This document shows, one piece after another, positions 1 through 54,599 of a DNA stretch of 54,599 nucleotides. Below the pieces are notes generated by a model that had not been told where the DNA came from, searched no databases, and saw only the letters and a program-made list of their open reading frames with translations. The number at the start of each line of letters is the position of its first letter. The stretch's first letter is position 1. The stretch covers positions 1 through 54,599 of the forward strand of contig CAMLLD010000042.1 in assembly GCA_946480785.1 (NCBI GenBank), read 5' to 3'. The position numbers and the translations under genes were made by a program. This DNA is from an uncultured Blastocatellia bacterium (GTDB taxonomy: Bacteria > Acidobacteriota > Blastocatellia > Pyrinomonadales > Pyrinomonadaceae).

Positions 1-545
1 CGCTCGATTCGGTACGTTCCGCGGGGCTGGTGATTGTTTTCAGTCTGTTCATCGCCGCGTGTGCGCAGTTTGCGATTCACATCGGGCCGATACCGATCAC
101 CGGGCAGACGTTTGCGGTGTTATTGACGGGCGCGTTGCTTGGTTCGCGTTTGGGCGCGGCAGCGGTGATCGCGTACCTCGTTGAAGGCGCGATCGGGTTG
201 CCGTTTTTTGCGGGCGGCGCGGCGGGCATCATTAGGTTCTTTGGGCCGACTGGTGGGTATCTGGTGGCGTTTCCGGCGGCTGCGTTTGTCGTCGGCGCGT
301 TTGCCGAACACGGGTGGGATCGGAGATATGCCTCGGCCGTCGCGGCCATGGGAATCGGATCGGTGCTCGTGTTTTTGGGCGGCTGGGCTTGGTTCATGGT
401 TTTAACGCAGACGCCGCCCGTGGCTGCGTTCAAGATCGCCGTGCTGCCTTACTTAGTCGGCGACGTAATCAAGATCGCCCTCGCCGCGGCGGTGCTACCC
501 ACTGGCTGGGCCTTGTTAAAGCGCAAGGCTTCGGGACAGGAATAA
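1..545 (+). CDS. bioY: Biotin transporter BioY (5' partial)
   Basis: Substrate-binding membrane S component of an ECF-type biotin uptake system. The frame is open from base 3 to the left edge, so the true start lies outside the window; the GTG at 30 is internal. The visible ~180 residues carry the BioY hallmarks: PIPITGQTFAVLLTGALLG, then the FAGG...GPTGGYL segment, then hydrophobic helices ending near PYLVGDVIKIALAAAVLP. The usual length is about 190 residues, so only a short N-terminus is missing. No EcfA/EcfT genes are visible. The gene is followed 37 bp later by a YjbQ-type gene on the same strand. Confidence 0.93.
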   Translation, partial: LDSVRSAGLVIVFSLFIAACAQFAIHIGPIPITGQTFAVLLTGALLGSRLGAAAVIAYLVEGAIGLPFFAGGAAGIIRFFGPTGGYLVAFPAAAFVVGAFAEHGWDRRYASAVAAMGIGSVLVFLGGWAWFMVLTQTPPVAAFKIAVLPYLVGDVIKIALAAAVLPTGWALLKRKASGQE

Positions 546-582
546 ACACGAATCTGGGCGTAGCAAAGCGACGAGACTCGAG

Positions 583-978
583 ATGATTTACCGCTTAACG
601 GTCAAGTCGCGCCAGCGCGAGGAGCTGGTTGAGTTTACTGACGTAGTCAGAGAAAAACTGCAGGAGTCCGGCGTGCGTGAGGGCATCGTCCTGCTTTTCA
701 CGCAGCATACCACCGCCGGACTCACTATCAACGAAAACGCCGACCCCGATGTGCCGCGCGATATGCTCCACGCGCTCCGCACCCTCATTCCTCAACACGG
801 CATGGGCTTTCGCCACGGCGAACAAAATTCGGACGCGCATATCAAAACGAGTCTCGTGGGAACGTCTGTCACCGTTCCGTTCAGCGACGGCAAGTTGTTG
901 TTAGGACGGTGGCAGGGGATTTTTCTGTGCGAGTTTGACGGCGGGCGCGAACGCCAAGTGATCATGACGATTCGCTAG
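583..978 (+). CDS. YjbQ/UPF0047 family protein (secondary thiamine-phosphate synthase-like)
   Basis: A 131-residue protein of the YjbQ (UPF0047) family, a small trimeric fold; some members weakly form thiamine phosphate, but the physiological role is unsettled. The signature HTTAGLTINENADPDV is at about residues 42-57, with a later conserved histidine (MGFRHGEQNSDAH) and the family C-terminal segment LGRWQGIFLCEFDGGRER. The length is typical for the family. ATG start at 583. It is convergent with the minus-strand hypothetical gene that ends 8 bp downstream. Confidence 0.9.
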   Translation: MIYRLTVKSRQREELVEFTDVVREKLQESGVREGIVLLFTQHTTAGLTINENADPDVPRDMLHALRTLIPQHGMGFRHGEQNSDAHIKTSLVGTSVTVPFSDGKLLLGRWQGIFLCEFDGGRERQVIMTIR

Positions 979-986
979 ACAGGTGA

Positions 987-1271
987 TTATGACGATTCAC
1001 TAGTATCGTCGGGCTTGAGTTGGTTCAGGATCTCCGCAAACTTCTCAATATCACTCCTTGTCTTTTCCATTGAACGGCGGCTGTCGAGGTAGGCGGTCCA
1101 AGTCGGAGTTTGCGTGAGCGCTTTCGTCGTGTCTTCGTCGAGGACTTGGGCCATGAGCGCGATGAGATCGCTGACGATGCGCGTGTGCTCGACGAGATGC
1201 TCGATGATCGAGTAGGCGAGCCGGGCCTGTTCGAAGTCGAGGTCTCGGTTATCACTGTTGTTGTCGGGCAT
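987..1271 (-). CDS. Small helical hypothetical protein
   Basis: Unrecognised acidic protein of 94 residues from the ATG at 1271. A TTG seven codons upstream would overlap the preceding ygfZ gene by 16 bp, so the ATG is preferred. The sequence is predicted almost wholly helical, with a hydrophobic heptad-like stretch (EQARLAYSIIEHLVEHTRIV) and no Cys, signal peptide or known motif. It follows ygfZ by 5 bp on the same strand and is probably the last gene of the uracil-glycosylase/ygfZ operon. No function can be assigned. Confidence 0.6.
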   Translation of the reverse strand: MPDNNSDNRDLDFEQARLAYSIIEHLVEHTRIVSDLIALMAQVLDEDTTKALTQTPTWTAYLDSRRSMEKTRSDIEKFAEILNQLKPDDTSESS

Positions 1272-1276
1272 CCGTG

Positions 1277-2254
1277 TTAATCCGTGTACCAACTGCCTCG
1301 CACCAGCGGTAGCTCGTGGGTTGTTGCCGCTATGTCATTGATAACTACGGGCGTGTTCGGCGGTAAATACTCATAGCGCACGTAACCGATACCCACAGTA
1401 GTTCCTAACTTCGGCGAAAACGTTGCGGAAGTCACGCGACCGATCTCTTTGTCGTCGACGGACTTGATCGCAGCGCCTGCTTCGACACGCTGATCACTTT
1501 CGAAACGCAACCCGGTCAGCTTCTTCGCCACGTGGCCGCGGTGCTTGATGCGGACGATGATCTCCTGTCCGAGGTAGCAGCCTTTGGTGTAACTCACGGC
1601 GTCGTCGAGGTTCGTTTCGGTGACGACATTCGTTTCATCCATGTCGACACCGTAACGCGCAATGCCCGCTTCTATCCGCAAAGTCTCCTCCACCTCCGGA
1701 CTCACGTGTGTGGCGCTCAACGTTTCAAGCGTGCCCGCGTCACCGATCACGTCAAAACCGTCCTCACCAGTGTGCGTCGCGCGAATAATCGTGACGTTAT
1801 CGTCCTGCCAAACGCCGTCGCGCGGCAGATCTTTCACGCCATAGATCTTTTCGACGAGTTCGCTAGCGCCTCGCCCTTGCAAGGAGATTTGGCGAGTTTC
1901 GTTCGTGAGATCCGCAACCTTGAAATCTCCGGCCAGCGTAAAGCGCTCAATCAATTTAAATACTTTCTCGTGTGTCGCCGCTTCGGTGTCGAGCAGGAAG
2001 TCATCACGCCGGCGGATCACGCGCACAGCCGCGAGCAAACGCCCCTGCACGTTCGGAAACGCCGCGGACATCCAACGATTCTCACCAAGCGTTTTCATAT
2101 CGTTCGTGATCAGACCGTTGAGGAACATCACGGCTTCCGAACCACTCACACTGATTCGCCCGCGCGACGAAAGATCGATCAATCCCACGCCGCCGTCACG
2201 CACGGCCGCGTACTGCATCATCGAATTTTTATCTGTGGCTCTTGCTTCGCTCAT
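1277..2254 (-). CDS. ygfZ: YgfZ/GcvT-domain folate-binding protein
   Basis: Folate-dependent protein of the YgfZ/IBA57 family, which helps maintain or assemble certain Fe-S enzymes. The family signature KGCYLGQEIIVRIKHRG is at about residues 223-239, including the reactive Cys, and the N-terminal GcvT-like portion has the FLNGLITNDMK segment. At 325 residues it has the usual length. The start overlaps the stop of the upstream uracil-DNA glycosylase gene by 4 bp (ATGA type), which implies translational coupling. Its setting among Fe-S enzymes and Fe-S assembly genes fits the family role. Confidence 0.93.
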   Translation of the reverse strand: MSEARATDKNSMMQYAAVRDGGVGLIDLSSRGRISVSGSEAVMFLNGLITNDMKTLGENRWMSAAFPNVQGRLLAAVRVIRRRDDFLLDTEAATHEKVFKLIERFTLAGDFKVADLTNETRQISLQGRGASELVEKIYGVKDLPRDGVWQDDNVTIIRATHTGEDGFDVIGDAGTLETLSATHVSPEVEETLRIEAGIARYGVDMDETNVVTETNLDDAVSYTKGCYLGQEIIVRIKHRGHVAKKLTGLRFESDQRVEAGAAIKSVDDKEIGRVTSATFSPKLGTTVGIGYVRYEYLPPNTPVVINDIAATTHELPLVRGSWYTD

Positions 2255-2853
2255 GAACTCATTCGCACCGCTTCCGCGACTACCTGATAATCCCGCAACT
2301 GCTGCGCCTCCCGCCGATGTGACGCGAGCACCTGCGGGCTCGGATGGTATATCGGCACCAGCACCCGATCCTGCCAGGCGTGAATCCGCGCCGCCGAGTC
2401 TTTCAAGTTCAACTCGTGATATTGAATGCGTTTTAGCGCTTCGAGTGCAACCGAGCCGAGCGTGACGATCACGCGCGGGTCGATCAGTTCGATCGTGCGC
2501 CGCAGAAACTCGGAACAGTTTGTTAGTTCCTTTTGCGTCGGTTTGCGATTCGCGCCCGAGTCGGTGCGTGGATTACAAAGCGCTGCGCTCGTGATGAAGA
2601 TCTGTTCGCGCTGCAAGCCGATCGAACCGAGAAAACGATCGAGGTTCGCGCCCGACTGGTCGCCGGAAAACGGCACGCGCGTGCGATCGGCGCCTTTGCG
2701 TCCCGGCGCTTCGCCGATGAACATGATGCGTGCGTCGGGCGAGCCGTTTAAGTTGCTGAGCACGGCGCTGCGACCACACATCGCCGGACAGCGCGTGCAA
2801 TTGGCGGCTTCACCAACGAGCGTCTGAAATAACTGTTGTTTGGATCGCTTCAT
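2251..2853 (-). CDS. Uracil-DNA glycosylase, Fe-S family 4/5 type
   Basis: DNA repair enzyme that removes uracil and acts in the cytoplasm. Four cysteines suited to a 4Fe-4S cluster are visible: C19 and C22 (CTRC), C93 (ALCNP) and C113. Active-site motif 1 is GEAPG at residues 47-51, as in family 4, but it runs on into GADRTRVPFSGD, which is closer to family 5 (UDGb). The second motif is HPSPQV near residue 160. At 200 residues it is of normal length. It is the first gene of the operon with ygfZ, and the lipoprotein gene upstream overlaps it by 4 bp. Superfamily membership is clear; the family number is not. Confidence 0.9.
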   Translation of the reverse strand: MKRSKQQLFQTLVGEAANCTRCPAMCGRSAVLSNLNGSPDARIMFIGEAPGRKGADRTRVPFSGDQSGANLDRFLGSIGLQREQIFITSAALCNPRTDSGANRKPTQKELTNCSEFLRRTIELIDPRVIVTLGSVALEALKRIQYHELNLKDSAARIHAWQDRVLVPIYHPSPQVLASHRREAQQLRDYQVVAEAVRMSS

Positions 2854-3344
2854 TTAGTAACCGTCAACTCGCGGGTCATCACCTGATCTTTCACCGGCCA
2901 ACCATCGGGACCAACGAGTTCGAGCCGGATCGTGTGCTTGCCTGGAGTCCAGCCCGACAACACGACTTGTTCAGCGCGATCGATCCACTGCATCTCCTCG
3001 TCGTCGACGATGTAACGCACGCGATACTCGCCACCATCCCCTTTGAGCTTCGCGTTCGCGAGCGAGAATTCGATGACGACGGGCTCATCCTGACGAAACG
3101 TTTTTCCGTTCGGGAGGTTGATACCGAGGGAGGGATTTTGCGGAACATGCGGATCGGGATGGTCGGGTTTCGCTGCTGGTGGCGGTGGCACGTTTGGCGC
3201 GGGTATGGTTGAAACGCGCAATTGTTGCCGCACCGGCGGCGGCACGATTGTCGTCGCCGTCGTGTGTGCGTTGTCGTTGTTGCTCGCGCAACCGGTCAGC
3301 ACGAGGAGCGTCAACACGAAGATGGCGTTTACCAAAGCTCGCAT
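2850..3344 (-). CDS. Putative lipoprotein with a beta-sandwich-like C-terminus
   Basis: The likely start is the ATG at 3344 (MRALVNAIFVL), which places a lipoprotein signal directly at the N-terminus with lipobox LTGC about 19 residues in; earlier in-frame starts at 3359 or 3377 would lengthen the signal. After the Cys comes a Pro/Ala-rich spacer of ~50 residues. The C-terminal ~90 residues resemble an immunoglobulin-like or cell-surface adaptor fold (YRVRYIVDDEEMQWID...GWTPGKHTIRLELV). The specific function is unknown. It is probably anchored to a membrane and co-transcribed with the downstream uracil glycosylase, whose start it overlaps by 4 bp. Confidence 0.75.
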   Translation of the reverse strand: MRALVNAIFVLTLLVLTGCASNNDNAHTTATTIVPPPVRQQLRVSTIPAPNVPPPPAAKPDHPDPHVPQNPSLGINLPNGKTFRQDEPVVIEFSLANAKLKGDGGEYRVRYIVDDEEMQWIDRAEQVVLSGWTPGKHTIRLELVGPDGWPVKDQVMTRELTVTK

Positions 3345-3409
3345 GTTCTCCGGCAGCATACAAAGGTCTCTAGACATTTCGCAAAACGCGATGGCAGAAT
3401 CCGCGCACT

Positions 3410-4441
3410 ATGCACACCCGCAGCGTGGTACTTATCGCCATCGTTTTTGTCACCGCTTGCAGTAGCAACGTCAAACGATCACAGCCCGGCGCTGCCAGTC
3501 CAACCCCGCAATCGCTTCCGAAGCAACTCGCGACTTACGAACCGATGCCCATTCCGGCCGACAACCCGATGACGCCGGAGAAAGTCGCGCTCGGCCGCCA
3601 ACTATTCTTCGACGAGCGACTCAGCGCCGACGGCTCGAAGTCGTGCTACTCGTGCCACGTCTGCGAGCATGGTCTAACTGACGGCTTGCCGAAAGCGATC
3701 GGCGCGGGCAACAAGCAGTTGCCGCGCAGCAGTCCGACGCTTTGGAACATCGGCTATCACCAGGAATTCGGTTGGGACGGCCGCAGCCCGTCGCTCGAGA
3801 AACAGGCGCTCGCTGCGTGGACCGGCGCAAACATGGGCGCGAACGCAGACGAGATCGTCGCGAAACTAAACGCGCTACAGGATTACCGGACGCAGTTTCA
3901 GAAAGTTTTTCAAAGCGATGCGACGCCGGACAACGTGGTGAAAGCCATCGCCGCGTTCGAGCGCACGATTATCAGCGGCGACACCGCGTGGGATCGTTGG
4001 AAGGCGGGCGACAACACGGCGATCAGTCAAAGCGCGTGGCGCGGTTGGAACATCTTTCAGGCGATCAAGTGCAACAATTGCCACGATGGCGTGCTGTTTA
4101 CGGACCAGCAGTATCACAACATCGGCATCGGCATGGACCTTCAAGACCCTGATCCCGGTCGCTTCAAGGTCACGAATAATCCGCAGGACACGGGCGCGTT
4201 CAAGACGCCGACGTTACGCGACATCGAACGCTCAGCGCCGTATTTTCACGATGGTAGTGCGAGGACGTTGGAAGAAGCGGTGGACATCATGCTCGGCGGC
4301 GGCAAACCGAATCAGTATCTCGACAAGAAGAACCTCGAGCCGCACAAGCTGCTACCTGAGCAGCGTGAGGATCTGCTCAACTTTCTGCGCTCGCTCACGA
4401 CTAACTGCGAGCTGACGAAACCTGTGTTGCCACAGAGGTAG
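3410..4441 (+). CDS. Di-heme cytochrome c peroxidase (CcpA/MauG family)
   Basis: Exported di-heme c-type protein that reduces hydrogen peroxide, or performs MauG-like oxidations, using electrons from small donors. A lipoprotein-type signal (FVTAC, Cys 17) opens the protein. The first heme site is CYSCH at residues 79-83 and the second is CNNCH at 221-225. Further family segments include RSSPTLWNIGY, GWDGR and TPTLRDIERSAPYFHDG. The length (343) is normal. The first heme motif is followed by an extra Cys (HVCEHG), which is slightly unusual. It is convergent with the superoxide dismutase gene, which supports an oxidative-stress neighbourhood. Confidence 0.92.
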   Translation: MHTRSVVLIAIVFVTACSSNVKRSQPGAASPTPQSLPKQLATYEPMPIPADNPMTPEKVALGRQLFFDERLSADGSKSCYSCHVCEHGLTDGLPKAIGAGNKQLPRSSPTLWNIGYHQEFGWDGRSPSLEKQALAAWTGANMGANADEIVAKLNALQDYRTQFQKVFQSDATPDNVVKAIAAFERTIISGDTAWDRWKAGDNTAISQSAWRGWNIFQAIKCNNCHDGVLFTDQQYHNIGIGMDLQDPDPGRFKVTNNPQDTGAFKTPTLRDIERSAPYFHDGSARTLEEAVDIMLGGGKPNQYLDKKNLEPHKLLPEQREDLLNFLRSLTTNCELTKPVLPQR

Positions 4442-4450
4442 AAAAGGGAT

Positions 4451-5089
4451 TTAAGCGCGTGCGCTTTGGACGCCCTGATTCTTCTGCAACCGTTTCTCAA
4501 CCTCGTTCCACGCGATGTTCGAGAAGAACGCCTCGATATACTTCGGCCGCTCCGCCGGTTTGTAGTCGAGCAGAAACGCGTGCTCCCAAACGTCCATCAC
4601 GAGAATCGGATTAAACCCCGCGACGTTGCCGGTCTCGTGCAACGTGATCCAGTGGTTCGAGAGCCGCCCGTTCGACGGATTCTGATAACAGATGGCCCAA
4701 CCCACACCGCGCATCTTCCCGATGCCGACGAAGTCCGCTTTCCAAATGTCGTAAGAGCCAAACGACGCCTCCGCTGCTTTCAGGAATTGCGAACTCCGGT
4801 CCGGATCGCCAGTGCCGCCGCCGCTAATCAAATTGTCGAAATAGTATTCGTGCAGCACCATGCCGTTGTACTCGAAGCCGAGACGGCGCGTTAACTCCGA
4901 GTAAGCGGGCATTTCGTCCTGATCGACATTTCCGTCTTTAATGAACTCGTCGATTCGCGTGCTCAGGTTGTTAGTTTCTTTGACGTAGCCTTCGTAGAGT
5001 TTGAAGTGCATCTCCAACGTCTGGTCGGAAATGCCTTTGAGACCGCTGAGATTGAACTGTCGTGCTTGATATGAGCCAAATGACCCCAT
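4451..5089 (-). CDS. Fe/Mn superoxide dismutase
   Basis: Converts superoxide to peroxide and oxygen. Metal ligands match the Fe/Mn family: H28 (EMHFKLYEGYV), H80 (MVLHEYYFDNL), D166 and H170 (MDVWEHAFLLDY). The region round the second His differs from the usual NHxFYW pattern, so this is a divergent clade; metal choice cannot be read from the sequence. There is no signal peptide, so it is cytoplasmic. Its 212 residues are normal. The product, peroxide, would be a substrate for the neighbouring di-heme peroxidase, although that enzyme is exported. Confidence 0.92.
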   Translation of the reverse strand: MGSFGSYQARQFNLSGLKGISDQTLEMHFKLYEGYVKETNNLSTRIDEFIKDGNVDQDEMPAYSELTRRLGFEYNGMVLHEYYFDNLISGGGTGDPDRSSQFLKAAEASFGSYDIWKADFVGIGKMRGVGWAICYQNPSNGRLSNHWITLHETGNVAGFNPILVMDVWEHAFLLDYKPAERPKYIEAFFSNIAWNEVEKRLQKNQGVQSARA

Positions 5090-5124
5090 GATACCCTCCC
5101 ATCGTTAGCGAAAAACTTTGTTGC

Positions 5125-5922
5125 TTACTTGCCGAAGATCACCCAGTCACCGTGCGACGTGCCCATGAAGAACAGCATCGGCAGTGACATCCACGTGTTT
5201 GTGCGCGACGCGATAAACGCTTGTCGCGCGAGTTCGGGGGGCGCTGCGGGACCACCTGTCAGTCCCGCGAGGATTCGTTTGTTATTGGGCCAGATAATGC
5301 CCCAGACGTTGAGCAGCATCACGATGCCGTACGCGCCGCCGATGCCGATCGAATAAGCCTTGTTGCTGGCATAGACTTCGCCGTTCACGCTGATCATCGA
5401 CGTGAAGAAGCGAATCAATCCCCACGTGACAAACGCCACCAGGATGATCATCACGATCGCGAAGACGCGGCCATCCTTTATCAACGCCGGAACTTTCTTG
5501 ATGATCAAAAACTCGACGATGAACAGAAACAGCGGATACGTCAGCCAGGAGAAGAACACGAGCCACACGTTGATGTGTCCCCCACCAAGCGTGTTCGCGT
5601 TTCTGACGTCGGTCGCGAGGATGTACATCGCGTAGTAAGTCAGACCGATCAGCACCGTCAGGAGTGCGCCCCAACGGAAGTACCACAGCGAGCGGCCCAG
5701 CAGATCCGGGTTGACCTTCTTCTTGGTGTCGGCGTCGATTCCTTTTTGGAAAGGAACGTTTACGAGGTTGAAGAAATACAGCAGGCCGATCCAGGTGATA
5801 CCAGCGACGAAATGACCCCAGCGCAGCAGAATGCGCACCAGCGAAGTCGTGTCAGGCGAATTGAAAACTCCGTCAAAGAAAGCCAGACTGATGGGGAGAT
5901 GAGCAGTTGACTCAATTAACAT
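5125..5922 (-). CDS. PuuD-like multi-pass membrane protein (urate hydroxylase N-domain type)
   Basis: 265-residue protein with about seven hydrophobic segments, resembling the membrane domain of the PuuD family (GHFVAGITWIGLLYFFNLVN near the N-terminus, then GRSLWYFRWGALLTVL and GGGHINVWLVFFSWLTYPLFLF). In classical PuuD this domain is followed by a C-terminal cytochrome c that takes electrons from urate oxidation; here the protein ends after the membrane part and no CxxCH is present. Histidines in the helices could bind heme b. No other purine-degradation gene is in the window, so a urate role is uncertain. The family placement is good; the reaction is not. Confidence 0.75.
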   Translation of the reverse strand: MLIESTAHLPISLAFFDGVFNSPDTTSLVRILLRWGHFVAGITWIGLLYFFNLVNVPFQKGIDADTKKKVNPDLLGRSLWYFRWGALLTVLIGLTYYAMYILATDVRNANTLGGGHINVWLVFFSWLTYPLFLFIVEFLIIKKVPALIKDGRVFAIVMIILVAFVTWGLIRFFTSMISVNGEVYASNKAYSIGIGGAYGIVMLLNVWGIIWPNNKRILAGLTGGPAAPPELARQAFIASRTNTWMSLPMLFFMGTSHGDWVIFGK

Positions 5923-5995
5923 ACGTCCTCCGTGATGTGAGCCTGGAATTACACCCGAAGATTACACCCAGACCAATCGTGACGCAATCGTGGCC

Positions 5996-6331
5996 CTATT
6001 CGTCGAGTGGTCTTGGGCCGGGATCGATGCCCCGCACGCTCGCCTGGTTCACGACGCGAACTTTCAAATCACTCTGCACGTGGATCTGGCAGGACAGACG
6101 AATGTTAGGCGCGAGCTCCGCCTCCATCGCGAGACGATTGCGTTCGAGATCGCCCATTTCGCCCGCATCGCCTTCGAGGAGTTCGACGCGGCAGGTGGTG
6201 CAGCGTGCGTTGCCGCCGCAACGGTGAAGAATGTCAACGCCGGCATCTTCGATAGCTAAGACTAGTTTCTTTCCGGCAGGTACTTCAGTTTCGATCAGAC
6301 CACTGGCAGTTTCAGCTTGAACTTTTGGCAT
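5996..6331 (-). CDS. 2Fe-2S ferredoxin
   Basis: Plant-type [2Fe-2S] electron carrier of 111 residues. Cluster ligands are C38, C44 and C47 (CGGNARCTTC, the CX5CX2C pattern) and C81 (RLSCQ). It is cytoplasmic, with no signal. It lies 27 bp downstream of the GNAT acetyltransferase gene on the same strand and 73 bp before the PuuD-like gene. It could serve redox enzymes nearby, but the oxoacid oxidoreductase 4 kb away would normally use a 4Fe-4S type, so the partner is not known. Confidence 0.93.
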   Translation of the reverse strand: MPKVQAETASGLIETEVPAGKKLVLAIEDAGVDILHRCGGNARCTTCRVELLEGDAGEMGDLERNRLAMEAELAPNIRLSCQIHVQSDLKVRVVNQASVRGIDPGPRPLDE

Positions 6332-6358
6332 CTACGCTTTGCTCCGAGTATTTGGTTT

Positions 6359-6853
6359 TTAGTGCTTGGGGGTGAGTAGATCAAGCTCCATAAACGTCGC
6401 GCTGTCAACTGGATTATTGCGGTACGGCGGGATCTCGACAAAGCCGATGGATTTATAGAGGGCCACAGCGCGGTCCATGCGGTCGACGATCGTGTCGAGG
6501 CGCATGTGCGTGTAGCCGATCTTGCGCGCCTCTTCGATGATGGCTTCGACCAGCACACGGCCCAGTTTGCGATCGCGATACTCGGGTCTTACGAATAGTC
6601 GTTTCATTTCGCACGTCGTTGGTCCAAGTGGACGTAAGGCGACGCAGCCCATTGTTTGATCGAACTCGCGGGCGAGCAGGAGACGTCCACGCGGCGGCGC
6701 GTAGTCGCCGGGCAAGTCTGCCAGCTCTTGATCGAAGTTTTGAAAGCAGAGACTGATCCCCAGGCCCGCTTCGTACTCCTTGAAGAGCTCGCGCGCCTGC
6801 TCGATGTCGCTGTGGCTGGAGGCTTGAGTAATTCGCAGCAAGATACAAAACAC
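6359..6853 (-). CDS. GNAT-family N-acetyltransferase
   Basis: Acetyl-CoA dependent acyltransferase; the substrate is unknown. The acetyl-CoA binding motif A reads RPEYRDRKLGRVLVEAIIEEA at about residues 91-111, followed by the family pattern YTHMRLDT...ALYKSIGFVEIPPY near the C-terminus. The start is uncertain: the GTG at 6853 lies in the T-rich tail of the upstream erpA terminator hairpin, and an in-frame TTG at 6841 gives a more typical N-terminus (LLRITQASSHSDIEQAREL). Followed closely by the ferredoxin gene. Confidence 0.88.
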   Translation of the reverse strand: MFCILLRITQASSHSDIEQARELFKEYEAGLGISLCFQNFDQELADLPGDYAPPRGRLLLAREFDQTMGCVALRPLGPTTCEMKRLFVRPEYRDRKLGRVLVEAIIEEARKIGYTHMRLDTIVDRMDRAVALYKSIGFVEIPPYRNNPVDSATFMELDLLTPKH

Positions 6854-6855
6854 AA

Positions 6856-6886
6856 ACGGGAGACGAGGATTGCTCCCGTCTCCCGT
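6856..6886 (-). terminator. Intrinsic terminator after erpA
   Basis: A perfect 10-bp inverted repeat (6856-6865 against 6877-6886, arm ACGGGAGACG) with an 11-nt loop lies 24 bp beyond the erpA stop. In the minus direction it is followed by a T-rich run (TTTGTGTTTT). It would end the mrp-erpA transcript before the GNAT gene. Confidence 0.65.
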
Positions 6887-6910
6887 CGAACTCTTTCGTC
6901 GTTACTGGTT

Positions 6911-7267
6911 TTAGGCGGTGAACGAAGAGCCGCAGCCGCAACTGCCGGTCGCGTTCGGATTCTTGAACGTAAAGCCGGAACCCATCACGCCCGTCACGTA
7001 GTCGATCTCCACGCCGTTCAGGTATTGCGCGCTGAACATGTCAACGAACATACGCACGCCCTTCCCGTCGAGAATGAAATCGCCTTCGCGCGACTGCTCT
7101 TCAATGTTGAGGCTGTATTGGAAACCCGAGCAGCCGCCCGGTACGACGCGCACGCGGAGTCCCGCGGTTTCCGGTAAATCTTCTTCGCCGGCCATAAACT
7201 TCTTGATCTCCGTCGCCGCTGAGTCGGTGACGTTAAGCGTTACGGTGGGCGCTGTGGTTGCTGACAT
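6911..7267 (-). CDS. erpA: A-type iron-sulfur carrier (ErpA/IscA)
   Basis: Carries Fe-S clusters from the scaffold to target enzymes. The 118-residue protein has the three conserved cysteines of the HesB/IscA family: VPGGCSGFQY in the middle and SCGCGSSF at the C-terminus. The intervening segment YLNGVEIDYVTGVMGSGFTFKNPNA is typical. It lies downstream of mrp on the same strand (78 bp gap) and ends at a good terminator. Together with mrp and the divergent IscU/NifS genes it forms an Fe-S biogenesis cluster. Confidence 0.95.
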   Translation of the reverse strand: MSATTAPTVTLNVTDSAATEIKKFMAGEEDLPETAGLRVRVVPGGCSGFQYSLNIEEQSREGDFILDGKGVRMFVDMFSAQYLNGVEIDYVTGVMGSGFTFKNPNATGSCGCGSSFTA

Positions 7268-7345
7268 ATCCTTCTTTCCTCGTCCTTCTATATTGCTTGA
7301 ATTTACGGCGCGATTAACTGGCGCGAATCACTCGTCGCGCCTATC

Positions 7346-8428
7346 TTATTGCCCTTTTCCCAAAACGACAAGCTCGGGCTTCATCGCCTCGATCGAGATC
7401 TGGCGCGCCACTTCCTCCGACACTTTGCGGATGGCCTGCGCCTGCGGTGACTCCGGATGACTGACCACGACGGGCACGCCCTTGTCGCCGCCTTCGCGCA
7501 CCTCGATGCCGAGCGGAATCGCCCCCAGAAACGGCACGTGATAACGCGCGGACAGCGCGTTTCCGCCGCCCTCGCCGAAGATGTTGTAGCGCACCCCCGT
7601 GTCCGGCGCGACGAAATAGCTCATGTTTTCAACAATGCCCAGCACGGGAATCGCCACGGTCTCAAACATTCTCAACGCCCGGCGCACATCGGCCACCGCG
7701 ACCTGCTGCGGCGTCGTGACGAGCACCGCGCCCTGAACCGGAACGAGCTGCGCCAGCGACAACTGCACGTCGCCCGTACCCGGCGGCATGTCGACGATCA
7801 GATAATCGAGCTCGCCCCACTTCACGTCCGTCAAAAACTGTTTGACGAGGCCGTGCAGGATCGGTCCGCGCACGATCATCGGTTTGTCGCCAGGTTGCAG
7901 CAGCGCCATCGACATGAACTTCACGCCGAACGCTTCGATCGGGATCAGCTTGTTGACATCGACTTCGGGACGCGCTTCGCTCGCGCCGAGCATGATCGGC
8001 ACGTTCGGACCGTAAACGTCGGCGTCCATCAGTCCAACGCGCGCGCCGTCGAGGGCGAGCGACACCGCGAGGTTCACCGCGACCGTCGACTTGCCGACGC
8101 CGCCCTTGCCTGAAGAAACGGCGACAATGTTTTTGATGCCCTGGATTGAAACCTTCTCACCGAGCCCGCGTCCTTTCGGCACTTCAGCGTCCATCGTGAC
8201 GGAGACGGAAGTCACGCCCGGCAAGTTGCCGACGATCTCTTTCGCGGCGCTTTCCATTTCGGCCTTCACCGGGCACGCCGGAGTGGTCAGGACGATGCGG
8301 AACGCGACGTTGCCGCCGTCGATTTTCAGGTCGCGGACAAAGCCGAGGGTCACGATGTCCTTATGTAGATCGGGATCCTTGATCTGGCGCAGACTGTCGA
8401 GAATTACTTGTTCGTTCACTTGTGTCAT
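7346..8428 (-). CDS. mrp: Mrp/NBP35-family ATP-binding Fe-S carrier, lacking the usual CxxC
   Basis: P-loop ATPase of the Mrp/ApbC family that helps load Fe-S clusters. An N-terminal MIP18/DUF59 domain covers about residues 1-90 (CPVKAEMESAAKEIV included). The deviant Walker A is SGKGGVGKST at about 106-115. Later come GLMDADVYGPN and DYLIVDMPPGTGDVQL. In most family members a CxxC pair follows the ENMSYF segment and binds the shared cluster; here that place reads VAPDTG, so both cysteines are missing. At 360 residues the length is normal. It is divergent from the IscU-like gene and in line with erpA. Confidence 0.93.
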   Translation of the reverse strand: MTQVNEQVILDSLRQIKDPDLHKDIVTLGFVRDLKIDGGNVAFRIVLTTPACPVKAEMESAAKEIVGNLPGVTSVSVTMDAEVPKGRGLGEKVSIQGIKNIVAVSSGKGGVGKSTVAVNLAVSLALDGARVGLMDADVYGPNVPIMLGASEARPEVDVNKLIPIEAFGVKFMSMALLQPGDKPMIVRGPILHGLVKQFLTDVKWGELDYLIVDMPPGTGDVQLSLAQLVPVQGAVLVTTPQQVAVADVRRALRMFETVAIPVLGIVENMSYFVAPDTGVRYNIFGEGGGNALSARYHVPFLGAIPLGIEVREGGDKGVPVVVSHPESPQAQAIRKVSEEVARQISIEAMKPELVVLGKGQ

Positions 8429-8484
8429 ATGGCTGTGATTAGCGGGAAGTTAATAACGGGAAAGCGTACTTGTTTCGCGAGTTT

Positions 8485-8513
8485 TTGACAAACGGCAACG
8501 GCGCGGGTAGTTT
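8485..8513 (+). promoter_or_regulatory. Candidate promoter of the iscU-like/nifS pair
   Basis: TTGACA at 8485-8490, a 17-bp spacer and a weak -10 TAGTTT at 8508-8513. The predicted start of transcription would fall almost on the GTG start at 8522, giving a very short or leaderless transcript. The -35 is consensus but the -10 is poor. The reverse strand of the same stretch reads TTGTCA with a 17-bp spacer to TACGCT, so divergent promoters for mrp may overlap here. Confidence 0.3.
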
Positions 8514-8521
8514 CAGAGGCA

Positions 8522-9088
8522 GTGTCAGTCTTGCCGGAAGTCGTAGCCGATCACTTTTACAATCCGCGAAATGTGGGCGATGCGGACGAGCCGAGTTTTG
8601 TGGGCCGTGCGGCGTCGTTGACCTGCGGCGCGCACGTGCGGTTCTCGATTCAGGTGGATGAAGAGCAGGTGGTGTCGCAGGCGAAGTTTAAGGCTGTGGG
8701 TTGTAATGTGTTGGTGGCTTCGGCATCGTTGTTAACCGACCAGGTTATCGGCGCCACAACAGCGCAAGCCGCTACTGCGGATCTGGGCAAAGAGTTGGTC
8801 GGTCTTGAACCTCAGAACGCACACTGTCCGCAGCTCGCGTGCGACGCGCTGTTGGCTGCGATTCGCGAGTACAGCGATGCGGCGCGTGGCGAGTGGATCG
8901 GCGACGAAGCGTTGATTTGCACGTGCTTCTTCGTTTCCGAACGCACAATCGAAAATGAGATCGCGGCGCACGGGCTGACTAGCGTGGCTGAAGTCACGCG
9001 GGTGTGCAACGCGGGCGGCGGCTGTGGTTCGTGTCATCAACTCATTCAGGAAATACTCGATAGCCAACAACATGATCTATCTCGATAA
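8522..9088 (+). CDS. IscU-type scaffold fused to a BFD-like [2Fe-2S] domain (NifU without Nfu domain)
   Basis: Scaffold on which Fe-S clusters are built. The N-terminal IscU domain (about 1-120) keeps three ligand cysteines: C35, C61 and C102, plus C107. The aspartate that normally follows the first Cys (CGD) is alanine here (CGAHVR). The second part has a BFD-type cluster site: C133, C135, then C168 and C171 (GGGCGSC). The C-terminal Nfu domain of full NifU is absent, giving 188 residues. GTG start at 8522. The following cysteine desulfurase gene overlaps by 17 bp, so sulfur donor and scaffold are co-translated. Confidence 0.9.
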   Translation: MSVLPEVVADHFYNPRNVGDADEPSFVGRAASLTCGAHVRFSIQVDEEQVVSQAKFKAVGCNVLVASASLLTDQVIGATTAQAATADLGKELVGLEPQNAHCPQLACDALLAAIREYSDAARGEWIGDEALICTCFFVSERTIENEIAAHGLTSVAEVTRVCNAGGGCGSCHQLIQEILDSQQHDLSR

Positions 9089-10226
9089 CAACGCTACGAC
9101 CCGGGTCGCGCCGGAAGTGTTTGAGGCGATGGCGCCTTACCTCCGCGATTTTTTCGGCAATCCGTCTTCGGCCCACACGCTCGGCCGCGAGATGAAACAG
9201 GCTGTGGAGACTGCGCGCGAACAGGTTGCTTCGTTACTTGGCGCGGCGGACGTGAATGAAATCGTTTTCACGTCTTGCGGTTCAGAGTCAGACAACTGGG
9301 CCATCCGCGGTGTGCTCGCGACGCAGCCGGCGAAGCGTCACATCATCACGACGCAGGTCGAGCACGAAGCGGTGCGCAACGTCTGCCGGTTGCTGGAGCA
9401 GGACGGATACGAAGTGACGTGGCTAGGTGTTAGTGGAACAGGCGAACTCGATCTCGAGGAGTTGCGCACGGCGCTGCGGCCGGACACGGCGCTCGTCTCG
9501 ATCATGCTGGCTAACAACGAAACGGGTGTGTTGTTTCCGATTGACGAGATTGGGCGCATCGTGCGCGAGCGTTCGGAAGCGGTGTTTCACGTTGACGGCG
9601 TTCAAGCAGCAGGCAAGGTTCCGATCGATCTGAAAAACACGGAAGTGGATCTGTTTGCGCTTTCGGGTCACAAACTGCACGCGCCGCAAGGCGTCGGCGC
9701 GCTTTACGTGCGCAGTGGTCTTGAGCTCCCGTCGTTCATCGTCGGCGGCGCGCAGGAGCAACGGCGTCGCGCGGGAACGCACGCGGTGCCAAACATCGTC
9801 GCGCTCGGCGCTGCGTGCCGGCTCGCGCAGAGTGACGACTGTCACAAACAGATCGAAACGCTCCGCGATAAACTGGAAGACGGAATTCTCGAACAGATTC
9901 CGAATGCGCGGCTCAACGGCACGCAGGATCGTGCGAAACGTTTGCCTAACACTTCGAACATCTCGTTCGAGCACGTCGAAGGGCAGAATATCTTGTTGCA
10001 CCTGGATCAAGCAGGCATCTGTGTTTCGACCGGCTCGGCGTGTCATTCGACAACGCACGAATCATCGGCCACGCTGAAAGCGATGAACGTGCCTTACACT
10101 CTCGCGCAGGGCTCGATCCGCTTTTCGCTCGGTCGTTACAACACCGAAACCGAGATCGAAACGACCTTGCGCGTGCTGCCTGGAATCGCCCAGAAGCTGA
10201 TTGAACTTTCACCATACGCCCTATAG
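9072..10226 (+). CDS. Cysteine desulfurase (NifS/IscS type)
   Basis: Pyridoxal-phosphate enzyme that takes sulfur from cysteine for Fe-S assembly. The start is the ATG at 9072 ([10 protein letters not shown]), the classic family N-terminus; an upstream TTG at 9024 would add 16 unrelated residues. PLP lysine lies in [10 protein letters not shown]; histidine segment [11 protein letters not shown]; catalytic cysteine in STGSACHS near residue 325, on the mobile loop. At 384 residues the length is normal. It overlaps the IscU-like gene by 17 bp and is followed by the palindromic region upstream of korA. Confidence 0.95.
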
Positions 10227-10252
10227 GACACATAGGTCATATGACCTATACT
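10225..10252 (+). promoter_or_regulatory. Candidate kor promoter with an 18-bp palindromic operator
   Basis: Just past the desulfurase stop, AGGACA (10225-10230) and TATACT (10247-10252) stand 16 bp apart as possible -35 and -10 boxes. A perfect 18-bp palindrome, ATAGGTCATATGACCTAT, occupies 10232-10249, covering the spacer and the start of the -10. This is a classical repressor position. No regulator gene is adjacent. It could instead be a weak bidirectional hairpin, but it has no T-tract. Confidence 0.45.
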
Positions 10253-10302
10253 ATTTAGCGCCGGCTCGCGGCCATCACATTCGAAAGGGTTTTACAACAC
10301 GA

Positions 10303-12165
10303 ATGAGCACTGTTATCGAACCTCCGGTTACTCAGCCTGAAAAACATTTTGAAGAACTCGAAACGGTAACCATCCGCTTTGCCGGTGACTCCGGCGACGG
10401 TATGCAGTTGACGGGTACCCAATTCACCAACACCTCGGCCGTGGTCGGCAACGACATCTCGACGCTGCCTGATTTTCCGGCTGAGATTCGCGCGCCCGCG
10501 GGCAGCTTGCCGGGCGTGAGTGGTTTTCAGTTGAACTTCTCGAGCCAGGACATCAAGACCCCCGGCGATCAACCGAATGTCCTCGTGGCGATGAACCCGG
10601 CGGCGCTGAAAGTTAATCTGCCGGATCTCGAAGAAGGCGGCACGCTGATCGTCAATACCGACAGCTTCACGGCGGAGAACTTGAAGTACGCGAACTACGC
10701 GTCGAACCCGCTGGAAGACAACACGCTCGCCGGTTATCGCGTGCACAAGCTGCCGATCACGACGCTCAACATGAACGCGTTGAAAGGCAACGTCGAACTG
10801 TCGCGCAAGGAGATCGATCGTTCGAAGAACTTCTTCGCGCTCGGCGTGCTCTACTGGCTCTATGACCGGCCGATGGAGAACACGCTCAACTGGATCCACG
10901 CGAAGTTTGCGAAGAATCCGGAGCTGGCGAAAGCCAACGAGATCGCGCTGAAGACCGGTTATAACTTTGCCGACACGACCGAAGTTTTCACGACGCACTA
11001 CACGGTTAAGAAAGCGAAGATCGCGCCGGGCAAATACCGGAAGATTACTGGTAACGAAGCGACTGCGATCGGTTTTATCGCCGCGTCGCAGCTTGCGGGC
11101 CGGCCGTTGTTTTACGGTTCGTATCCGATCACGCCGGCGTCAGACATTCTGCACGAGCTATCGCGTCACAAGAGTTTCGGCGTGAAGACGTTTCAGGCCG
11201 AAGACGAGATCGCGGCGGTGGCCGCGGCGATCGGTGCGAGTTTCGCCGGGCAGATCGGATTGACGGGAACGTCCGGTCCGGGCGTGGCTTTGAAGCAGGA
11301 AGCGATCGGACTCGCGGTGATGACCGAGTTGCCGCTCGTTATCGTTAACGTGCAGCGCGGCGGACCGTCTACAGGATTGCCGACCAAAACGGAGCAGGCG
11401 GATCTATTCCAGGCGGTGTGGGGACGAAACGGTGAGTGTCCCGCGATCGTCGTTGCGCCGGCGACGCCGGCTGATTGTTTCCACATGGCGATCGAAGCGG
11501 TGCGGCTCGCGTTCAAGTACATGTCGCCGGTGTTCTATCTGTCTGACGGGTATCTCGCGAACGGCGCGGAGCCGTGGGCCATTCCGGCGATGCACGAGTT
11601 GCCGCAAATCGAAGTCAAGTTTCACACGGATCCGTCGACGTTCATGCCTTACGCGCGCGATCCGGAAACGTTGGCGCGTCCTTATGCTTTGCCGGGCACG
11701 CCGGGTTTGGAACATCGTATCGGCGGTATCGAGAAGCAGCACATCACCGGCAACGTTAATTACGATCCCGAGAATCACCACTTGATGGTGAAGTTGCGTC
11801 AGGAAAAGATCGATCGGGCGACGGCGGATATACCGCCCGTCGAAGTGATGGGTGAGAAGAGTGGGAAGGTGCTGGTGCTTGGTTGGGGTTCGACGTTTGG
11901 GTCGATCAGTTCGGCGGTGGAGCGGATGCAACGTGAGGGGAAGAGTGTTTCGGCGGCGCATCTGCGTTATCTGAATCCGTTCCCGAGGAATCTCGGTGAA
12001 GTGCTGAGTTCGTTTGAGACCGTGATTGTCCCCGAGATGAACCTGGGCCAACTCTGCACCATGATTCGCGCGAAGTATTTGGTTGATGCGGTGCCTTTCT
12101 CGAAAGTTAAGGGGCGGCCGTTTCAGATTCGAGAGATCATTCGGAAAGTTGAAGAGTATTTGTGA
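10303..12165 (+). CDS. korA: 2-oxoacid:acceptor oxidoreductase alpha subunit (fused gamma-alpha)
   Basis: Together with korB it oxidatively decarboxylates a 2-oxoacid (2-oxoglutarate most likely) to the acyl-CoA and passes electrons to ferredoxin. The start is the ATG at 10303 (MSTVIEPP), preceded by an AAGGG stretch. The gamma domain comes first ([15 protein letters not shown] at about residues 23-37) and ends near residue 195; the pyrimidine-binding alpha part follows ([41 protein letters not shown]). At ~620 residues it matches fused KorA/OorA-type subunits. The stop overlaps the start of a nucleotidyltransferase gene placed between it and korB. Confidence 0.92.
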
Positions 12166-12785
12166 TGGCAGGCATTAGCGTAGGACAAGTTGCAGACATC
12201 TACGCTGAAGGTTTGCGTTACTTTATGGGTGAGGGAACCCTCAACAAAACTCTCACACGTCTTTCGGCCGACTTGGAAGAACACGGGATCGATTACGCCG
12301 TGATCGGCGCCGTGGCTCTCCTGGCCCACGGTTATCCTCGCTTCACCGAAGATATCGATCTGGTGATGACGGGTGACGGTTTGCGGAAGTTTCATGAAGA
12401 GCTGGTTGGCTTGGGTTATGTGCCGGCTTTCCCGGGTGCACGCAAGCGACTGAAATCAACGGTCGATGGTGTCACTATCGAAGTGATGACGACGGGTGAA
12501 TATCCCGGTGATGGTAAACCGAAACCCGTGAGCATGCCCGAGCCGGACAAAGCCTCGACGGAAATAGACGGGATTAAGTTTGTCACTCTCGAAAAACTGA
12601 TCGAGTTGAAACTGGCCTCCGGCATCTCGGCGCCCGATCGGCTCAAGGATCTGGCGGACGTTCAGGAATTGATAAAGATCCGGAAGCTTGATGCCGAGTT
12701 TGCGTTGAAACTAAATCCTTACGTCCGGGAAAAATATCGCGAGTTGGAAGCAGCAGTCAGGAATAGCACGTCAATTCAGGAGTAA
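12165..12785 (+). CDS. Nucleotidyltransferase-fold protein (AbiEii/DUF6036-like) inside the kor operon
   Basis: Polymerase-beta-type nucleotidyltransferase fold. The diagnostic segment AVIGAVALLAHGYPRFTEDIDLVM is at about residues 45-68, containing the GxxA...HG...R.T.DIDL pattern; the DID pair would bind metal. A later segment FVTLEKLIELKLASG...RLKDLADVQELI is typical of AbiEii-type and DUF6036 proteins. No antitoxin partner is next to it. The ATG at 12165 shares one base with the korA stop, and its own stop shares a base with the korB start, so it is fully coupled into the operon. The role is unknown: regulatory nucleotide transfer to Kor, or an orphaned toxin-like gene. Confidence 0.8.
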   Translation: MAGISVGQVADIYAEGLRYFMGEGTLNKTLTRLSADLEEHGIDYAVIGAVALLAHGYPRFTEDIDLVMTGDGLRKFHEELVGLGYVPAFPGARKRLKSTVDGVTIEVMTTGEYPGDGKPKPVSMPEPDKASTEIDGIKFVTLEKLIELKLASGISAPDRLKDLADVQELIKIRKLDAEFALKLNPYVREKYRELEAAVRNSTSIQE

Positions 12786-13900
12786 TGATGAGTACACAGA
12801 GTAATGGGAATGGAAACAAGGTGTTCACGGATGCATCTGTGTCCGCTGAAAGCGACGCCGGTTCGTCCGTATCAGGCCGCGCCGCGCCGCCTCCGGGACA
12901 ACTAAAGAAAGCCGACTTCGTTTCCGATCAGGAAGTGCGTTGGTGCCCCGGCTGCGGCGACTACGCCATTCTCAACAACGTCCAGAAAGTGATGCCCGAC
13001 CTCGGCATCCCGCGCGAAAAGATCGTGTTCGTCTCGGGCATCGGGTGTTCCTCGCGTTTCCCGTATTACATGAACACCTACGGCTTTCACGGTATTCACG
13101 GCCGCGCGCCCGCAATCGCGACCGGCATCAAGTGTGCGAATCCTGAACTCAGCGTGTGGGTGATCACCGGCGACGGCGACGCGCTTTCGATCGGCGGTAA
13201 TCATTTCATCCACGCGATCCGTCGCAACCTCGACATTAACTACATTCTCTTCAACAACCGAATCTACGGTCTGACGAAGGGCCAGTACAGTCCGACTTCC
13301 GAGTTCGGCAAGAAGACGAAGTCGACGCCGTCGGGCACGATCGACTATCCGATCAATCCCCTCTCACTCGCGATAGCGAGTGAGAGCACGTTCGTCGCGC
13401 GCTCGATCGACATCGACGTCAAACATCTCGGCGCGATCGTCGAAGCAGCAGCGAAACATAAAGGCATCTCGTTCATCGAGGTCTACCAGAACTGCAACAT
13501 CTTCAACGACGGCGCGTTCGATCACTTCGCCGAACGCACCGTGCGCTCCGACCGCGTGCTCTATCTCGAACACGGCAAGCCGATGGTCTTCGGCAAGAAC
13601 CGCGAGAAAGGCATTCGCATGAACGGCGCGTTGCCGGAGATCGTCACGATCGGCGAGAACGGCATTACGGAAAACGATCTGCTGGTCCACGATATCTATC
13701 TCAAGGATCCTTCGGTGGCGTTCATGCTCGCGCGCATGGAGCAGCCGGAGTTTCCGCAGCCGGTCGGTATCTTCCGCGCAATCGAGCGCCCGACGTATGA
13801 GGACATGATGGCCGATCAAGTCCACGCGGCGATTGCGAAATCCGGTCCCGGTAGTTTGGAAAAACTCATTAACAGCGGCGAGACGTGGGTGGTTGAATAA
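12785..13900 (+). CDS. korB: 2-oxoacid:ferredoxin oxidoreductase beta subunit
   Basis: Thiamine-diphosphate binding catalytic subunit that pairs with KorA. After a ~40-residue Ser/Ala-rich N-terminal extension the family core starts at VRWCPGCGDYAIL; TPP/Mg binding is at ITGDGDALSIGGNHFIHAIRRN, followed by LFNNRIYGLTKGQYSPTS. WCPGC and later Cys (QNCNIF) are consistent with a 4Fe-4S cluster. At 371 residues it is slightly longer than usual because of the extension. The ATG at 12785 overlaps the upstream stop (TAATG). Confidence 0.93.
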   Translation: MMSTQSNGNGNKVFTDASVSAESDAGSSVSGRAAPPPGQLKKADFVSDQEVRWCPGCGDYAILNNVQKVMPDLGIPREKIVFVSGIGCSSRFPYYMNTYGFHGIHGRAPAIATGIKCANPELSVWVITGDGDALSIGGNHFIHAIRRNLDINYILFNNRIYGLTKGQYSPTSEFGKKTKSTPSGTIDYPINPLSLAIASESTFVARSIDIDVKHLGAIVEAAAKHKGISFIEVYQNCNIFNDGAFDHFAERTVRSDRVLYLEHGKPMVFGKNREKGIRMNGALPEIVTIGENGITENDLLVHDIYLKDPSVAFMLARMEQPEFPQPVGIFRAIERPTYEDMMADQVHAAIAKSGPGSLEKLINSGETWVVE

Positions 13901-13990
13901 CCACCCACTCGCCCACCTCACGGCTGTCGCGCAACCTGATCGACCCTGCCTGCGTAGTAACAAAACATTTCTAACCCGGAGAAAATTAAC

Positions 13991-16189
13991 GTGACCACTG
14001 CCAAGCCCCTGTTCTGTCTGATTTCTGTTTTCGTTCTGTGTCTGACAATCCTTGCGCCGCAATTTCAGACGCCGTTGTTCGCTCAACAAACGGCGGCCGC
14101 AAAGCCCGCGGCAAGCGCGACTGATTACAGCGCGCCACTCGCCGCGATCGAGAAAGCCCTCGATGACAAACGAAAAGAACTCGGCATTCCCGGCATGTCG
14201 CTGGTCATCGTGAAAGACGATCAGATCATTTACCTGAAGGGCTTGGGCTTGAAGGACGTCGACAAACAGCTTCCGGTCACGCCCGACACGCGTTTCGCCA
14301 TCGGTTCAGCGACGAAAGCGTTTACAGCGATGCTCGCAGTGATGAGCGCCGACGAAGGCAAGCTCTCGCTCGACGATTCGCCCAAGAAGTTTCTGCCCTA
14401 CTTCACGCTGCGCGATCCGGACGCCGCCGCAAAGATCACGCTGCGCGATCTGCTCTCGCATCGTTCGGGTTTGAACCGAACGGATCTCGCGATGGTTTCC
14501 GGCGTGTTCAATCGCGAGGAGTTGATCAAAGTCGCTGGACAAGCGAAGCCGACCGCAAAACTCGGCGAGAAGTTTCAGTACCAGAACGTGATGTACTCCG
14601 CCGCCGGTGAAGCAGTCGCGCAGGCGCAAAAATCAACCTGGGACAAACTAATCGCTACACGCATTTTCAAGCCGTTGGGAATGAAGAACAGCGACACGTC
14701 CGTCGCCACGATGCAGAAGTCAAACGACTACTCGTTTGGTTACGACTACAACCCGAGCACGAAAGAAACGCGCCATCTACCACAGCGCGAAATCGAACCA
14801 GCCGCTCCGGCCGGCGCGATCAACTCCAGCGCGCGCGACATGGCCCAGTGGCTGCGTCTGATGTTGAATGGCGGCACTATTAACGGCCGCCGGCTCGTTT
14901 CCGAAAAAGGTTTCGACGAATTAACACGCAAGCAGATCAACGTCGCCGGAAGCATCGACTACGGCCTGGGTTGGTTTCTGCGACAGTGGAACGGTCACAA
15001 GGTCGTCGAGCACGGCGGCAACATCGACGGTTTCAATTCGCAGGTCGCCTTCATGCCCGATCAGAAACTCGGCTTCGTGTTGCTGACGAACGTGACCGCG
15101 TCGCCACTCGGCACGTTTGCGATGAGCACCATTTGGAAGAACATTGTAGGCGAACCGAAGAACGTTGCGGATGGTCCAACGACCGCGGCAAGCGATCCGA
15201 AAGTTGAAGTCGGCAAATACTTACTCGCAGCGGCGGGTGTGAATTTCGAAGTCACGATCAAAGATGACAAGTTGACGTTAACCGTCCCGGGCCAACCGCC
15301 GTATCCGCTCAAGAACATCGGCGGCCGTCGTTACCAGCTAATGGAGCCCGCGCCGGCAGGATTCTTCGCTACGTTCAGACCAGCGAAAGACAAACCAACC
15401 GAAACCGAACTGTATCTCGAACAGCCGCAGGGCAACGCCGTGTTGACGAAGCTTTCAGCAGACAGCGCTGTTGTGCCCACTACCGTCAGCGACACCAAGC
15501 CGCCGATCGCAATCGACGACCTGCTAGCGAAGATGATCGCCGCTTACGGCGGTGAAGAGAACATCCGCAAACACAACTCATCGTTGACAACGATCGAAGT
15601 CGATCTCGAGAACCAGGGTGTGCAAGCGAAAGGCACGATCAGCGCGCGTGCTCCAAACATGAGCGCCAGCGAGTTGACGTTTACGGCGCTCGACAAGAAG
15701 CTCGGCACGCAGGTGAGTTACTTCGACGGTAACAACGGCGGTGAAATGGTGAGCTTCGCCCCGGCCGAAACTTACACCGGCAAACGTCTCACAGACATCA
15801 AGGCCGCGGCCGATTTCTACGACGTCCTCAACTGGAAGAAGAACTACGAGAAGATCACTTTCAAGAAGATGGGCAAGGTCGGCGACGAAGAGGTCTACGT
15901 GATCGAACGGCGCAACGAGAAAGGCACGCCGGTCACTGACTACGTCTCGACGAAATCGTTTCTCGTGCTGCGTCGCGACTCGCTCATCGCGAGTGAAACT
16001 TCCGGCGTAGAGCTGCCGCAGACAGAATGGTTCAGCGACTATCGCAACGTCGACGGCGTGATGGTCCCGTTCAAGCAAGTGTCAAACAACATCGCGAACG
16101 GCGACATCGTAGTGCGCGTGATCGACATGAAATTCAACGCGGAAATTCCCGACAGCGTCTTTAGCAAACCTGCCACACTCACTCACTGA
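13991..16189 (+). CDS. Secreted beta-lactamase-family serine hydrolase with long C-terminal extension
   Basis: Serine hydrolase of the class C beta-lactamase/DD-peptidase family; the substrate is unknown. GTG start at 13991 with a GGAG a few bases upstream. A signal peptide ends near FAQQ (residue 33). The nucleophile is S106 in SATK, the catalytic Tyr is Y202 in YSA, and the third motif is HGGNIDGFNSQ. The hydrolase core ends around residue 385. Next comes a ~100-residue DUF3471-like part (VEVGKYLLAAAGVNFEVTI...), and residues ~500-732 form an extra domain resembling lipoprotein-carrier-type beta folds (LLAKMIAAYGGEENIRKHNS). Probably periplasmic. Confidence 0.88.
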   Translation: MTTAKPLFCLISVFVLCLTILAPQFQTPLFAQQTAAAKPAASATDYSAPLAAIEKALDDKRKELGIPGMSLVIVKDDQIIYLKGLGLKDVDKQLPVTPDTRFAIGSATKAFTAMLAVMSADEGKLSLDDSPKKFLPYFTLRDPDAAAKITLRDLLSHRSGLNRTDLAMVSGVFNREELIKVAGQAKPTAKLGEKFQYQNVMYSAAGEAVAQAQKSTWDKLIATRIFKPLGMKNSDTSVATMQKSNDYSFGYDYNPSTKETRHLPQREIEPAAPAGAINSSARDMAQWLRLMLNGGTINGRRLVSEKGFDELTRKQINVAGSIDYGLGWFLRQWNGHKVVEHGGNIDGFNSQVAFMPDQKLGFVLLTNVTASPLGTFAMSTIWKNIVGEPKNVADGPTTAASDPKVEVGKYLLAAAGVNFEVTIKDDKLTLTVPGQPPYPLKNIGGRRYQLMEPAPAGFFATFRPAKDKPTETELYLEQPQGNAVLTKLSADSAVVPTTVSDTKPPIAIDDLLAKMIAAYGGEENIRKHNSSLTTIEVDLENQGVQAKGTISARAPNMSASELTFTALDKKLGTQVSYFDGNNGGEMVSFAPAETYTGKRLTDIKAAADFYDVLNWKKNYEKITFKKMGKVGDEEVYVIERRNEKGTPVTDYVSTKSFLVLRRDSLIASETSGVELPQTEWFSDYRNVDGVMVPFKQVSNNIANGDIVVRVIDMKFNAEIPDSVFSKPATLTH

Positions 16190-16639
16190 AAGCGCCTTTT
16201 TTCTACAAAAGCGCCACAGTGAAAGCGGTACGCTTGCGAACAGACAAAATGGTTGCTTAACAAAAGTTTGTCTAGTGACACTCACCCACAACTCTGTAAA
16301 TTTGGATCGACTCAAAGGTTTGGATCGCGCGACTCCATTTAAATGGGTTTTCAGAAGATTGTAGCTACATCTCGATCGCGGCCCACTTCGCGATCAAGAT
16401 GCGCGCTCCTCGCTCTTTACGCCAATTACTCACACTCCTTCGGCCTTCAGCCTTTCGTAGATCTTCCACTTGGCATCGTCATTGCACATTACCACCGCAC
16501 TTAACCGTCTCCCCGGTTTATTTGCAATTCAGTTGCTCTGACACATCGTTGTGAAAGAGGTGCACTCTCGCGCGACTGCTCAGCAATGTGAGCGAGGGCG
16601 AGGGCGAGATATTGGTTTTTGGAAAGTGAGAATCTAGCT
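16190..16639 (+). other. 450-bp intergenic region before the first TonB receptor
   Basis: No open reading frame with coding character, no tRNA-like fold and no convincing sigma-70 promoter is seen. It holds a 12-bp palindrome (CCATTTAAATGG, 16335-16346) and a short tandem GAGGGC repeat near 16595-16606. The region is less GC-rich than its flanks. It probably contains the receptor promoter and a leader, but I cannot place them. Confidence 0.5.
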
Positions 16640-19600
16640 ATGAGAAAACTCTGGTCCTTATTGATTGCGTCCTGTCTCTGCCTCGCAGCGGCGAGCGTGT
16701 TTGGTCAGGACGTGCAAACGAAAGGCTTCATCGGTGGCTCTGTCACCGACCAGGCCGGCGCGGCAGTACCGGGCGCCAAGGTCACTGTCACTGGTCAACA
16801 AGTCGAACGAAGTGCAACGACCAACGAGAGTGGCATCTACCGAATTGAGAACCTCGAACCCGGTACCTACACAGTGCGGGTCGAGCAGCCCGGTTTCAAA
16901 GCCGCGGTCGCAAACAACGTGACCGTATTCGTCGGTCGCGAGTCCACCATCAACATGAAGTTGGAAACGGGCGAGATCACCGCGACTGTTGACGTTACCG
17001 CAACTGCCGGCGGCATCGATCAAACAAGCACTTCGACAGGTCAGAATTTGAATGACCAACTGTTTCAGAACATTCCCGTGCAGCGGCAAGTCTCGAGTCT
17101 GTTTTATCTTTCCCCGGGAGCGACGGACAGCATCAACGGCGGACGTGACAATCCGTCAGTTGCGGGCGGCTCAGCACTGGACAACCTCTACGTCGCCGAC
17201 GGTGTAAACATCACCAACTCCGCGTTCGGCGGCATCGGAACTTTCTCGCGGTCGTACGGCGCACTCGGCACCGGCATCAACACTTCGTTCATTAAAGAAG
17301 TGCAGGTGAAGACCGGTGGCTTCGAACCGCAGTATGGCCAGTCGATCGGCGGTATCGTAAACATCATCACGCAATCGGGTGGCAACGAGTATCACGGTTC
17401 GATCTACGGCTTCGCGCGACCAAGCGCCTTCGAAGCTACTCGCCGGCAAGCCGACGATACCCGGGTTAACAAGCAAGGCGATCTGCTCCACGAAGAAAAC
17501 TACGACGTGGGCGCTGACGTCGGTGGTTACGTTCCGGGCCTGAAGAACAAGTTGTTCTTCTTCGGCTCATTCAACCCGACGGTGCGACGTGAGATCGTTA
17601 CCGGCTCGCACGCTAATGCGAATGACATCTCGGCCGGCATCGGCGACATTGTCAACTCGGGATTGTTTCTCCAGCGCGGTGAGTTTGCGCGGCGTTATCG
17701 CACGTGGAACTACGCCGGCAAGCTCGACTGGGTCGTCAATCAGAATCATCAGCTAACCTTCTCGATCTTCGGCGATCCGACAAGGACTAACAATTCTTCG
17801 TTCGCGTTTCTGAACATCGACAACAACACGGCCGACAGCATTCTCGATTACGGCACGCGCAACTGGGCCGTACGTTACAACGGTTCGCTGTCGAACACCT
17901 GGACCATCAATTCAAACTTCAGCCAGGGCAAGAGTCATTTCAACGAAACCGGTTTTGCGAACATCAATCAGATCGCCATTCGCCTGCCCATCGATCCGAT
18001 TCGCGGCAACTACACCGCGGTTGGCCGCGGCTTCTTTGAACCCACCGAGAGTACTAACTGGAAGTGGGACCTCAACACCGCGAAGATCTGGAACCACTGG
18101 GGCCAGCACACGATCGGTGTTGGTTACACGTATCAGCGATCGCTCTATTCCGGCAGCCGCGAGCGCAGCGGCCCGAGCTTCCCGATTCCCTCTGCAAACG
18201 CGATCGGAACTTCAGCCGAGGATCTCGGCATTCCGGCGTCGGCAGTGGGTGTACCCTTCAACGTACAGTTCCGTTTGCGCGCACAGGCAGACACCTGCAC
18301 GTTGTGCCCGCTGTTTAATGTTCGCGGCACACTCGTTCCCGTGTCGTTGCAGGTCTTCCGTGGGGAATTTGGACCACCGAACTTCGACACGCGCGGAAAC
18401 TACAATGCCGGTTACGTTCAGGACACGTGGCGTATCAACAAGCACATCACGGCGCTACTCGGCCTGCGCTCGGAGCAGGAGAGAGTGATTGGTAGCCCGA
18501 ATTCGGTTACCGGAAATCGCTACGCTTATAGCTTCACCGACCAGTGGGCGCCGCGCCTGGGCGTTGCTGTTGACCCGACCGGCAGCGGCAACATCAAGTT
18601 GTATTACAACTTTGGCCGCTTCTTCGAATTTCTGCCGCTCGACGCTGCTGAGCGTTCGTTGTCGCAGGAACTCGATTTCACCGGCGCGCGCTTTGCACCG
18701 GCATTCACAGTCAACGGTGCGGGCCAACGTATCGTGACGCTCGATGCGAATGGCGCCCCGATACCCGTTATCGATGCTGCTCACTTGCTGAGTGGAACAG
18801 AAGAAGCCGGTGGATTGACGAATGCTATCGCCACTTCCGCTTCGGATCTCAGCGCTATCACCGCGGGAACGAAACTCGGCTTCCAGGATGAACACATCAT
18901 CGGCGCCGACTTCCAGTTGCCGCATAACTTCGTCCTTTCGGTTCGCTATCAGTATCGCAATCTGAAGCGCGTCATTGAGGACATGGCGGTGCTGTCGCCG
19001 GAAGCGGCAAACGCCGGCATCGGTCAGACGTTCTTCATCGGTAACCCGAGCTCACGGCTCGACGCCGCGACCAACATTCAGGAATTTACGTTCCCGATTG
19101 GCGGCACGGCGCCGGCTGGATGTACTTCCGGAATTAGCACGGAAGTTGATGATCCCATCACCGGCGCGCCGCTGGGCAACGTCTGCTTCAGCGCGAACGG
19201 CATCAATCCGGTGACGGGTGGATCGCTGAACGTTCCGGACGGTGTTCCGGACGGCTTCGCCGATCCGGTTCGCAAGTACAAGGCATTTGAGTTTGAGTTG
19301 AACAAGCGGTTCACCAACAACTGGCAACTCTTGTCCAACTTCCGCATTGCTTCTTTGCGTGGCAACTACGAAGGACACCTGCGTAATGACAACGGCCAGA
19401 CTGATCCTGGAATCAGCTCGCTGTTTGACTTCACGCAAGGTCTCTTCAATTTGCTCGGCGATCAATTTGCGATTGGACCACTCAACACCGATCGCCGCTT
19501 CGTGTCGAACATCTATGCCAGCTACGGTTTCGGCCGCAATCACACCGGTTTCAATGGCCGGTTCTTGAACGGCCTGAACCTCGGCCTGGGTTTCCACATG

Positions 19601-19942
19601 GAATCGGGCATACCGATCAGCGAATTTCTGCCACACCCTGTTTATCTGAACGCCGGCGAGGTTCCCGTTGGCGGTCGCGGTAAGTTGGGACGCACGCCGT
19701 TCTACAACCAACTGGATCTGCATGCAGACTACCCGTGGGTGATCAATGAACGCGCGCGCATCAGCTTCATCGCCGACTTCTTCAACGTGACGAACAACCG
19801 TCGGTTACGTTTGCCGGACCAGTTCCGCCAGCTCGATCTCGGCGCGGACAATCCCGACTTCTTGCAGCCGTCGACCATCAATCTGACGTCTGGTTTCCAC
19901 TTGCCATTCTCCATGCGACTGGGAGCTCGTTTTGAGTTTTAG
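16640..19942 (+). CDS. Oar-like TonB-dependent receptor with carboxypeptidase-regulatory-like domain
   Basis: Outer-membrane beta-barrel transporter; the substrate is unknown. The start is taken as the ATG at 16640 (MRKLWSLLIASCLC), which puts the signal peptide first and cleavage after VFGQ; a TTG seven codons upstream is less likely. A carboxypeptidase-regulatory-like beta-sandwich (GGSVTDQAGAAVPGAKVTVT...GIYRIENLEPGTYTVRVEQPGF) spans about residues 30-110. A plug domain follows (LDNLYVADGVNITNS, FEPQYGQSIGGIVNIITQSGGN), then a ~850-residue barrel ending in the aromatic RLGARFEF. About 1,100 residues is typical for acidobacterial members. A strong terminator follows. Confidence 0.92.
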   Translation: MRKLWSLLIASCLCLAAASVFGQDVQTKGFIGGSVTDQAGAAVPGAKVTVTGQQVERSATTNESGIYRIENLEPGTYTVRVEQPGFKAAVANNVTVFVGRESTINMKLETGEITATVDVTATAGGIDQTSTSTGQNLNDQLFQNIPVQRQVSSLFYLSPGATDSINGGRDNPSVAGGSALDNLYVADGVNITNSAFGGIGTFSRSYGALGTGINTSFIKEVQVKTGGFEPQYGQSIGGIVNIITQSGGNEYHGSIYGFARPSAFEATRRQADDTRVNKQGDLLHEENYDVGADVGGYVPGLKNKLFFFGSFNPTVRREIVTGSHANANDISAGIGDIVNSGLFLQRGEFARRYRTWNYAGKLDWVVNQNHQLTFSIFGDPTRTNNSSFAFLNIDNNTADSILDYGTRNWAVRYNGSLSNTWTINSNFSQGKSHFNETGFANINQIAIRLPIDPIRGNYTAVGRGFFEPTESTNWKWDLNTAKIWNHWGQHTIGVGYTYQRSLYSGSRERSGPSFPIPSANAIGTSAEDLGIPASAVGVPFNVQFRLRAQADTCTLCPLFNVRGTLVPVSLQVFRGEFGPPNFDTRGNYNAGYVQDTWRINKHITALLGLRSEQERVIGSPNSVTGNRYAYSFTDQWAPRLGVAVDPTGSGNIKLYYNFGRFFEFLPLDAAERSLSQELDFTGARFAPAFTVNGAGQRIVTLDANGAPIPVIDAAHLLSGTEEAGGLTNAIATSASDLSAITAGTKLGFQDEHIIGADFQLPHNFVLSVRYQYRNLKRVIEDMAVLSPEAANAGIGQTFFIGNPSSRLDAATNIQEFTFPIGGTAPAGCTSGISTEVDDPITGAPLGNVCFSANGINPVTGGSLNVPDGVPDGFADPVRKYKAFEFELNKRFTNNWQLLSNFRIASLRGNYEGHLRNDNGQTDPGISSLFDFTQGLFNLLGDQFAIGPLNTDRRFVSNIYASYGFGRNHTGFNGRFLNGLNLGLGFHMESGIPISEFLPHPVYLNAGEVPVGGRGKLGRTPFYNQLDLHADYPWVINERARISFIADFFNVTNNRRLRLPDQFRQLDLGADNPDFLQPSTINLTSGFHLPFSMRLGARFEF

Positions 19943-19969
19943 AGCTTTCATCTGAGGAGGTGTTTTACA

Positions 19970-19998
19970 GGGAGGGATGACTATTCCCTCCCTTTTTT
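19970..19998 (+). terminator. Strong intrinsic terminator
   Basis: A perfect 8-bp stem GGGAGGGA (19970-19977) pairs with TCCCTCCC (19985-19992) over a 7-nt loop, followed directly by six T. It lies 27 bp after the stop of the TonB receptor and ends its transcript. Confidence 0.9.
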
Positions 19999-20056
19999 GT
20001 TTGGAGTAGAATCAGCGCGCATCAGTTACCCCGCATCGGCCTCGAGGAGGCACGCC

Positions 20057-21097
20057 ATGACAAAATTGAGAATACGGTTGCTGTTTTCGAGCATCCTGAC
20101 GATAGGTCTTTGTCACTTCGCCGGCATCGCTCAAGTGCAGACCAGTCCGCAGGCCGCTACCGTCGAGATTCACGGTCAGGTGCGTTTGGTTCAGGGCGGC
20201 GCGCCGGCGGCTAATGTCTTAGTGCGACTGGAGAGTTATGAAGGCGGTGGTTCGATCAGCGAAGCGTTCACCGATCGTCTCGGGAAGTTTCGGTTTACTT
20301 CATTGCCGCCGGCTATCTATTCGATACGCGTACATCAGCCCGGGTTTCGCGACACCGAACAGAACGTCGACATGACGACGCAGTCGAGTGGGTTGGTCTT
20401 GCTTCAGATTGCGCCTGATACGTCGACTGGTTCTTCTTCGACCGGCTCGGGAAGTATCAACGCCGCGATCCCCGCAGCGGCGCAGAAGGAATTTGACAAG
20501 GGCGTCGCTGCTTTGAGTGAAGGCGGGAAAGACAAGCTCACGTTCGCCGTGCGTTGTTTTGAAAAAGCGATCGAGATCGAGCCGAAGTTTGTGGAAGCGC
20601 GTTTGAAGCTTGGTACTGCTTACATGGATCTCGGCGAGTGGGACAAAGCTGAGAAGGCGCTAACCATGACAGTTGCTGCGGAGCCGCGCGCCTTCAATGC
20701 GATGTTCGCGCTCGGCGAAGTTTATCTGCGGCAGAACAAACTCACCGAAGCGGAGAACGAGATCGTTAACGGGCTTGCGATCCAGAGTCAGTCAGACCTC
20801 GGCCACTTCACTCTGGCGCGCGTTTACTGGGAGAAGGGTCGCACGATCAAGGATCTCGCGGAAGCGCGGCCGGTGTTGGAAAAGTGTTATCAGGAAGTGA
20901 AGCACGCGTTGACCCTGAATCCGAATTTGGGCGGCGCACACTTGTTGAAAGGAAATCTACTGCTGCGCGCCGCGCGTCCGGCTGATGCGGTTACTGAGTT
21001 TGACGAGTATCTGCGTCTCGAACCGAACGGCGCGTTTGCAAATGAGACCCGCGCGCTCGTCGAGCGGATCAAGAAAGCCAGCGCCGCCACGCACTGA
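20057..21097 (+). CDS. Secreted TPR protein with N-terminal carboxypeptidase-regulatory-like domain
   Basis: Start chosen at the ATG 20057 because GAGGAGG stands 6 bp upstream; a longer in-frame reading exists but would hide the signal peptide. A signal peptide (LLFSSILTIGLCHFAGIAQ) is followed by a beta-sandwich domain like that of the neighbouring TonB receptor (IHGQVRLVQGGAPAANVLVRLE...FRFTSLPPAIYSIRVHQPGF). After a Ser/Thr/Gly-rich linker come about four TPR units (residues ~150-340). It is probably periplasmic and protein-binding. The shared domain suggests work with envelope partners; no enzyme motif is seen. Confidence 0.85.
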   Translation: MTKLRIRLLFSSILTIGLCHFAGIAQVQTSPQAATVEIHGQVRLVQGGAPAANVLVRLESYEGGGSISEAFTDRLGKFRFTSLPPAIYSIRVHQPGFRDTEQNVDMTTQSSGLVLLQIAPDTSTGSSSTGSGSINAAIPAAAQKEFDKGVAALSEGGKDKLTFAVRCFEKAIEIEPKFVEARLKLGTAYMDLGEWDKAEKALTMTVAAEPRAFNAMFALGEVYLRQNKLTEAENEIVNGLAIQSQSDLGHFTLARVYWEKGRTIKDLAEARPVLEKCYQEVKHALTLNPNLGGAHLLKGNLLLRAARPADAVTEFDEYLRLEPNGAFANETRALVERIKKASAATH

Positions 21098-21136
21098 ACT
21101 GCTGCTCTCAGGTTTCGGCGACTTCAGAGCGCGACG

Positions 21137-23614
21137 CTATGCTCGTGCGAAGTAGTCGAAGACTTCGGCCAAGTCACTCTTGTACTCGTCGCGCATGCCG
21201 TTGCGGCGAATCAGAAATCCGGCGGCGCCGCGATACTGCACGCGCAAGTGTTTTCTGACAAACCACGACTTGCTTCGCGGATCGTTTGGATCCCGTCGCC
21301 TTAAAGCGTCGGGTTTGAGTGTGAAATCGAGCTTCGCGTCACGCAGTTGTTCGTAGAGCAGCCATTCCGCGCTGGTTTCCATAAAGAGCTCGCGCAATTC
21401 GATCGCTTTGATGAGCGCGAGACGTGAGGTCCAGCGATTCCGCGCGAAGAACTTCGCGATGCCCTCGGGTCCGCGGTTCTCGATGGGCTGTTTCAACTCG
21501 CGCACTTCGCTGAGTCGATAAACAACCTGCTCTTCGTCTGGGTTGCGTTCGCTGGACCACGGCGTCTCGATCTCGCCACGCTTCTTGATTTCAAATCCTT
21601 CGACTTGCGCTAAGTGCGTGATTGCGTCTGGTGTTCGCAGCGGCGCGGTCGCATAGAACGCGATCGATCGCGACAATAGTTGTCTCGGCTCGCGCTGAGA
21701 CAACGGCGTGTAGAAACGCCGGTTCGTCTTGATCCACTCAAGGCGCTCATTCGCGTTTCGCCCGAGCGGCGCGATGAGCACTGGTTCTCTCTCGGCTTTC
21801 TGCCACGCACGCAGCTGCTCCACAAACATCGGCGGCGAAACGGCTTTCTCATTTGTAAGCCAACCGGCACGTTGCAACATCAGACGCAGCCACTCTTCGA
21901 GATACTGGGTTTCTGTGGGTAAGAACGGCGCTGCCCCGATGCCGGACCGTTGCAACCTCGACCAGAAGTGATTATCGCGAAAGCGGTCCTCCAGATCGGC
22001 ATACGGGAAAAGTGTCACTGCCTTGATGTACGTGTCTTTCATCGTTTCCGAATTCACGTCCTGCAATCCCGTTTCTATCAGCAGGAGGTCTCGATAGCGG
22101 TGCAGCACGTCTATCGCTTCCAACGGTGGTCCGGGAGATCCGACCTGCGTTACATAATCGAGTTCCGGATTGAGTCCATATTTTGCTTCGCACACGATCC
22201 ACATCGTGTGCCGGCGCGGATCGCGAAAGGCCCGGACAACGGTGGGCTGTTGCGGCAGGATCAACGCGCCGAGTTTGTAACGCGGGTTGTAAGTCAGTTC
22301 GAGTGAGCGATCGCCTTGCGAAAACCTGACCGTCTGCGTTGTCCCGTGTTTCAGACGAACCATCAATCCGTTTTCCTCGATCGAAAACAGTTCCTGCGCT
22401 GGAATTCGTTCGCCCGTGAGCTTCGCTATCAAGCGGATCAAAGCGAGGTAGCACCAGTACTCATACAACTGATCGGTTTCCTTCATCGAGAGCCCCACCT
22501 GGCCGCTGTTCGCACGCAGCGCTTGAAGCAGGATTAAACAGGCGCGGTAAGCTTCGCGATAGCCGGGCCGCGATTGCAGCACGAGCGACGTGAAGCCGGC
22601 AGGGGCAAGTCCTTTGGCATCGGCGAGCGGCGCGAGTTTTTGCAGCGTCGCGATTCGGTCTTCGAGCTCTGCGATCTCTTCGAGGACGCGCCGCCCGCGC
22701 AGTGTTTGCTGCGTGCCACGTTTGCGTTCGCGGAGCTGAATCTCCGCGAGGCTTTTACGGATGCGCGTTAATTGAGTCGCTAACCAGCGGTGTTCGGGAG
22801 TGTCTAAAGTTACCAAACTGCGCCGCTCCGGCAATCTCTCATGCAGCACACGGCCTGAGCTGGTTCTGAACTTCGCACCCTGGCCTTTGCCTTGAAGAAT
22901 CATCTTGCGGATCGTTGCATCCGGTCGTCGTATTCTTTCGACTCTCGTCGGCACGCGCTCGCGAGTCATGCCGTGATGCGGATGTTGTTCGATGTAGTGG
23001 AGCGCGCGCTCGAGATCGTTGATGACGTGGCGCAGCATGAGTGTCCATTCGAGCCGCGAGGAAGATTCCGAAGCGCTTGCGAAACCGAAGTGGTACGTCG
23101 AGCGCAGATACTCGAGCACGAGCCCCGTCTGGATTTCTTCGATGTCGGCAGTCAGCGCAGCATAGTCGTTCGCGTAATCGAGTCGCGTGGGAAACACTTC
23201 GATTTCAAATTCATACTCGGCGCGTCCTTCGGCGTAGACTGCAAACCGGCTGCGCCCGATTTCGTTTCGGAAGTTAACGTCGCCGTAAACGATATTGCGG
23301 TCGGGCGATGAATGAAGTGTTTGCAGGATTGCCGGATCGCGGTGTCTGAGCTCGACGTGCTTTGCGCCTGAGCCGCGCAACAACAGGTTGTAAGTCGTGG
23401 CTTCGAATACACGTGGGCCAACTTCGACCTGAAGGTTATTTCCTACTTCAGCGGGCAAACCACGGCGCCAGACGTTGATGTTCTTATCTGCTTGTTGTCG
23501 TAACGATATGGCAAGCCGTCCGTCGGCAGTCGGGCCGTCGCTTGCCGTTGCCGGCAATTCGTCGGTCCAACTCAGGGACGTTTGGTTTGTCTCGATCCGA
23601 AAGACGTCAGCCAC
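21137..23614 (-). CDS. DUF2357 / PD-(D/E)XK nuclease, McrC-like partner
   Basis: Predicted nuclease subunit of a McrBC-like restriction system. N-terminal DUF2357 region about residues 60-250 (VFEATTYNLLLRG...HVELRHRDP). A helical stretch (280-330) precedes a DUF524-type nuclease core: YEYWCYLALIRLI (383-395), then D465 and E476-A-K478 (DPRRHTMWIVCEAKY), then VLHRYRDLLLIET. This matches the PD...ExK catalytic layout. Residues ~570-825 form a further C-terminal region of unknown role. The start is 6 bp from the stop of the McrB-like gene. Together they fit a GTP-driven endonuclease against modified or foreign DNA; the target is not readable. Confidence 0.85.
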   Translation of the reverse strand: MADVFRIETNQTSLSWTDELPATASDGPTADGRLAISLRQQADKNINVWRRGLPAEVGNNLQVEVGPRVFEATTYNLLLRGSGAKHVELRHRDPAILQTLHSSPDRNIVYGDVNFRNEIGRSRFAVYAEGRAEYEFEIEVFPTRLDYANDYAALTADIEEIQTGLVLEYLRSTYHFGFASASESSSRLEWTLMLRHVINDLERALHYIEQHPHHGMTRERVPTRVERIRRPDATIRKMILQGKGQGAKFRTSSGRVLHERLPERRSLVTLDTPEHRWLATQLTRIRKSLAEIQLRERKRGTQQTLRGRRVLEEIAELEDRIATLQKLAPLADAKGLAPAGFTSLVLQSRPGYREAYRACLILLQALRANSGQVGLSMKETDQLYEYWCYLALIRLIAKLTGERIPAQELFSIEENGLMVRLKHGTTQTVRFSQGDRSLELTYNPRYKLGALILPQQPTVVRAFRDPRRHTMWIVCEAKYGLNPELDYVTQVGSPGPPLEAIDVLHRYRDLLLIETGLQDVNSETMKDTYIKAVTLFPYADLEDRFRDNHFWSRLQRSGIGAAPFLPTETQYLEEWLRLMLQRAGWLTNEKAVSPPMFVEQLRAWQKAEREPVLIAPLGRNANERLEWIKTNRRFYTPLSQREPRQLLSRSIAFYATAPLRTPDAITHLAQVEGFEIKKRGEIETPWSSERNPDEEQVVYRLSEVRELKQPIENRGPEGIAKFFARNRWTSRLALIKAIELRELFMETSAEWLLYEQLRDAKLDFTLKPDALRRRDPNDPRSKSWFVRKHLRVQYRGAAGFLIRRNGMRDEYKSDLAEVFDYFARA

Positions 23615-23620
23615 GAATAA

Positions 23621-25447
23621 TTACAACCAAAAAGATGTGTAGCCATCTGCTTCCAATCGTTGCCACATCAAGCACAAGCGCGCCGCCAGCCGGGGATACT
23701 CGCTCTTCGTGAGCGCGGACGGCCGGCCCAGCGATTCCCACTTTTCCAAAATCGCATTCACTTCCTCATCCGACTCCAACGGCACTCCCGACGTGGCCCA
23801 ACCCAAAAGACCGAACACAGATCGCTTGATGGCGCTGCTGCTGCCGACGATGCGCGGCAGAATCTTCATCTGCAACGCGAGATCGAGCGGATCTACCGCG
23901 TTGCCTTCATGGTCTACGAACGCGTCAGAGATCTGTTGCGCGTGCAGTAGATAAAACGCGACTTCGTCGCGCGTTCGATAGCCGACCTGTAACTGCGCCG
24001 GCGTCAGCAGAATGTTGACGGCTTGTAGCGCAGCGATCGCGCGGCTGATCTCCGAGAGTTGTTCGTCAGTTGGTTTGACCAGTTCGCTCAACTGAATCTT
24101 GATCGGGTTCCACGACGTGACCGGCCACGTTGAGATCGTGCGCACACGTTTTTCGTTCGGGTTCCATTGCGCGAGATTTACCTCCGAGAGTTCGATCGTA
24201 AACGCACGGTCGAGCACCTTGCGGCTGAAGTAGTGTGTGCTTTCGTCCATGTTCACAGTGCCGACGATCGCGAGGTTTTCGGGAATGACGACTTCACGCC
24301 ATTCCGCATCTGCTTCCTTCGGCACTGGCCCGATCAGCGGTCCCGTGCGATAGCCGCCGTTCTCCTGCGGATAGCGATCCTCGATGCGGCTGAGCACTTC
24401 CGCGAAATACTGTTCCACGCGCGCGAGGTTCATCTCATCGATGATGCAGGTGCAAAACTGATCGCTGTTGGCGGTCGCGTGGTGAGCGATCTCGAGCACT
24501 GGTCCAGGACGAAAATTGCCGTCGAGATCCGTATAGCCGAGCACATCAGCGCTGTCCGTCCAATCAGGTCGAACCGGAACCAGCTTCGACTCGCCGCCCG
24601 TCGCTTCCGCCACCAGCGCCGGCAGTTTTGATTTGCCGGTGCCGGTGATGCCGGCAAGAATGACGAACGGTTTTGTGCGCACGGCAGTGATGTATTGCGC
24701 TATCTGCCACGGCTCGTAGATGAATCCCCGATCCGCGATGTAAGCGATGACTTCGTGAATCGCGGTCGCGATCTGGAAATTCGGCTGTGGTGGACCAGGA
24801 ACGATGCCGGAAGGCGGCGGCGCTTCCGGTTCGCGAAAATATTGTTGCTCGAGATACTGATCGTATGCCTGCAACAGCAGCTTGAGGTCGTTTAGCAATT
24901 CGACGTCGTTTGGGAGTGCTCCTCTGCGATAAAGCTTGTAGGTGATAACGGAGGCCTTGTAATCCCTCGCGGGCCCGCGCTCGGTGTGCAGATCGATCCC
25001 CTGATCCATCACAAAGCCGATCTGTTTCAACGACTGAAGCGCGGGCAAATCGCGCAGCAAGCGATCGGCGCGGGAGCGCAAAATTCTTCGACTTCCGGGA
25101 GTGCCGTGCTGTTCCTTCGCATTGGCCGCGCCCTGGTTGAGCGTGAGGTAAACGCCCGACAGATCCTGGCGAAACAGGTAAACGGGATAGACGCCCTTCT
25201 GTGTTGAATGCGTCTCTCGATCATCGAGCAGCGCAATCCACGGCACGTGGGCCCAGCTTCCCTTGCCGACACTCCATTTCACTTTCAACGTGGGACGACT
25301 GACGCGATCCTGAAAGTAAGCGGCCAGCTCTTCGAATACCGGCCACACTTCCGCCTCGCGGGCAAACGGCTTGAAGCGAGCATGACTATAGTTCGCGAGG
25401 ATGTGGTCGAAAGCCGACTTGATGCACGTTTCTAAATCCTGGGCCAT
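23621..25447 (-). CDS. mcrB: McrB-like AAA+ GTPase with DUF3578 N-terminal domain
   Basis: Motor subunit of a type IV-like restriction system. The N-terminal MrcB_N/DUF3578 domain spans about residues 10-200 (VYPVYLFRQDLSGVYLTLNQG). The AAA+ core has Walker A GITGTGKSKL (266-275) and Walker B CIIDEMNLARVE (334-345). The McrB-type consensus loop follows as GTVNMDESTHYFSRKVLDRA. McrB relatives hydrolyse GTP and activate a McrC-like nuclease, here the DUF2357 protein immediately downstream. No methyltransferase is next to the pair, as expected for a type IV system. The DUF3578 domain is the probable substrate-recognition part. Confidence 0.9.
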   Translation of the reverse strand: MAQDLETCIKSAFDHILANYSHARFKPFAREAEVWPVFEELAAYFQDRVSRPTLKVKWSVGKGSWAHVPWIALLDDRETHSTQKGVYPVYLFRQDLSGVYLTLNQGAANAKEQHGTPGSRRILRSRADRLLRDLPALQSLKQIGFVMDQGIDLHTERGPARDYKASVITYKLYRRGALPNDVELLNDLKLLLQAYDQYLEQQYFREPEAPPPSGIVPGPPQPNFQIATAIHEVIAYIADRGFIYEPWQIAQYITAVRTKPFVILAGITGTGKSKLPALVAEATGGESKLVPVRPDWTDSADVLGYTDLDGNFRPGPVLEIAHHATANSDQFCTCIIDEMNLARVEQYFAEVLSRIEDRYPQENGGYRTGPLIGPVPKEADAEWREVVIPENLAIVGTVNMDESTHYFSRKVLDRAFTIELSEVNLAQWNPNEKRVRTISTWPVTSWNPIKIQLSELVKPTDEQLSEISRAIAALQAVNILLTPAQLQVGYRTRDEVAFYLLHAQQISDAFVDHEGNAVDPLDLALQMKILPRIVGSSSAIKRSVFGLLGWATSGVPLESDEEVNAILEKWESLGRPSALTKSEYPRLAARLCLMWQRLEADGYTSFWL

Positions 25448-25556
25448 TGCGGTGCGTGAGAGCGCCGCTATGCTACTCCGTTCCCGCGCCGCTGTCTACA
25501 GTTGAGAGTGCGCAGATGAGAGTGCGAATTGATTTGCGTCGCGGAGTAACGTCGGA

Positions 25557-25793
25557 TTACTTCCGCATGCCCGGAGTCGACGGCTGATTCGTGCTTGGTT
25601 TGCTGGCGTCGGTTGCTGTGTGTTGTCGCGAAGCGTCGGAGAACATTTTGTTTGCTCGTTGACGCCGGCCGCGCAATGCAGGCGTGTCGGCCTTGGCTTC
25701 GCGGTTTTGATCCGGATTACCCGCAAAACCTGTTTGCTGTCCGCGCGGCTTCGCAGGTGTGCCCGCCTTGTGCTGGTCCTTTTTCGTTCCCAC
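25557..25793 (-). CDS. Small basic hydrophilic protein (hypothetical)
   Basis: A 78-residue frame starting with the GTG at 25793. It is supported by a GGAGG with an 8-nt spacing that overlaps the antiporter stop, a pattern typical of translational coupling. The product is Lys/Arg/Gln/Ala-rich, low in hydrophobics and likely disordered (KKDQHKAGTPAKPRGQQTGF). No family is recognised. It may be a small DNA- or RNA-binding or stress-related protein, or a chance frame; the ribosome site is the best argument. Confidence 0.45.
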   Translation of the reverse strand: MGTKKDQHKAGTPAKPRGQQTGFAGNPDQNREAKADTPALRGRRQRANKMFSDASRQHTATDASKPSTNQPSTPGMRK

Positions 25794-25797
25794 CTTG

Positions 25798-27105
25798 TTA
25801 ACCTCCCGTGTCCTCTGCCTCAACTTTTGTCTTGCGACGTGTCGCTTTCAGCTTGCGTCCCAATGACCATTTCAAACTTGGGGGCGTTACGAGTGTAGTG
25901 ATGATAACCATGATCACGACCGCGCCGAAAGTAGACGGACTGATCACCGGCTCATTCACTCCCGCGGGAGACGGCAACATCAGCGTCGCGCCGATCCCCG
26001 CGAAGATCAAACCCACTTCACCGCGCGGGATCATTCCCAAACCAACCGCGAGCCGGTTGACGCCACGATCTAAAACAGCGAGACCGCAAACCTGTTTGCC
26101 GAGGATCGCCGCGATCGTCAGCATCGCCGCAAATCCGAGAATGTCCAGACGCGCAAACAGCCGCAGATCGACTTTCAATCCCATCAACACGAAAAAGATC
26201 GGCACGAGCACCGTGCTGACCGGCTGCAACAGGTCGTGCAGATCGCGCTCGGTGCGTCCGCCCTTTGGCCGGTAGTGAACTTCGTCGAGCACGAGCCCGG
26301 CCGCAAACGCGCCCACGATCGGCGCGAGTCCGACTTTATTCGCGGCCCACGCGAGAATCAGACACGCCGAAATCGCGAACGTCAGCAACACGCCGCGCGT
26401 CTCGAGCCGGCCCGCGCCGCGCAGCAACCGCGGCATTAGCAAGTAGCCAATCACGATCGCGCCGACCAAAAACACCAACGACTTCAGCGAGATCAACGCC
26501 ACGTCCATTACCGACAGCACGCCGCCCGTAGACGCCGCGCGAATCGCGCCACTCACAATCGCGAGTACCAGCAATCCGAGCACGTCGTCGATCACAGCGG
26601 CGCCGAGAATTATTCGCGCTTCGCGTGTCGCCAGTTTGCCGAGATCCTGGAAAACTCGCGCCGTGATGCCGACGCTCGTTGCGCACAGCGTCGCGCCGAT
26701 GAAGATGTGGACCAACTGCGGCTCGTCGGGAATGAAGTAAGCCGACACCGCCCAACCGAGAAAGAACGGGGCGATGACACCTACAATGGCCACGAGCAAC
26801 GACGACCAGCCGACCTCCATCATCTTTTTCAGATCAGATTCGAGACCGACTTCAAACAGCAGGATAATCACGCCGAGTTCGGCGAGTGCCGCAATCGTTC
26901 CGTTGGTCTTGAGTGGCTCGGCACGTGTGAAGCCGAAGAGGACAAGGCTGCCCAGAACGATACCAGCGAACAGTTCGCCCAAAACCCCGGGTTGTTTGAG
27001 CCGTTCGAAGACTTCGCCGCCGATTTTGGCGCAGACCAGCATCACCGCCACGCCAATCAGGACGGTCGGGTCTAAGTCATGCGGGGCGGCTGGTTCGATA
27101 GCCAT
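25798..27105 (-). CDS. CPA2-family cation/proton antiporter
   Basis: Inner-membrane Na+(K+)/H+ exchanger of 435 residues with about 12-13 hydrophobic segments. The start region has the family N-terminus (VLIGVAVMLVCAKIGGEVFERLKQPGVLGEL). The paired acidic residues of the ion site are in AAVIDDVLGLLVLAI, and the half-helix segment RGEVGLIFAGIG occurs near the C-terminus. It lacks a C-terminal RCK/TrkA domain, so it is the short NapA-like form. It precedes the small basic ORF and is divergent from the metallophosphoesterase gene. Confidence 0.92.
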   Translation of the reverse strand: MAIEPAAPHDLDPTVLIGVAVMLVCAKIGGEVFERLKQPGVLGELFAGIVLGSLVLFGFTRAEPLKTNGTIAALAELGVIILLFEVGLESDLKKMMEVGWSSLLVAIVGVIAPFFLGWAVSAYFIPDEPQLVHIFIGATLCATSVGITARVFQDLGKLATREARIILGAAVIDDVLGLLVLAIVSGAIRAASTGGVLSVMDVALISLKSLVFLVGAIVIGYLLMPRLLRGAGRLETRGVLLTFAISACLILAWAANKVGLAPIVGAFAAGLVLDEVHYRPKGGRTERDLHDLLQPVSTVLVPIFFVLMGLKVDLRLFARLDILGFAAMLTIAAILGKQVCGLAVLDRGVNRLAVGLGMIPRGEVGLIFAGIGATLMLPSPAGVNEPVISPSTFGAVVIMVIITTLVTPPSLKWSLGRKLKATRRKTKVEAEDTGG

Positions 27106-27175
27106 CTTTTTCCGGGGTCGACCGATTATGTCACAAGCCAGAGTAGCTCACTGAAAATGTATTTCCATTCTCAGT

Positions 27176-27204
27176 TTGCATTCAGGCGAGACACGTCGCA
27201 TAAT
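27176..27204 (+). promoter_or_regulatory. Candidate promoter of the metallophosphoesterase-pgsA pair
   Basis: TTGCAT at 27176-27181 and CATAAT at 27199-27204 with an optimal 17-bp spacer, about 49 bp before the ATG at 27253. It lies in the divergent gap with the antiporter gene. Sequence-only prediction. Confidence 0.5.
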
Positions 27205-27252
27205 GCGCCCCACTAACGACGCCCCGGGCGTCCAAAAGCCCCAGACAAAAAG

Positions 27253-28116
27253 ATGGCGACTCCTATCAGATGGACCCAGCGCGGACGTGTCACGCCTTAT
27301 GGTGACCCCAAGCGGACTGACACTCCGTTACGTTCCCTGGCTCTGAGTCTGACCCACGTCGCCCGCGCCGCGCTCAGTGAGCCGTACATGCTCACCATCG
27401 AGCACAAGCGAATTCAGCTCAATCGACTGCCGAAAGCATTCGACGGCTTCCGCGTCGTCCAGCTTTCCGACGTTCATCACGGCCCGTTTTCTGACCGCGA
27501 ACAGATCGAACGAGCAGTCGAGACGGCGAATCGCCTTCAGCCGGACATCATCGCGCTGACCGGTGACTACATTTCCAAAGAGCGTCATTACGCCGCGCCT
27601 TGCGCCGAGATGATGGGCAAATTAAAGGCGCGTTTTGGCGTTTACGCCGTGCTTGGCAATCACGACCACTGGACCGACGCGGCTTTGATTACCGACCTTT
27701 TCCGCGCCGAAGGAATCACCGTGCTGATCAACGAAGGCATGCGCTTCGAAAAAGACGGCTCGGCTTTCTGGCTGGCTGGTGTGGACGATTCGATGGTCGG
27801 TCTGGAAGACGTTTCACTCGCCCTCGCCGGTGCGCGCGATGACGAGATGAAGCTGCTTTTGGCCCATAATCCGATTGTTTTGCGACGCGCTGTTCGCGCT
27901 TCGATCGATCTCGTCCTAAGCGGTCACACGCACGGCGGCCAGGTCGCCATTCGCGGCGAACGCGCCACCGCGCGGCCGCGCAAACGTTTGCTCAAAGGAC
28001 TCTGGCGTCAGGGAAACACGCAGATTTACGTTAACCGCGGCTTGGGAACAGTCGTGCTGCCCATCCGCTACGGTTGCCCTCCTGAAATCTCTTTACTGGA
28101 ATTGCGAAGTAAATAA
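27253..28116 (+). CDS. Metallophosphoesterase (YkuE/YaeI-like)
   Basis: Calcineurin-like metal-dependent phosphoesterase. The motifs are in order: LSDVHHGPF (two metal ligands), LTGDY, GNHDHW, LLAHNP and SGHTHGGQ. These make a full binuclear site. A C-terminal segment GTVVLPIRYGCPPEISLLEL is typical of the YkuE/YaeI group, whose members act on UDP-diacylglucosamine or related phosphodiesters; the actual substrate is not readable. About 65 N-terminal residues precede the core, without a clear signal peptide. pgsA starts 11 bp downstream, so both may serve phospholipid metabolism. Confidence 0.92.
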   Translation: MATPIRWTQRGRVTPYGDPKRTDTPLRSLALSLTHVARAALSEPYMLTIEHKRIQLNRLPKAFDGFRVVQLSDVHHGPFSDREQIERAVETANRLQPDIIALTGDYISKERHYAAPCAEMMGKLKARFGVYAVLGNHDHWTDAALITDLFRAEGITVLINEGMRFEKDGSAFWLAGVDDSMVGLEDVSLALAGARDDEMKLLLAHNPIVLRRAVRASIDLVLSGHTHGGQVAIRGERATARPRKRLLKGLWRQGNTQIYVNRGLGTVVLPIRYGCPPEISLLELRSK

Positions 28117-28127
28117 CTGCTGCTAAC

Positions 28128-28745
28128 GTGTCATCTCGGATTGTTACCGTCCCGAACCTGCTCACTGTGTTTCGGATGGTTTTGATCCCGGTCTTCGTCT
28201 CTCTCCTCTTCTATCAGAAGTTCGTCTACGCCCTGTGCATCTTCGTTCTGGCCGGTATCACTGACGGTCTCGACGGCCTGCTCGCGCGCCGCTTCGACCA
28301 AAAGTCACAACTCGGGACGATCCTCGACCCGATCGCCGACAAGCTGATGCTCGTCACCTCGTTCGTCGTCCTATCGATGCGCGCCGTCTTCCCGCATCCG
28401 GTGCCGTCGCATCTGCCGGTGCCGTTCTGGGTGACGGTGGCCGTAATCAGCCGCGACGTCTTCATCCTCGTCGGCGCGGCGGCCATCAACATCGTCACCG
28501 GCTTTCGTCGTTTTCGGCCGTCGCTACTGGGCAAAATCAACACGACCGTCCAGATCGTCGCCATCGCCGCCATCATCTTCGCCGCCAGCGTCCCTTACGG
28601 CACCGGCTATTACCTACCCACCATCTACACCACAGTCTTCGCCCTGGCCGTACTCTCCGGCGCTCACTACGTCTTCTTCGTCTCCAAACTCGTCAACGAA
28701 GACCGCCGCGAAGACCGTCGCGCGGAGGGAAACACACTCAATTAA
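28128..28745 (+). CDS. pgsA: CDP-diacylglycerol-glycerol-3-phosphate 3-phosphatidyltransferase
   Basis: Integral membrane enzyme that makes phosphatidylglycerol-phosphate. The CDP-alcohol phosphotransferase signature is complete: DGLDGLLAR...GTILDPIADK at about residues 46-72 (D-x2-D-G-x2-A-R-x8-G-x3-D-x3-D). Several hydrophobic helices follow, and the C-terminus is charged (NEDRREDRRAEGN). GTG start at 28128, 11 bp after the metallophosphoesterase stop. At 205 residues it is a typical length. Confidence 0.93.
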   Translation: MSSRIVTVPNLLTVFRMVLIPVFVSLLFYQKFVYALCIFVLAGITDGLDGLLARRFDQKSQLGTILDPIADKLMLVTSFVVLSMRAVFPHPVPSHLPVPFWVTVAVISRDVFILVGAAAINIVTGFRRFRPSLLGKINTTVQIVAIAAIIFAASVPYGTGYYLPTIYTTVFALAVLSGAHYVFFVSKLVNEDRREDRRAEGNTLN

Positions 28746-28746
28746 A

Positions 28747-28776
28747 GTTGACAACGATACACTCAAGCTTTATATT
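28747..28776 (+). promoter_or_regulatory. dnaK promoter with HAIR-like HspR operator
   Basis: A near-consensus sigma-70 promoter: TTGACA (28748-28753), exactly 17 bp, TATATT (28771-28776), 35 bp before the dnaK ATG. Overlaid on it, 28747-28767 resembles the HspR-associated inverted repeat (consensus CTTGAGT-N7-ACTCAAG): the right half ACTCAAG is perfect, the spacer is 7 bp, and the left half GTTGACA keeps TTGA. Since hspR is the third gene of this operon, autoregulation by HspR is the natural reading. Confidence 0.75.
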
Positions 28777-28810
28777 GTGCAGGCGTTCAACTCGAGGAGA
28801 CTAAATAAAG

Positions 28811-30736
28811 ATGAGCAAGATTATTGGAATTGACCTTGGAACAACCAACTCAGTGGTTGCGGTGATGGAAGGCGGCGAGCCGACCGTGATTACCAACTCC
28901 GAAGGTGGCCGCACCACACCATCCGTGGTCGCCTTCACCAAAGACGGGAGCCGCCTTGTTGGCCAGGTGGCCAAGCGGCAGGCGGTAACCAATCCGGAAA
29001 ATACCGTTTACTCGATTAAGCGGTTCATGGGACGCCGGTACAACGAAGTTACCGAAGAGATCAAGCAGGTCCCATACAAAGTTCAGGGCGCGGGCAATGG
29101 CGACGTGCGAATCAGCGCGGGGGGCAAGGAGTGGAGCCCGCCGGAGATCTCGGCGATCATTCTGCAAAAAATGAAGCAGTCGGCTGAAGACTATCTCGGT
29201 CAGAAAGTCGACAAGGCTGTGATCACGGTGCCGGCTTACTTCAACGACTCGCAACGTCAGGCCACCAAAGACGCCGGCCGGATCGCCGGTCTCGAAGTGA
29301 TGCGTATCGTCAACGAGCCGACGGCGGCGGCGCTCGCCTACGGTCTCGACAAAAAGAAAGACGAGACGATCGCGGTATTCGACTTCGGCGGCGGCACGTT
29401 TGACATTTCGATCCTCGAAGTGGGCGAAGGCGTGGTCGAAGTGAAGTCGACCAACGGCGACACGCACCTCGGCGGTGACGACATCGACGAGCGGCTGATC
29501 GAGTGGATCATCGAAGAGTTCAAGAAAGACCAGGGCATCGATCTTTCGAACGACAAAATGGCGTTGCAGCGTCTGAAAGAAGCCGCTGAAAAAGCCAAGA
29601 TCGAGCTTTCGAGCACGATGGAGACGGAAATCAATCTGCCGTTCGTGACGGCCGATCAGTCCGGCCCGAAACACCTCGCGATGAAACTGACGCGCTCGCG
29701 GTTCGAGCAGCTCGTCGATCCGATTCTGTCGCGGCTGCGTAATCCGGTCGAAACGGCGTTGAAGGACGCCGGCCTCGATGCGAAGAAGATCGACGAAGTG
29801 GTGCTGGTCGGTGGTTCGACGCGCATTCCGAAGGTCCAGGAAATCGTGAAAGACATGTTTGGCAAGGAGCCAAACAAGAGCGTGAACCCGGACGAAGTGG
29901 TCGCGATCGGCGCGGCCGTGCAGGCCGGCGTCTTGTCGGGTGAGAAGACTGACATCCTGTTGCTCGACGTCACTCCGCTGAGTCTCGGTATCGAAACTCT
30001 CGGCGGCGTGTTCACGAAGTTGATCGAGCGCAACACGACGATCCCGACGCGGAAGTCGGAGATCTTCTCGACTGCTTCCGACAACCAGACGTCAGTGGAA
30101 GTTCACGTGCTGCAAGGCGAGCGACCGATGGCGGGCGACAATCGCACGCTCGGTAAGTTTCACCTCGTCGGTATTCCACCGGCGCCGCGCGGTATGCCGC
30201 AGGTTGAAGTCGCTTTCGACATCGACGCCAACGGTATCGTGAACGTGTCTGCGAAAGACATGGGCACGGGCCGCGAGCAGAAGATAACGATCACGGCTTC
30301 GTCGGGCTTGTCGAAGGAAGAGATCGACAAGATGATGAAGGACGCGGAGTCGCACTCTGCCGACGACGCTCGCAAGCGCGAAGAGATCGAAGCGCGCAAC
30401 CGCCTCGATGGTCTCGTCTATCAGATGGAGAAGACGCTCTCCGAGAACCGCGAGAAAGTCGGCGCAGTGGCGGGCGATGTTGAATCGGCGATCGCGGAAG
30501 CGAAGAAGGCGTTGGCCGAAGGCGGCGTCGAACGACTCAACGAGGCGTTCAATCAACTGCAATCCGCTTCGCATAAGCTGGCGGAAGCGTTGTATCAGCA
30601 AGCGCCGCAACCGGGAGCGGAAGCGGCCGGCGGTGGCGAACAGGCTTCGGCAGCCGGTGCGTCGTCTTCCTCGGGCACTGCCGGTGACGACAACGTGATC
30701 GACGCCGAGTATGTTGACGTGGATGAGAATAAGTAA
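28811..30736 (+). CDS. dnaK: Chaperone DnaK (Hsp70)
   Basis: ATP-dependent Hsp70 chaperone. The N-terminal phosphate loop [10 protein letters not shown], the segment [30 protein letters not shown] and [14 protein letters not shown] mark the ATPase domain. The substrate-binding domain includes [14 protein letters not shown] and [18 protein letters not shown]. The C-terminus is an Ala/Gly/Ser-rich linker ending [15 protein letters not shown]. At 641 residues it is normal length. GAGGAGA precedes the ATG. It is the first gene of a dnaK-dnaJ-hspR operon; grpE, often between dnaK and dnaJ, is absent here. Confidence 0.98.
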
Positions 30737-30769
30737 CGCTGAACTGTTCCAAGGTCGGTTGATGATGAG

Positions 30770-30797
30770 AAGGCGGAGACGATAGACTCCGCCTTTT
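30770..30797 (+). terminator. Hairpin between dnaK and dnaJ (weak terminator or mRNA-processing stem)
   Basis: A perfect 9-bp stem AAGGCGGAG (30770-30778) pairs with CTCCGCCTT (30787-30795) over an 8-nt loop, followed by only two further T. It lies 34 bp after dnaK and 16 bp before dnaJ. The short T-tract suggests partial termination or 3'-end protection, which would make dnaK more abundant than dnaJ and hspR. Confidence 0.6.
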
Positions 30798-30812
30798 CGT
30801 CAAGACAAGCAA

Positions 30813-31982
30813 ATGGCAAAGCAAGACTATTACGAGATCCTGGGCGTCAAGCGCGACGCGAAGCCGGAAGAGATCAAGAAGGCTTATCGGCGGCTCGCGC
30901 GCAAGTATCATCCGGACGTGAACCCCGGCGACAAATCCGCCGAGGAACGTTTCAAGCTCATGTCCGAAGCGCACGACGTGCTTTCCGATCCGAAGAAGCG
31001 CTCCGTTTACGATCGCTTCGGCCAGTATTCGGAAAACCTTGCTGATGCAGCGGCGCGTGGCGCTGGACCATCGAGCGGCGGCCGCACCGCGTCAGGCTTT
31101 GACTTCACGGGTTTCGATTGGGGCAGCGGGTCAACTTCAAGCAGCAGCGGCGGATCGGGAACGAGCTTCAAAGACATCTTCGCGGATCTGTTCGGCGGCG
31201 GCTCGGCGAAGGAGAAAGAACCACCGCGGCCGCAACCACAACGCGGCGCAGACATCGAGATGCCTTTGAGCGTCACGTTTGAAGAAGCAATCAAAGGACT
31301 GACTACCAATCTCACCGTGAATCGTTCCGAGCAGTGTTCGCGTTGCAACGGCGCGGGCGACATCGGTGGACCAGTGGTTGTTTGTTCGACGTGCAAAGGA
31401 ACGGGCCAGGTGCAGCGCGCCGGAGGGCGTTTGCGTTTCGCGCAGGAGTGTCAGGACTGCGGCGGTACGGGCCGGCGCCGTGCCCCGTGTTCGCTTTGTA
31501 ACGGCAAAGGTGTGACGCCGAAAACTGAGACTGTGAAGGTTCGCATACCGGCTGGTGTCGAGACTGGCTCGCGGGTCCGCATTCCCGGGAAGGGCCACGG
31601 CGGACGTTTGGGCGCTCCCGCGGGAGATCTGCATATCATCACGAACGTTGGCGAACACAAATACTTCACGCGCAAGGGTGACAATATTTATGTGACGGTG
31701 CCGATCACGGTGCCGGAAGCAGCTCTCGGCGCGAAGATCGAAGTGCCGACTGTTGAGGGGAAGTCGCAGTTGCGCATTCCGCCGGGCACGCAGTCGGGGC
31801 AGAAGTTTCGTTTGCGCGATCGCGGCGCGCCCTCGTTGCGCAATCCCGGTGCGAAGGGGCATCAGTTTGTCGAAGTGCAAGTGACGCTGCCGAAAGTGAT
31901 TTCGGAAGAGACGAAGGAATTGCTGCGAGAGTATTCGAAGTTGAATTCGGCGAACCCACGGGTTGAGATGGGGCTCGAGTAA
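30813..31982 (+). CDS. dnaJ: Chaperone DnaJ (Hsp40)
   Basis: Co-chaperone that stimulates DnaK ATPase. A J domain (residues 1-70) contains the HPD motif in [11 protein letters not shown] Gly/Ser-rich linker (80-130) is followed by the zinc region with four CxxCxGxG-type repeats: [24 protein letters not shown] and CSLCNGKG. The C-terminal substrate domains follow ([19 protein letters not shown]...). At 389 residues it is a complete type I DnaJ. It starts 76 bp after dnaK and is followed 6 bp later by hspR. Confidence 0.97.
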
Positions 31983-31988
31983 ACGCTT

Positions 31989-32381
31989 ATGACTCGCAAA
32001 CCAAAAACCTACACGATTAGCGCGGTGGCGGACCAGTATGGGATTCATCCGCAGACGCTGCGGCTATACGAGCGTGAGGGATTGTTGAAGCCGTCACGTT
32101 CGGAAGGCAACACGCGTCTTTACACGGACATGGATCTGGAGCGGTTGGAGTTGATCTTGTCTTTGACGCGCGACCTCGGCGTGAATCTCGCGGGCGTGGA
32201 GATCATTTTGAACATGCGCGAGAAGATGGACGCGATGCAGCACGAGTTTGAGCGCTTCTTCAATTACCTGCAGACGCACGCGGAAGAGCTGACCAACTTC
32301 GACCCCGCGCCTGAGGACTCTGATGCGTTGGTTCCGATGACGCGGGTTGCTGCGTTACGGCGTCGCTCGTCTTCGCACTGA
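31989..32381 (+). CDS. hspR: MerR-type heat-shock repressor HspR
   Basis: DNA-binding repressor of the MerR family. The winged-helix part at residues 7-75 reads YTISAVADQYGIHPQTLRLYEREGLL...RLYTDMDLERLELILSL. This is followed by a short coiled-coil region (NMREKMDAMQHEFERF), with no metal-binding cysteines. Its place as third gene of dnaK-dnaJ-hspR matches the actinobacterial arrangement in which HspR binds HAIR operators with DnaK as co-repressor. A HAIR-like site overlaps the promoter upstream of dnaK. At 130 residues it has the usual size. Confidence 0.9.
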   Translation: MTRKPKTYTISAVADQYGIHPQTLRLYEREGLLKPSRSEGNTRLYTDMDLERLELILSLTRDLGVNLAGVEIILNMREKMDAMQHEFERFFNYLQTHAEELTNFDPAPEDSDALVPMTRVAALRRRSSSH

Positions 32382-32461
32382 AAAGTAATCTGTGTTGATT
32401 TGTGGTTGAGTAACTGGTAAAGTCCCGCGCGTTTTCCTCACAACGACTCAGGAGTTTACAA

Positions 32462-35400
32462 ATGACCTCACGTCTCACGCTGCTCACGCTCGTTCTCTTT
32501 CTTTTCAACCTTCAATACGTTCACGCACAAGACCTCGATACAGTTTCGCTTTCAGGCCGCGTCATGGACCAGAACGGCGCGCTCATCCCAGGCGCCGAAG
32601 TAGAAGCGACACTTTCGAAAATGCGGCTGACACGCAAAACGATGACGGATGCGCAAGGCCGTTATCGTTTGATTCAACTCGAACCCGGCAACTACCTAAT
32701 CCGTATCGCCGCTCACGGCTTTGCCACGCAACAGATCGAAAACGTCGCGACAGTTTCCGGTCAGAGTTTGCAACTCGACGCGACGCTGATCCCGTCAACA
32801 GTCGTCGTCGAGCCGATCGTAATCACAAGCGCCGAGACGCCGGCGATCGACACAAAGCGCACCGTCACAGGCGCAACGCTCAACCTCGCAGAAACAAGAT
32901 CACTGCCGCTCGTGACGCGTTCAGTTCTCGATCTCGTGTTCACGCTTCCCGGCGTCACCGAAGAACCGCTCTCGACGCGCGACCTTGCCGAAGATCGCAA
33001 CACCAACCCAGCGAACACTCCCGAAGAAGCGGGCGTCTTTTCACTCGCCGGCGCGCCCGCGTATTCAAACAACCTGACGATCGACGGCCTCGACAACAAC
33101 GACGATCGCGCCGCACGCGAGCGCTTCCAACCCTCGCTCGAAGCGATCGCCGAAGTACAGGTGATCACAAACCAGTTTGCAGCGGAGTACGGTCGCGCCT
33201 CGGGCGGCCGCGTCAACCTGCGCACACGCAGCGGTTCGGATCGTTTTCACACGAGCGCGTTCTATTTCTTTCGTGATGAGGCGCTCGACGCGAACACGTT
33301 TCACAACAACTCGCTCGGGTTGTCGCGTTTGCCGTTGCAGGAACACGTCGCGGGCTTTACTGTGAGTGGGCCAATCTTTCGAGGAGCGCCTCGTGAAGCA
33401 TCTTCAGCGCGTAATCAGAAGAACACTGTGTTCTTCGTTTCTTACGAGCGCAATCACACGCTCGACAGCGCGCTCATCGACACCCTGGTTCCCGTCAAGC
33501 AAAACGAGCGTTATCCGCTCGCCGCTCCGACAGGCCTGGACCAACCGCGTATTGAGGATGTCGAGCCACCAGCGGCGGCGACAGAAATCGCGCCGTTCGT
33601 CGCATCACTCAGCACGCCACTCAAAAACACGAGCATCACCGCGCGTGTGGACCATCAGTTCAGCGACACGCACAACGCATCCTTCGTTTACCAAAGCGGG
33701 CGGCTCATCAATCTGCGGCAGTTCGGCGGCGGCAACCGTTTGGCTGATGCGATACAAGCGCGGAACCGCAGCTCCGATGCGCTCTCTTTCTCCGACAACC
33801 TCGTACTCAGCGCCAGCGTCGTCAATCAACTCCGATTTCAGTACTCACGCCTCGCGCCTTCATTCAAAACCCGTCAAGCCAGCAACCCGGTCGTCCTGAT
33901 CACGCTGAACGATCCGCTCACCAAAGAAGATCCTGAGCGACGCACCGGAACGCTCATCGCCGGATCGTCGACACTCGGCGGCAGCGATCGACAAGAACAA
34001 CGCGCGCAACTTCAACAAATCCTTTCTGTCATCCGCGGCAATCATTCACTAAAATTCGGCGTCGATCTCCATCACGTGCGTTCGACGTTCATCGATCTCA
34101 CTGATCTAACCGGCACGTTCAGCTTCGCGAGCGCCGGTGATTTTCTCGCGAACACGCCCAGCCGCTTCCGGCAGAACTTTCAGAGCTCCTCGACACAAAA
34201 GAACAACTACGCCGGCTTCTTCGTGCAGGACGAATGGCAAGCACACGAGCGAGTGCTCGTGAGTTACGGCTTGCGTTACGAGCGCGAAAGCATTCTCCGC
34301 GATCCAAACAACTTCGGGCCTCGCTTATCTATTGCGTATTCGCCCTTCGAATCCGCGAAGCTCGTCCTTCGTTTTGGCGGCGGACTCTTCTTTAACCGTC
34401 CTTTGCTGCGTACCATCGACGACTTCACGCTCGGCCAACAACAACTCTTCTTCGACACGAACGCGTTGCGCGATCCGCTGACGGGCAAACAATTGACCGC
34501 CGAACAGCGACGCGCATTCATTGCGGCCAACATTCGTTTTCCCGAGACATTGCAAGCCGATTCGCCATTGGTCCAGCAGTTCGGCGTTTTGAACCGTAAC
34601 TTCTCGCGCCGTCTCGATCCTTCGTTGAAGATTCCGGAGAGCTACCAGTTCAACGCCGGCGTCGAGCGCGATCTGGGCCACGGTCTCGCCGTCGAAGCAA
34701 ACCTCACGTTTACGCGCGGCATACATCTCTGGCGCGAGTTAAATGTAAACGCTCCCGTGCTGCCCGAGGGCTACAAAAACTTCACCGACTTTCTCGCCTC
34801 GCGAGACTTCGCCAACTTCGCGAATCCGCTCACGGCGGTGCGGCCGCTTTACAACGCTTCAACTGCCGGCGAGCTTGTGCGCTTTAGTCGCAACAGTCTC
34901 AATCCGACGAGTCCGAACACGGTGGTGCGCGTGGTGGAGTTTGGTGTGCCGGTCTCGATCATGAACCTGAGTAGCTCTTCAACCACCATGCTCGACGCAG
35001 CGCTCGCTGCACTAAATCAACTCCGGCCCGATCCGTCGCGCGGCGAACTCGAGCAACTGATCTCTGCGGGTAACAGTTTCTATCGTGCGATGACGTTGGA
35101 GGTTCGGAAGCGAGTCGGTGCGAGCAGGAGATTTTGGGCCTTTGGAAACGGTTTTATGTTCCGGGCTGGTTACACGTTGTCGAGCCTGGTTGATGACGGG
35201 ATCGTCAACACGTCAGACGCGCTCGTGCCGGGAGATTTTCGTGGAGAACGTGCGCGCAGTTTGCTGGATCGACGTCACCGGTTCGTGTTCTCGGGCACAT
35301 TCAACTTGTCGCGATGGTTGGGCGGGTTAGAGTTGTCACCGATCTGGCGCGTGGCCTCGGAAGCGCCATTCAACATCTCTCTCGGTGGTGTCGATCGAAA

Positions 35401-35782
35401 CCTCGATGACGTCAGCAACGATCGGCCGAACTACTCCGGTGATCTGCATCTGCTGCACTGGCGCAAACCCGGCGACTCACTGAACGCCGCCGTGCTCCAG
35501 GCGTTCAGTTCGCCGCTGATCGGACAGTCAGGAAACCTGCCGCGAAACGCCGGTCGTGGCCCCGGGCTGTTCGTGTTCGATCTGAACGCGACGCGCGACT
35601 TTCATATAAGACGAGCAAAACTCAGAGCGTCGCTCGAGTTCGATAACATCCTGAACAAAACAGTCTTCAGCTTTGGATCGGAATTTATAAACTTCAATTC
35701 GGGCTCCAATGATTCGTTTCTGCTGGCCACTCGCACCGGACGCCCCCGACAACTGCGCATCGGCCTACGAGCGGAGTTCTGA
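32462..35782 (+). CDS. Second Oar-like TonB-dependent receptor
   Basis: Outer-membrane receptor/transporter of 1,106 residues; ATG with AGGAG about 8 bp upstream. Signal peptide to VHAQ (residue ~23). Carboxypeptidase-regulatory-like domain at about 28-100 (SGRVMDQNGALIPGAEVEAT...GRYRLIQLEPGNYLIRIAAHGF). Plug domain: NNLTIDGLDNNDDRAARERF, EVQVITNQFAAEYGRASGGRVNL. The barrel ends LRIGLRAEF with the C-terminal Phe needed for insertion. It differs substantially from the receptor at 16.6 kb, so it is not a recent duplicate. A GxxExxY gene starts 2 bp after its stop. Confidence 0.92.
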   Translation: MTSRLTLLTLVLFLFNLQYVHAQDLDTVSLSGRVMDQNGALIPGAEVEATLSKMRLTRKTMTDAQGRYRLIQLEPGNYLIRIAAHGFATQQIENVATVSGQSLQLDATLIPSTVVVEPIVITSAETPAIDTKRTVTGATLNLAETRSLPLVTRSVLDLVFTLPGVTEEPLSTRDLAEDRNTNPANTPEEAGVFSLAGAPAYSNNLTIDGLDNNDDRAARERFQPSLEAIAEVQVITNQFAAEYGRASGGRVNLRTRSGSDRFHTSAFYFFRDEALDANTFHNNSLGLSRLPLQEHVAGFTVSGPIFRGAPREASSARNQKNTVFFVSYERNHTLDSALIDTLVPVKQNERYPLAAPTGLDQPRIEDVEPPAAATEIAPFVASLSTPLKNTSITARVDHQFSDTHNASFVYQSGRLINLRQFGGGNRLADAIQARNRSSDALSFSDNLVLSASVVNQLRFQYSRLAPSFKTRQASNPVVLITLNDPLTKEDPERRTGTLIAGSSTLGGSDRQEQRAQLQQILSVIRGNHSLKFGVDLHHVRSTFIDLTDLTGTFSFASAGDFLANTPSRFRQNFQSSSTQKNNYAGFFVQDEWQAHERVLVSYGLRYERESILRDPNNFGPRLSIAYSPFESAKLVLRFGGGLFFNRPLLRTIDDFTLGQQQLFFDTNALRDPLTGKQLTAEQRRAFIAANIRFPETLQADSPLVQQFGVLNRNFSRRLDPSLKIPESYQFNAGVERDLGHGLAVEANLTFTRGIHLWRELNVNAPVLPEGYKNFTDFLASRDFANFANPLTAVRPLYNASTAGELVRFSRNSLNPTSPNTVVRVVEFGVPVSIMNLSSSSTTMLDAALAALNQLRPDPSRGELEQLISAGNSFYRAMTLEVRKRVGASRRFWAFGNGFMFRAGYTLSSLVDDGIVNTSDALVPGDFRGERARSLLDRRHRFVFSGTFNLSRWLGGLELSPIWRVASEAPFNISLGGVDRNLDDVSNDRPNYSGDLHLLHWRKPGDSLNAAVLQAFSSPLIGQSGNLPRNAGRGPGLFVFDLNATRDFHIRRAKLRASLEFDNILNKTVFSFGSEFINFNSGSNDSFLLATRTGRPRQLRIGLRAEF

Positions 35783-35784
35783 AA

Positions 35785-36177
35785 GTGGAGGAGAAGAAGT
35801 ACCGAGAACTGATCTACAAAATCATCGGCGTGTATTATGAGGTCTACAATGAACTAGGCCACGGCTTTCTGGAAAGTGTCTATCAGAAGTCACTGGGAAT
35901 CGCATTACAGTCGGCTGGGCTTGAGGCTTGCTGGCCAATCGCCATTCCGGTGACTTTTCGTGGTCAATCAGTAGGCCACTTCGAAGCAGATATGCTGGTT
36001 GAGAAGTGTGTATTGCTCGAACTGAAAGCTACGCGGCAGTTAGATCGTTCCCACGTGGCGCAGTTGCGGAATTACCTACGCGCCACGGATATCGAATGCG
36101 GCTTACTGCTCAACTTTGGCTTGCGAGCGGAGTTTCGCAGACTGCTTTTCAGCAACGCCGGCAAAGCCGTCCGTTAG
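35785..36177 (+). CDS. GxxExxY protein (PD-(D/E)XK fold)
   Basis: 130-residue member of the GxxExxY family. The name-giving motif is GFLESVY near residues 27-33, and a nuclease-like core reads HFEADMLVEKCVLLELKA, giving the E...D...ExK pattern. Cellular function is not established for the family. GTG start at 35785, 2 bp after the stop of the TonB receptor, so translation is probably coupled. The base composition is visibly more AT-rich than the receptor gene, hinting at a separate origin. Confidence 0.85.
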   Translation: MEEKKYRELIYKIIGVYYEVYNELGHGFLESVYQKSLGIALQSAGLEACWPIAIPVTFRGQSVGHFEADMLVEKCVLLELKATRQLDRSHVAQLRNYLRATDIECGLLLNFGLRAEFRRLLFSNAGKAVR

Positions 36178-36367
36178 CTGCGATCCCGTTTGGTGAGTGC
36201 CGATGCGGGCTGATCCATTTCTCTCGGCGGCGTCGCAGCGCGCCCGCGACCGCTCAATTCGTCTCTTCATCCATCTCTGACTCATCGTTCTAAAACCTTC
36301 CTTCATCTTCCAACGCGTAGTCTTACGAAAAAATGGCTCATTTCGTTGTGATAAACTTTGCAATGAC

Positions 36368-37081
36368 ATGGCGATTAGCGACTCACAAACAGAGCACGTC
36401 AGCGAGGTCGAGGCAGCGCTCCTCGACGCCGAGCTCTTCATGAAGTATCAGGCGCCTGATCGGGCCATCAAACGCCTCCGCACTGCCTTAGAACTGAACA
36501 CTCGATCAATCAAATTGCGCGAACGTCTCCGCGAAGTCTGCGCTGCGCAGAAACACACTGAAGAAGCCGCCCGCCAATGCCTCGCCCTCGCGAGCCTGTA
36601 CATCGAACGCGAAGACTTCGACACTGCCCACGACCGGCTCCTCGAAGCCAAACAACTCGACCAGCGCATCAACATCGCCGGCGGACTCGAAGCAATTCGC
36701 CGCGCCCGCCGGCCGGATCTCAAACCCACGCCCGCTGCCGAGCCCGTCTTTGAGCGCAAACACTTCACACTCGCGGGCGATCTCAGCGCCGTCAGTGTTT
36801 TCGACGCGATGCAGGTGATTGAAAACGCGCGCCTGAACGGCGTGCTGACACTCAACGGCGAAGCACACGAAGGGCAGGTAAAATTTAACGACGGCCGAAT
36901 CGTGGATGCGTCATGCGGCGGCGAGAGCGGCGAGAAGGGCTTTCAGCGTGTCGTGGAGATCACTAACGGCACGTTTGAATTTCAAAAAACCGCGGAACAA
37001 TTTCCCGATCGAATCCAGGCCCTCAGCAACACAAACCTTATCCTCGACACGCTCCGACTCCTCGACGAACAGAAGCAGTAG
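36368..37081 (+). CDS. TPR-DUF4388 (PATAN-like) protein
   Basis: 237-residue cytoplasmic protein. The N-terminal ~100 residues form TPR-like helices (AELFMKYQAPDRAIKRLRTAL..., ASLYIEREDFDTAHDRLLEAK). After a short Pro-rich linker, residues ~130-237 match the DUF4388/PATAN-like domain (FTLAGDLSAVSVFDAMQVIENARLNGVLTL...GQVKFNDGRIVDASCGG). Such domains occur in signalling proteins, including cyanobacterial ones that bind type IV pilus ATPases. The next gene encodes a PilT-type ATPase, but 225 bp and a change in base composition lie between. Confidence 0.85.
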   Translation: MAISDSQTEHVSEVEAALLDAELFMKYQAPDRAIKRLRTALELNTRSIKLRERLREVCAAQKHTEEAARQCLALASLYIEREDFDTAHDRLLEAKQLDQRINIAGGLEAIRRARRPDLKPTPAAEPVFERKHFTLAGDLSAVSVFDAMQVIENARLNGVLTLNGEAHEGQVKFNDGRIVDASCGGESGEKGFQRVVEITNGTFEFQKTAEQFPDRIQALSNTNLILDTLRLLDEQKQ

Positions 37082-37103
37082 CCAACACGATGGCCCAAAA
37101 ATG

Positions 37104-37132
37104 TTGCTTCTTTCAGAAAAACCTTGTATACG
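37104..37132 (+). promoter_or_regulatory. Candidate promoter of the PilT-like/KaiC-like cassette
   Basis: TTGCTT (37104-37109), 17 bp, TATACG (37127-37132), about 170 bp before the ATG at 37307. The intervening leader holds a hairpin (GCTC/GAGC, 37247-37258, inside a GCGGCG/CGCCGC clamp at 37231-37236 and 37258-37263). Moderate match; prediction only. Confidence 0.4.
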
Positions 37133-37306
37133 AATGCTGTCCTGATTCCCTAATCCTTGGACCTCTCAGGACGTTCTAAGCTTTCTTAACTCACAGGGGC
37201 GGTAATCCACTTCATAGCCGGCATTTTGAGGCGGCGTTGATTCGAAGCTCTTTGGAGCGCCGCGTTTCATGTCGTCGTCACCAATCCGCGCTTGAAGCGA
37301 GAGTTC

Positions 37307-38638
37307 ATGACCTCATCCACCAATCCACGCATCACCGTTGAAGAACTACCCGGATCAGACTTCACGGTTTACTCAGCCGAGAAATCCAGCTTTGAAGACG
37401 GTTCGCAAACGACCAGCGACAATTACTCTTATGATGGTTCTTTTGATATAGCCCATTCAAAAGGCATCAAGACCGCTAGAGGCGTTGCTTGTAAGGCATA
37501 CGCGGATACCTGTTGGAGCATCACGCTTCGTAGTGATGCCCCTAACAACCGAGAGTCAAACAACAATTATCTTGCTGCAGTTGAAAAAGGACTCAAGGCC
37601 TATGCCCGTCGAAGTGCAAAGCCGGGCACTATGGCCCTTGACTACCTCGGCTACTGTCCCAAGGGTGGTGAGCACGAGTATTCGAACCCATGGGCGAGCA
37701 ATACGGACTCCACATCAGAAGAGGCAGACACTGGAAGCAAGATATATCTCAATGAGATCTATCCGCTATGCCAGGAGCTTTATCGGATCCTGCGTTTGGC
37801 CCCTGCCGGATCGCCTTCGGGACTCGTTACACTGACGGGAGCTACAGACTCGTCAAAGAGCCTCATCGCACGGGGTCTCATCTTCCTCTTCATGCAAGCG
37901 GCTGCGAAAGACGCGCTGGAGAAAAGATTGAGAAGACCACATCTTCTCACTTTTGAGGATCCCATCGAGGAGTACTACATAAAGGACCCGGCCGTCGATT
38001 CCGTTCCCGCGAATCTGCAGGACCGGGTCGATTTGTTAGCGGCCCTCAACATCGATTACACACCACGCCAACGCCGTCTTGATAGCGATAACCTTGCCAG
38101 GGTAATTCACGACGCGAAACGTCAAACGCCGGCGCTTCTCTTTGTGGGAGAAACGAGAGACGCGAGGGACTGGACGGATCTACTCAGTTTTGCTGGTAGC
38201 GGTCACCTTGTATTGACGACTTCTCATGCGGGATCGGTGACCGAGGCTATGAGTCAGATTCTTAGAGAGACCAGGACCGAGACCCCCTCACAGCGAAGTG
38301 AGGTTGCACGCAGGATTATCGGCATCGTCAATATTCGTACGTTTAATCCATTAGTCGCTGATGAAAGTGGAAAGACGATCAGTCTCCGGGCGCTTCTTCC
38401 GGCCGTTTGGAAAAGTACTCCCCAATCCATAAACAACCTTGTAGCCGATGGGCTGTCGTCGATATTGCCCGCGCTCGGTCGTGAATCGGAGATCGGTTAC
38501 TACGGCCGAACATATTTTGCTGGCGAACTAATGGATCGAATACCCACCACCACAAGCTTTCAAAGCTGTACTAAACGATCCTTTTTCGCAGAAGCCATCA
38601 AGCGCAAAGCTATGGAGTGGGACATCCGAGGAATCTAG
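37307..38638 (+). CDS. PilT/GspE-type secretion ATPase homologue with altered P-loop
   Basis: A divergent member of the PilT/VirB11/GspE ATPase superfamily. The ATG at 37307 is chosen; a TTG at 37292 would add five residues. Numbering from the ATG, the P-loop is GATDSSKS (178-185), where the Gly before Lys is Ser. An Asp-box-like LLTFEDPIEEY (214-224), Walker B LLFVGETRDARDW (277-289) and a His-box-like GHLVLTTSHAG (299-309) follow in PilT order and spacing. The N-terminal ~150 residues do not look like the usual PilT PAS-like domain. No pilin, PilC or PilM genes are nearby. Its stop is 1 bp from the next ATG, so the two products are probably made together. The gene is more AT-rich than its flanks. 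Confidence 0.85.
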   Translation: MTSSTNPRITVEELPGSDFTVYSAEKSSFEDGSQTTSDNYSYDGSFDIAHSKGIKTARGVACKAYADTCWSITLRSDAPNNRESNNNYLAAVEKGLKAYARRSAKPGTMALDYLGYCPKGGEHEYSNPWASNTDSTSEEADTGSKIYLNEIYPLCQELYRILRLAPAGSPSGLVTLTGATDSSKSLIARGLIFLFMQAAAKDALEKRLRRPHLLTFEDPIEEYYIKDPAVDSVPANLQDRVDLLAALNIDYTPRQRRLDSDNLARVIHDAKRQTPALLFVGETRDARDWTDLLSFAGSGHLVLTTSHAGSVTEAMSQILRETRTETPSQRSEVARRIIGIVNIRTFNPLVADESGKTISLRALLPAVWKSTPQSINNLVADGLSSILPALGRESEIGYYGRTYFAGELMDRIPTTTSFQSCTKRSFFAEAIKRKAMEWDIRGI

Positions 38639-38639
38639 C

Positions 38640-41600
38640 ATGCCCGAGGTACTCAGATTTGGAATAAGTTCACTCGACGAATTGTTCGGCGTACCGTCAG
38701 AAGAATTACAAGGTCGAGTCGCTAATGGTATTTATCTTCATTCACCAAAAGATGGCGAGCCGGAAGGCATTGCCGGAACGCGGCGCAACGGCGTACCAAC
38801 CACTAGTGTTTGCATCGTTGGACCCACGGGAACTGGAAAATCCATTTTCGCGCTCCACATGGCCTCAACGTATCTCGACGATTGTCGAGCAGAGAAACGT
38901 CGTAACGGCCATCTCGAGCTGCCCACTGTGCTATATGTGTCGACGGATCTTACACACAACATGGCCCAACGGGCCTGGACCAACTTTGCTCTTGACCGCC
39001 CATACAATCGCCGTGACCCATTTATTCCCGTAATACCTCCTGTTGTTGACGCTGAGACCGCTAAGACTGAGATTCTGCTGAAGGAGTGCCAGCCCATCAG
39101 TCTCGCCGAACGCTTTGACATCCTACAAACCGAGAAACAAAACGTCATTTTTCTCGACATGGCCGGCTACACCGCGGGAGATGACTGGGGCTTCTTACAC
39201 AAGATTCTGTCACTTCTGCCTGCTCCCAAAGATCACGATCCGCGTCACCTCGTGGTGATCGATGCAATCGAAGGTTTTGAAGCACTTGCCGGAAAGCTGA
39301 ACGCATTTGGCGAAAAGTCGACCAGGCGCTCGCGCATTGCTCAAGTCATGCGGCTGATCGCCGGGAAGTGTCATGCTGTGCTTGTAGTTGAGCATGGAGG
39401 CGGCCCCGAACAAGTTGACACGCTTGACGAAGAATTTGTCGCCGATACTGTAATTCGCCTGGATAGCCAAACTACGCGGAACTATGAACGTCGAGTACTA
39501 AAGGTTGAAAAATGTCGTGGCCAGTCGCACATCCGCGGTCAACATCATTACTCAATCCGATCCGGGAAAGGCTCGACTACGGGCGAACAGCAGAATCCGG
39601 ACGACCCGAAGATCGCTGCGATCCCTCCGCCAGCCAAGCACGATGAGAAGACCTCACCGAAGACCTCACTGCTGCAGAAGTCAACGCGACGAAAACCAAT
39701 CGAAGAGGATGATCCTGAGGAATCAGATAGTGCAATTCAACATAGAACACAGAGTTATGTGCAGATATTTCACTCCGTCCACCGCATCAGCCGGCGGATT
39801 ATGGAAGATGAAACCTCTAAGACTGAAAGTCCGATGGTTCGTCGCGGTTCTCGCTATGCTGCTTTCGGCATTAAGTATCTCGACAACATGCTCGGCGGGA
39901 AAACGGAAATCACTACGCGCGAGAAGGGAGAGCCTCGCCCGGGTTTTAAAGACGAGCCAAGATTCTATTATGACAGTCGTGGTCTTCCCTGCGGCTCTAC
40001 AACTGCACTAATCGGCGATTCTTTAACGCAAAAAAGCACGTTAGGAATGGCTTTTCTTAGCCGTTGTTTCCATTCCTTCGACATGCGACTGTTCACTACC
40101 TGGCATACGCTAAACCAAGTCGGTCGCAAACCAGAACTCGCTAATGATCTTTGGAAACGCATTACCCGGAAAGTCTCATTAACTCACGAATTCCCCGTTG
40201 TCTTTGCCGATTACTGTAGAAGATTTCTCCTTGCCGGAAAGATAACGGAACTCGTGGAAAGCCTGGAGATGATAGTAGGAAAATACGCAATCGTCTCGAA
40301 GGCAACCACGTTGGAAAATCCGAATGACATACCGCTTTGGTTAACCGGCCTGGCAACATGGATGCTCGACTACGAGGGTGGCGTAGCCGTAATGCTCGCG
40401 ACTCACAATACGGATGTTGACTTGCTCGCCACCTCTTTTATCAGATGGCTCCATTCCAAAGAGAGTTTGGCGCAACAGACGATTCCAGGCTATGAAGCGG
40501 CTCTACTCACCTATATCAAACGGGGAACAATCTGTCGCCGCCTGGAGAATCACAGCCTTTCCAGCGAAGTGCTTGTGCATATCGTCAAGCAGTGCATTAA
40601 AGCGGCCCAGAGAAAGATCATGACGCCGTTAGAGATCGGCGATCGAAACATCCGCTTTCGCGATTCCTGGCCAATAAGGGTGGTGATTGACGACTTCAGT
40701 TCTCTGAGAAACATGTTTCCTGAATTACGCGAGGATCCTTTGCTTTTCCCGTCGATTCTTTTTCATCTCGAACGAGAAGGCGTCACCACGCTGATCATCG
40801 ATACGCAATCAGGCAAACCGGAAACGACGGTAGTCGAGAGGTTCGAAACAGAACTGCGGCAGATGGTCCACCATCGCCTATATACCTGGAGAGTGCCGTT
40901 CTATGGTGAAAGCAGAGTTGCTATTACAGCAATTCCACCTCTTTCCCATGAATATGCCGGCATCGTTCGAGAACTGCGCTGGGAAACGGAGGCGGCCGGC
41001 GACACATACAGCGAACCGGCCATCGTCGATCCCCACTTTGAACTCTATTCGGGCTTGGAGGAAGGAAAGCCCGAGGCCGTTCCCTTACAGATCCGTTTCT
41101 ATGCTGAAACTCCGGCGATGGAGAAGTACATCGAAGTGGAGAATGCCTTTCTGGGCGAAATGTTCATTCCGTATCGGGCCGCCGCGGAGGTGAAAAATAA
41201 TCCAATAATAATCGGAGCACCTGTATCTGATTACGGCGATCTGTGCTCCTTTGCTTACCTGCAGCGAGACACCAGGCTCGATCACAGTTACGTCTTCGCA
41301 GTTGATGAGTTCTGGTTGATGCGTCCACCCGGCCGCCATAAACGAGCCGGCGCGTTTCAAACACAGTGGTCCTATCTGGATGCCATCACCGCAAGTGTTG
41401 ACGGCAAAATCGTGATTGCTGAAAATTTTGAACCGAATCCGCACGCCGATCCTTATGAGTTATTTCAGCTCCGTAACCAGGATCGAATACCGAAGTTAAA
41501 AACAGGGGATCCTTCGCCCGAACTACGTCGCCGTCACTTCTATAAGGAGTACTACGACGACTTCGACAACTACGACATTTTTGAAGGCGGAAAAAAAGAG

Positions 41601-42992
41601 GATTTCCATTTGGACCGCGTCCCCTTTGCGTGGGACTTCGGTTTTCTTCTGTGTCAGCAATCAGCCTGGATTAACAACACCAGAACGTTCATCGTTGACC
41701 ATCCCAATGACGTCAAGCAGGAAATGTCCGTCAAAGAGGTATGGGGATCACTAGTAAAGGCACAATACGAGGAGCCCGCCCTTGATAATGCGGTAGATTC
41801 GGAGACAGCACCGCCACGGGAATATATTTCCTGGAGGATTTTCGCTGAGGCTTGCAAAAAAGCTGCGGAAGAAGAGTCGGCCCTCTCATCGAAAAAAGTG
41901 ACGGCCTTTGATTTCGCGCAGGTCTCACCAGAATCTTTCTCATGTTTGCTGCTGGAGATTTGGTTATCGCAAATTTACGACTCCCTCACATCAAGAGGAA
42001 AGATAGCGGAGCGCGAGCAATTGGTGGACGCTAGTAGAAAGAGAAAGTTATTCCTGCCTGTAAAACCTCAAGGCATGGAGTGGATGCGAGAGTACTCGTT
42101 GTCCAGGTTGTTGGATCAGTACTGGCTTGAACTCTACATCACATGGCTCCTGTTGATAGAGATCATTGATTTACCTGCGGTGATTGGCGATGCGACTGTT
42201 TCGACCTTTGAACTCAAATCGAAGAACACTGATTTTTGCGCATTAGCTTCTCGGCATTGGTATAAGACTGCTACGCAATGTCCTGATGAAATAGCGGAGC
42301 GCGAGCCATTGATGCCGGTGCGATTGCCGGGGCACTTTGCGGTACGTGGCGATTGGTCTCTAGCAGTCTCCGGTGGCAGCCGATCGGTGCGGCAAGCCGA
42401 AAGGGCCCTGGACCTGTTGAGTAGCAGGCGAGCAAACGTCACTCGGTTACAAGTGGGCGTCGGTTTGCCCACGCGAGTGCCGAAACCGGACGAGGGACAA
42501 GGAACACTATTTACGAAATTGATTGCGCGTCAACGCGGTCAAGACCATCTTGAATATGACACGTTCCTAAAAATCACTGCTAAGAACGATGACGAATTCT
42601 ACTGGCTGTGGCGCAGCAGTCTTCAGGACTACGCGCAGTGCAATCGAATTTGGCATCGCTGGCTTAACCGAACTTTGCTCTGGTGGCACCGAAAGCTGCT
42701 TAGATATCGTTCGGCATGGGTGAACTCATTCAAAGTCTGTGACTCTTTCATGAAGGGAGTCACCACCTCGCGAGAAGGCTTTGCTCCAGATCGGGAGAAA
42801 TTACGTGCGCACTTCAATATGATTAAACACATTGAGTCCGACGAAAAGAAGAAAGAAGAACAAAGAAAATTTTTAGACAATTACCCACAGACTCATTCTA
42901 TTGCGCAGCTAAATGTACGGATCGAATTCCTCGAGTCATTGGACAAACTGAAAAGTGAATTGAAGGCAAGTGCGATGAAGTCTGAGAAATAA
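38640..42992 (+). CDS. Giant double KaiC-like ATPase fused to a solute-binding-protein-like domain
   Basis: 1,450 residues, no signal peptide. Module 1 (1-310) is an intact KaiC/RadA-type ATPase: FGISSLDELFG, Walker A GPTGTGKS (61-68), Walker B LVVIDAIEG (204-212), and the terminal KaiC pattern ADTVIRLD...VLKVEKCRGQSH (268-297). A charged linker (310-400) leads to module 2 (405-790): FGIKYLDNMLGG, a degenerate P-loop GDSLTQKS (459-466) and a Walker B-like VVIDDFSSL (681-689) separated by a large insertion. Residues ~815-1300 resemble a family-1 extracellular solute-binding protein (VPFAWDFGFLL, SWRIFAEACKKA, RLPGHFAVRGDWSLAVSGG, GVGLPTR). The tail is Trp/Arg-rich then charged helix. I do not recognise the architecture. 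It is probably a sensor or regulator working with the PilT-like ATPase. Confidence 0.8.
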   Translation: MPEVLRFGISSLDELFGVPSEELQGRVANGIYLHSPKDGEPEGIAGTRRNGVPTTSVCIVGPTGTGKSIFALHMASTYLDDCRAEKRRNGHLELPTVLYVSTDLTHNMAQRAWTNFALDRPYNRRDPFIPVIPPVVDAETAKTEILLKECQPISLAERFDILQTEKQNVIFLDMAGYTAGDDWGFLHKILSLLPAPKDHDPRHLVVIDAIEGFEALAGKLNAFGEKSTRRSRIAQVMRLIAGKCHAVLVVEHGGGPEQVDTLDEEFVADTVIRLDSQTTRNYERRVLKVEKCRGQSHIRGQHHYSIRSGKGSTTGEQQNPDDPKIAAIPPPAKHDEKTSPKTSLLQKSTRRKPIEEDDPEESDSAIQHRTQSYVQIFHSVHRISRRIMEDETSKTESPMVRRGSRYAAFGIKYLDNMLGGKTEITTREKGEPRPGFKDEPRFYYDSRGLPCGSTTALIGDSLTQKSTLGMAFLSRCFHSFDMRLFTTWHTLNQVGRKPELANDLWKRITRKVSLTHEFPVVFADYCRRFLLAGKITELVESLEMIVGKYAIVSKATTLENPNDIPLWLTGLATWMLDYEGGVAVMLATHNTDVDLLATSFIRWLHSKESLAQQTIPGYEAALLTYIKRGTICRRLENHSLSSEVLVHIVKQCIKAAQRKIMTPLEIGDRNIRFRDSWPIRVVIDDFSSLRNMFPELREDPLLFPSILFHLEREGVTTLIIDTQSGKPETTVVERFETELRQMVHHRLYTWRVPFYGESRVAITAIPPLSHEYAGIVRELRWETEAAGDTYSEPAIVDPHFELYSGLEEGKPEAVPLQIRFYAETPAMEKYIEVENAFLGEMFIPYRAAAEVKNNPIIIGAPVSDYGDLCSFAYLQRDTRLDHSYVFAVDEFWLMRPPGRHKRAGAFQTQWSYLDAITASVDGKIVIAENFEPNPHADPYELFQLRNQDRIPKLKTGDPSPELRRRHFYKEYYDDFDNYDIFEGGKKEDFHLDRVPFAWDFGFLLCQQSAWINNTRTFIVDHPNDVKQEMSVKEVWGSLVKAQYEEPALDNAVDSETAPPREYISWRIFAEACKKAAEEESALSSKKVTAFDFAQVSPESFSCLLLEIWLSQIYDSLTSRGKIAEREQLVDASRKRKLFLPVKPQGMEWMREYSLSRLLDQYWLELYITWLLLIEIIDLPAVIGDATVSTFELKSKNTDFCALASRHWYKTATQCPDEIAEREPLMPVRLPGHFAVRGDWSLAVSGGSRSVRQAERALDLLSSRRANVTRLQVGVGLPTRVPKPDEGQGTLFTKLIARQRGQDHLEYDTFLKITAKNDDEFYWLWRSSLQDYAQCNRIWHRWLNRTLLWWHRKLLRYRSAWVNSFKVCDSFMKGVTTSREGFAPDREKLRAHFNMIKHIESDEKKKEEQRKFLDNYPQTHSIAQLNVRIEFLESLDKLKSELKASAMKSEK

Positions 42993-43012
42993 GCACGGCT
43001 ACGATGTCGAAT

Positions 43013-43774
43013 TCAATCGATCAACAACCGCGTGTTCAGCGCTTCGGCTTTTTCGATCGCCGTGAGCAGGCGTAGGAACTGCGTGTAGTTGCGGCTGCGC
43101 GCGGTGAGGCGTGCGATTTCTGATTGGCTTAATTCATTGCGAAGGATCAAATCGAGGAAGTCGTAGTAATCCGCAGCGGCCTCGTACGGAAGCTCGCGCG
43201 TGTAAGTCGTGCTTTCGCCGTCGTCAGAACGAAAGCCGGCGAGTAGATCGAAAACATTGTCGGTTGTGATCCGCGCGGCTTCGCGCGTCAGCACGATCGG
43301 TACGCGCAACTCGAAAAACCGCAGCCCCTGATCGGTCACTACCCGGCGCAATTCCTTCGTCGCCTCACCATCAAACGGCGACTCCGGATCCACCAGAATA
43401 CGCAACAACCGCGGCTGGTCTTCCTTATCCAGCGTGTCGAGTGAAAGCTGCACGCGATCCGCGAGAAACTTCTCAAACACCGCTTCAATCGGATAGTTAA
43501 TCCGGCCGAGACATCCGACCGCTTCGCCATCACCGGCAACATCGAGCGGCAAACACGCCGGACAGTGCGAACAGATCGTCGTCGCGCGTTGCATGCGCTC
43601 GATTTCCGGGCTCGCTTTTTCCACCCACTCGAGTTTGTCGACGGTCGGCGCGCCGGCGTCGCCGGTGGTCAGTTTCGCGTGCAAACTGCTCAAACGTCCC
43701 CACTCGCGCAGGTGTCGTTCCGAGTAATCTGCCCGCAGCGGACAGGCATATTGCAGTGCAAATTCCAGTGACAT
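43013..43774 (-). CDS. Conserved-looking hypothetical with a Cys cluster
   Basis: 253-residue protein, unrecognised. C11 (YACPLRADYSERH) and a cluster C68-x2-C71-x2-C74 (ICSHCPAC) plus C88 (VGCLGRINYP) could hold zinc or an Fe-S cluster. A helical middle and a C-terminal helix-rich part follow (SQSEIARLTARSRNYTQFLRLLTAIEKAEAL). Its high GC matches the core genome rather than the AT-richer cassette that ends 20 bp away on the other strand, so it likely marks the boundary of that island. ATG start at 43774, divergent from the Trm112-like gene. Confidence 0.7.
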   Translation of the reverse strand: MSLEFALQYACPLRADYSERHLREWGRLSSLHAKLTTGDAGAPTVDKLEWVEKASPEIERMQRATTICSHCPACLPLDVAGDGEAVGCLGRINYPIEAVFEKFLADRVQLSLDTLDKEDQPRLLRILVDPESPFDGEATKELRRVVTDQGLRFFELRVPIVLTREAARITTDNVFDLLAGFRSDDGESTTYTRELPYEAAADYYDFLDLILRNELSQSEIARLTARSRNYTQFLRLLTAIEKAEALNTRLLID

Positions 43775-43887
43775 TCGTGTATCCGTGGTGAATCACTAAC
43801 ATAGCGCGGCGCGTCGAGCAAGCGTGTGCCTTTGTGTTAAGCTTTCGTCACTTTTCCGCAGCATTGCCGCTTAGAAAGGTCATGCCG

Positions 43888-44088
43888 ATGGCAGTTAGTG
43901 AAGAACTCCTGGAAATACTCGCCTGTCCCTTTTGCAAAGCCAAGGTCGAGCTCAAGCCGGACGGCCAGGCGCTGAAATGCGTCGAGTGTAAACGCGTCTA
44001 TCCGATTCGCGACGACATTCCCGCGATGCTGATCGAAGAAGCGACGATCGAAGATGGAGCTGATGAACAGTCTGCGCAACATCGTTGA
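43888..44088 (+). CDS. Trm112-family zinc-ribbon protein
   Basis: 66-residue protein of the Trm112/YcaR-type group with two CxxC zinc knuckles: ACPFC and CVECKRVYPIRDDIPAMLIEEA. Relatives act as small activators of methyltransferases or other enzymes; the bacterial partner is not known. The second in-frame ATG at 43888 is preferred because AAAGG lies 8 bp upstream; the ATG at 43882 is too close to it. It overlaps the following glycosyltransferase gene by 35 bp and heads a tight eight-gene plus-strand run. Confidence 0.88.
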   Translation: MAVSEELLEILACPFCKAKVELKPDGQALKCVECKRVYPIRDDIPAMLIEEATIEDGADEQSAQHR

Positions 44089-45190
44089 ATCTGCTCCGCG
44101 CGCGGTGGAGACACCGGTAACGTTGCAGGCCGAAGAGGAGCCGCAGCCGCTCGCACCCGCGCGCTGGGATTGGGACGCAGTGCAGCGCGTGTTGGTGATC
44201 AGGCTGCGCTCGATTGGCGATACGGTTTTGGCGACGCCGTCGCTCTACGCGTTGAAACGTTTTCTGCCGCACGCGCAAATCGACATACTCGTCGAAGACT
44301 GGGTCGCGCCGCTGCTCGCGAATCATCCGCACGTCGACAACGTGATCGAGCTCAAACGTGGCGGCGTCACGAAGCGAATGAACGTCGCGCGCGAGATACG
44401 CGCTGCGCGTTACGACGTCGTCTACAACCTTCACGGCGGCACGACCGCCACTTTTCTCGCGCGCGCAACCGGCGCGCGTTATCGTGTCGGGTTCAAGACG
44501 TATCAATACGCGAACCTGCACACCGTGCTCGCGCCTTCTCCTTTATTACTGTGGGGGCAGCAGAAGACTCATTCGGTCGAACAGCAACTCGCGCTGCTTG
44601 GTTGGACCGGCGTGCCGGTTTCGGATCGGCCGCGAACACGTTTGGGCATCGCGCCGGAAGCGGCGGGAAGCGTCATTCGACATCTTGCCGCGGCGGGGTT
44701 GGCCGATCGCAAGATCGCTTTGCTTCATCCGGCGGCGGCGTTTGCTACGAAGCGTTGGGCGGCGAAGAATTTTGCGCGCGTCGCGGAGTATCTGGCTGAG
44801 CGTGGATATGCGCCGGTCGCGATTGCCGCACGTCATGAAACGCCGATCATCGATGAGCTCGTGAACGAAACGTCAGTGCCGATTCTTACGCTCGATCTTT
44901 CGTTGCCGGAAGTGAGCGCGCTCGCCTCGCGTGCGCAAATCTTTGTCGGCAACGACAGCGGGATCGCGCACATCGCAGCGGCAGTCGGCACGCCTTCGGT
45001 AGTCATCTTTGGTTCATCGAACATCGCGCATTGGCGGCCGTGGCATCGTGCACCGGCCGAAGTCGTTTTTGAAGAACTGCCTTGCCAGCCGTGTCATGGT
45101 TATTTTTGCGAGAAGTTTCCGCAGCCTGAATGTATTCTGCGCGTGCCGGTGGCGAAAGTGATCGCTGCGATTGAGAAATGTCTCAACTGA
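44054..45190 (+). CDS. Glycosyltransferase family 9 (heptosyltransferase-like)
   Basis: Inner-leaflet glycosyltransferase of the LPS heptosyltransferase family. After a ~40-residue extension the core begins VLVIRLRSIGDTVLATPSLYALKR, and the nucleotide-sugar site is FVGNDSGIAHIAAAVGTPSVVIFGSS near residues 290-320. Donor is probably ADP-heptose, as the next gene is a heptose-phosphate kinase. Start ATG at 44054; a second ATG at 44063 is equally possible. It overlaps its neighbours on both sides (35 bp and 13 bp). Confidence 0.9.
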   Translation: MELMNSLRNIVESAPRAVETPVTLQAEEEPQPLAPARWDWDAVQRVLVIRLRSIGDTVLATPSLYALKRFLPHAQIDILVEDWVAPLLANHPHVDNVIELKRGGVTKRMNVAREIRAARYDVVYNLHGGTTATFLARATGARYRVGFKTYQYANLHTVLAPSPLLLWGQQKTHSVEQQLALLGWTGVPVSDRPRTRLGIAPEAAGSVIRHLAAAGLADRKIALLHPAAAFATKRWAAKNFARVAEYLAERGYAPVAIAARHETPIIDELVNETSVPILTLDLSLPEVSALASRAQIFVGNDSGIAHIAAAVGTPSVVIFGSSNIAHWRPWHRAPAEVVFEELPCQPCHGYFCEKFPQPECILRVPVAKVIAAIEKCLN

Positions 45191-46161
45191 CGAAAACTCG
45201 CGCGTCGGAAATCTTGCGTTCACTTCGTGAGCGTAAAGTGCTTGTGCTCGGCGACGTGATGCTGGATGAGTTCGTGTGGGGTGACGTCACGCGCATCTCG
45301 CCCGAGGGGCCGGTGCCAGTGGTCGACGTGCGGCGCGAGTCGGTACATCTCGGGGGCGCTGCGAACGTGTTGGCGAATCTGATCTCGCTGGGGGCGCATG
45401 GCCGTGTTGTCGGTGTCGTCGGCAAAGATCATGCGGGAGAGCGTTTGCGCGAAGAATTGCGACAGTTGAACTCCAGCGGTGACGTTGGAGTGATCGTTGA
45501 TGAGAGTCGTCGTTCGACGACGAAGACGCGCATCGTGGCGCATAGTCAGTTGGTTGTACGCGCCGATCGCGAATCGCGCGCGCCGGTTAGTTCGCAAGTC
45601 GAACGCCAGATTATCGATCACCTGAAAGAAGGGCTCGCGGAGGCGCACGCGTTCGTCGTTTCCGATTACGACAAAGGCGTCGTCACGCCGGCGATACTGC
45701 GCGAGATCCTGCCGTTTGCTTACGAGCGCGTGCCGGTGCTGATCGATCCGAAACTGCGCAACTTCAACTCGTATCGCCCGGCTACGCTTGTCACGCCGAA
45801 TCATCATGAAGCTTTGCGCATGAGCGACACCGAAGATCATTCCGACGACGGTTCGCACGACGCCGCGCGCATTATTCAACAGAAACTCGGCTGCGACGCG
45901 GTGCTGATCACACGCGGCGATCGCGGGATGATGTTGCTCGAAGCGGGCGGACAACCTGTTTACGTGGAAACGGCGGCGCGCGAAGTTTACGACGTGACCG
46001 GCGCCGGCGACACCGTGATCGCGACACTCGCCGGCGCCCTCGCTTCCGGCGCGACGATGCTCGAAGCCGCATCACTCGCCAACCGCGCCGCCGGCGTCGT
46101 CGTCGGAAAAGTCGGCACCGCCACCGCCACCGCCGCCGAACTGCTCGCCACGTTCGAATGA
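45178..46161 (+). CDS. hldE: D-glycero-D-manno-heptose-7-phosphate kinase (HldE kinase domain only)
   Basis: PfkB-type sugar kinase matching the first domain of HldE/RfaE: VLVLGDVMLDEFVWGDVTRISPEGPVPVV at the N-terminus, GGAANVLANL, and the catalytic DVTGAGDTVIATLAGAL. It phosphorylates the C1 of heptose 7-phosphate in ADP-heptose synthesis. The nucleotidyltransferase domain of two-domain HldE is missing (327 residues), so adenylylation must come from another gene. It overlaps the heptosyltransferase gene by 13 bp, which supports a heptose-containing envelope glycan. Confidence 0.88.
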   Translation: MSQLTKTRASEILRSLRERKVLVLGDVMLDEFVWGDVTRISPEGPVPVVDVRRESVHLGGAANVLANLISLGAHGRVVGVVGKDHAGERLREELRQLNSSGDVGVIVDESRRSTTKTRIVAHSQLVVRADRESRAPVSSQVERQIIDHLKEGLAEAHAFVVSDYDKGVVTPAILREILPFAYERVPVLIDPKLRNFNSYRPATLVTPNHHEALRMSDTEDHSDDGSHDAARIIQQKLGCDAVLITRGDRGMMLLEAGGQPVYVETAAREVYDVTGAGDTVIATLAGALASGATMLEAASLANRAAGVVVGKVGTATATAAELLATFE

Positions 46162-46174
46162 CTGGGCCACAACC

Positions 46175-48595
46175 ATGCTCGGCAAGACTATTCGCAACTA
46201 TCGCATCACGGAAAAGCTCGGCGTGGGCGGTCAGGGAGCGGTCTATAAAGCCGTCGATAATAAGCTCGGCCGCGCCGTCGTTATCAAGGTCATTCCGCCC
46301 GAGCTCAGCGCGAAGGAAACGAACCTCAAACGCTTCGAACGCGAGGCCCGACTTGCCTCCTCGCTGGACCACCCAAACATCTGCACCATCTTTGATCTCG
46401 ACGAACAAGACGGCATGCACTTCATCGCGATGCAGTACGTCGAGGGCAAGAACGTGCGCCAACTCGTCGCCGGTCGACCACTCGAACTAAAAACCGCGGT
46501 GCTGATCGGCGTGCAGGTCGCCGACGCGCTCGCCGCCGCACACAGCCGCGGCATCATTCATCGCGACATCAAATCCGGCAACGTGATGGTCACGTCGTCA
46601 GGCCAGGTGAAAGTGCTCGACTTCGGTCTCGCCAAACTCCTCGACGACGATCAAGCCGCTACCAGGGGAATTCATCACACTGAACTAACCGAGATCGGCG
46701 TGCCCTACGGCACCGCGACCTACGCTGCGCCCGAACAAGCGCGCGGCGATCGCGTGGACAAACGCGCCGACATCTTTTCGCTCGGCGTCCTGCTTTACGA
46801 AATGCTCTCCGGCACGTGGCCATTTCGCGGCAAAACGACGATCGACGTGCGCCACGCCGTGCTGCACGATCCGCCGCGCCCGATTTCCGAGTTGCGTTCG
46901 AGTCCGATCCCGCCGCGCTTACAGCAAGCCATCGATCGCGCGCTCGAAAAGGAACCGAAAGATCGTTTTCAAAACATGGAAGACTTTCGCAACGAGTTGC
47001 GGCAAGTGCTTCAGGAGATCGACTCGGGCGCATCTGCGTTTCAAAGCGTCGTGCCCGAGCCGCCGCGTCATCTCGCGGGCGCGAACCCGGTCTCGCGCGC
47101 CATGCGCTGGCTGAAATCGATCACGCGCACCGAAACACCGACGACTTCACCGAACCTCAACACACCCTCGAAGTCCGGCATTCACGAAACGCCGTTCACG
47201 ACAGTCGCGGACCAGGAAAAGAAGAGCCTCGCGATCCTTTGCTTCCGAAACTTGAGCAACGATCCCGCCGCGAGTTTTTACGAGTTCTCGCTTGCAGACG
47301 CCGTCATCACCGAGCTCGCGCGCGTGCGTTCCCTCGTCGTGCGGCCTTCATCGGTGATCGCGCGCTATCAGGGCCAGCAGCGAGATCCGCGCGAGATCGG
47401 CGAGGAGTTGCACGTGAGCGCGGTGCTGACCGCCGGCTTCATTCATTCGGGCGAACGATTCCGCGTCACTGCGCAACTGATCGACGTCGGCTCGGGCGAG
47501 TTGTTGTGGAGCGATCGCATCGACACCGCCGCTTCCGACATCATCGCGCTCCAGGACACGATCGCGCAGCGCATCGTCGAGGGCTTGCGTGTCGAGCTCA
47601 GTCCGGCGGAACAATCGGGCATCGCGAAAGCCGCGACGCAGAACCCGGCGGCGTACGAACAATACTTGCGCGGCCGCGATCTCTTCGCGCGTTTTATCTT
47701 CCGCACGTTGTCGCGTGAAGACTGCGACGCCGCGATCGCGCACTTCGAGCGCGCGGTGCAACTCGATCCGAACTTCGCGTTGGCCCATGACGGCATCGGC
47801 GCGTGTTACGTCAACCGCGTGTTCAAAGGCTTCGGCGGCGCCGAGGATTACGAACGCGCCGAAGCAGCTTTCAACCAGGCGCTCGCGCTCGATCCAAACA
47901 TCTTCGAAGCGCGCATGTTGATGGTGTTCGTTTACCTGTGGCGCGGCAAAAAAGAGAAGGCGTGGGAAGAGGTGAAGCGCGCGCGCCGCGAAGCGCCGAA
48001 CGAGCCGGTGGTGCATTTCGTGAAGGCGCTGTTGCATCGTCTCGACGGCGAATATGGACGCGCGCTAAAAAGTTTCGATCATCTCGTGCGCCTCGATCCG
48101 GCCGCGCACGTCGTGGCGAGTTACAGCCGCGCGCTCGTTTACATGTACCTCGGCCAGTTTGACGAAGTGTTTCGCCAGCTCGACAACGCGGGCGAACCCG
48201 ACAACGCGCTGGTCCAAACGTTTCGCGCGCTCGCTTTGTATTACACTGGCCAGACGGATGCCGCGGCGGAGCTGATGCGCGGTGTCGTCGAGCAGCATCC
48301 GAACATGCACGGCATTCGCCCCTTCCTGGCGATGTGTCTGAGCGGACAGGGAAAGCACGAGGAAGCGCTCGCGCAGCTCACGAGCGACGTGAAACGCAAC
48401 GGCGAAGTCGATGCCGACATCAGTTATTCGATCGCGTCAGTTTACGCGCTTGAAGGTTTGCACGCGGACGCGTTTGAATGGCTCGAACGATCGGTTGCGC
48501 TCGGCAACGCGAACCGGCCGTGTTTTGAGAACGACCCGAACCTGACTTCAATCCGTAGCGATCCGAGGTTTGTAGAACTATTGAAAAGATTATGA
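46175..48595 (+). CDS. Ser/Thr protein kinase with TolB-like domain and TPRs
   Basis: Hanks-type kinase domain at residues 9-280: Gly loop LGVGGQGAV (15-23), K38, HRDIKSGN (129-136), DFGLAKL (149-155), APEQARG. All catalytic residues are present. After a linker, residues ~345-475 match the TolB-like N-domain seen in such kinases and in adenylate cyclases (LAILCFRNLSNDPAASFYEFSLADAVITEL...). About six TPRs fill 490-790. There is no clear transmembrane helix, so it is probably cytoplasmic, sensing through the TPR part. Position between envelope-glycan and peptidoglycan genes suggests a role in envelope control; it overlaps the next gene by 4 bp. Confidence 0.92.
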   Translation: MLGKTIRNYRITEKLGVGGQGAVYKAVDNKLGRAVVIKVIPPELSAKETNLKRFEREARLASSLDHPNICTIFDLDEQDGMHFIAMQYVEGKNVRQLVAGRPLELKTAVLIGVQVADALAAAHSRGIIHRDIKSGNVMVTSSGQVKVLDFGLAKLLDDDQAATRGIHHTELTEIGVPYGTATYAAPEQARGDRVDKRADIFSLGVLLYEMLSGTWPFRGKTTIDVRHAVLHDPPRPISELRSSPIPPRLQQAIDRALEKEPKDRFQNMEDFRNELRQVLQEIDSGASAFQSVVPEPPRHLAGANPVSRAMRWLKSITRTETPTTSPNLNTPSKSGIHETPFTTVADQEKKSLAILCFRNLSNDPAASFYEFSLADAVITELARVRSLVVRPSSVIARYQGQQRDPREIGEELHVSAVLTAGFIHSGERFRVTAQLIDVGSGELLWSDRIDTAASDIIALQDTIAQRIVEGLRVELSPAEQSGIAKAATQNPAAYEQYLRGRDLFARFIFRTLSREDCDAAIAHFERAVQLDPNFALAHDGIGACYVNRVFKGFGGAEDYERAEAAFNQALALDPNIFEARMLMVFVYLWRGKKEKAWEEVKRARREAPNEPVVHFVKALLHRLDGEYGRALKSFDHLVRLDPAAHVVASYSRALVYMYLGQFDEVFRQLDNAGEPDNALVQTFRALALYYTGQTDAAAELMRGVVEQHPNMHGIRPFLAMCLSGQGKHEEALAQLTSDVKRNGEVDADISYSIASVYALEGLHADAFEWLERSVALGNANRPCFENDPNLTSIRSDPRFVELLKRL

Positions 48596-50172
48596 ACCGG
48601 TCCCCAAAATTAATATCTCTTCTTCTGGTGCTGGCGTTTGCGTTAGCTCCGCTAAGTGCGCAAACCACTGCGCCTGCCGCGGCGCCGGCGAAAACAGTTG
48701 CCGAGTTACAAACACGGATTTCACAGATCCTCGCGAAACCCGAGCTCGCGCCCGCGCTGGTCGGAATCAAAGTGACTTCGCTCGACAGCGGTCGCGTGCT
48801 CTTCGAAAGCAACGCCGAAAAGCTCTTGCGGCCCGCGTCGAACATGAAGATCTACACGGTTGCGACCGCGCTCGATCGTTTGTCACCCGACTATCGTTTC
48901 GTCACTTCGGTCTACGCGCCCACGCGCCCTGATGCGGCCGGCGTTATTCGCGGCGACTTGCGCATCTACGGCCGCGGCGATCCGTCGATCGCCGCGCGTT
49001 TTAACAACGGCGATTACTTCAAAACGATCGACGATCTTGCGGCGCGCATCGTCGCCGCGGGCGTGAAACGAGTCGAAGGCGATCTCGTCGGCGATGAGAC
49101 TTACTTCGTTGGTCCAAAGTATGGCGCAGGCTGGGAGTGGGAAGACTTGACGTGGTACTACGGCGCGGAAGTCACGCCGCTCACCGTCAACGACAACGCG
49201 CTCGATCTTTTCATCAAACCGGGCGCGGCGGTGGGCCAGCCAGCCGTGATCACGACCGGTCCGCCGGATCCGTTGCTGACCGTCGTCAATAACGTGACGA
49301 CTTCAGCGAAAACCACTGTGCGCGACATCTCGATTCATCGTGGTCTCAACGAAAACACGATCACGATCACCGGCACGATCCCACTTGACGATCGCGGTTA
49401 CACCGGCGGCATCGGCATCTCGCATCCGGCGCTCTTGTTTGTCTATCTGCTGCGAAATTCACTCTCGCAGAAAGGTGTTGTCATCACCGGCAAGTCAAGG
49501 ACGACTGGCGAAGTTGTGCGGCCCTCGATCACGTCCATTTCAGCCGTTACTCAGCAGGAGATCGCCACGCTGCAATCTCCGCCGTTCAGCGTGATCGCCT
49601 CGCAAACGTTGAAGCCGAGCCAGAACCTTTACACCGAACTGATCCTGCGCACACTCGGCAAAGTGTCGCCACCGCCGCCGATTCCGATCCCCAACGCCAC
49701 ATCCGAAGAGCTCGGCATCGAAGCCGTCAAAACGTTTCTCAAAACCGCCGGCATTCGCCCCGAATCGCTCGTGCTCGACGACGGCTCCGGACTTTCGCGC
49801 AACGACATGATCACCGCCGAAGCTTCGGTGCAGTTGTTGACCTTCATGAGCAAGCATCGTTACGCCGACGTCTTTCGCGATGCGCTGCCGATCGCAGGCG
49901 TCGACGGCACGCTGCGCAATCGGTTCAAGGGCACGCCTGCGGAAAATAATCTGCACGCAAAGACCGGTTCGCTGAGTTCGGCCGCGAGCCTCGCAGGCTA
50001 CGTCACGACCGCTGCGGGGGAAAAACTCGCGTTCTCGATCATGGTTAACAACTATCCGCGCGGCGTCGATCCGCGAGCGGCGTGCATCGATCCGATTGCG
50101 CTCCTGCTCGCTTCGTTCAACGACAAACCCGAATCAAAAGACGCCTCGAAAAATGCCCCCCAGGTTCACTAA
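48592..50172 (+). CDS. dacB: D-Ala-D-Ala carboxypeptidase/endopeptidase (PBP4, S13 family)
   Basis: Periplasmic peptidoglycan hydrolase. Signal peptide ends near LSAQ (residue 24). The three penicillin-binding motifs are present: SxxK in PASNMKIYT (near residue 83), SxN in DGSGLSRND (near 403), and KTG in HAKTGSLSS (near 457). The S13-specific insertion lies between the first two (GDPSIAARFNNGDYF, WEWEDLTWYYGAEVTPLTVNDN). At 526 residues it is the normal size. It overlaps the kinase stop by 4 bp and the dapF start by 20 bp. Confidence 0.93.
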   Translation: MNRSPKLISLLLVLAFALAPLSAQTTAPAAAPAKTVAELQTRISQILAKPELAPALVGIKVTSLDSGRVLFESNAEKLLRPASNMKIYTVATALDRLSPDYRFVTSVYAPTRPDAAGVIRGDLRIYGRGDPSIAARFNNGDYFKTIDDLAARIVAAGVKRVEGDLVGDETYFVGPKYGAGWEWEDLTWYYGAEVTPLTVNDNALDLFIKPGAAVGQPAVITTGPPDPLLTVVNNVTTSAKTTVRDISIHRGLNENTITITGTIPLDDRGYTGGIGISHPALLFVYLLRNSLSQKGVVITGKSRTTGEVVRPSITSISAVTQQEIATLQSPPFSVIASQTLKPSQNLYTELILRTLGKVSPPPPIPIPNATSEELGIEAVKTFLKTAGIRPESLVLDDGSGLSRNDMITAEASVQLLTFMSKHRYADVFRDALPIAGVDGTLRNRFKGTPAENNLHAKTGSLSSAASLAGYVTTAAGEKLAFSIMVNNYPRGVDPRAACIDPIALLLASFNDKPESKDASKNAPQVH

Positions 50173-51007
50173 ATTTCACGGACTCGGAAACGACTATCTC
50201 GTCATCGAAGCCGAACAACTCGCGCAGGTCGACGATCTCGGCGACTTCGCGCGCCGCATCTGCAATCGCCACTACGGCGCGGGCGGCGACGGCATCGCGA
50301 TCATCTCCCGATCGCAAACAGACGACGCCGATTTCAACTGTCGCATCTTCAATCCCGACGGCAGCGAGGCCGGACTTTCCGGCAACGGGACTCGTTGCGC
50401 CGTCGCTTACCTTTACTACTCCGGCCTGTGGTCTAAAGACGAACTGCGGCTCAGCACGAAGACGGGTTTGAAGCGATATTTTCCACGCGGACAAACCGGC
50501 CCGGGCAAATTCCTGTTTGAATCCGAGCTCGGCCAACCGAAGTTCGACTCGCGATCGATTCCGATGTCGATCGCGCCGCCGCTTGATGAAGTGATCGGTT
50601 ACGTGTTGCCCGTGAACGGCGAACCAGTTGTGATCACCGCGATGCAGATGGGCAATCCCAACTGCTGCATCTTCGTCGACGACTTCGACGCGCTGAACTG
50701 GCGCCGACTCGGCAAAATGATCGAAACGCATCCGCAGTTTCCCGATCGCACAAACGTCGTCTTCGTGCGCGTTGCAGAAAGAAAACTGATCGAACTGCGC
50801 ATTTGGGAACGCGGCGTCGGCGAAACGACAGCGTCGGGCACTTGCTCGTGCGCGGGCGCGGTGGCCGCGATGATCAATGAAAAAGCCGACCGCGATGTGC
50901 GCGTCGTCATGGAAGGCGGCGAGGTGCGCATCCACTGGCGCCCCGATGGCGAGGTTGTGATCACCGGAACGGCTGAATTAGTCTATAGCGCCGATTGGTT
51001 GGCCTGA
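50153..51007 (+). CDS. dapF: Diaminopimelate epimerase
   Basis: Converts LL- to meso-diaminopimelate for lysine and peptidoglycan. The start is the ATG at 50153 (MPPRFTKFHGLGNDYLV), the family N-terminus; a longer in-frame reading back to 50096 lies inside dacB. The two catalytic cysteines are in SGNGTRCAVAYL and ASGTCSCAGAVAA. At 284 residues the length is normal. Lying right after the PBP4-type gene and overlapping it by 20 bp, it links precursor supply to wall processing. Confidence 0.95.
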   Translation: MPPRFTKFHGLGNDYLVIEAEQLAQVDDLGDFARRICNRHYGAGGDGIAIISRSQTDDADFNCRIFNPDGSEAGLSGNGTRCAVAYLYYSGLWSKDELRLSTKTGLKRYFPRGQTGPGKFLFESELGQPKFDSRSIPMSIAPPLDEVIGYVLPVNGEPVVITAMQMGNPNCCIFVDDFDALNWRRLGKMIETHPQFPDRTNVVFVRVAERKLIELRIWERGVGETTASGTCSCAGAVAAMINEKADRDVRVVMEGGEVRIHWRPDGEVVITGTAELVYSADWLA

Positions 51008-51010
51008 ACC

Positions 51011-52216
51011 ATGTTCAAAATCATCTCCCCCATTCTTTTCCTTGCCCTCCTGTGCTCCATCTCCACCTGCAGTAGCAAAGCCGTCACTGAAACAAAAGCG
51101 ACGCCTGCGCCCGCGCCGCCGAAACCACCGACAACGATTCCGACCTGGCTCGGAAATCCGTCGCGCGGTTTTTATGGCACGGGTCCGTGGTCCAACGAGC
51201 CGCTGAAAATCGTCTGGGAGTTTAAGACTGACTGGATATCGGGACGCCTGCACAAGGATCCGTGGGGCGGCTCGAGTTGGCCGGGTCAGCCGTCAGTCGA
51301 CGAGCAGCACGTTTATTTCGGTTCTGCTGGTGGACGTCTTTATTGCCTTAATATAAGCGACGGCAGTCTCGTCTGGAGTTTTAAAGCCGAGGACAGTCTG
51401 AAAGCGACGCCGACCATCGTCGGCGATCGACTAATCGCGAGCGGTCTCGACCACAACGTTTACTGCATCAACATTCACGACGGCTCGCTGATCTGGAAAT
51501 ACAAAACCGGATTCGAAGTCGACGGCTCTGCGGCGGTCGTCGGCGATCGCATTTACTTCGGCGGCGAAGACCACATCTTCTACGCGCTCAACCTCGCGGA
51601 TGGCTCGCTCGTTTACAAAACCAAACCCCTCGGCTCGATGGAAGGAAGCTCTTCCGTGGTCGACGGCCGCGCTTACGTTGGCACTGAGCAGGGCGATCTG
51701 TTTTGCCTGAATCTCGCCGACGGTTCGATTGTCTGGCAAGCACGCATCGGCGCGGACTCGGATTCAACGCCCGCGGTGGCTGACGGTTTTGTTTACACGG
51801 CGGCCGAGAACGGCGTCGTCTATTGCTTCAAGCAATCGAATGGCGAGCTTGTTTGGAAGTATCAGGCGGTCGGCGGCACGACGAAAGATCGCGCCGGGAT
51901 GTGGGCGAGTCCCATCGTCGCGAACGGACGAGTGCACATCGGATCGAGCAACGGTTATCTCTACTGCCTCTCGGCCGACAAAGGCGAGGTCATCTGGCGC
52001 TACAAAGCGCACGGGCCGATCTGGGGAACGTCGCCGCTCGTCGATGGCCGGCTCGTGTTTGGTGACAAGGCCGGCTGGCTGCACACGGTCAACGCAGAAG
52101 ACGGCGCGTCGATCAGCGAGTTGAAGATTGGTGATAATATCAACGCGACGCCGGCGGTACTCGGCGGCCGCATTTATATCGGCGCATTCAATGGGAAGCT
52201 TTACTGCCTGAAGTAA
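51011..52216 (+). CDS. PQQ-like beta-propeller lipoprotein
   Basis: Exported 401-residue protein with lipobox ISTC (Cys 20) and a Pro/Ala spacer. From about residue 70 on, seven to eight WD-like PQQ repeats appear, each with a pattern such as LNISDGSLVWSFKAEDSLKA or DGSLIWKYKT. No catalytic or quinone-binding Asp/Glu set is evident, so a BamB-like scaffold or ligand-binding role is more likely than a dehydrogenase. It starts 3 bp after dapF and ends 2 bp before the amidotransferase gene. Confidence 0.88.
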   Translation: MFKIISPILFLALLCSISTCSSKAVTETKATPAPAPPKPPTTIPTWLGNPSRGFYGTGPWSNEPLKIVWEFKTDWISGRLHKDPWGGSSWPGQPSVDEQHVYFGSAGGRLYCLNISDGSLVWSFKAEDSLKATPTIVGDRLIASGLDHNVYCINIHDGSLIWKYKTGFEVDGSAAVVGDRIYFGGEDHIFYALNLADGSLVYKTKPLGSMEGSSSVVDGRAYVGTEQGDLFCLNLADGSIVWQARIGADSDSTPAVADGFVYTAAENGVVYCFKQSNGELVWKYQAVGGTTKDRAGMWASPIVANGRVHIGSSNGYLYCLSADKGEVIWRYKAHGPIWGTSPLVDGRLVFGDKAGWLHTVNAEDGASISELKIGDNINATPAVLGGRIYIGAFNGKLYCLK

Positions 52217-52218
52217 CT

Positions 52219-52842
52219 TTGCTCGTTTATCTCGTCGACAACACCATTGATGGTCACGGCGACAGCCCGCGAGAGATTCGCGCGGTGCTGGGTCGTTTAA
52301 TTCCCGGAGTTGAGATCCTCACTGAACCGTTTCACGCCGTTTCACTCGAGCGAATCCGCAGTCTCAAGCCGTCGCACATTATTCTGAGTGGGCAGAGCCA
52401 TCCGTGGGATCAGTACACGCGCGAGTCGTTGGCGGGCGTGTTCGAGGTGATCAAGCGGGCGAGTCAGCCGATACTCGGCGTCTGTGGCGGGCATCAGCAG
52501 ATCGCGCTGGCGCATGGGGCGGAAGTCGGATTGATGGAGCGGCTCGAACCGGGTGAAGGCTACGCCGGCGCGAAGCGCGAGCGCGGGTTTTTTCCGATCG
52601 AGAACACGGGCGAAGGTTTGTTCAAAGGCTTGCCTGCGACGGTCACGGTTTGGCATTCGCACTGCGATGAAGTGAAGCAGTTGCCGGACGGGTTTCGCTG
52701 CACCGCCTCGAACGAAACCTGCGCGATCCAGGCGATGCAGGAGAAAGGACGCCGCGTTTACGGCGTGCAGTTTCATCCCGAACTCTTTGACGAAGAGCAT
52801 TCCGAGGGCCGCCGGATTGTCGAAAACTTCCTCGCCCTTTAG
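52219..52842 (+). CDS. Class I glutamine amidotransferase
   Basis: Stand-alone GATase-1 domain that releases ammonia from glutamine. Nucleophile Cys in GVCGGHQQ (near residue 89) and the His-x-Glu pair in QFHPELF close to the C-terminus complete the triad. It is shorter than GuaA and not fused to a synthase. TTG start at 52219, 2 bp after the previous stop; no ATG or GTG is available at the right place. The partner enzyme is unknown. It is the last gene before the terminator at 52960. Confidence 0.85.
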   Translation: MLVYLVDNTIDGHGDSPREIRAVLGRLIPGVEILTEPFHAVSLERIRSLKPSHIILSGQSHPWDQYTRESLAGVFEVIKRASQPILGVCGGHQQIALAHGAEVGLMERLEPGEGYAGAKRERGFFPIENTGEGLFKGLPATVTVWHSHCDEVKQLPDGFRCTASNETCAIQAMQEKGRRVYGVQFHPELFDEEHSEGRRIVENFLAL

Positions 52843-52959
52843 CTTCTCTGCAATGTAAATACAATCTCCCGTTTGTTCGCTTTCGGTGGATTAATTCACG
52901 AAAACAACACGCTGCGGCTGGACTCACCCAGATCCGTATGCTAGTTTCTTTCCCGGAAC

Positions 52960-52982
52960 AACGAGCTTATTGCTCGTTTTTT
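52960..52982 (+). terminator. Intrinsic terminator of the envelope gene run
   Basis: Perfect 7-bp stem AACGAGC (52960-52966) with GCTCGTT (52972-52978), 5-nt loop, and a run of six T ending at 52982. It is 118 bp after the amidotransferase stop. If the promoter of the 3D-domain gene lies further upstream, it could also act as an attenuator. Confidence 0.8.
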
Positions 52983-52984
52983 AG

Positions 52985-53144
52985 TTTTACAGAACAGGTA
53001 CTCTCGGCGCACCGCATCAAGGATGCAAGCCCCCAACCTCGGCTGACGTCAATAGACTCCTAGAGCCAGGGGACGAGTCATAGGAAAGAACGGACTCGCG
53101 CAGGACGCTGAGAGATAGGCAATAACTCGGTAGGAGACCCGAAT
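52985..53144 (+). promoter_or_regulatory. Structured 5' leader of the 3D-domain gene (candidate riboswitch)
   Basis: About 160 nt without an ORF, rich in pairing options. There is a GCATC/GATGC hairpin near 53018-53030. CGAGTC at 53074-53079 can pair with GACTC upstream (53055-53059) or GACTCG downstream (53093-53098), two mutually exclusive stems. The final part (GGACGCTGAGAGATAGGCAATA) vaguely recalls the 3' end of ydaO/c-di-AMP riboswitches, which often control cell-wall hydrolase genes, but the rest of that consensus is not seen. Confidence 0.35.
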
Positions 53145-53684
53145 TTGAAAGTCTATTCAATCTTCAGCGGAAGCGCGTTGATCGCTGCTGCGCTTCTGAC
53201 CAGCTCTTTGCTGTTTTCCACTCGAACTCTCTCCGCGGAGACTCTATCTTCGCCGGAGACGCCGCAAACCCAACAACAAGTCGCAACCAAATCAACCGCC
53301 GAAGCGACCGCGCCCGTTGCCGTCGAGCTGCCTTCGAATGGGAACGTTGGCGAACGGATCGCGAATGAAGAAGCTTACGTTGTGGCGCCGGCGCCGTACG
53401 TCGCGACCGCGTATAGTTTGCGCGGACGAACCGCGAGCGGACAGATGGTTTCGAAAGGCATCATTGCTGCGGACCCGCGTTTTTTACCGTTGGGCTCGCG
53501 CGTCAGACTTCAGGCTGGTAGTTATAGTGGCGAGTATGTCGTTGCCGACACCGGCAGCATGGTTCGTGGACGACGAATCGACATCTGGACGCCCACCTCG
53601 CGCGAAGCGATGCGCTTCGGTCGCCGCCTTGTGAAGCTCACGGTGCTGAGCCTCCCTGGCCGCAGACGCGCCGTCAGAACTTAA
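53145..53684 (+). CDS. Secreted 3D-domain protein (lytic transglycosylase-like fold)
   Basis: 179 residues. The TTG start at 53145 is supported by AGGAG 8 bp upstream. Signal peptide (ALIAAALLTSSLLFSTRTLSA) to about residue 31, a Thr/Ala/Gln-rich linker, then a 3D domain at ~85-170: ATAYSLRGRTASG, GIIAADPRFLPLGSRVRL, VVADTGSMVRGRRIDIWT. The domain has the three conserved Asp (AAD, VVAD, RRIDIW) that name it and resembles the MltA catalytic part. It probably binds or cleaves peptidoglycan. No LysM or other anchor is seen. A long leader precedes it. Confidence 0.88.
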   Translation: MKVYSIFSGSALIAAALLTSSLLFSTRTLSAETLSSPETPQTQQQVATKSTAEATAPVAVELPSNGNVGERIANEEAYVVAPAPYVATAYSLRGRTASGQMVSKGIIAADPRFLPLGSRVRLQAGSYSGEYVVADTGSMVRGRRIDIWTPTSREAMRFGRRLVKLTVLSLPGRRRAVRT

Positions 53685-53714
53685 TCCCGGCACTAGTTCA
53701 GCTTTGGTAAGCGC

Positions 53715-53780
53715 CCTTTGGAGTGCGGTGTCTTAGCACCGCTTTGGCCAAAGCGCCGACAAGTCGGCGCACTCCAAAGG
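53715..53780. repeat. REP-like palindromic element with three nested stems
   Basis: A 66-bp unit bounded by perfect 13-bp inverted ends CCTTTGGAGTGCG (53715-53727) and CGCACTCCAAAGG (53768-53780). Inside are three more palindromes: GCGGTG/CACCGC (53725-53742), TTTGGCCAAA (53743-53752) and GCGCCGAC/GTCGGCGC (53753-53770). The whole can fold as a cloverleaf/cruciform. It sits between genes, as mobile REP/RAYT-type or MITE units do. Only one copy is in the window. Confidence 0.75.
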
Positions 53781-53808
53781 CAGGCTTTGCGTGGTAAGAT
53801 TCGCGCAA

Positions 53809-54599
53809 ATGTCTGCTGAACAGATCCCGCTGGCGGAACCACTCGTCGAAGTGCGACGAGGCGGCATCACCGAGTCGCGCCACCGCGGCCACGTTGTCGT
53901 GGTCGAGCCTGACGGAAAGGTCGTTGCGCAACTGGGCGCGCCCGAGACCGTCACCTTTCTGCGTTCTTCCGCGAAACCGTTTCAAGCGCTGCCGCTGCTC
54001 GTTTCCGGCGCGGCTGACGCGTTTGGTTTTACCGATCGCGAAGTGGCAATGGCGTGCGCTTCACACAACGGCGAACCCATCCACACCGAACTCGTCGCGT
54101 CGATGTTGAAGAAGATTGACCTCGGTCCCGAGGCGTTGAAGTGTGGCATTCACGAGCCGTACAGCGTGGAAGCCGCGCAGCAGCTTCGCGAGCGCGGGGA
54201 AGCGCCGAACGTGCTTCATAACAACTGCTCCGGCAAACACGCGGGCATGCTGGCGGCCGCGCTTCAGCTCGGCGCGCCGATTGAAACTTACAACAAGCCC
54301 GAACACGCGGTTCAGCTTGCAATCGGAAAATTCATCGCGCAGTTTTCAGGTGTGCCCGTGGAGGATCTCGCAGTCGGCACTGACGGTTGCGCGGTCCCGG
54401 TTTTCGGCATAACCGTGAAAGCAATGGCGCTGGCGTATGCGCGTCTCATCGCGCCGCCATCGAGTTTTGACGAAGCGACGCGTAACGCTTGCAAGCGCAT
54501 CGTCCGCGTGATGAGCTCGTATCCGGAGTTAATCGGCGGCACTACCGATCGACTCGACACCGAGATCATGCGCGCTGCGCCAGGGCGTTTGATTTCAAA
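53809..54599 (+). CDS. L-asparaginase II (3' partial)
   Basis: Open from the ATG at 53809 to the right edge. The 263 visible residues match the asparaginase II (thermolabile, Rhizobium AnsA-like) family: VEVRRGGITESRHRGH near the start, TFLRSSAKPFQALPLL, MACASHNGEP, LHNNCSGKHAGMLAAA and GTDGCAVPVFG. The usual length is ~330 residues, so about 65 are missing. It hydrolyses asparagine to aspartate and ammonia and has no signal peptide. The REP-like element lies 28 bp upstream; the promoter is not evident. Confidence 0.92.
   Translation, partial: MSAEQIPLAEPLVEVRRGGITESRHRGHVVVVEPDGKVVAQLGAPETVTFLRSSAKPFQALPLLVSGAADAFGFTDREVAMACASHNGEPIHTELVASMLKKIDLGPEALKCGIHEPYSVEAAQQLRERGEAPNVLHNNCSGKHAGMLAAALQLGAPIETYNKPEHAVQLAIGKFIAQFSGVPVEDLAVGTDGCAVPVFGITVKAMALAYARLIAPPSSFDEATRNACKRIVRVMSSYPELIGGTTDRLDTEIMRAAPGRLIS

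Follow-up and report, generated by a model that had tools for sequence, protein, structure and literature searches.

A conserved bacterial gene pair encoding a PilT-type ATPase and a giant protein with two KaiC domains and a predicted SBP fold

The window that we analysed, a stretch of 54,599 nucleotides from an uncultured Blastocatellia bacterium, carries two open reading frames on the + strand with a single base between the stop of the first and the start of the second, so that the preliminary description of two genes 1 bp apart was correct and both frames are present and open. Gene 1 (37307..38638, +) encodes an ATPase of the PilT/PilU type, which has 443 amino acids counted from its ATG, or 448 if an in-frame TTG at 37292 is taken as the start. 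Gene 2 (38640..42992, +) encodes a giant protein of 1450 amino acids, recognised from its open reading frame, its relatives and its predicted fold, in which two KaiC domains are followed by a region with a predicted SBP fold.

PilT-family ATPases are known as motors of surface filaments and secretion. Gene 1 matches the Pfam family T2SSE with an E-value of 2.8e-9, above the cut-off, and all four motifs listed in the preliminary description can be found in it: the P-loop GATDSSKS (37838..37861, +, located with aligned relatives), the Asp box FEDPIEEY (37952..37975, +, with EDP in 90/90 rows of the alignment), VGETRD within the Walker B region RQTP...VGETRD (38120..38161, +, with RQ and GE in 90/90 rows) and, also by alignment, the His box GHLVLTTSHAG (38201..38233, +). 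The RQTP...VGETRD region aligns to LRQDPDVVLVGELRD of PilT4. Structure comparison places the predicted fold with the PilT type and not with the FlaI type and, together with the T2SSE match and the Asp, Walker B and His boxes, this bears out the identification of gene 1 as a PilT-type ATPase. While the fold and these three boxes are shared with PilT and PilU, gene 1 differs from them in its P-loop, where the lysine is found in 90/90 rows but the preceding glycine of the canonical GK in only 15/90, in the replacement of RQDP by RQTP, and in its best NCBIfam score, 50.2 bits for pilT_fam against a cut-off of 319.1. The FlaI and ArlH models scored the pair at 13.2 against 550 and 13.3 against 215 bits, also below their cut-offs. 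Judged by these profiles, gene 1 has a place in no named NCBIfam family, the family cut-offs having been missed.

KaiC proteins are timers or regulators. Gene 2 matches Pfam KaiC with an E-value of 4.1e-16, confirming that it contains an intact KaiC-like ATPase, as had been noted before. This first KaiC domain (residues 1 to about 330; 38640..39629, +; recognised by sequence profiles) carries the Walker A sequence GPTGTGKS and the Walker B sequence VVIDAIEGFE, with the G, G, G, K and S of the former and the D, E, G, F and E of the latter in 24/24 rows, and its profile matches KaiC structures with an E-value of 1.7e-12. The second domain (residues 376-813; 39765..41078, +) had been called degenerate; its P-loop, GDSLTQKS, is indeed a variant, but the domain is less degenerate than that word implied, with the lysine in 79/79 rows. 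Pfam, the predicted fold and the match to PDB profiles all indicate a tandem of KaiC domains like that of cyanobacterial KaiC, from which the giant differs by its variant second P-loop, its long insertions, its C-terminal SBP fold and the lack of a kai partner among the neighbours scanned. Such a tandem would suit a KaiC-type timer or metabolic signalling hub, whose ATPases act as slow switches and perform no mechanical work. We regard this as quite improbable: the circ_KaiC score of gene 2 is far under its cut-off (18.3 versus 546.25 bits), the second P-loop is a variant, and it is hard to see what a PilT-type motor would do in such a system. The best NCBIfam score of gene 2 was for PRK09302 (KaiC), 32.8 bits against a cut-off of 408, and on its profile scores this protein likewise missed the family cut-offs and is placed in no named NCBIfam family.

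SBP folds belong mostly to exported receptors. The C-terminal region of the giant (residues 813-1449; 41076..42986, +) is predicted to adopt a two-lobed SBP fold of the sugar-binding type with long insertions, and the predicted structure was likened to ABC sugar-binding proteins for maltose, trehalose and alpha-glycosides; the VIA-align lists were filled by KaiC, SBP and PilT folds, and absence from them excludes no other family. The earlier suggestion of an SBP-like C-terminal domain holds by predicted fold but not by sequence, since residues 768-1450 have no Pfam match up to an E-value of 10. The SBP region also found no match among PDB profiles up to an E-value of 10, and a PF01547 search of five genomes at E <= 1e-3 did not pick up the giants, which sets them apart from ABC sugar-binding proteins, as do the two ATPase domains that precede the fold and the long insertions. 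A global alignment with real SBPs gave nothing. With hhalign, a set of real SBPs aligned to the GDW...LPTR stretch alone (E 0.11 and 0.067), and of 14 single SBPs two (L039 and L040; best P 0.015) aligned at this stretch, the others elsewhere or meaninglessly. The GDW...GLPTR motif (residues 1237-1279; 42348..42476, +), whose W1239 and R1279 are found in 79/79 rows, thus aligns weakly with the equivalent stretch of true SBPs. We do not claim a conserved sugar pocket, because we found no paper on the ligand contacts of the Thermus alpha-glycoside-binding protein.

An exported SBP has its domain after a signal peptide, whereas about 812 residues of KaiC domains precede the SBP fold of the giant. 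This position after two KaiC domains, together with the KaiC sequence at the very start of the protein, argues for a cytoplasmic location of the SBP-fold region. A hydrophobic stretch at residue 1165 (1.87 over 19 residues) points the other way, and 43/179 giants have some hydrophobic stretch above 1.6; in the predicted model, the stretch at residue 1165 forms a helix of the SBP fold. No ABC permease partner was found among the 20 neighbour proteins scanned. A sensing or signalling role would fit the candidate SBP-like domain.

Scanning genome contigs for the giant gave six loci, and a relative of the PilT protein was present in 6/6 of those genomes (E <= 6.1e-84). In 9/9 genomes found, the PilT gene is followed directly by that of the giant in the same orientation, three of the nine giants being cut by a contig end. 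In all nine, as with ArlI and ArlH, a KaiC-like protein is encoded next to one of the T2SSE family. We also compared longest contigs between clusters of the two proteins. An exact match to one of 119 PilT clusters was obtained for 40/177 giant clusters, where chance, estimated by shifting lengths by 1 to 59, would give a mean of 0.66 and a maximum of 3. Among the closest giants 27/38 were matched, and the unmatched clusters prove nothing either way, because the PilT clusters listed are a lower bound (at least 119). Over the 40 pairs, PilT and giant distances correlate at 0.950, a value reached by 0/2000 permutations. The PilT-type and KaiC-KaiC-SBP-fold proteins are a real, conserved two-gene system, adjacent in every genome read and co-diverging, and the co-occurrence check proposed in the preliminary description came out in its favour in the nine genomes and the 40 contig-matched cluster pairs. 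Its view of the pair as NTP-driven is supported by the domains, and from gene order and co-divergence we infer that the two proteins form one complex.

Both genes have relatives far beyond chance: protein searches at E <= 1e-3 returned at least 215 for gene 2 and at least 145 for gene 1, both numbers being lower bounds because about 8000 candidates were scored in each search. When an alignment of distant giants served as the query, 74 matches were obtained, all with E <= 2.1e-147. By this result the giants look like a discrete family, but the comparison was confined to proteins of about the same length and to the candidates with most words in common, and shorter ordinary KaiC proteins hardly competed in it. 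The pair is spread over at least four bacterial phyla. Named carriers of the giant and the PilT protein are Pyrinomonadaceae, Chloracidobacterium and other Acidobacteriota, two Rhizobacter, a Planctomycetia MAG and an Armatimonadota MAG, and the PilT protein is also found in Candidatus Angelobacter and Gemmataceae; most carriers are metagenome-assembled genomes, and single taxon assignments may therefore be wrong, although one of them, Rhizobacter sp. OV335, has no MAG label. Within taxa, the PilT protein at E <= 1e-40 was found in 2/162 genomes of the class and 1/396 of the phylum of G001, 1/200 of the order and 1/369 of the phylum of G004, 1/246 of the phylum of G005 and 4/201 of the phylum of G006, counts that include the centre genome and are lower bounds, with 4 to 11 candidates scored per genome. 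The giant searched alone was present in at least 1/396 genomes, at most two candidates being scored.

The genes around the pair are a mixture of chromosomal ones and vary between genomes. Examples among the 20 flanking proteins scanned are an ammonium transporter, PNPase, TsaD, galactokinase, a glycosyltransferase and a molybdopterin oxidoreductase, and we noticed no conserved third gene around the pair in nine genomes. The absence of pilus, secretion and clock genes nearby, remarked on from the start, was seen again when 29 of the other open reading frames of the window were compared with Pfam, and the neighbours scanned include no constant pilus or platform gene. The pair could still regulate in trans a type IV pilus or a type II secretion machine of its host cell, with gene 1 as a PilT-like accessory retraction motor and the giant responding to a sugar-like signal. 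The ATPase is of the PilT type, T2SSF platform proteins occur in 9/9 pair-bearing genomes, and 6/6 genomes searched have further T2SSE matches elsewhere; however, T2SSF is also present in 13/14 control genomes, so that its presence in all carriers says little. As the neighbours scanned include no pilus gene, and as the P-loop and the RQTP motif diverge from PilT, we think this explanation unlikely.

Base composition and distribution bear on another explanation, that of an anti-phage or other conflict system whose SBP-like arm senses a component of the invader. The pair is rare and patchy across phyla. In the window its GC3 is 0.54, against 0.66 to 0.75 for ten other genes measured, and its G+C lies below that of the flanks in the window and in L001, slightly so in L006 and L025, and below the single flank that could be compared in L029 and L030, but the lowering is small or absent in L003, L004, L024 and L026. 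The lower G+C fits, and does not prove, horizontal acquisition in some lineages. We tried mobile-element cargo as a candidate and rejected it, as the giant has no relatives in collections of viral contigs, plasmids and phages, an absence that counts against a mobile carrier only and, to that extent, against a conflict system as well. The window contains an McrBC-like pair at a distance of about 12 kb, and 52 PADLOC families, reported by family and not by protein, matched among 83 flanking proteins, some strongly (among them PD-T4-6 with E 5.4e-89, mad6 with E 2.7e-70 and MkoA with E 1.9e-41), but 20 of the 25 flank families shown match a single protein, and many of these may represent one protein kinase of the window. 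For the pair itself, PADLOC-DB 2.0.0 has no model of gene 1, while gene 2 matched mad8 alone, with a sub-threshold-like E-value of 0.0076. No variable cargo was seen around the pair. The defence role put forward in the preliminary description is thus not supported, and we consider a conflict system distinctly unlikely.

KaiC and PilT families act as hexameric rings. In the archaellum, the KaiC-like ArlH is reported to interact with and modulate the T2SSE-family ATPase ArlI, and a double-ring model has been proposed for them (PMC8978795). Our pair resembles ArlH/ArlI in joining a KaiC-like ATPase protein to a T2SSE-family hexameric motor, and differs in that its ATPase is of the PilT and not the FlaI type, its KaiC partner has two such domains joined to an SBP fold, the neighbours scanned include no gene for a filament, platform or stator, and its hosts are bacteria rather than archaea. 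By analogy with ArlH modulating ArlI, we tentatively favour, at somewhat less than an even chance, a conserved soluble two-gene ATPase system in which a ligand-sensing KaiC ring switches a PilT hexamer. The giant would form a KaiC-type hexameric double ring, with SBP-fold arms as sensors of a ligand in the cytoplasm, which might be a saccharide or a compound resembling a sugar; closure on the ligand would alter the KaiC ring, which would dock on the PilT-type hexamer and switch it, and the PilT ring would then act mechanically on some target encoded elsewhere. A bolder version, which we hold to be rather doubtful, is that the pair represents a motor of a new class in bacteria: an ATPase ring of three tiers, cytoplasmic, gated by a ligand and working without a filament, in which a tandem KaiC with SBP arms controls a PilT-type hexamer, arisen independently of ArlH/ArlI. 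The pair joins PilT, KaiC and an SBP fold in what is apparently the cytoplasm and has no filament genes beside it among the neighbours scanned, which would mean a further, unrecognised use of this motor. If true, it would also supply a second example, independent of the first, in which a T2SSE-family hexamer is under the control of a KaiC protein. Like the preliminary description, we found no described system with this layout in PADLOC, NCBIfam or, among the matches listed, a library of open-access papers; as far as that library shows, the pair is undescribed.

Several other genes near the pair deserve mention. Upstream in the window, the McrBC-like pair (21137-25447, -) consists of a protein with MrcB_N and AAA_5 domains (23621-25447) and one with DUF2357 and PDDEXK_7 domains (21137-23614). 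A small PD-(D/E)XK protein (PF13366; 35785-36177, +) directly follows a TonB-receptor-like gene. Nearer still, a protein with TPR and DUF4388 domains (36368-37081, +) is encoded 225 bases upstream of the ATG of the PilT gene; at the other loci read, no such neighbour of the pair was noticed. On the other side, a protein of 253 amino acids (43013-43774, -), with no Pfam or NCBIfam match, is convergent with the giant. Just upstream of the pair in L024, a 237-amino-acid ABC-ATPase-like protein (ABC_tran, AAA_21) is encoded at 11564-12277.
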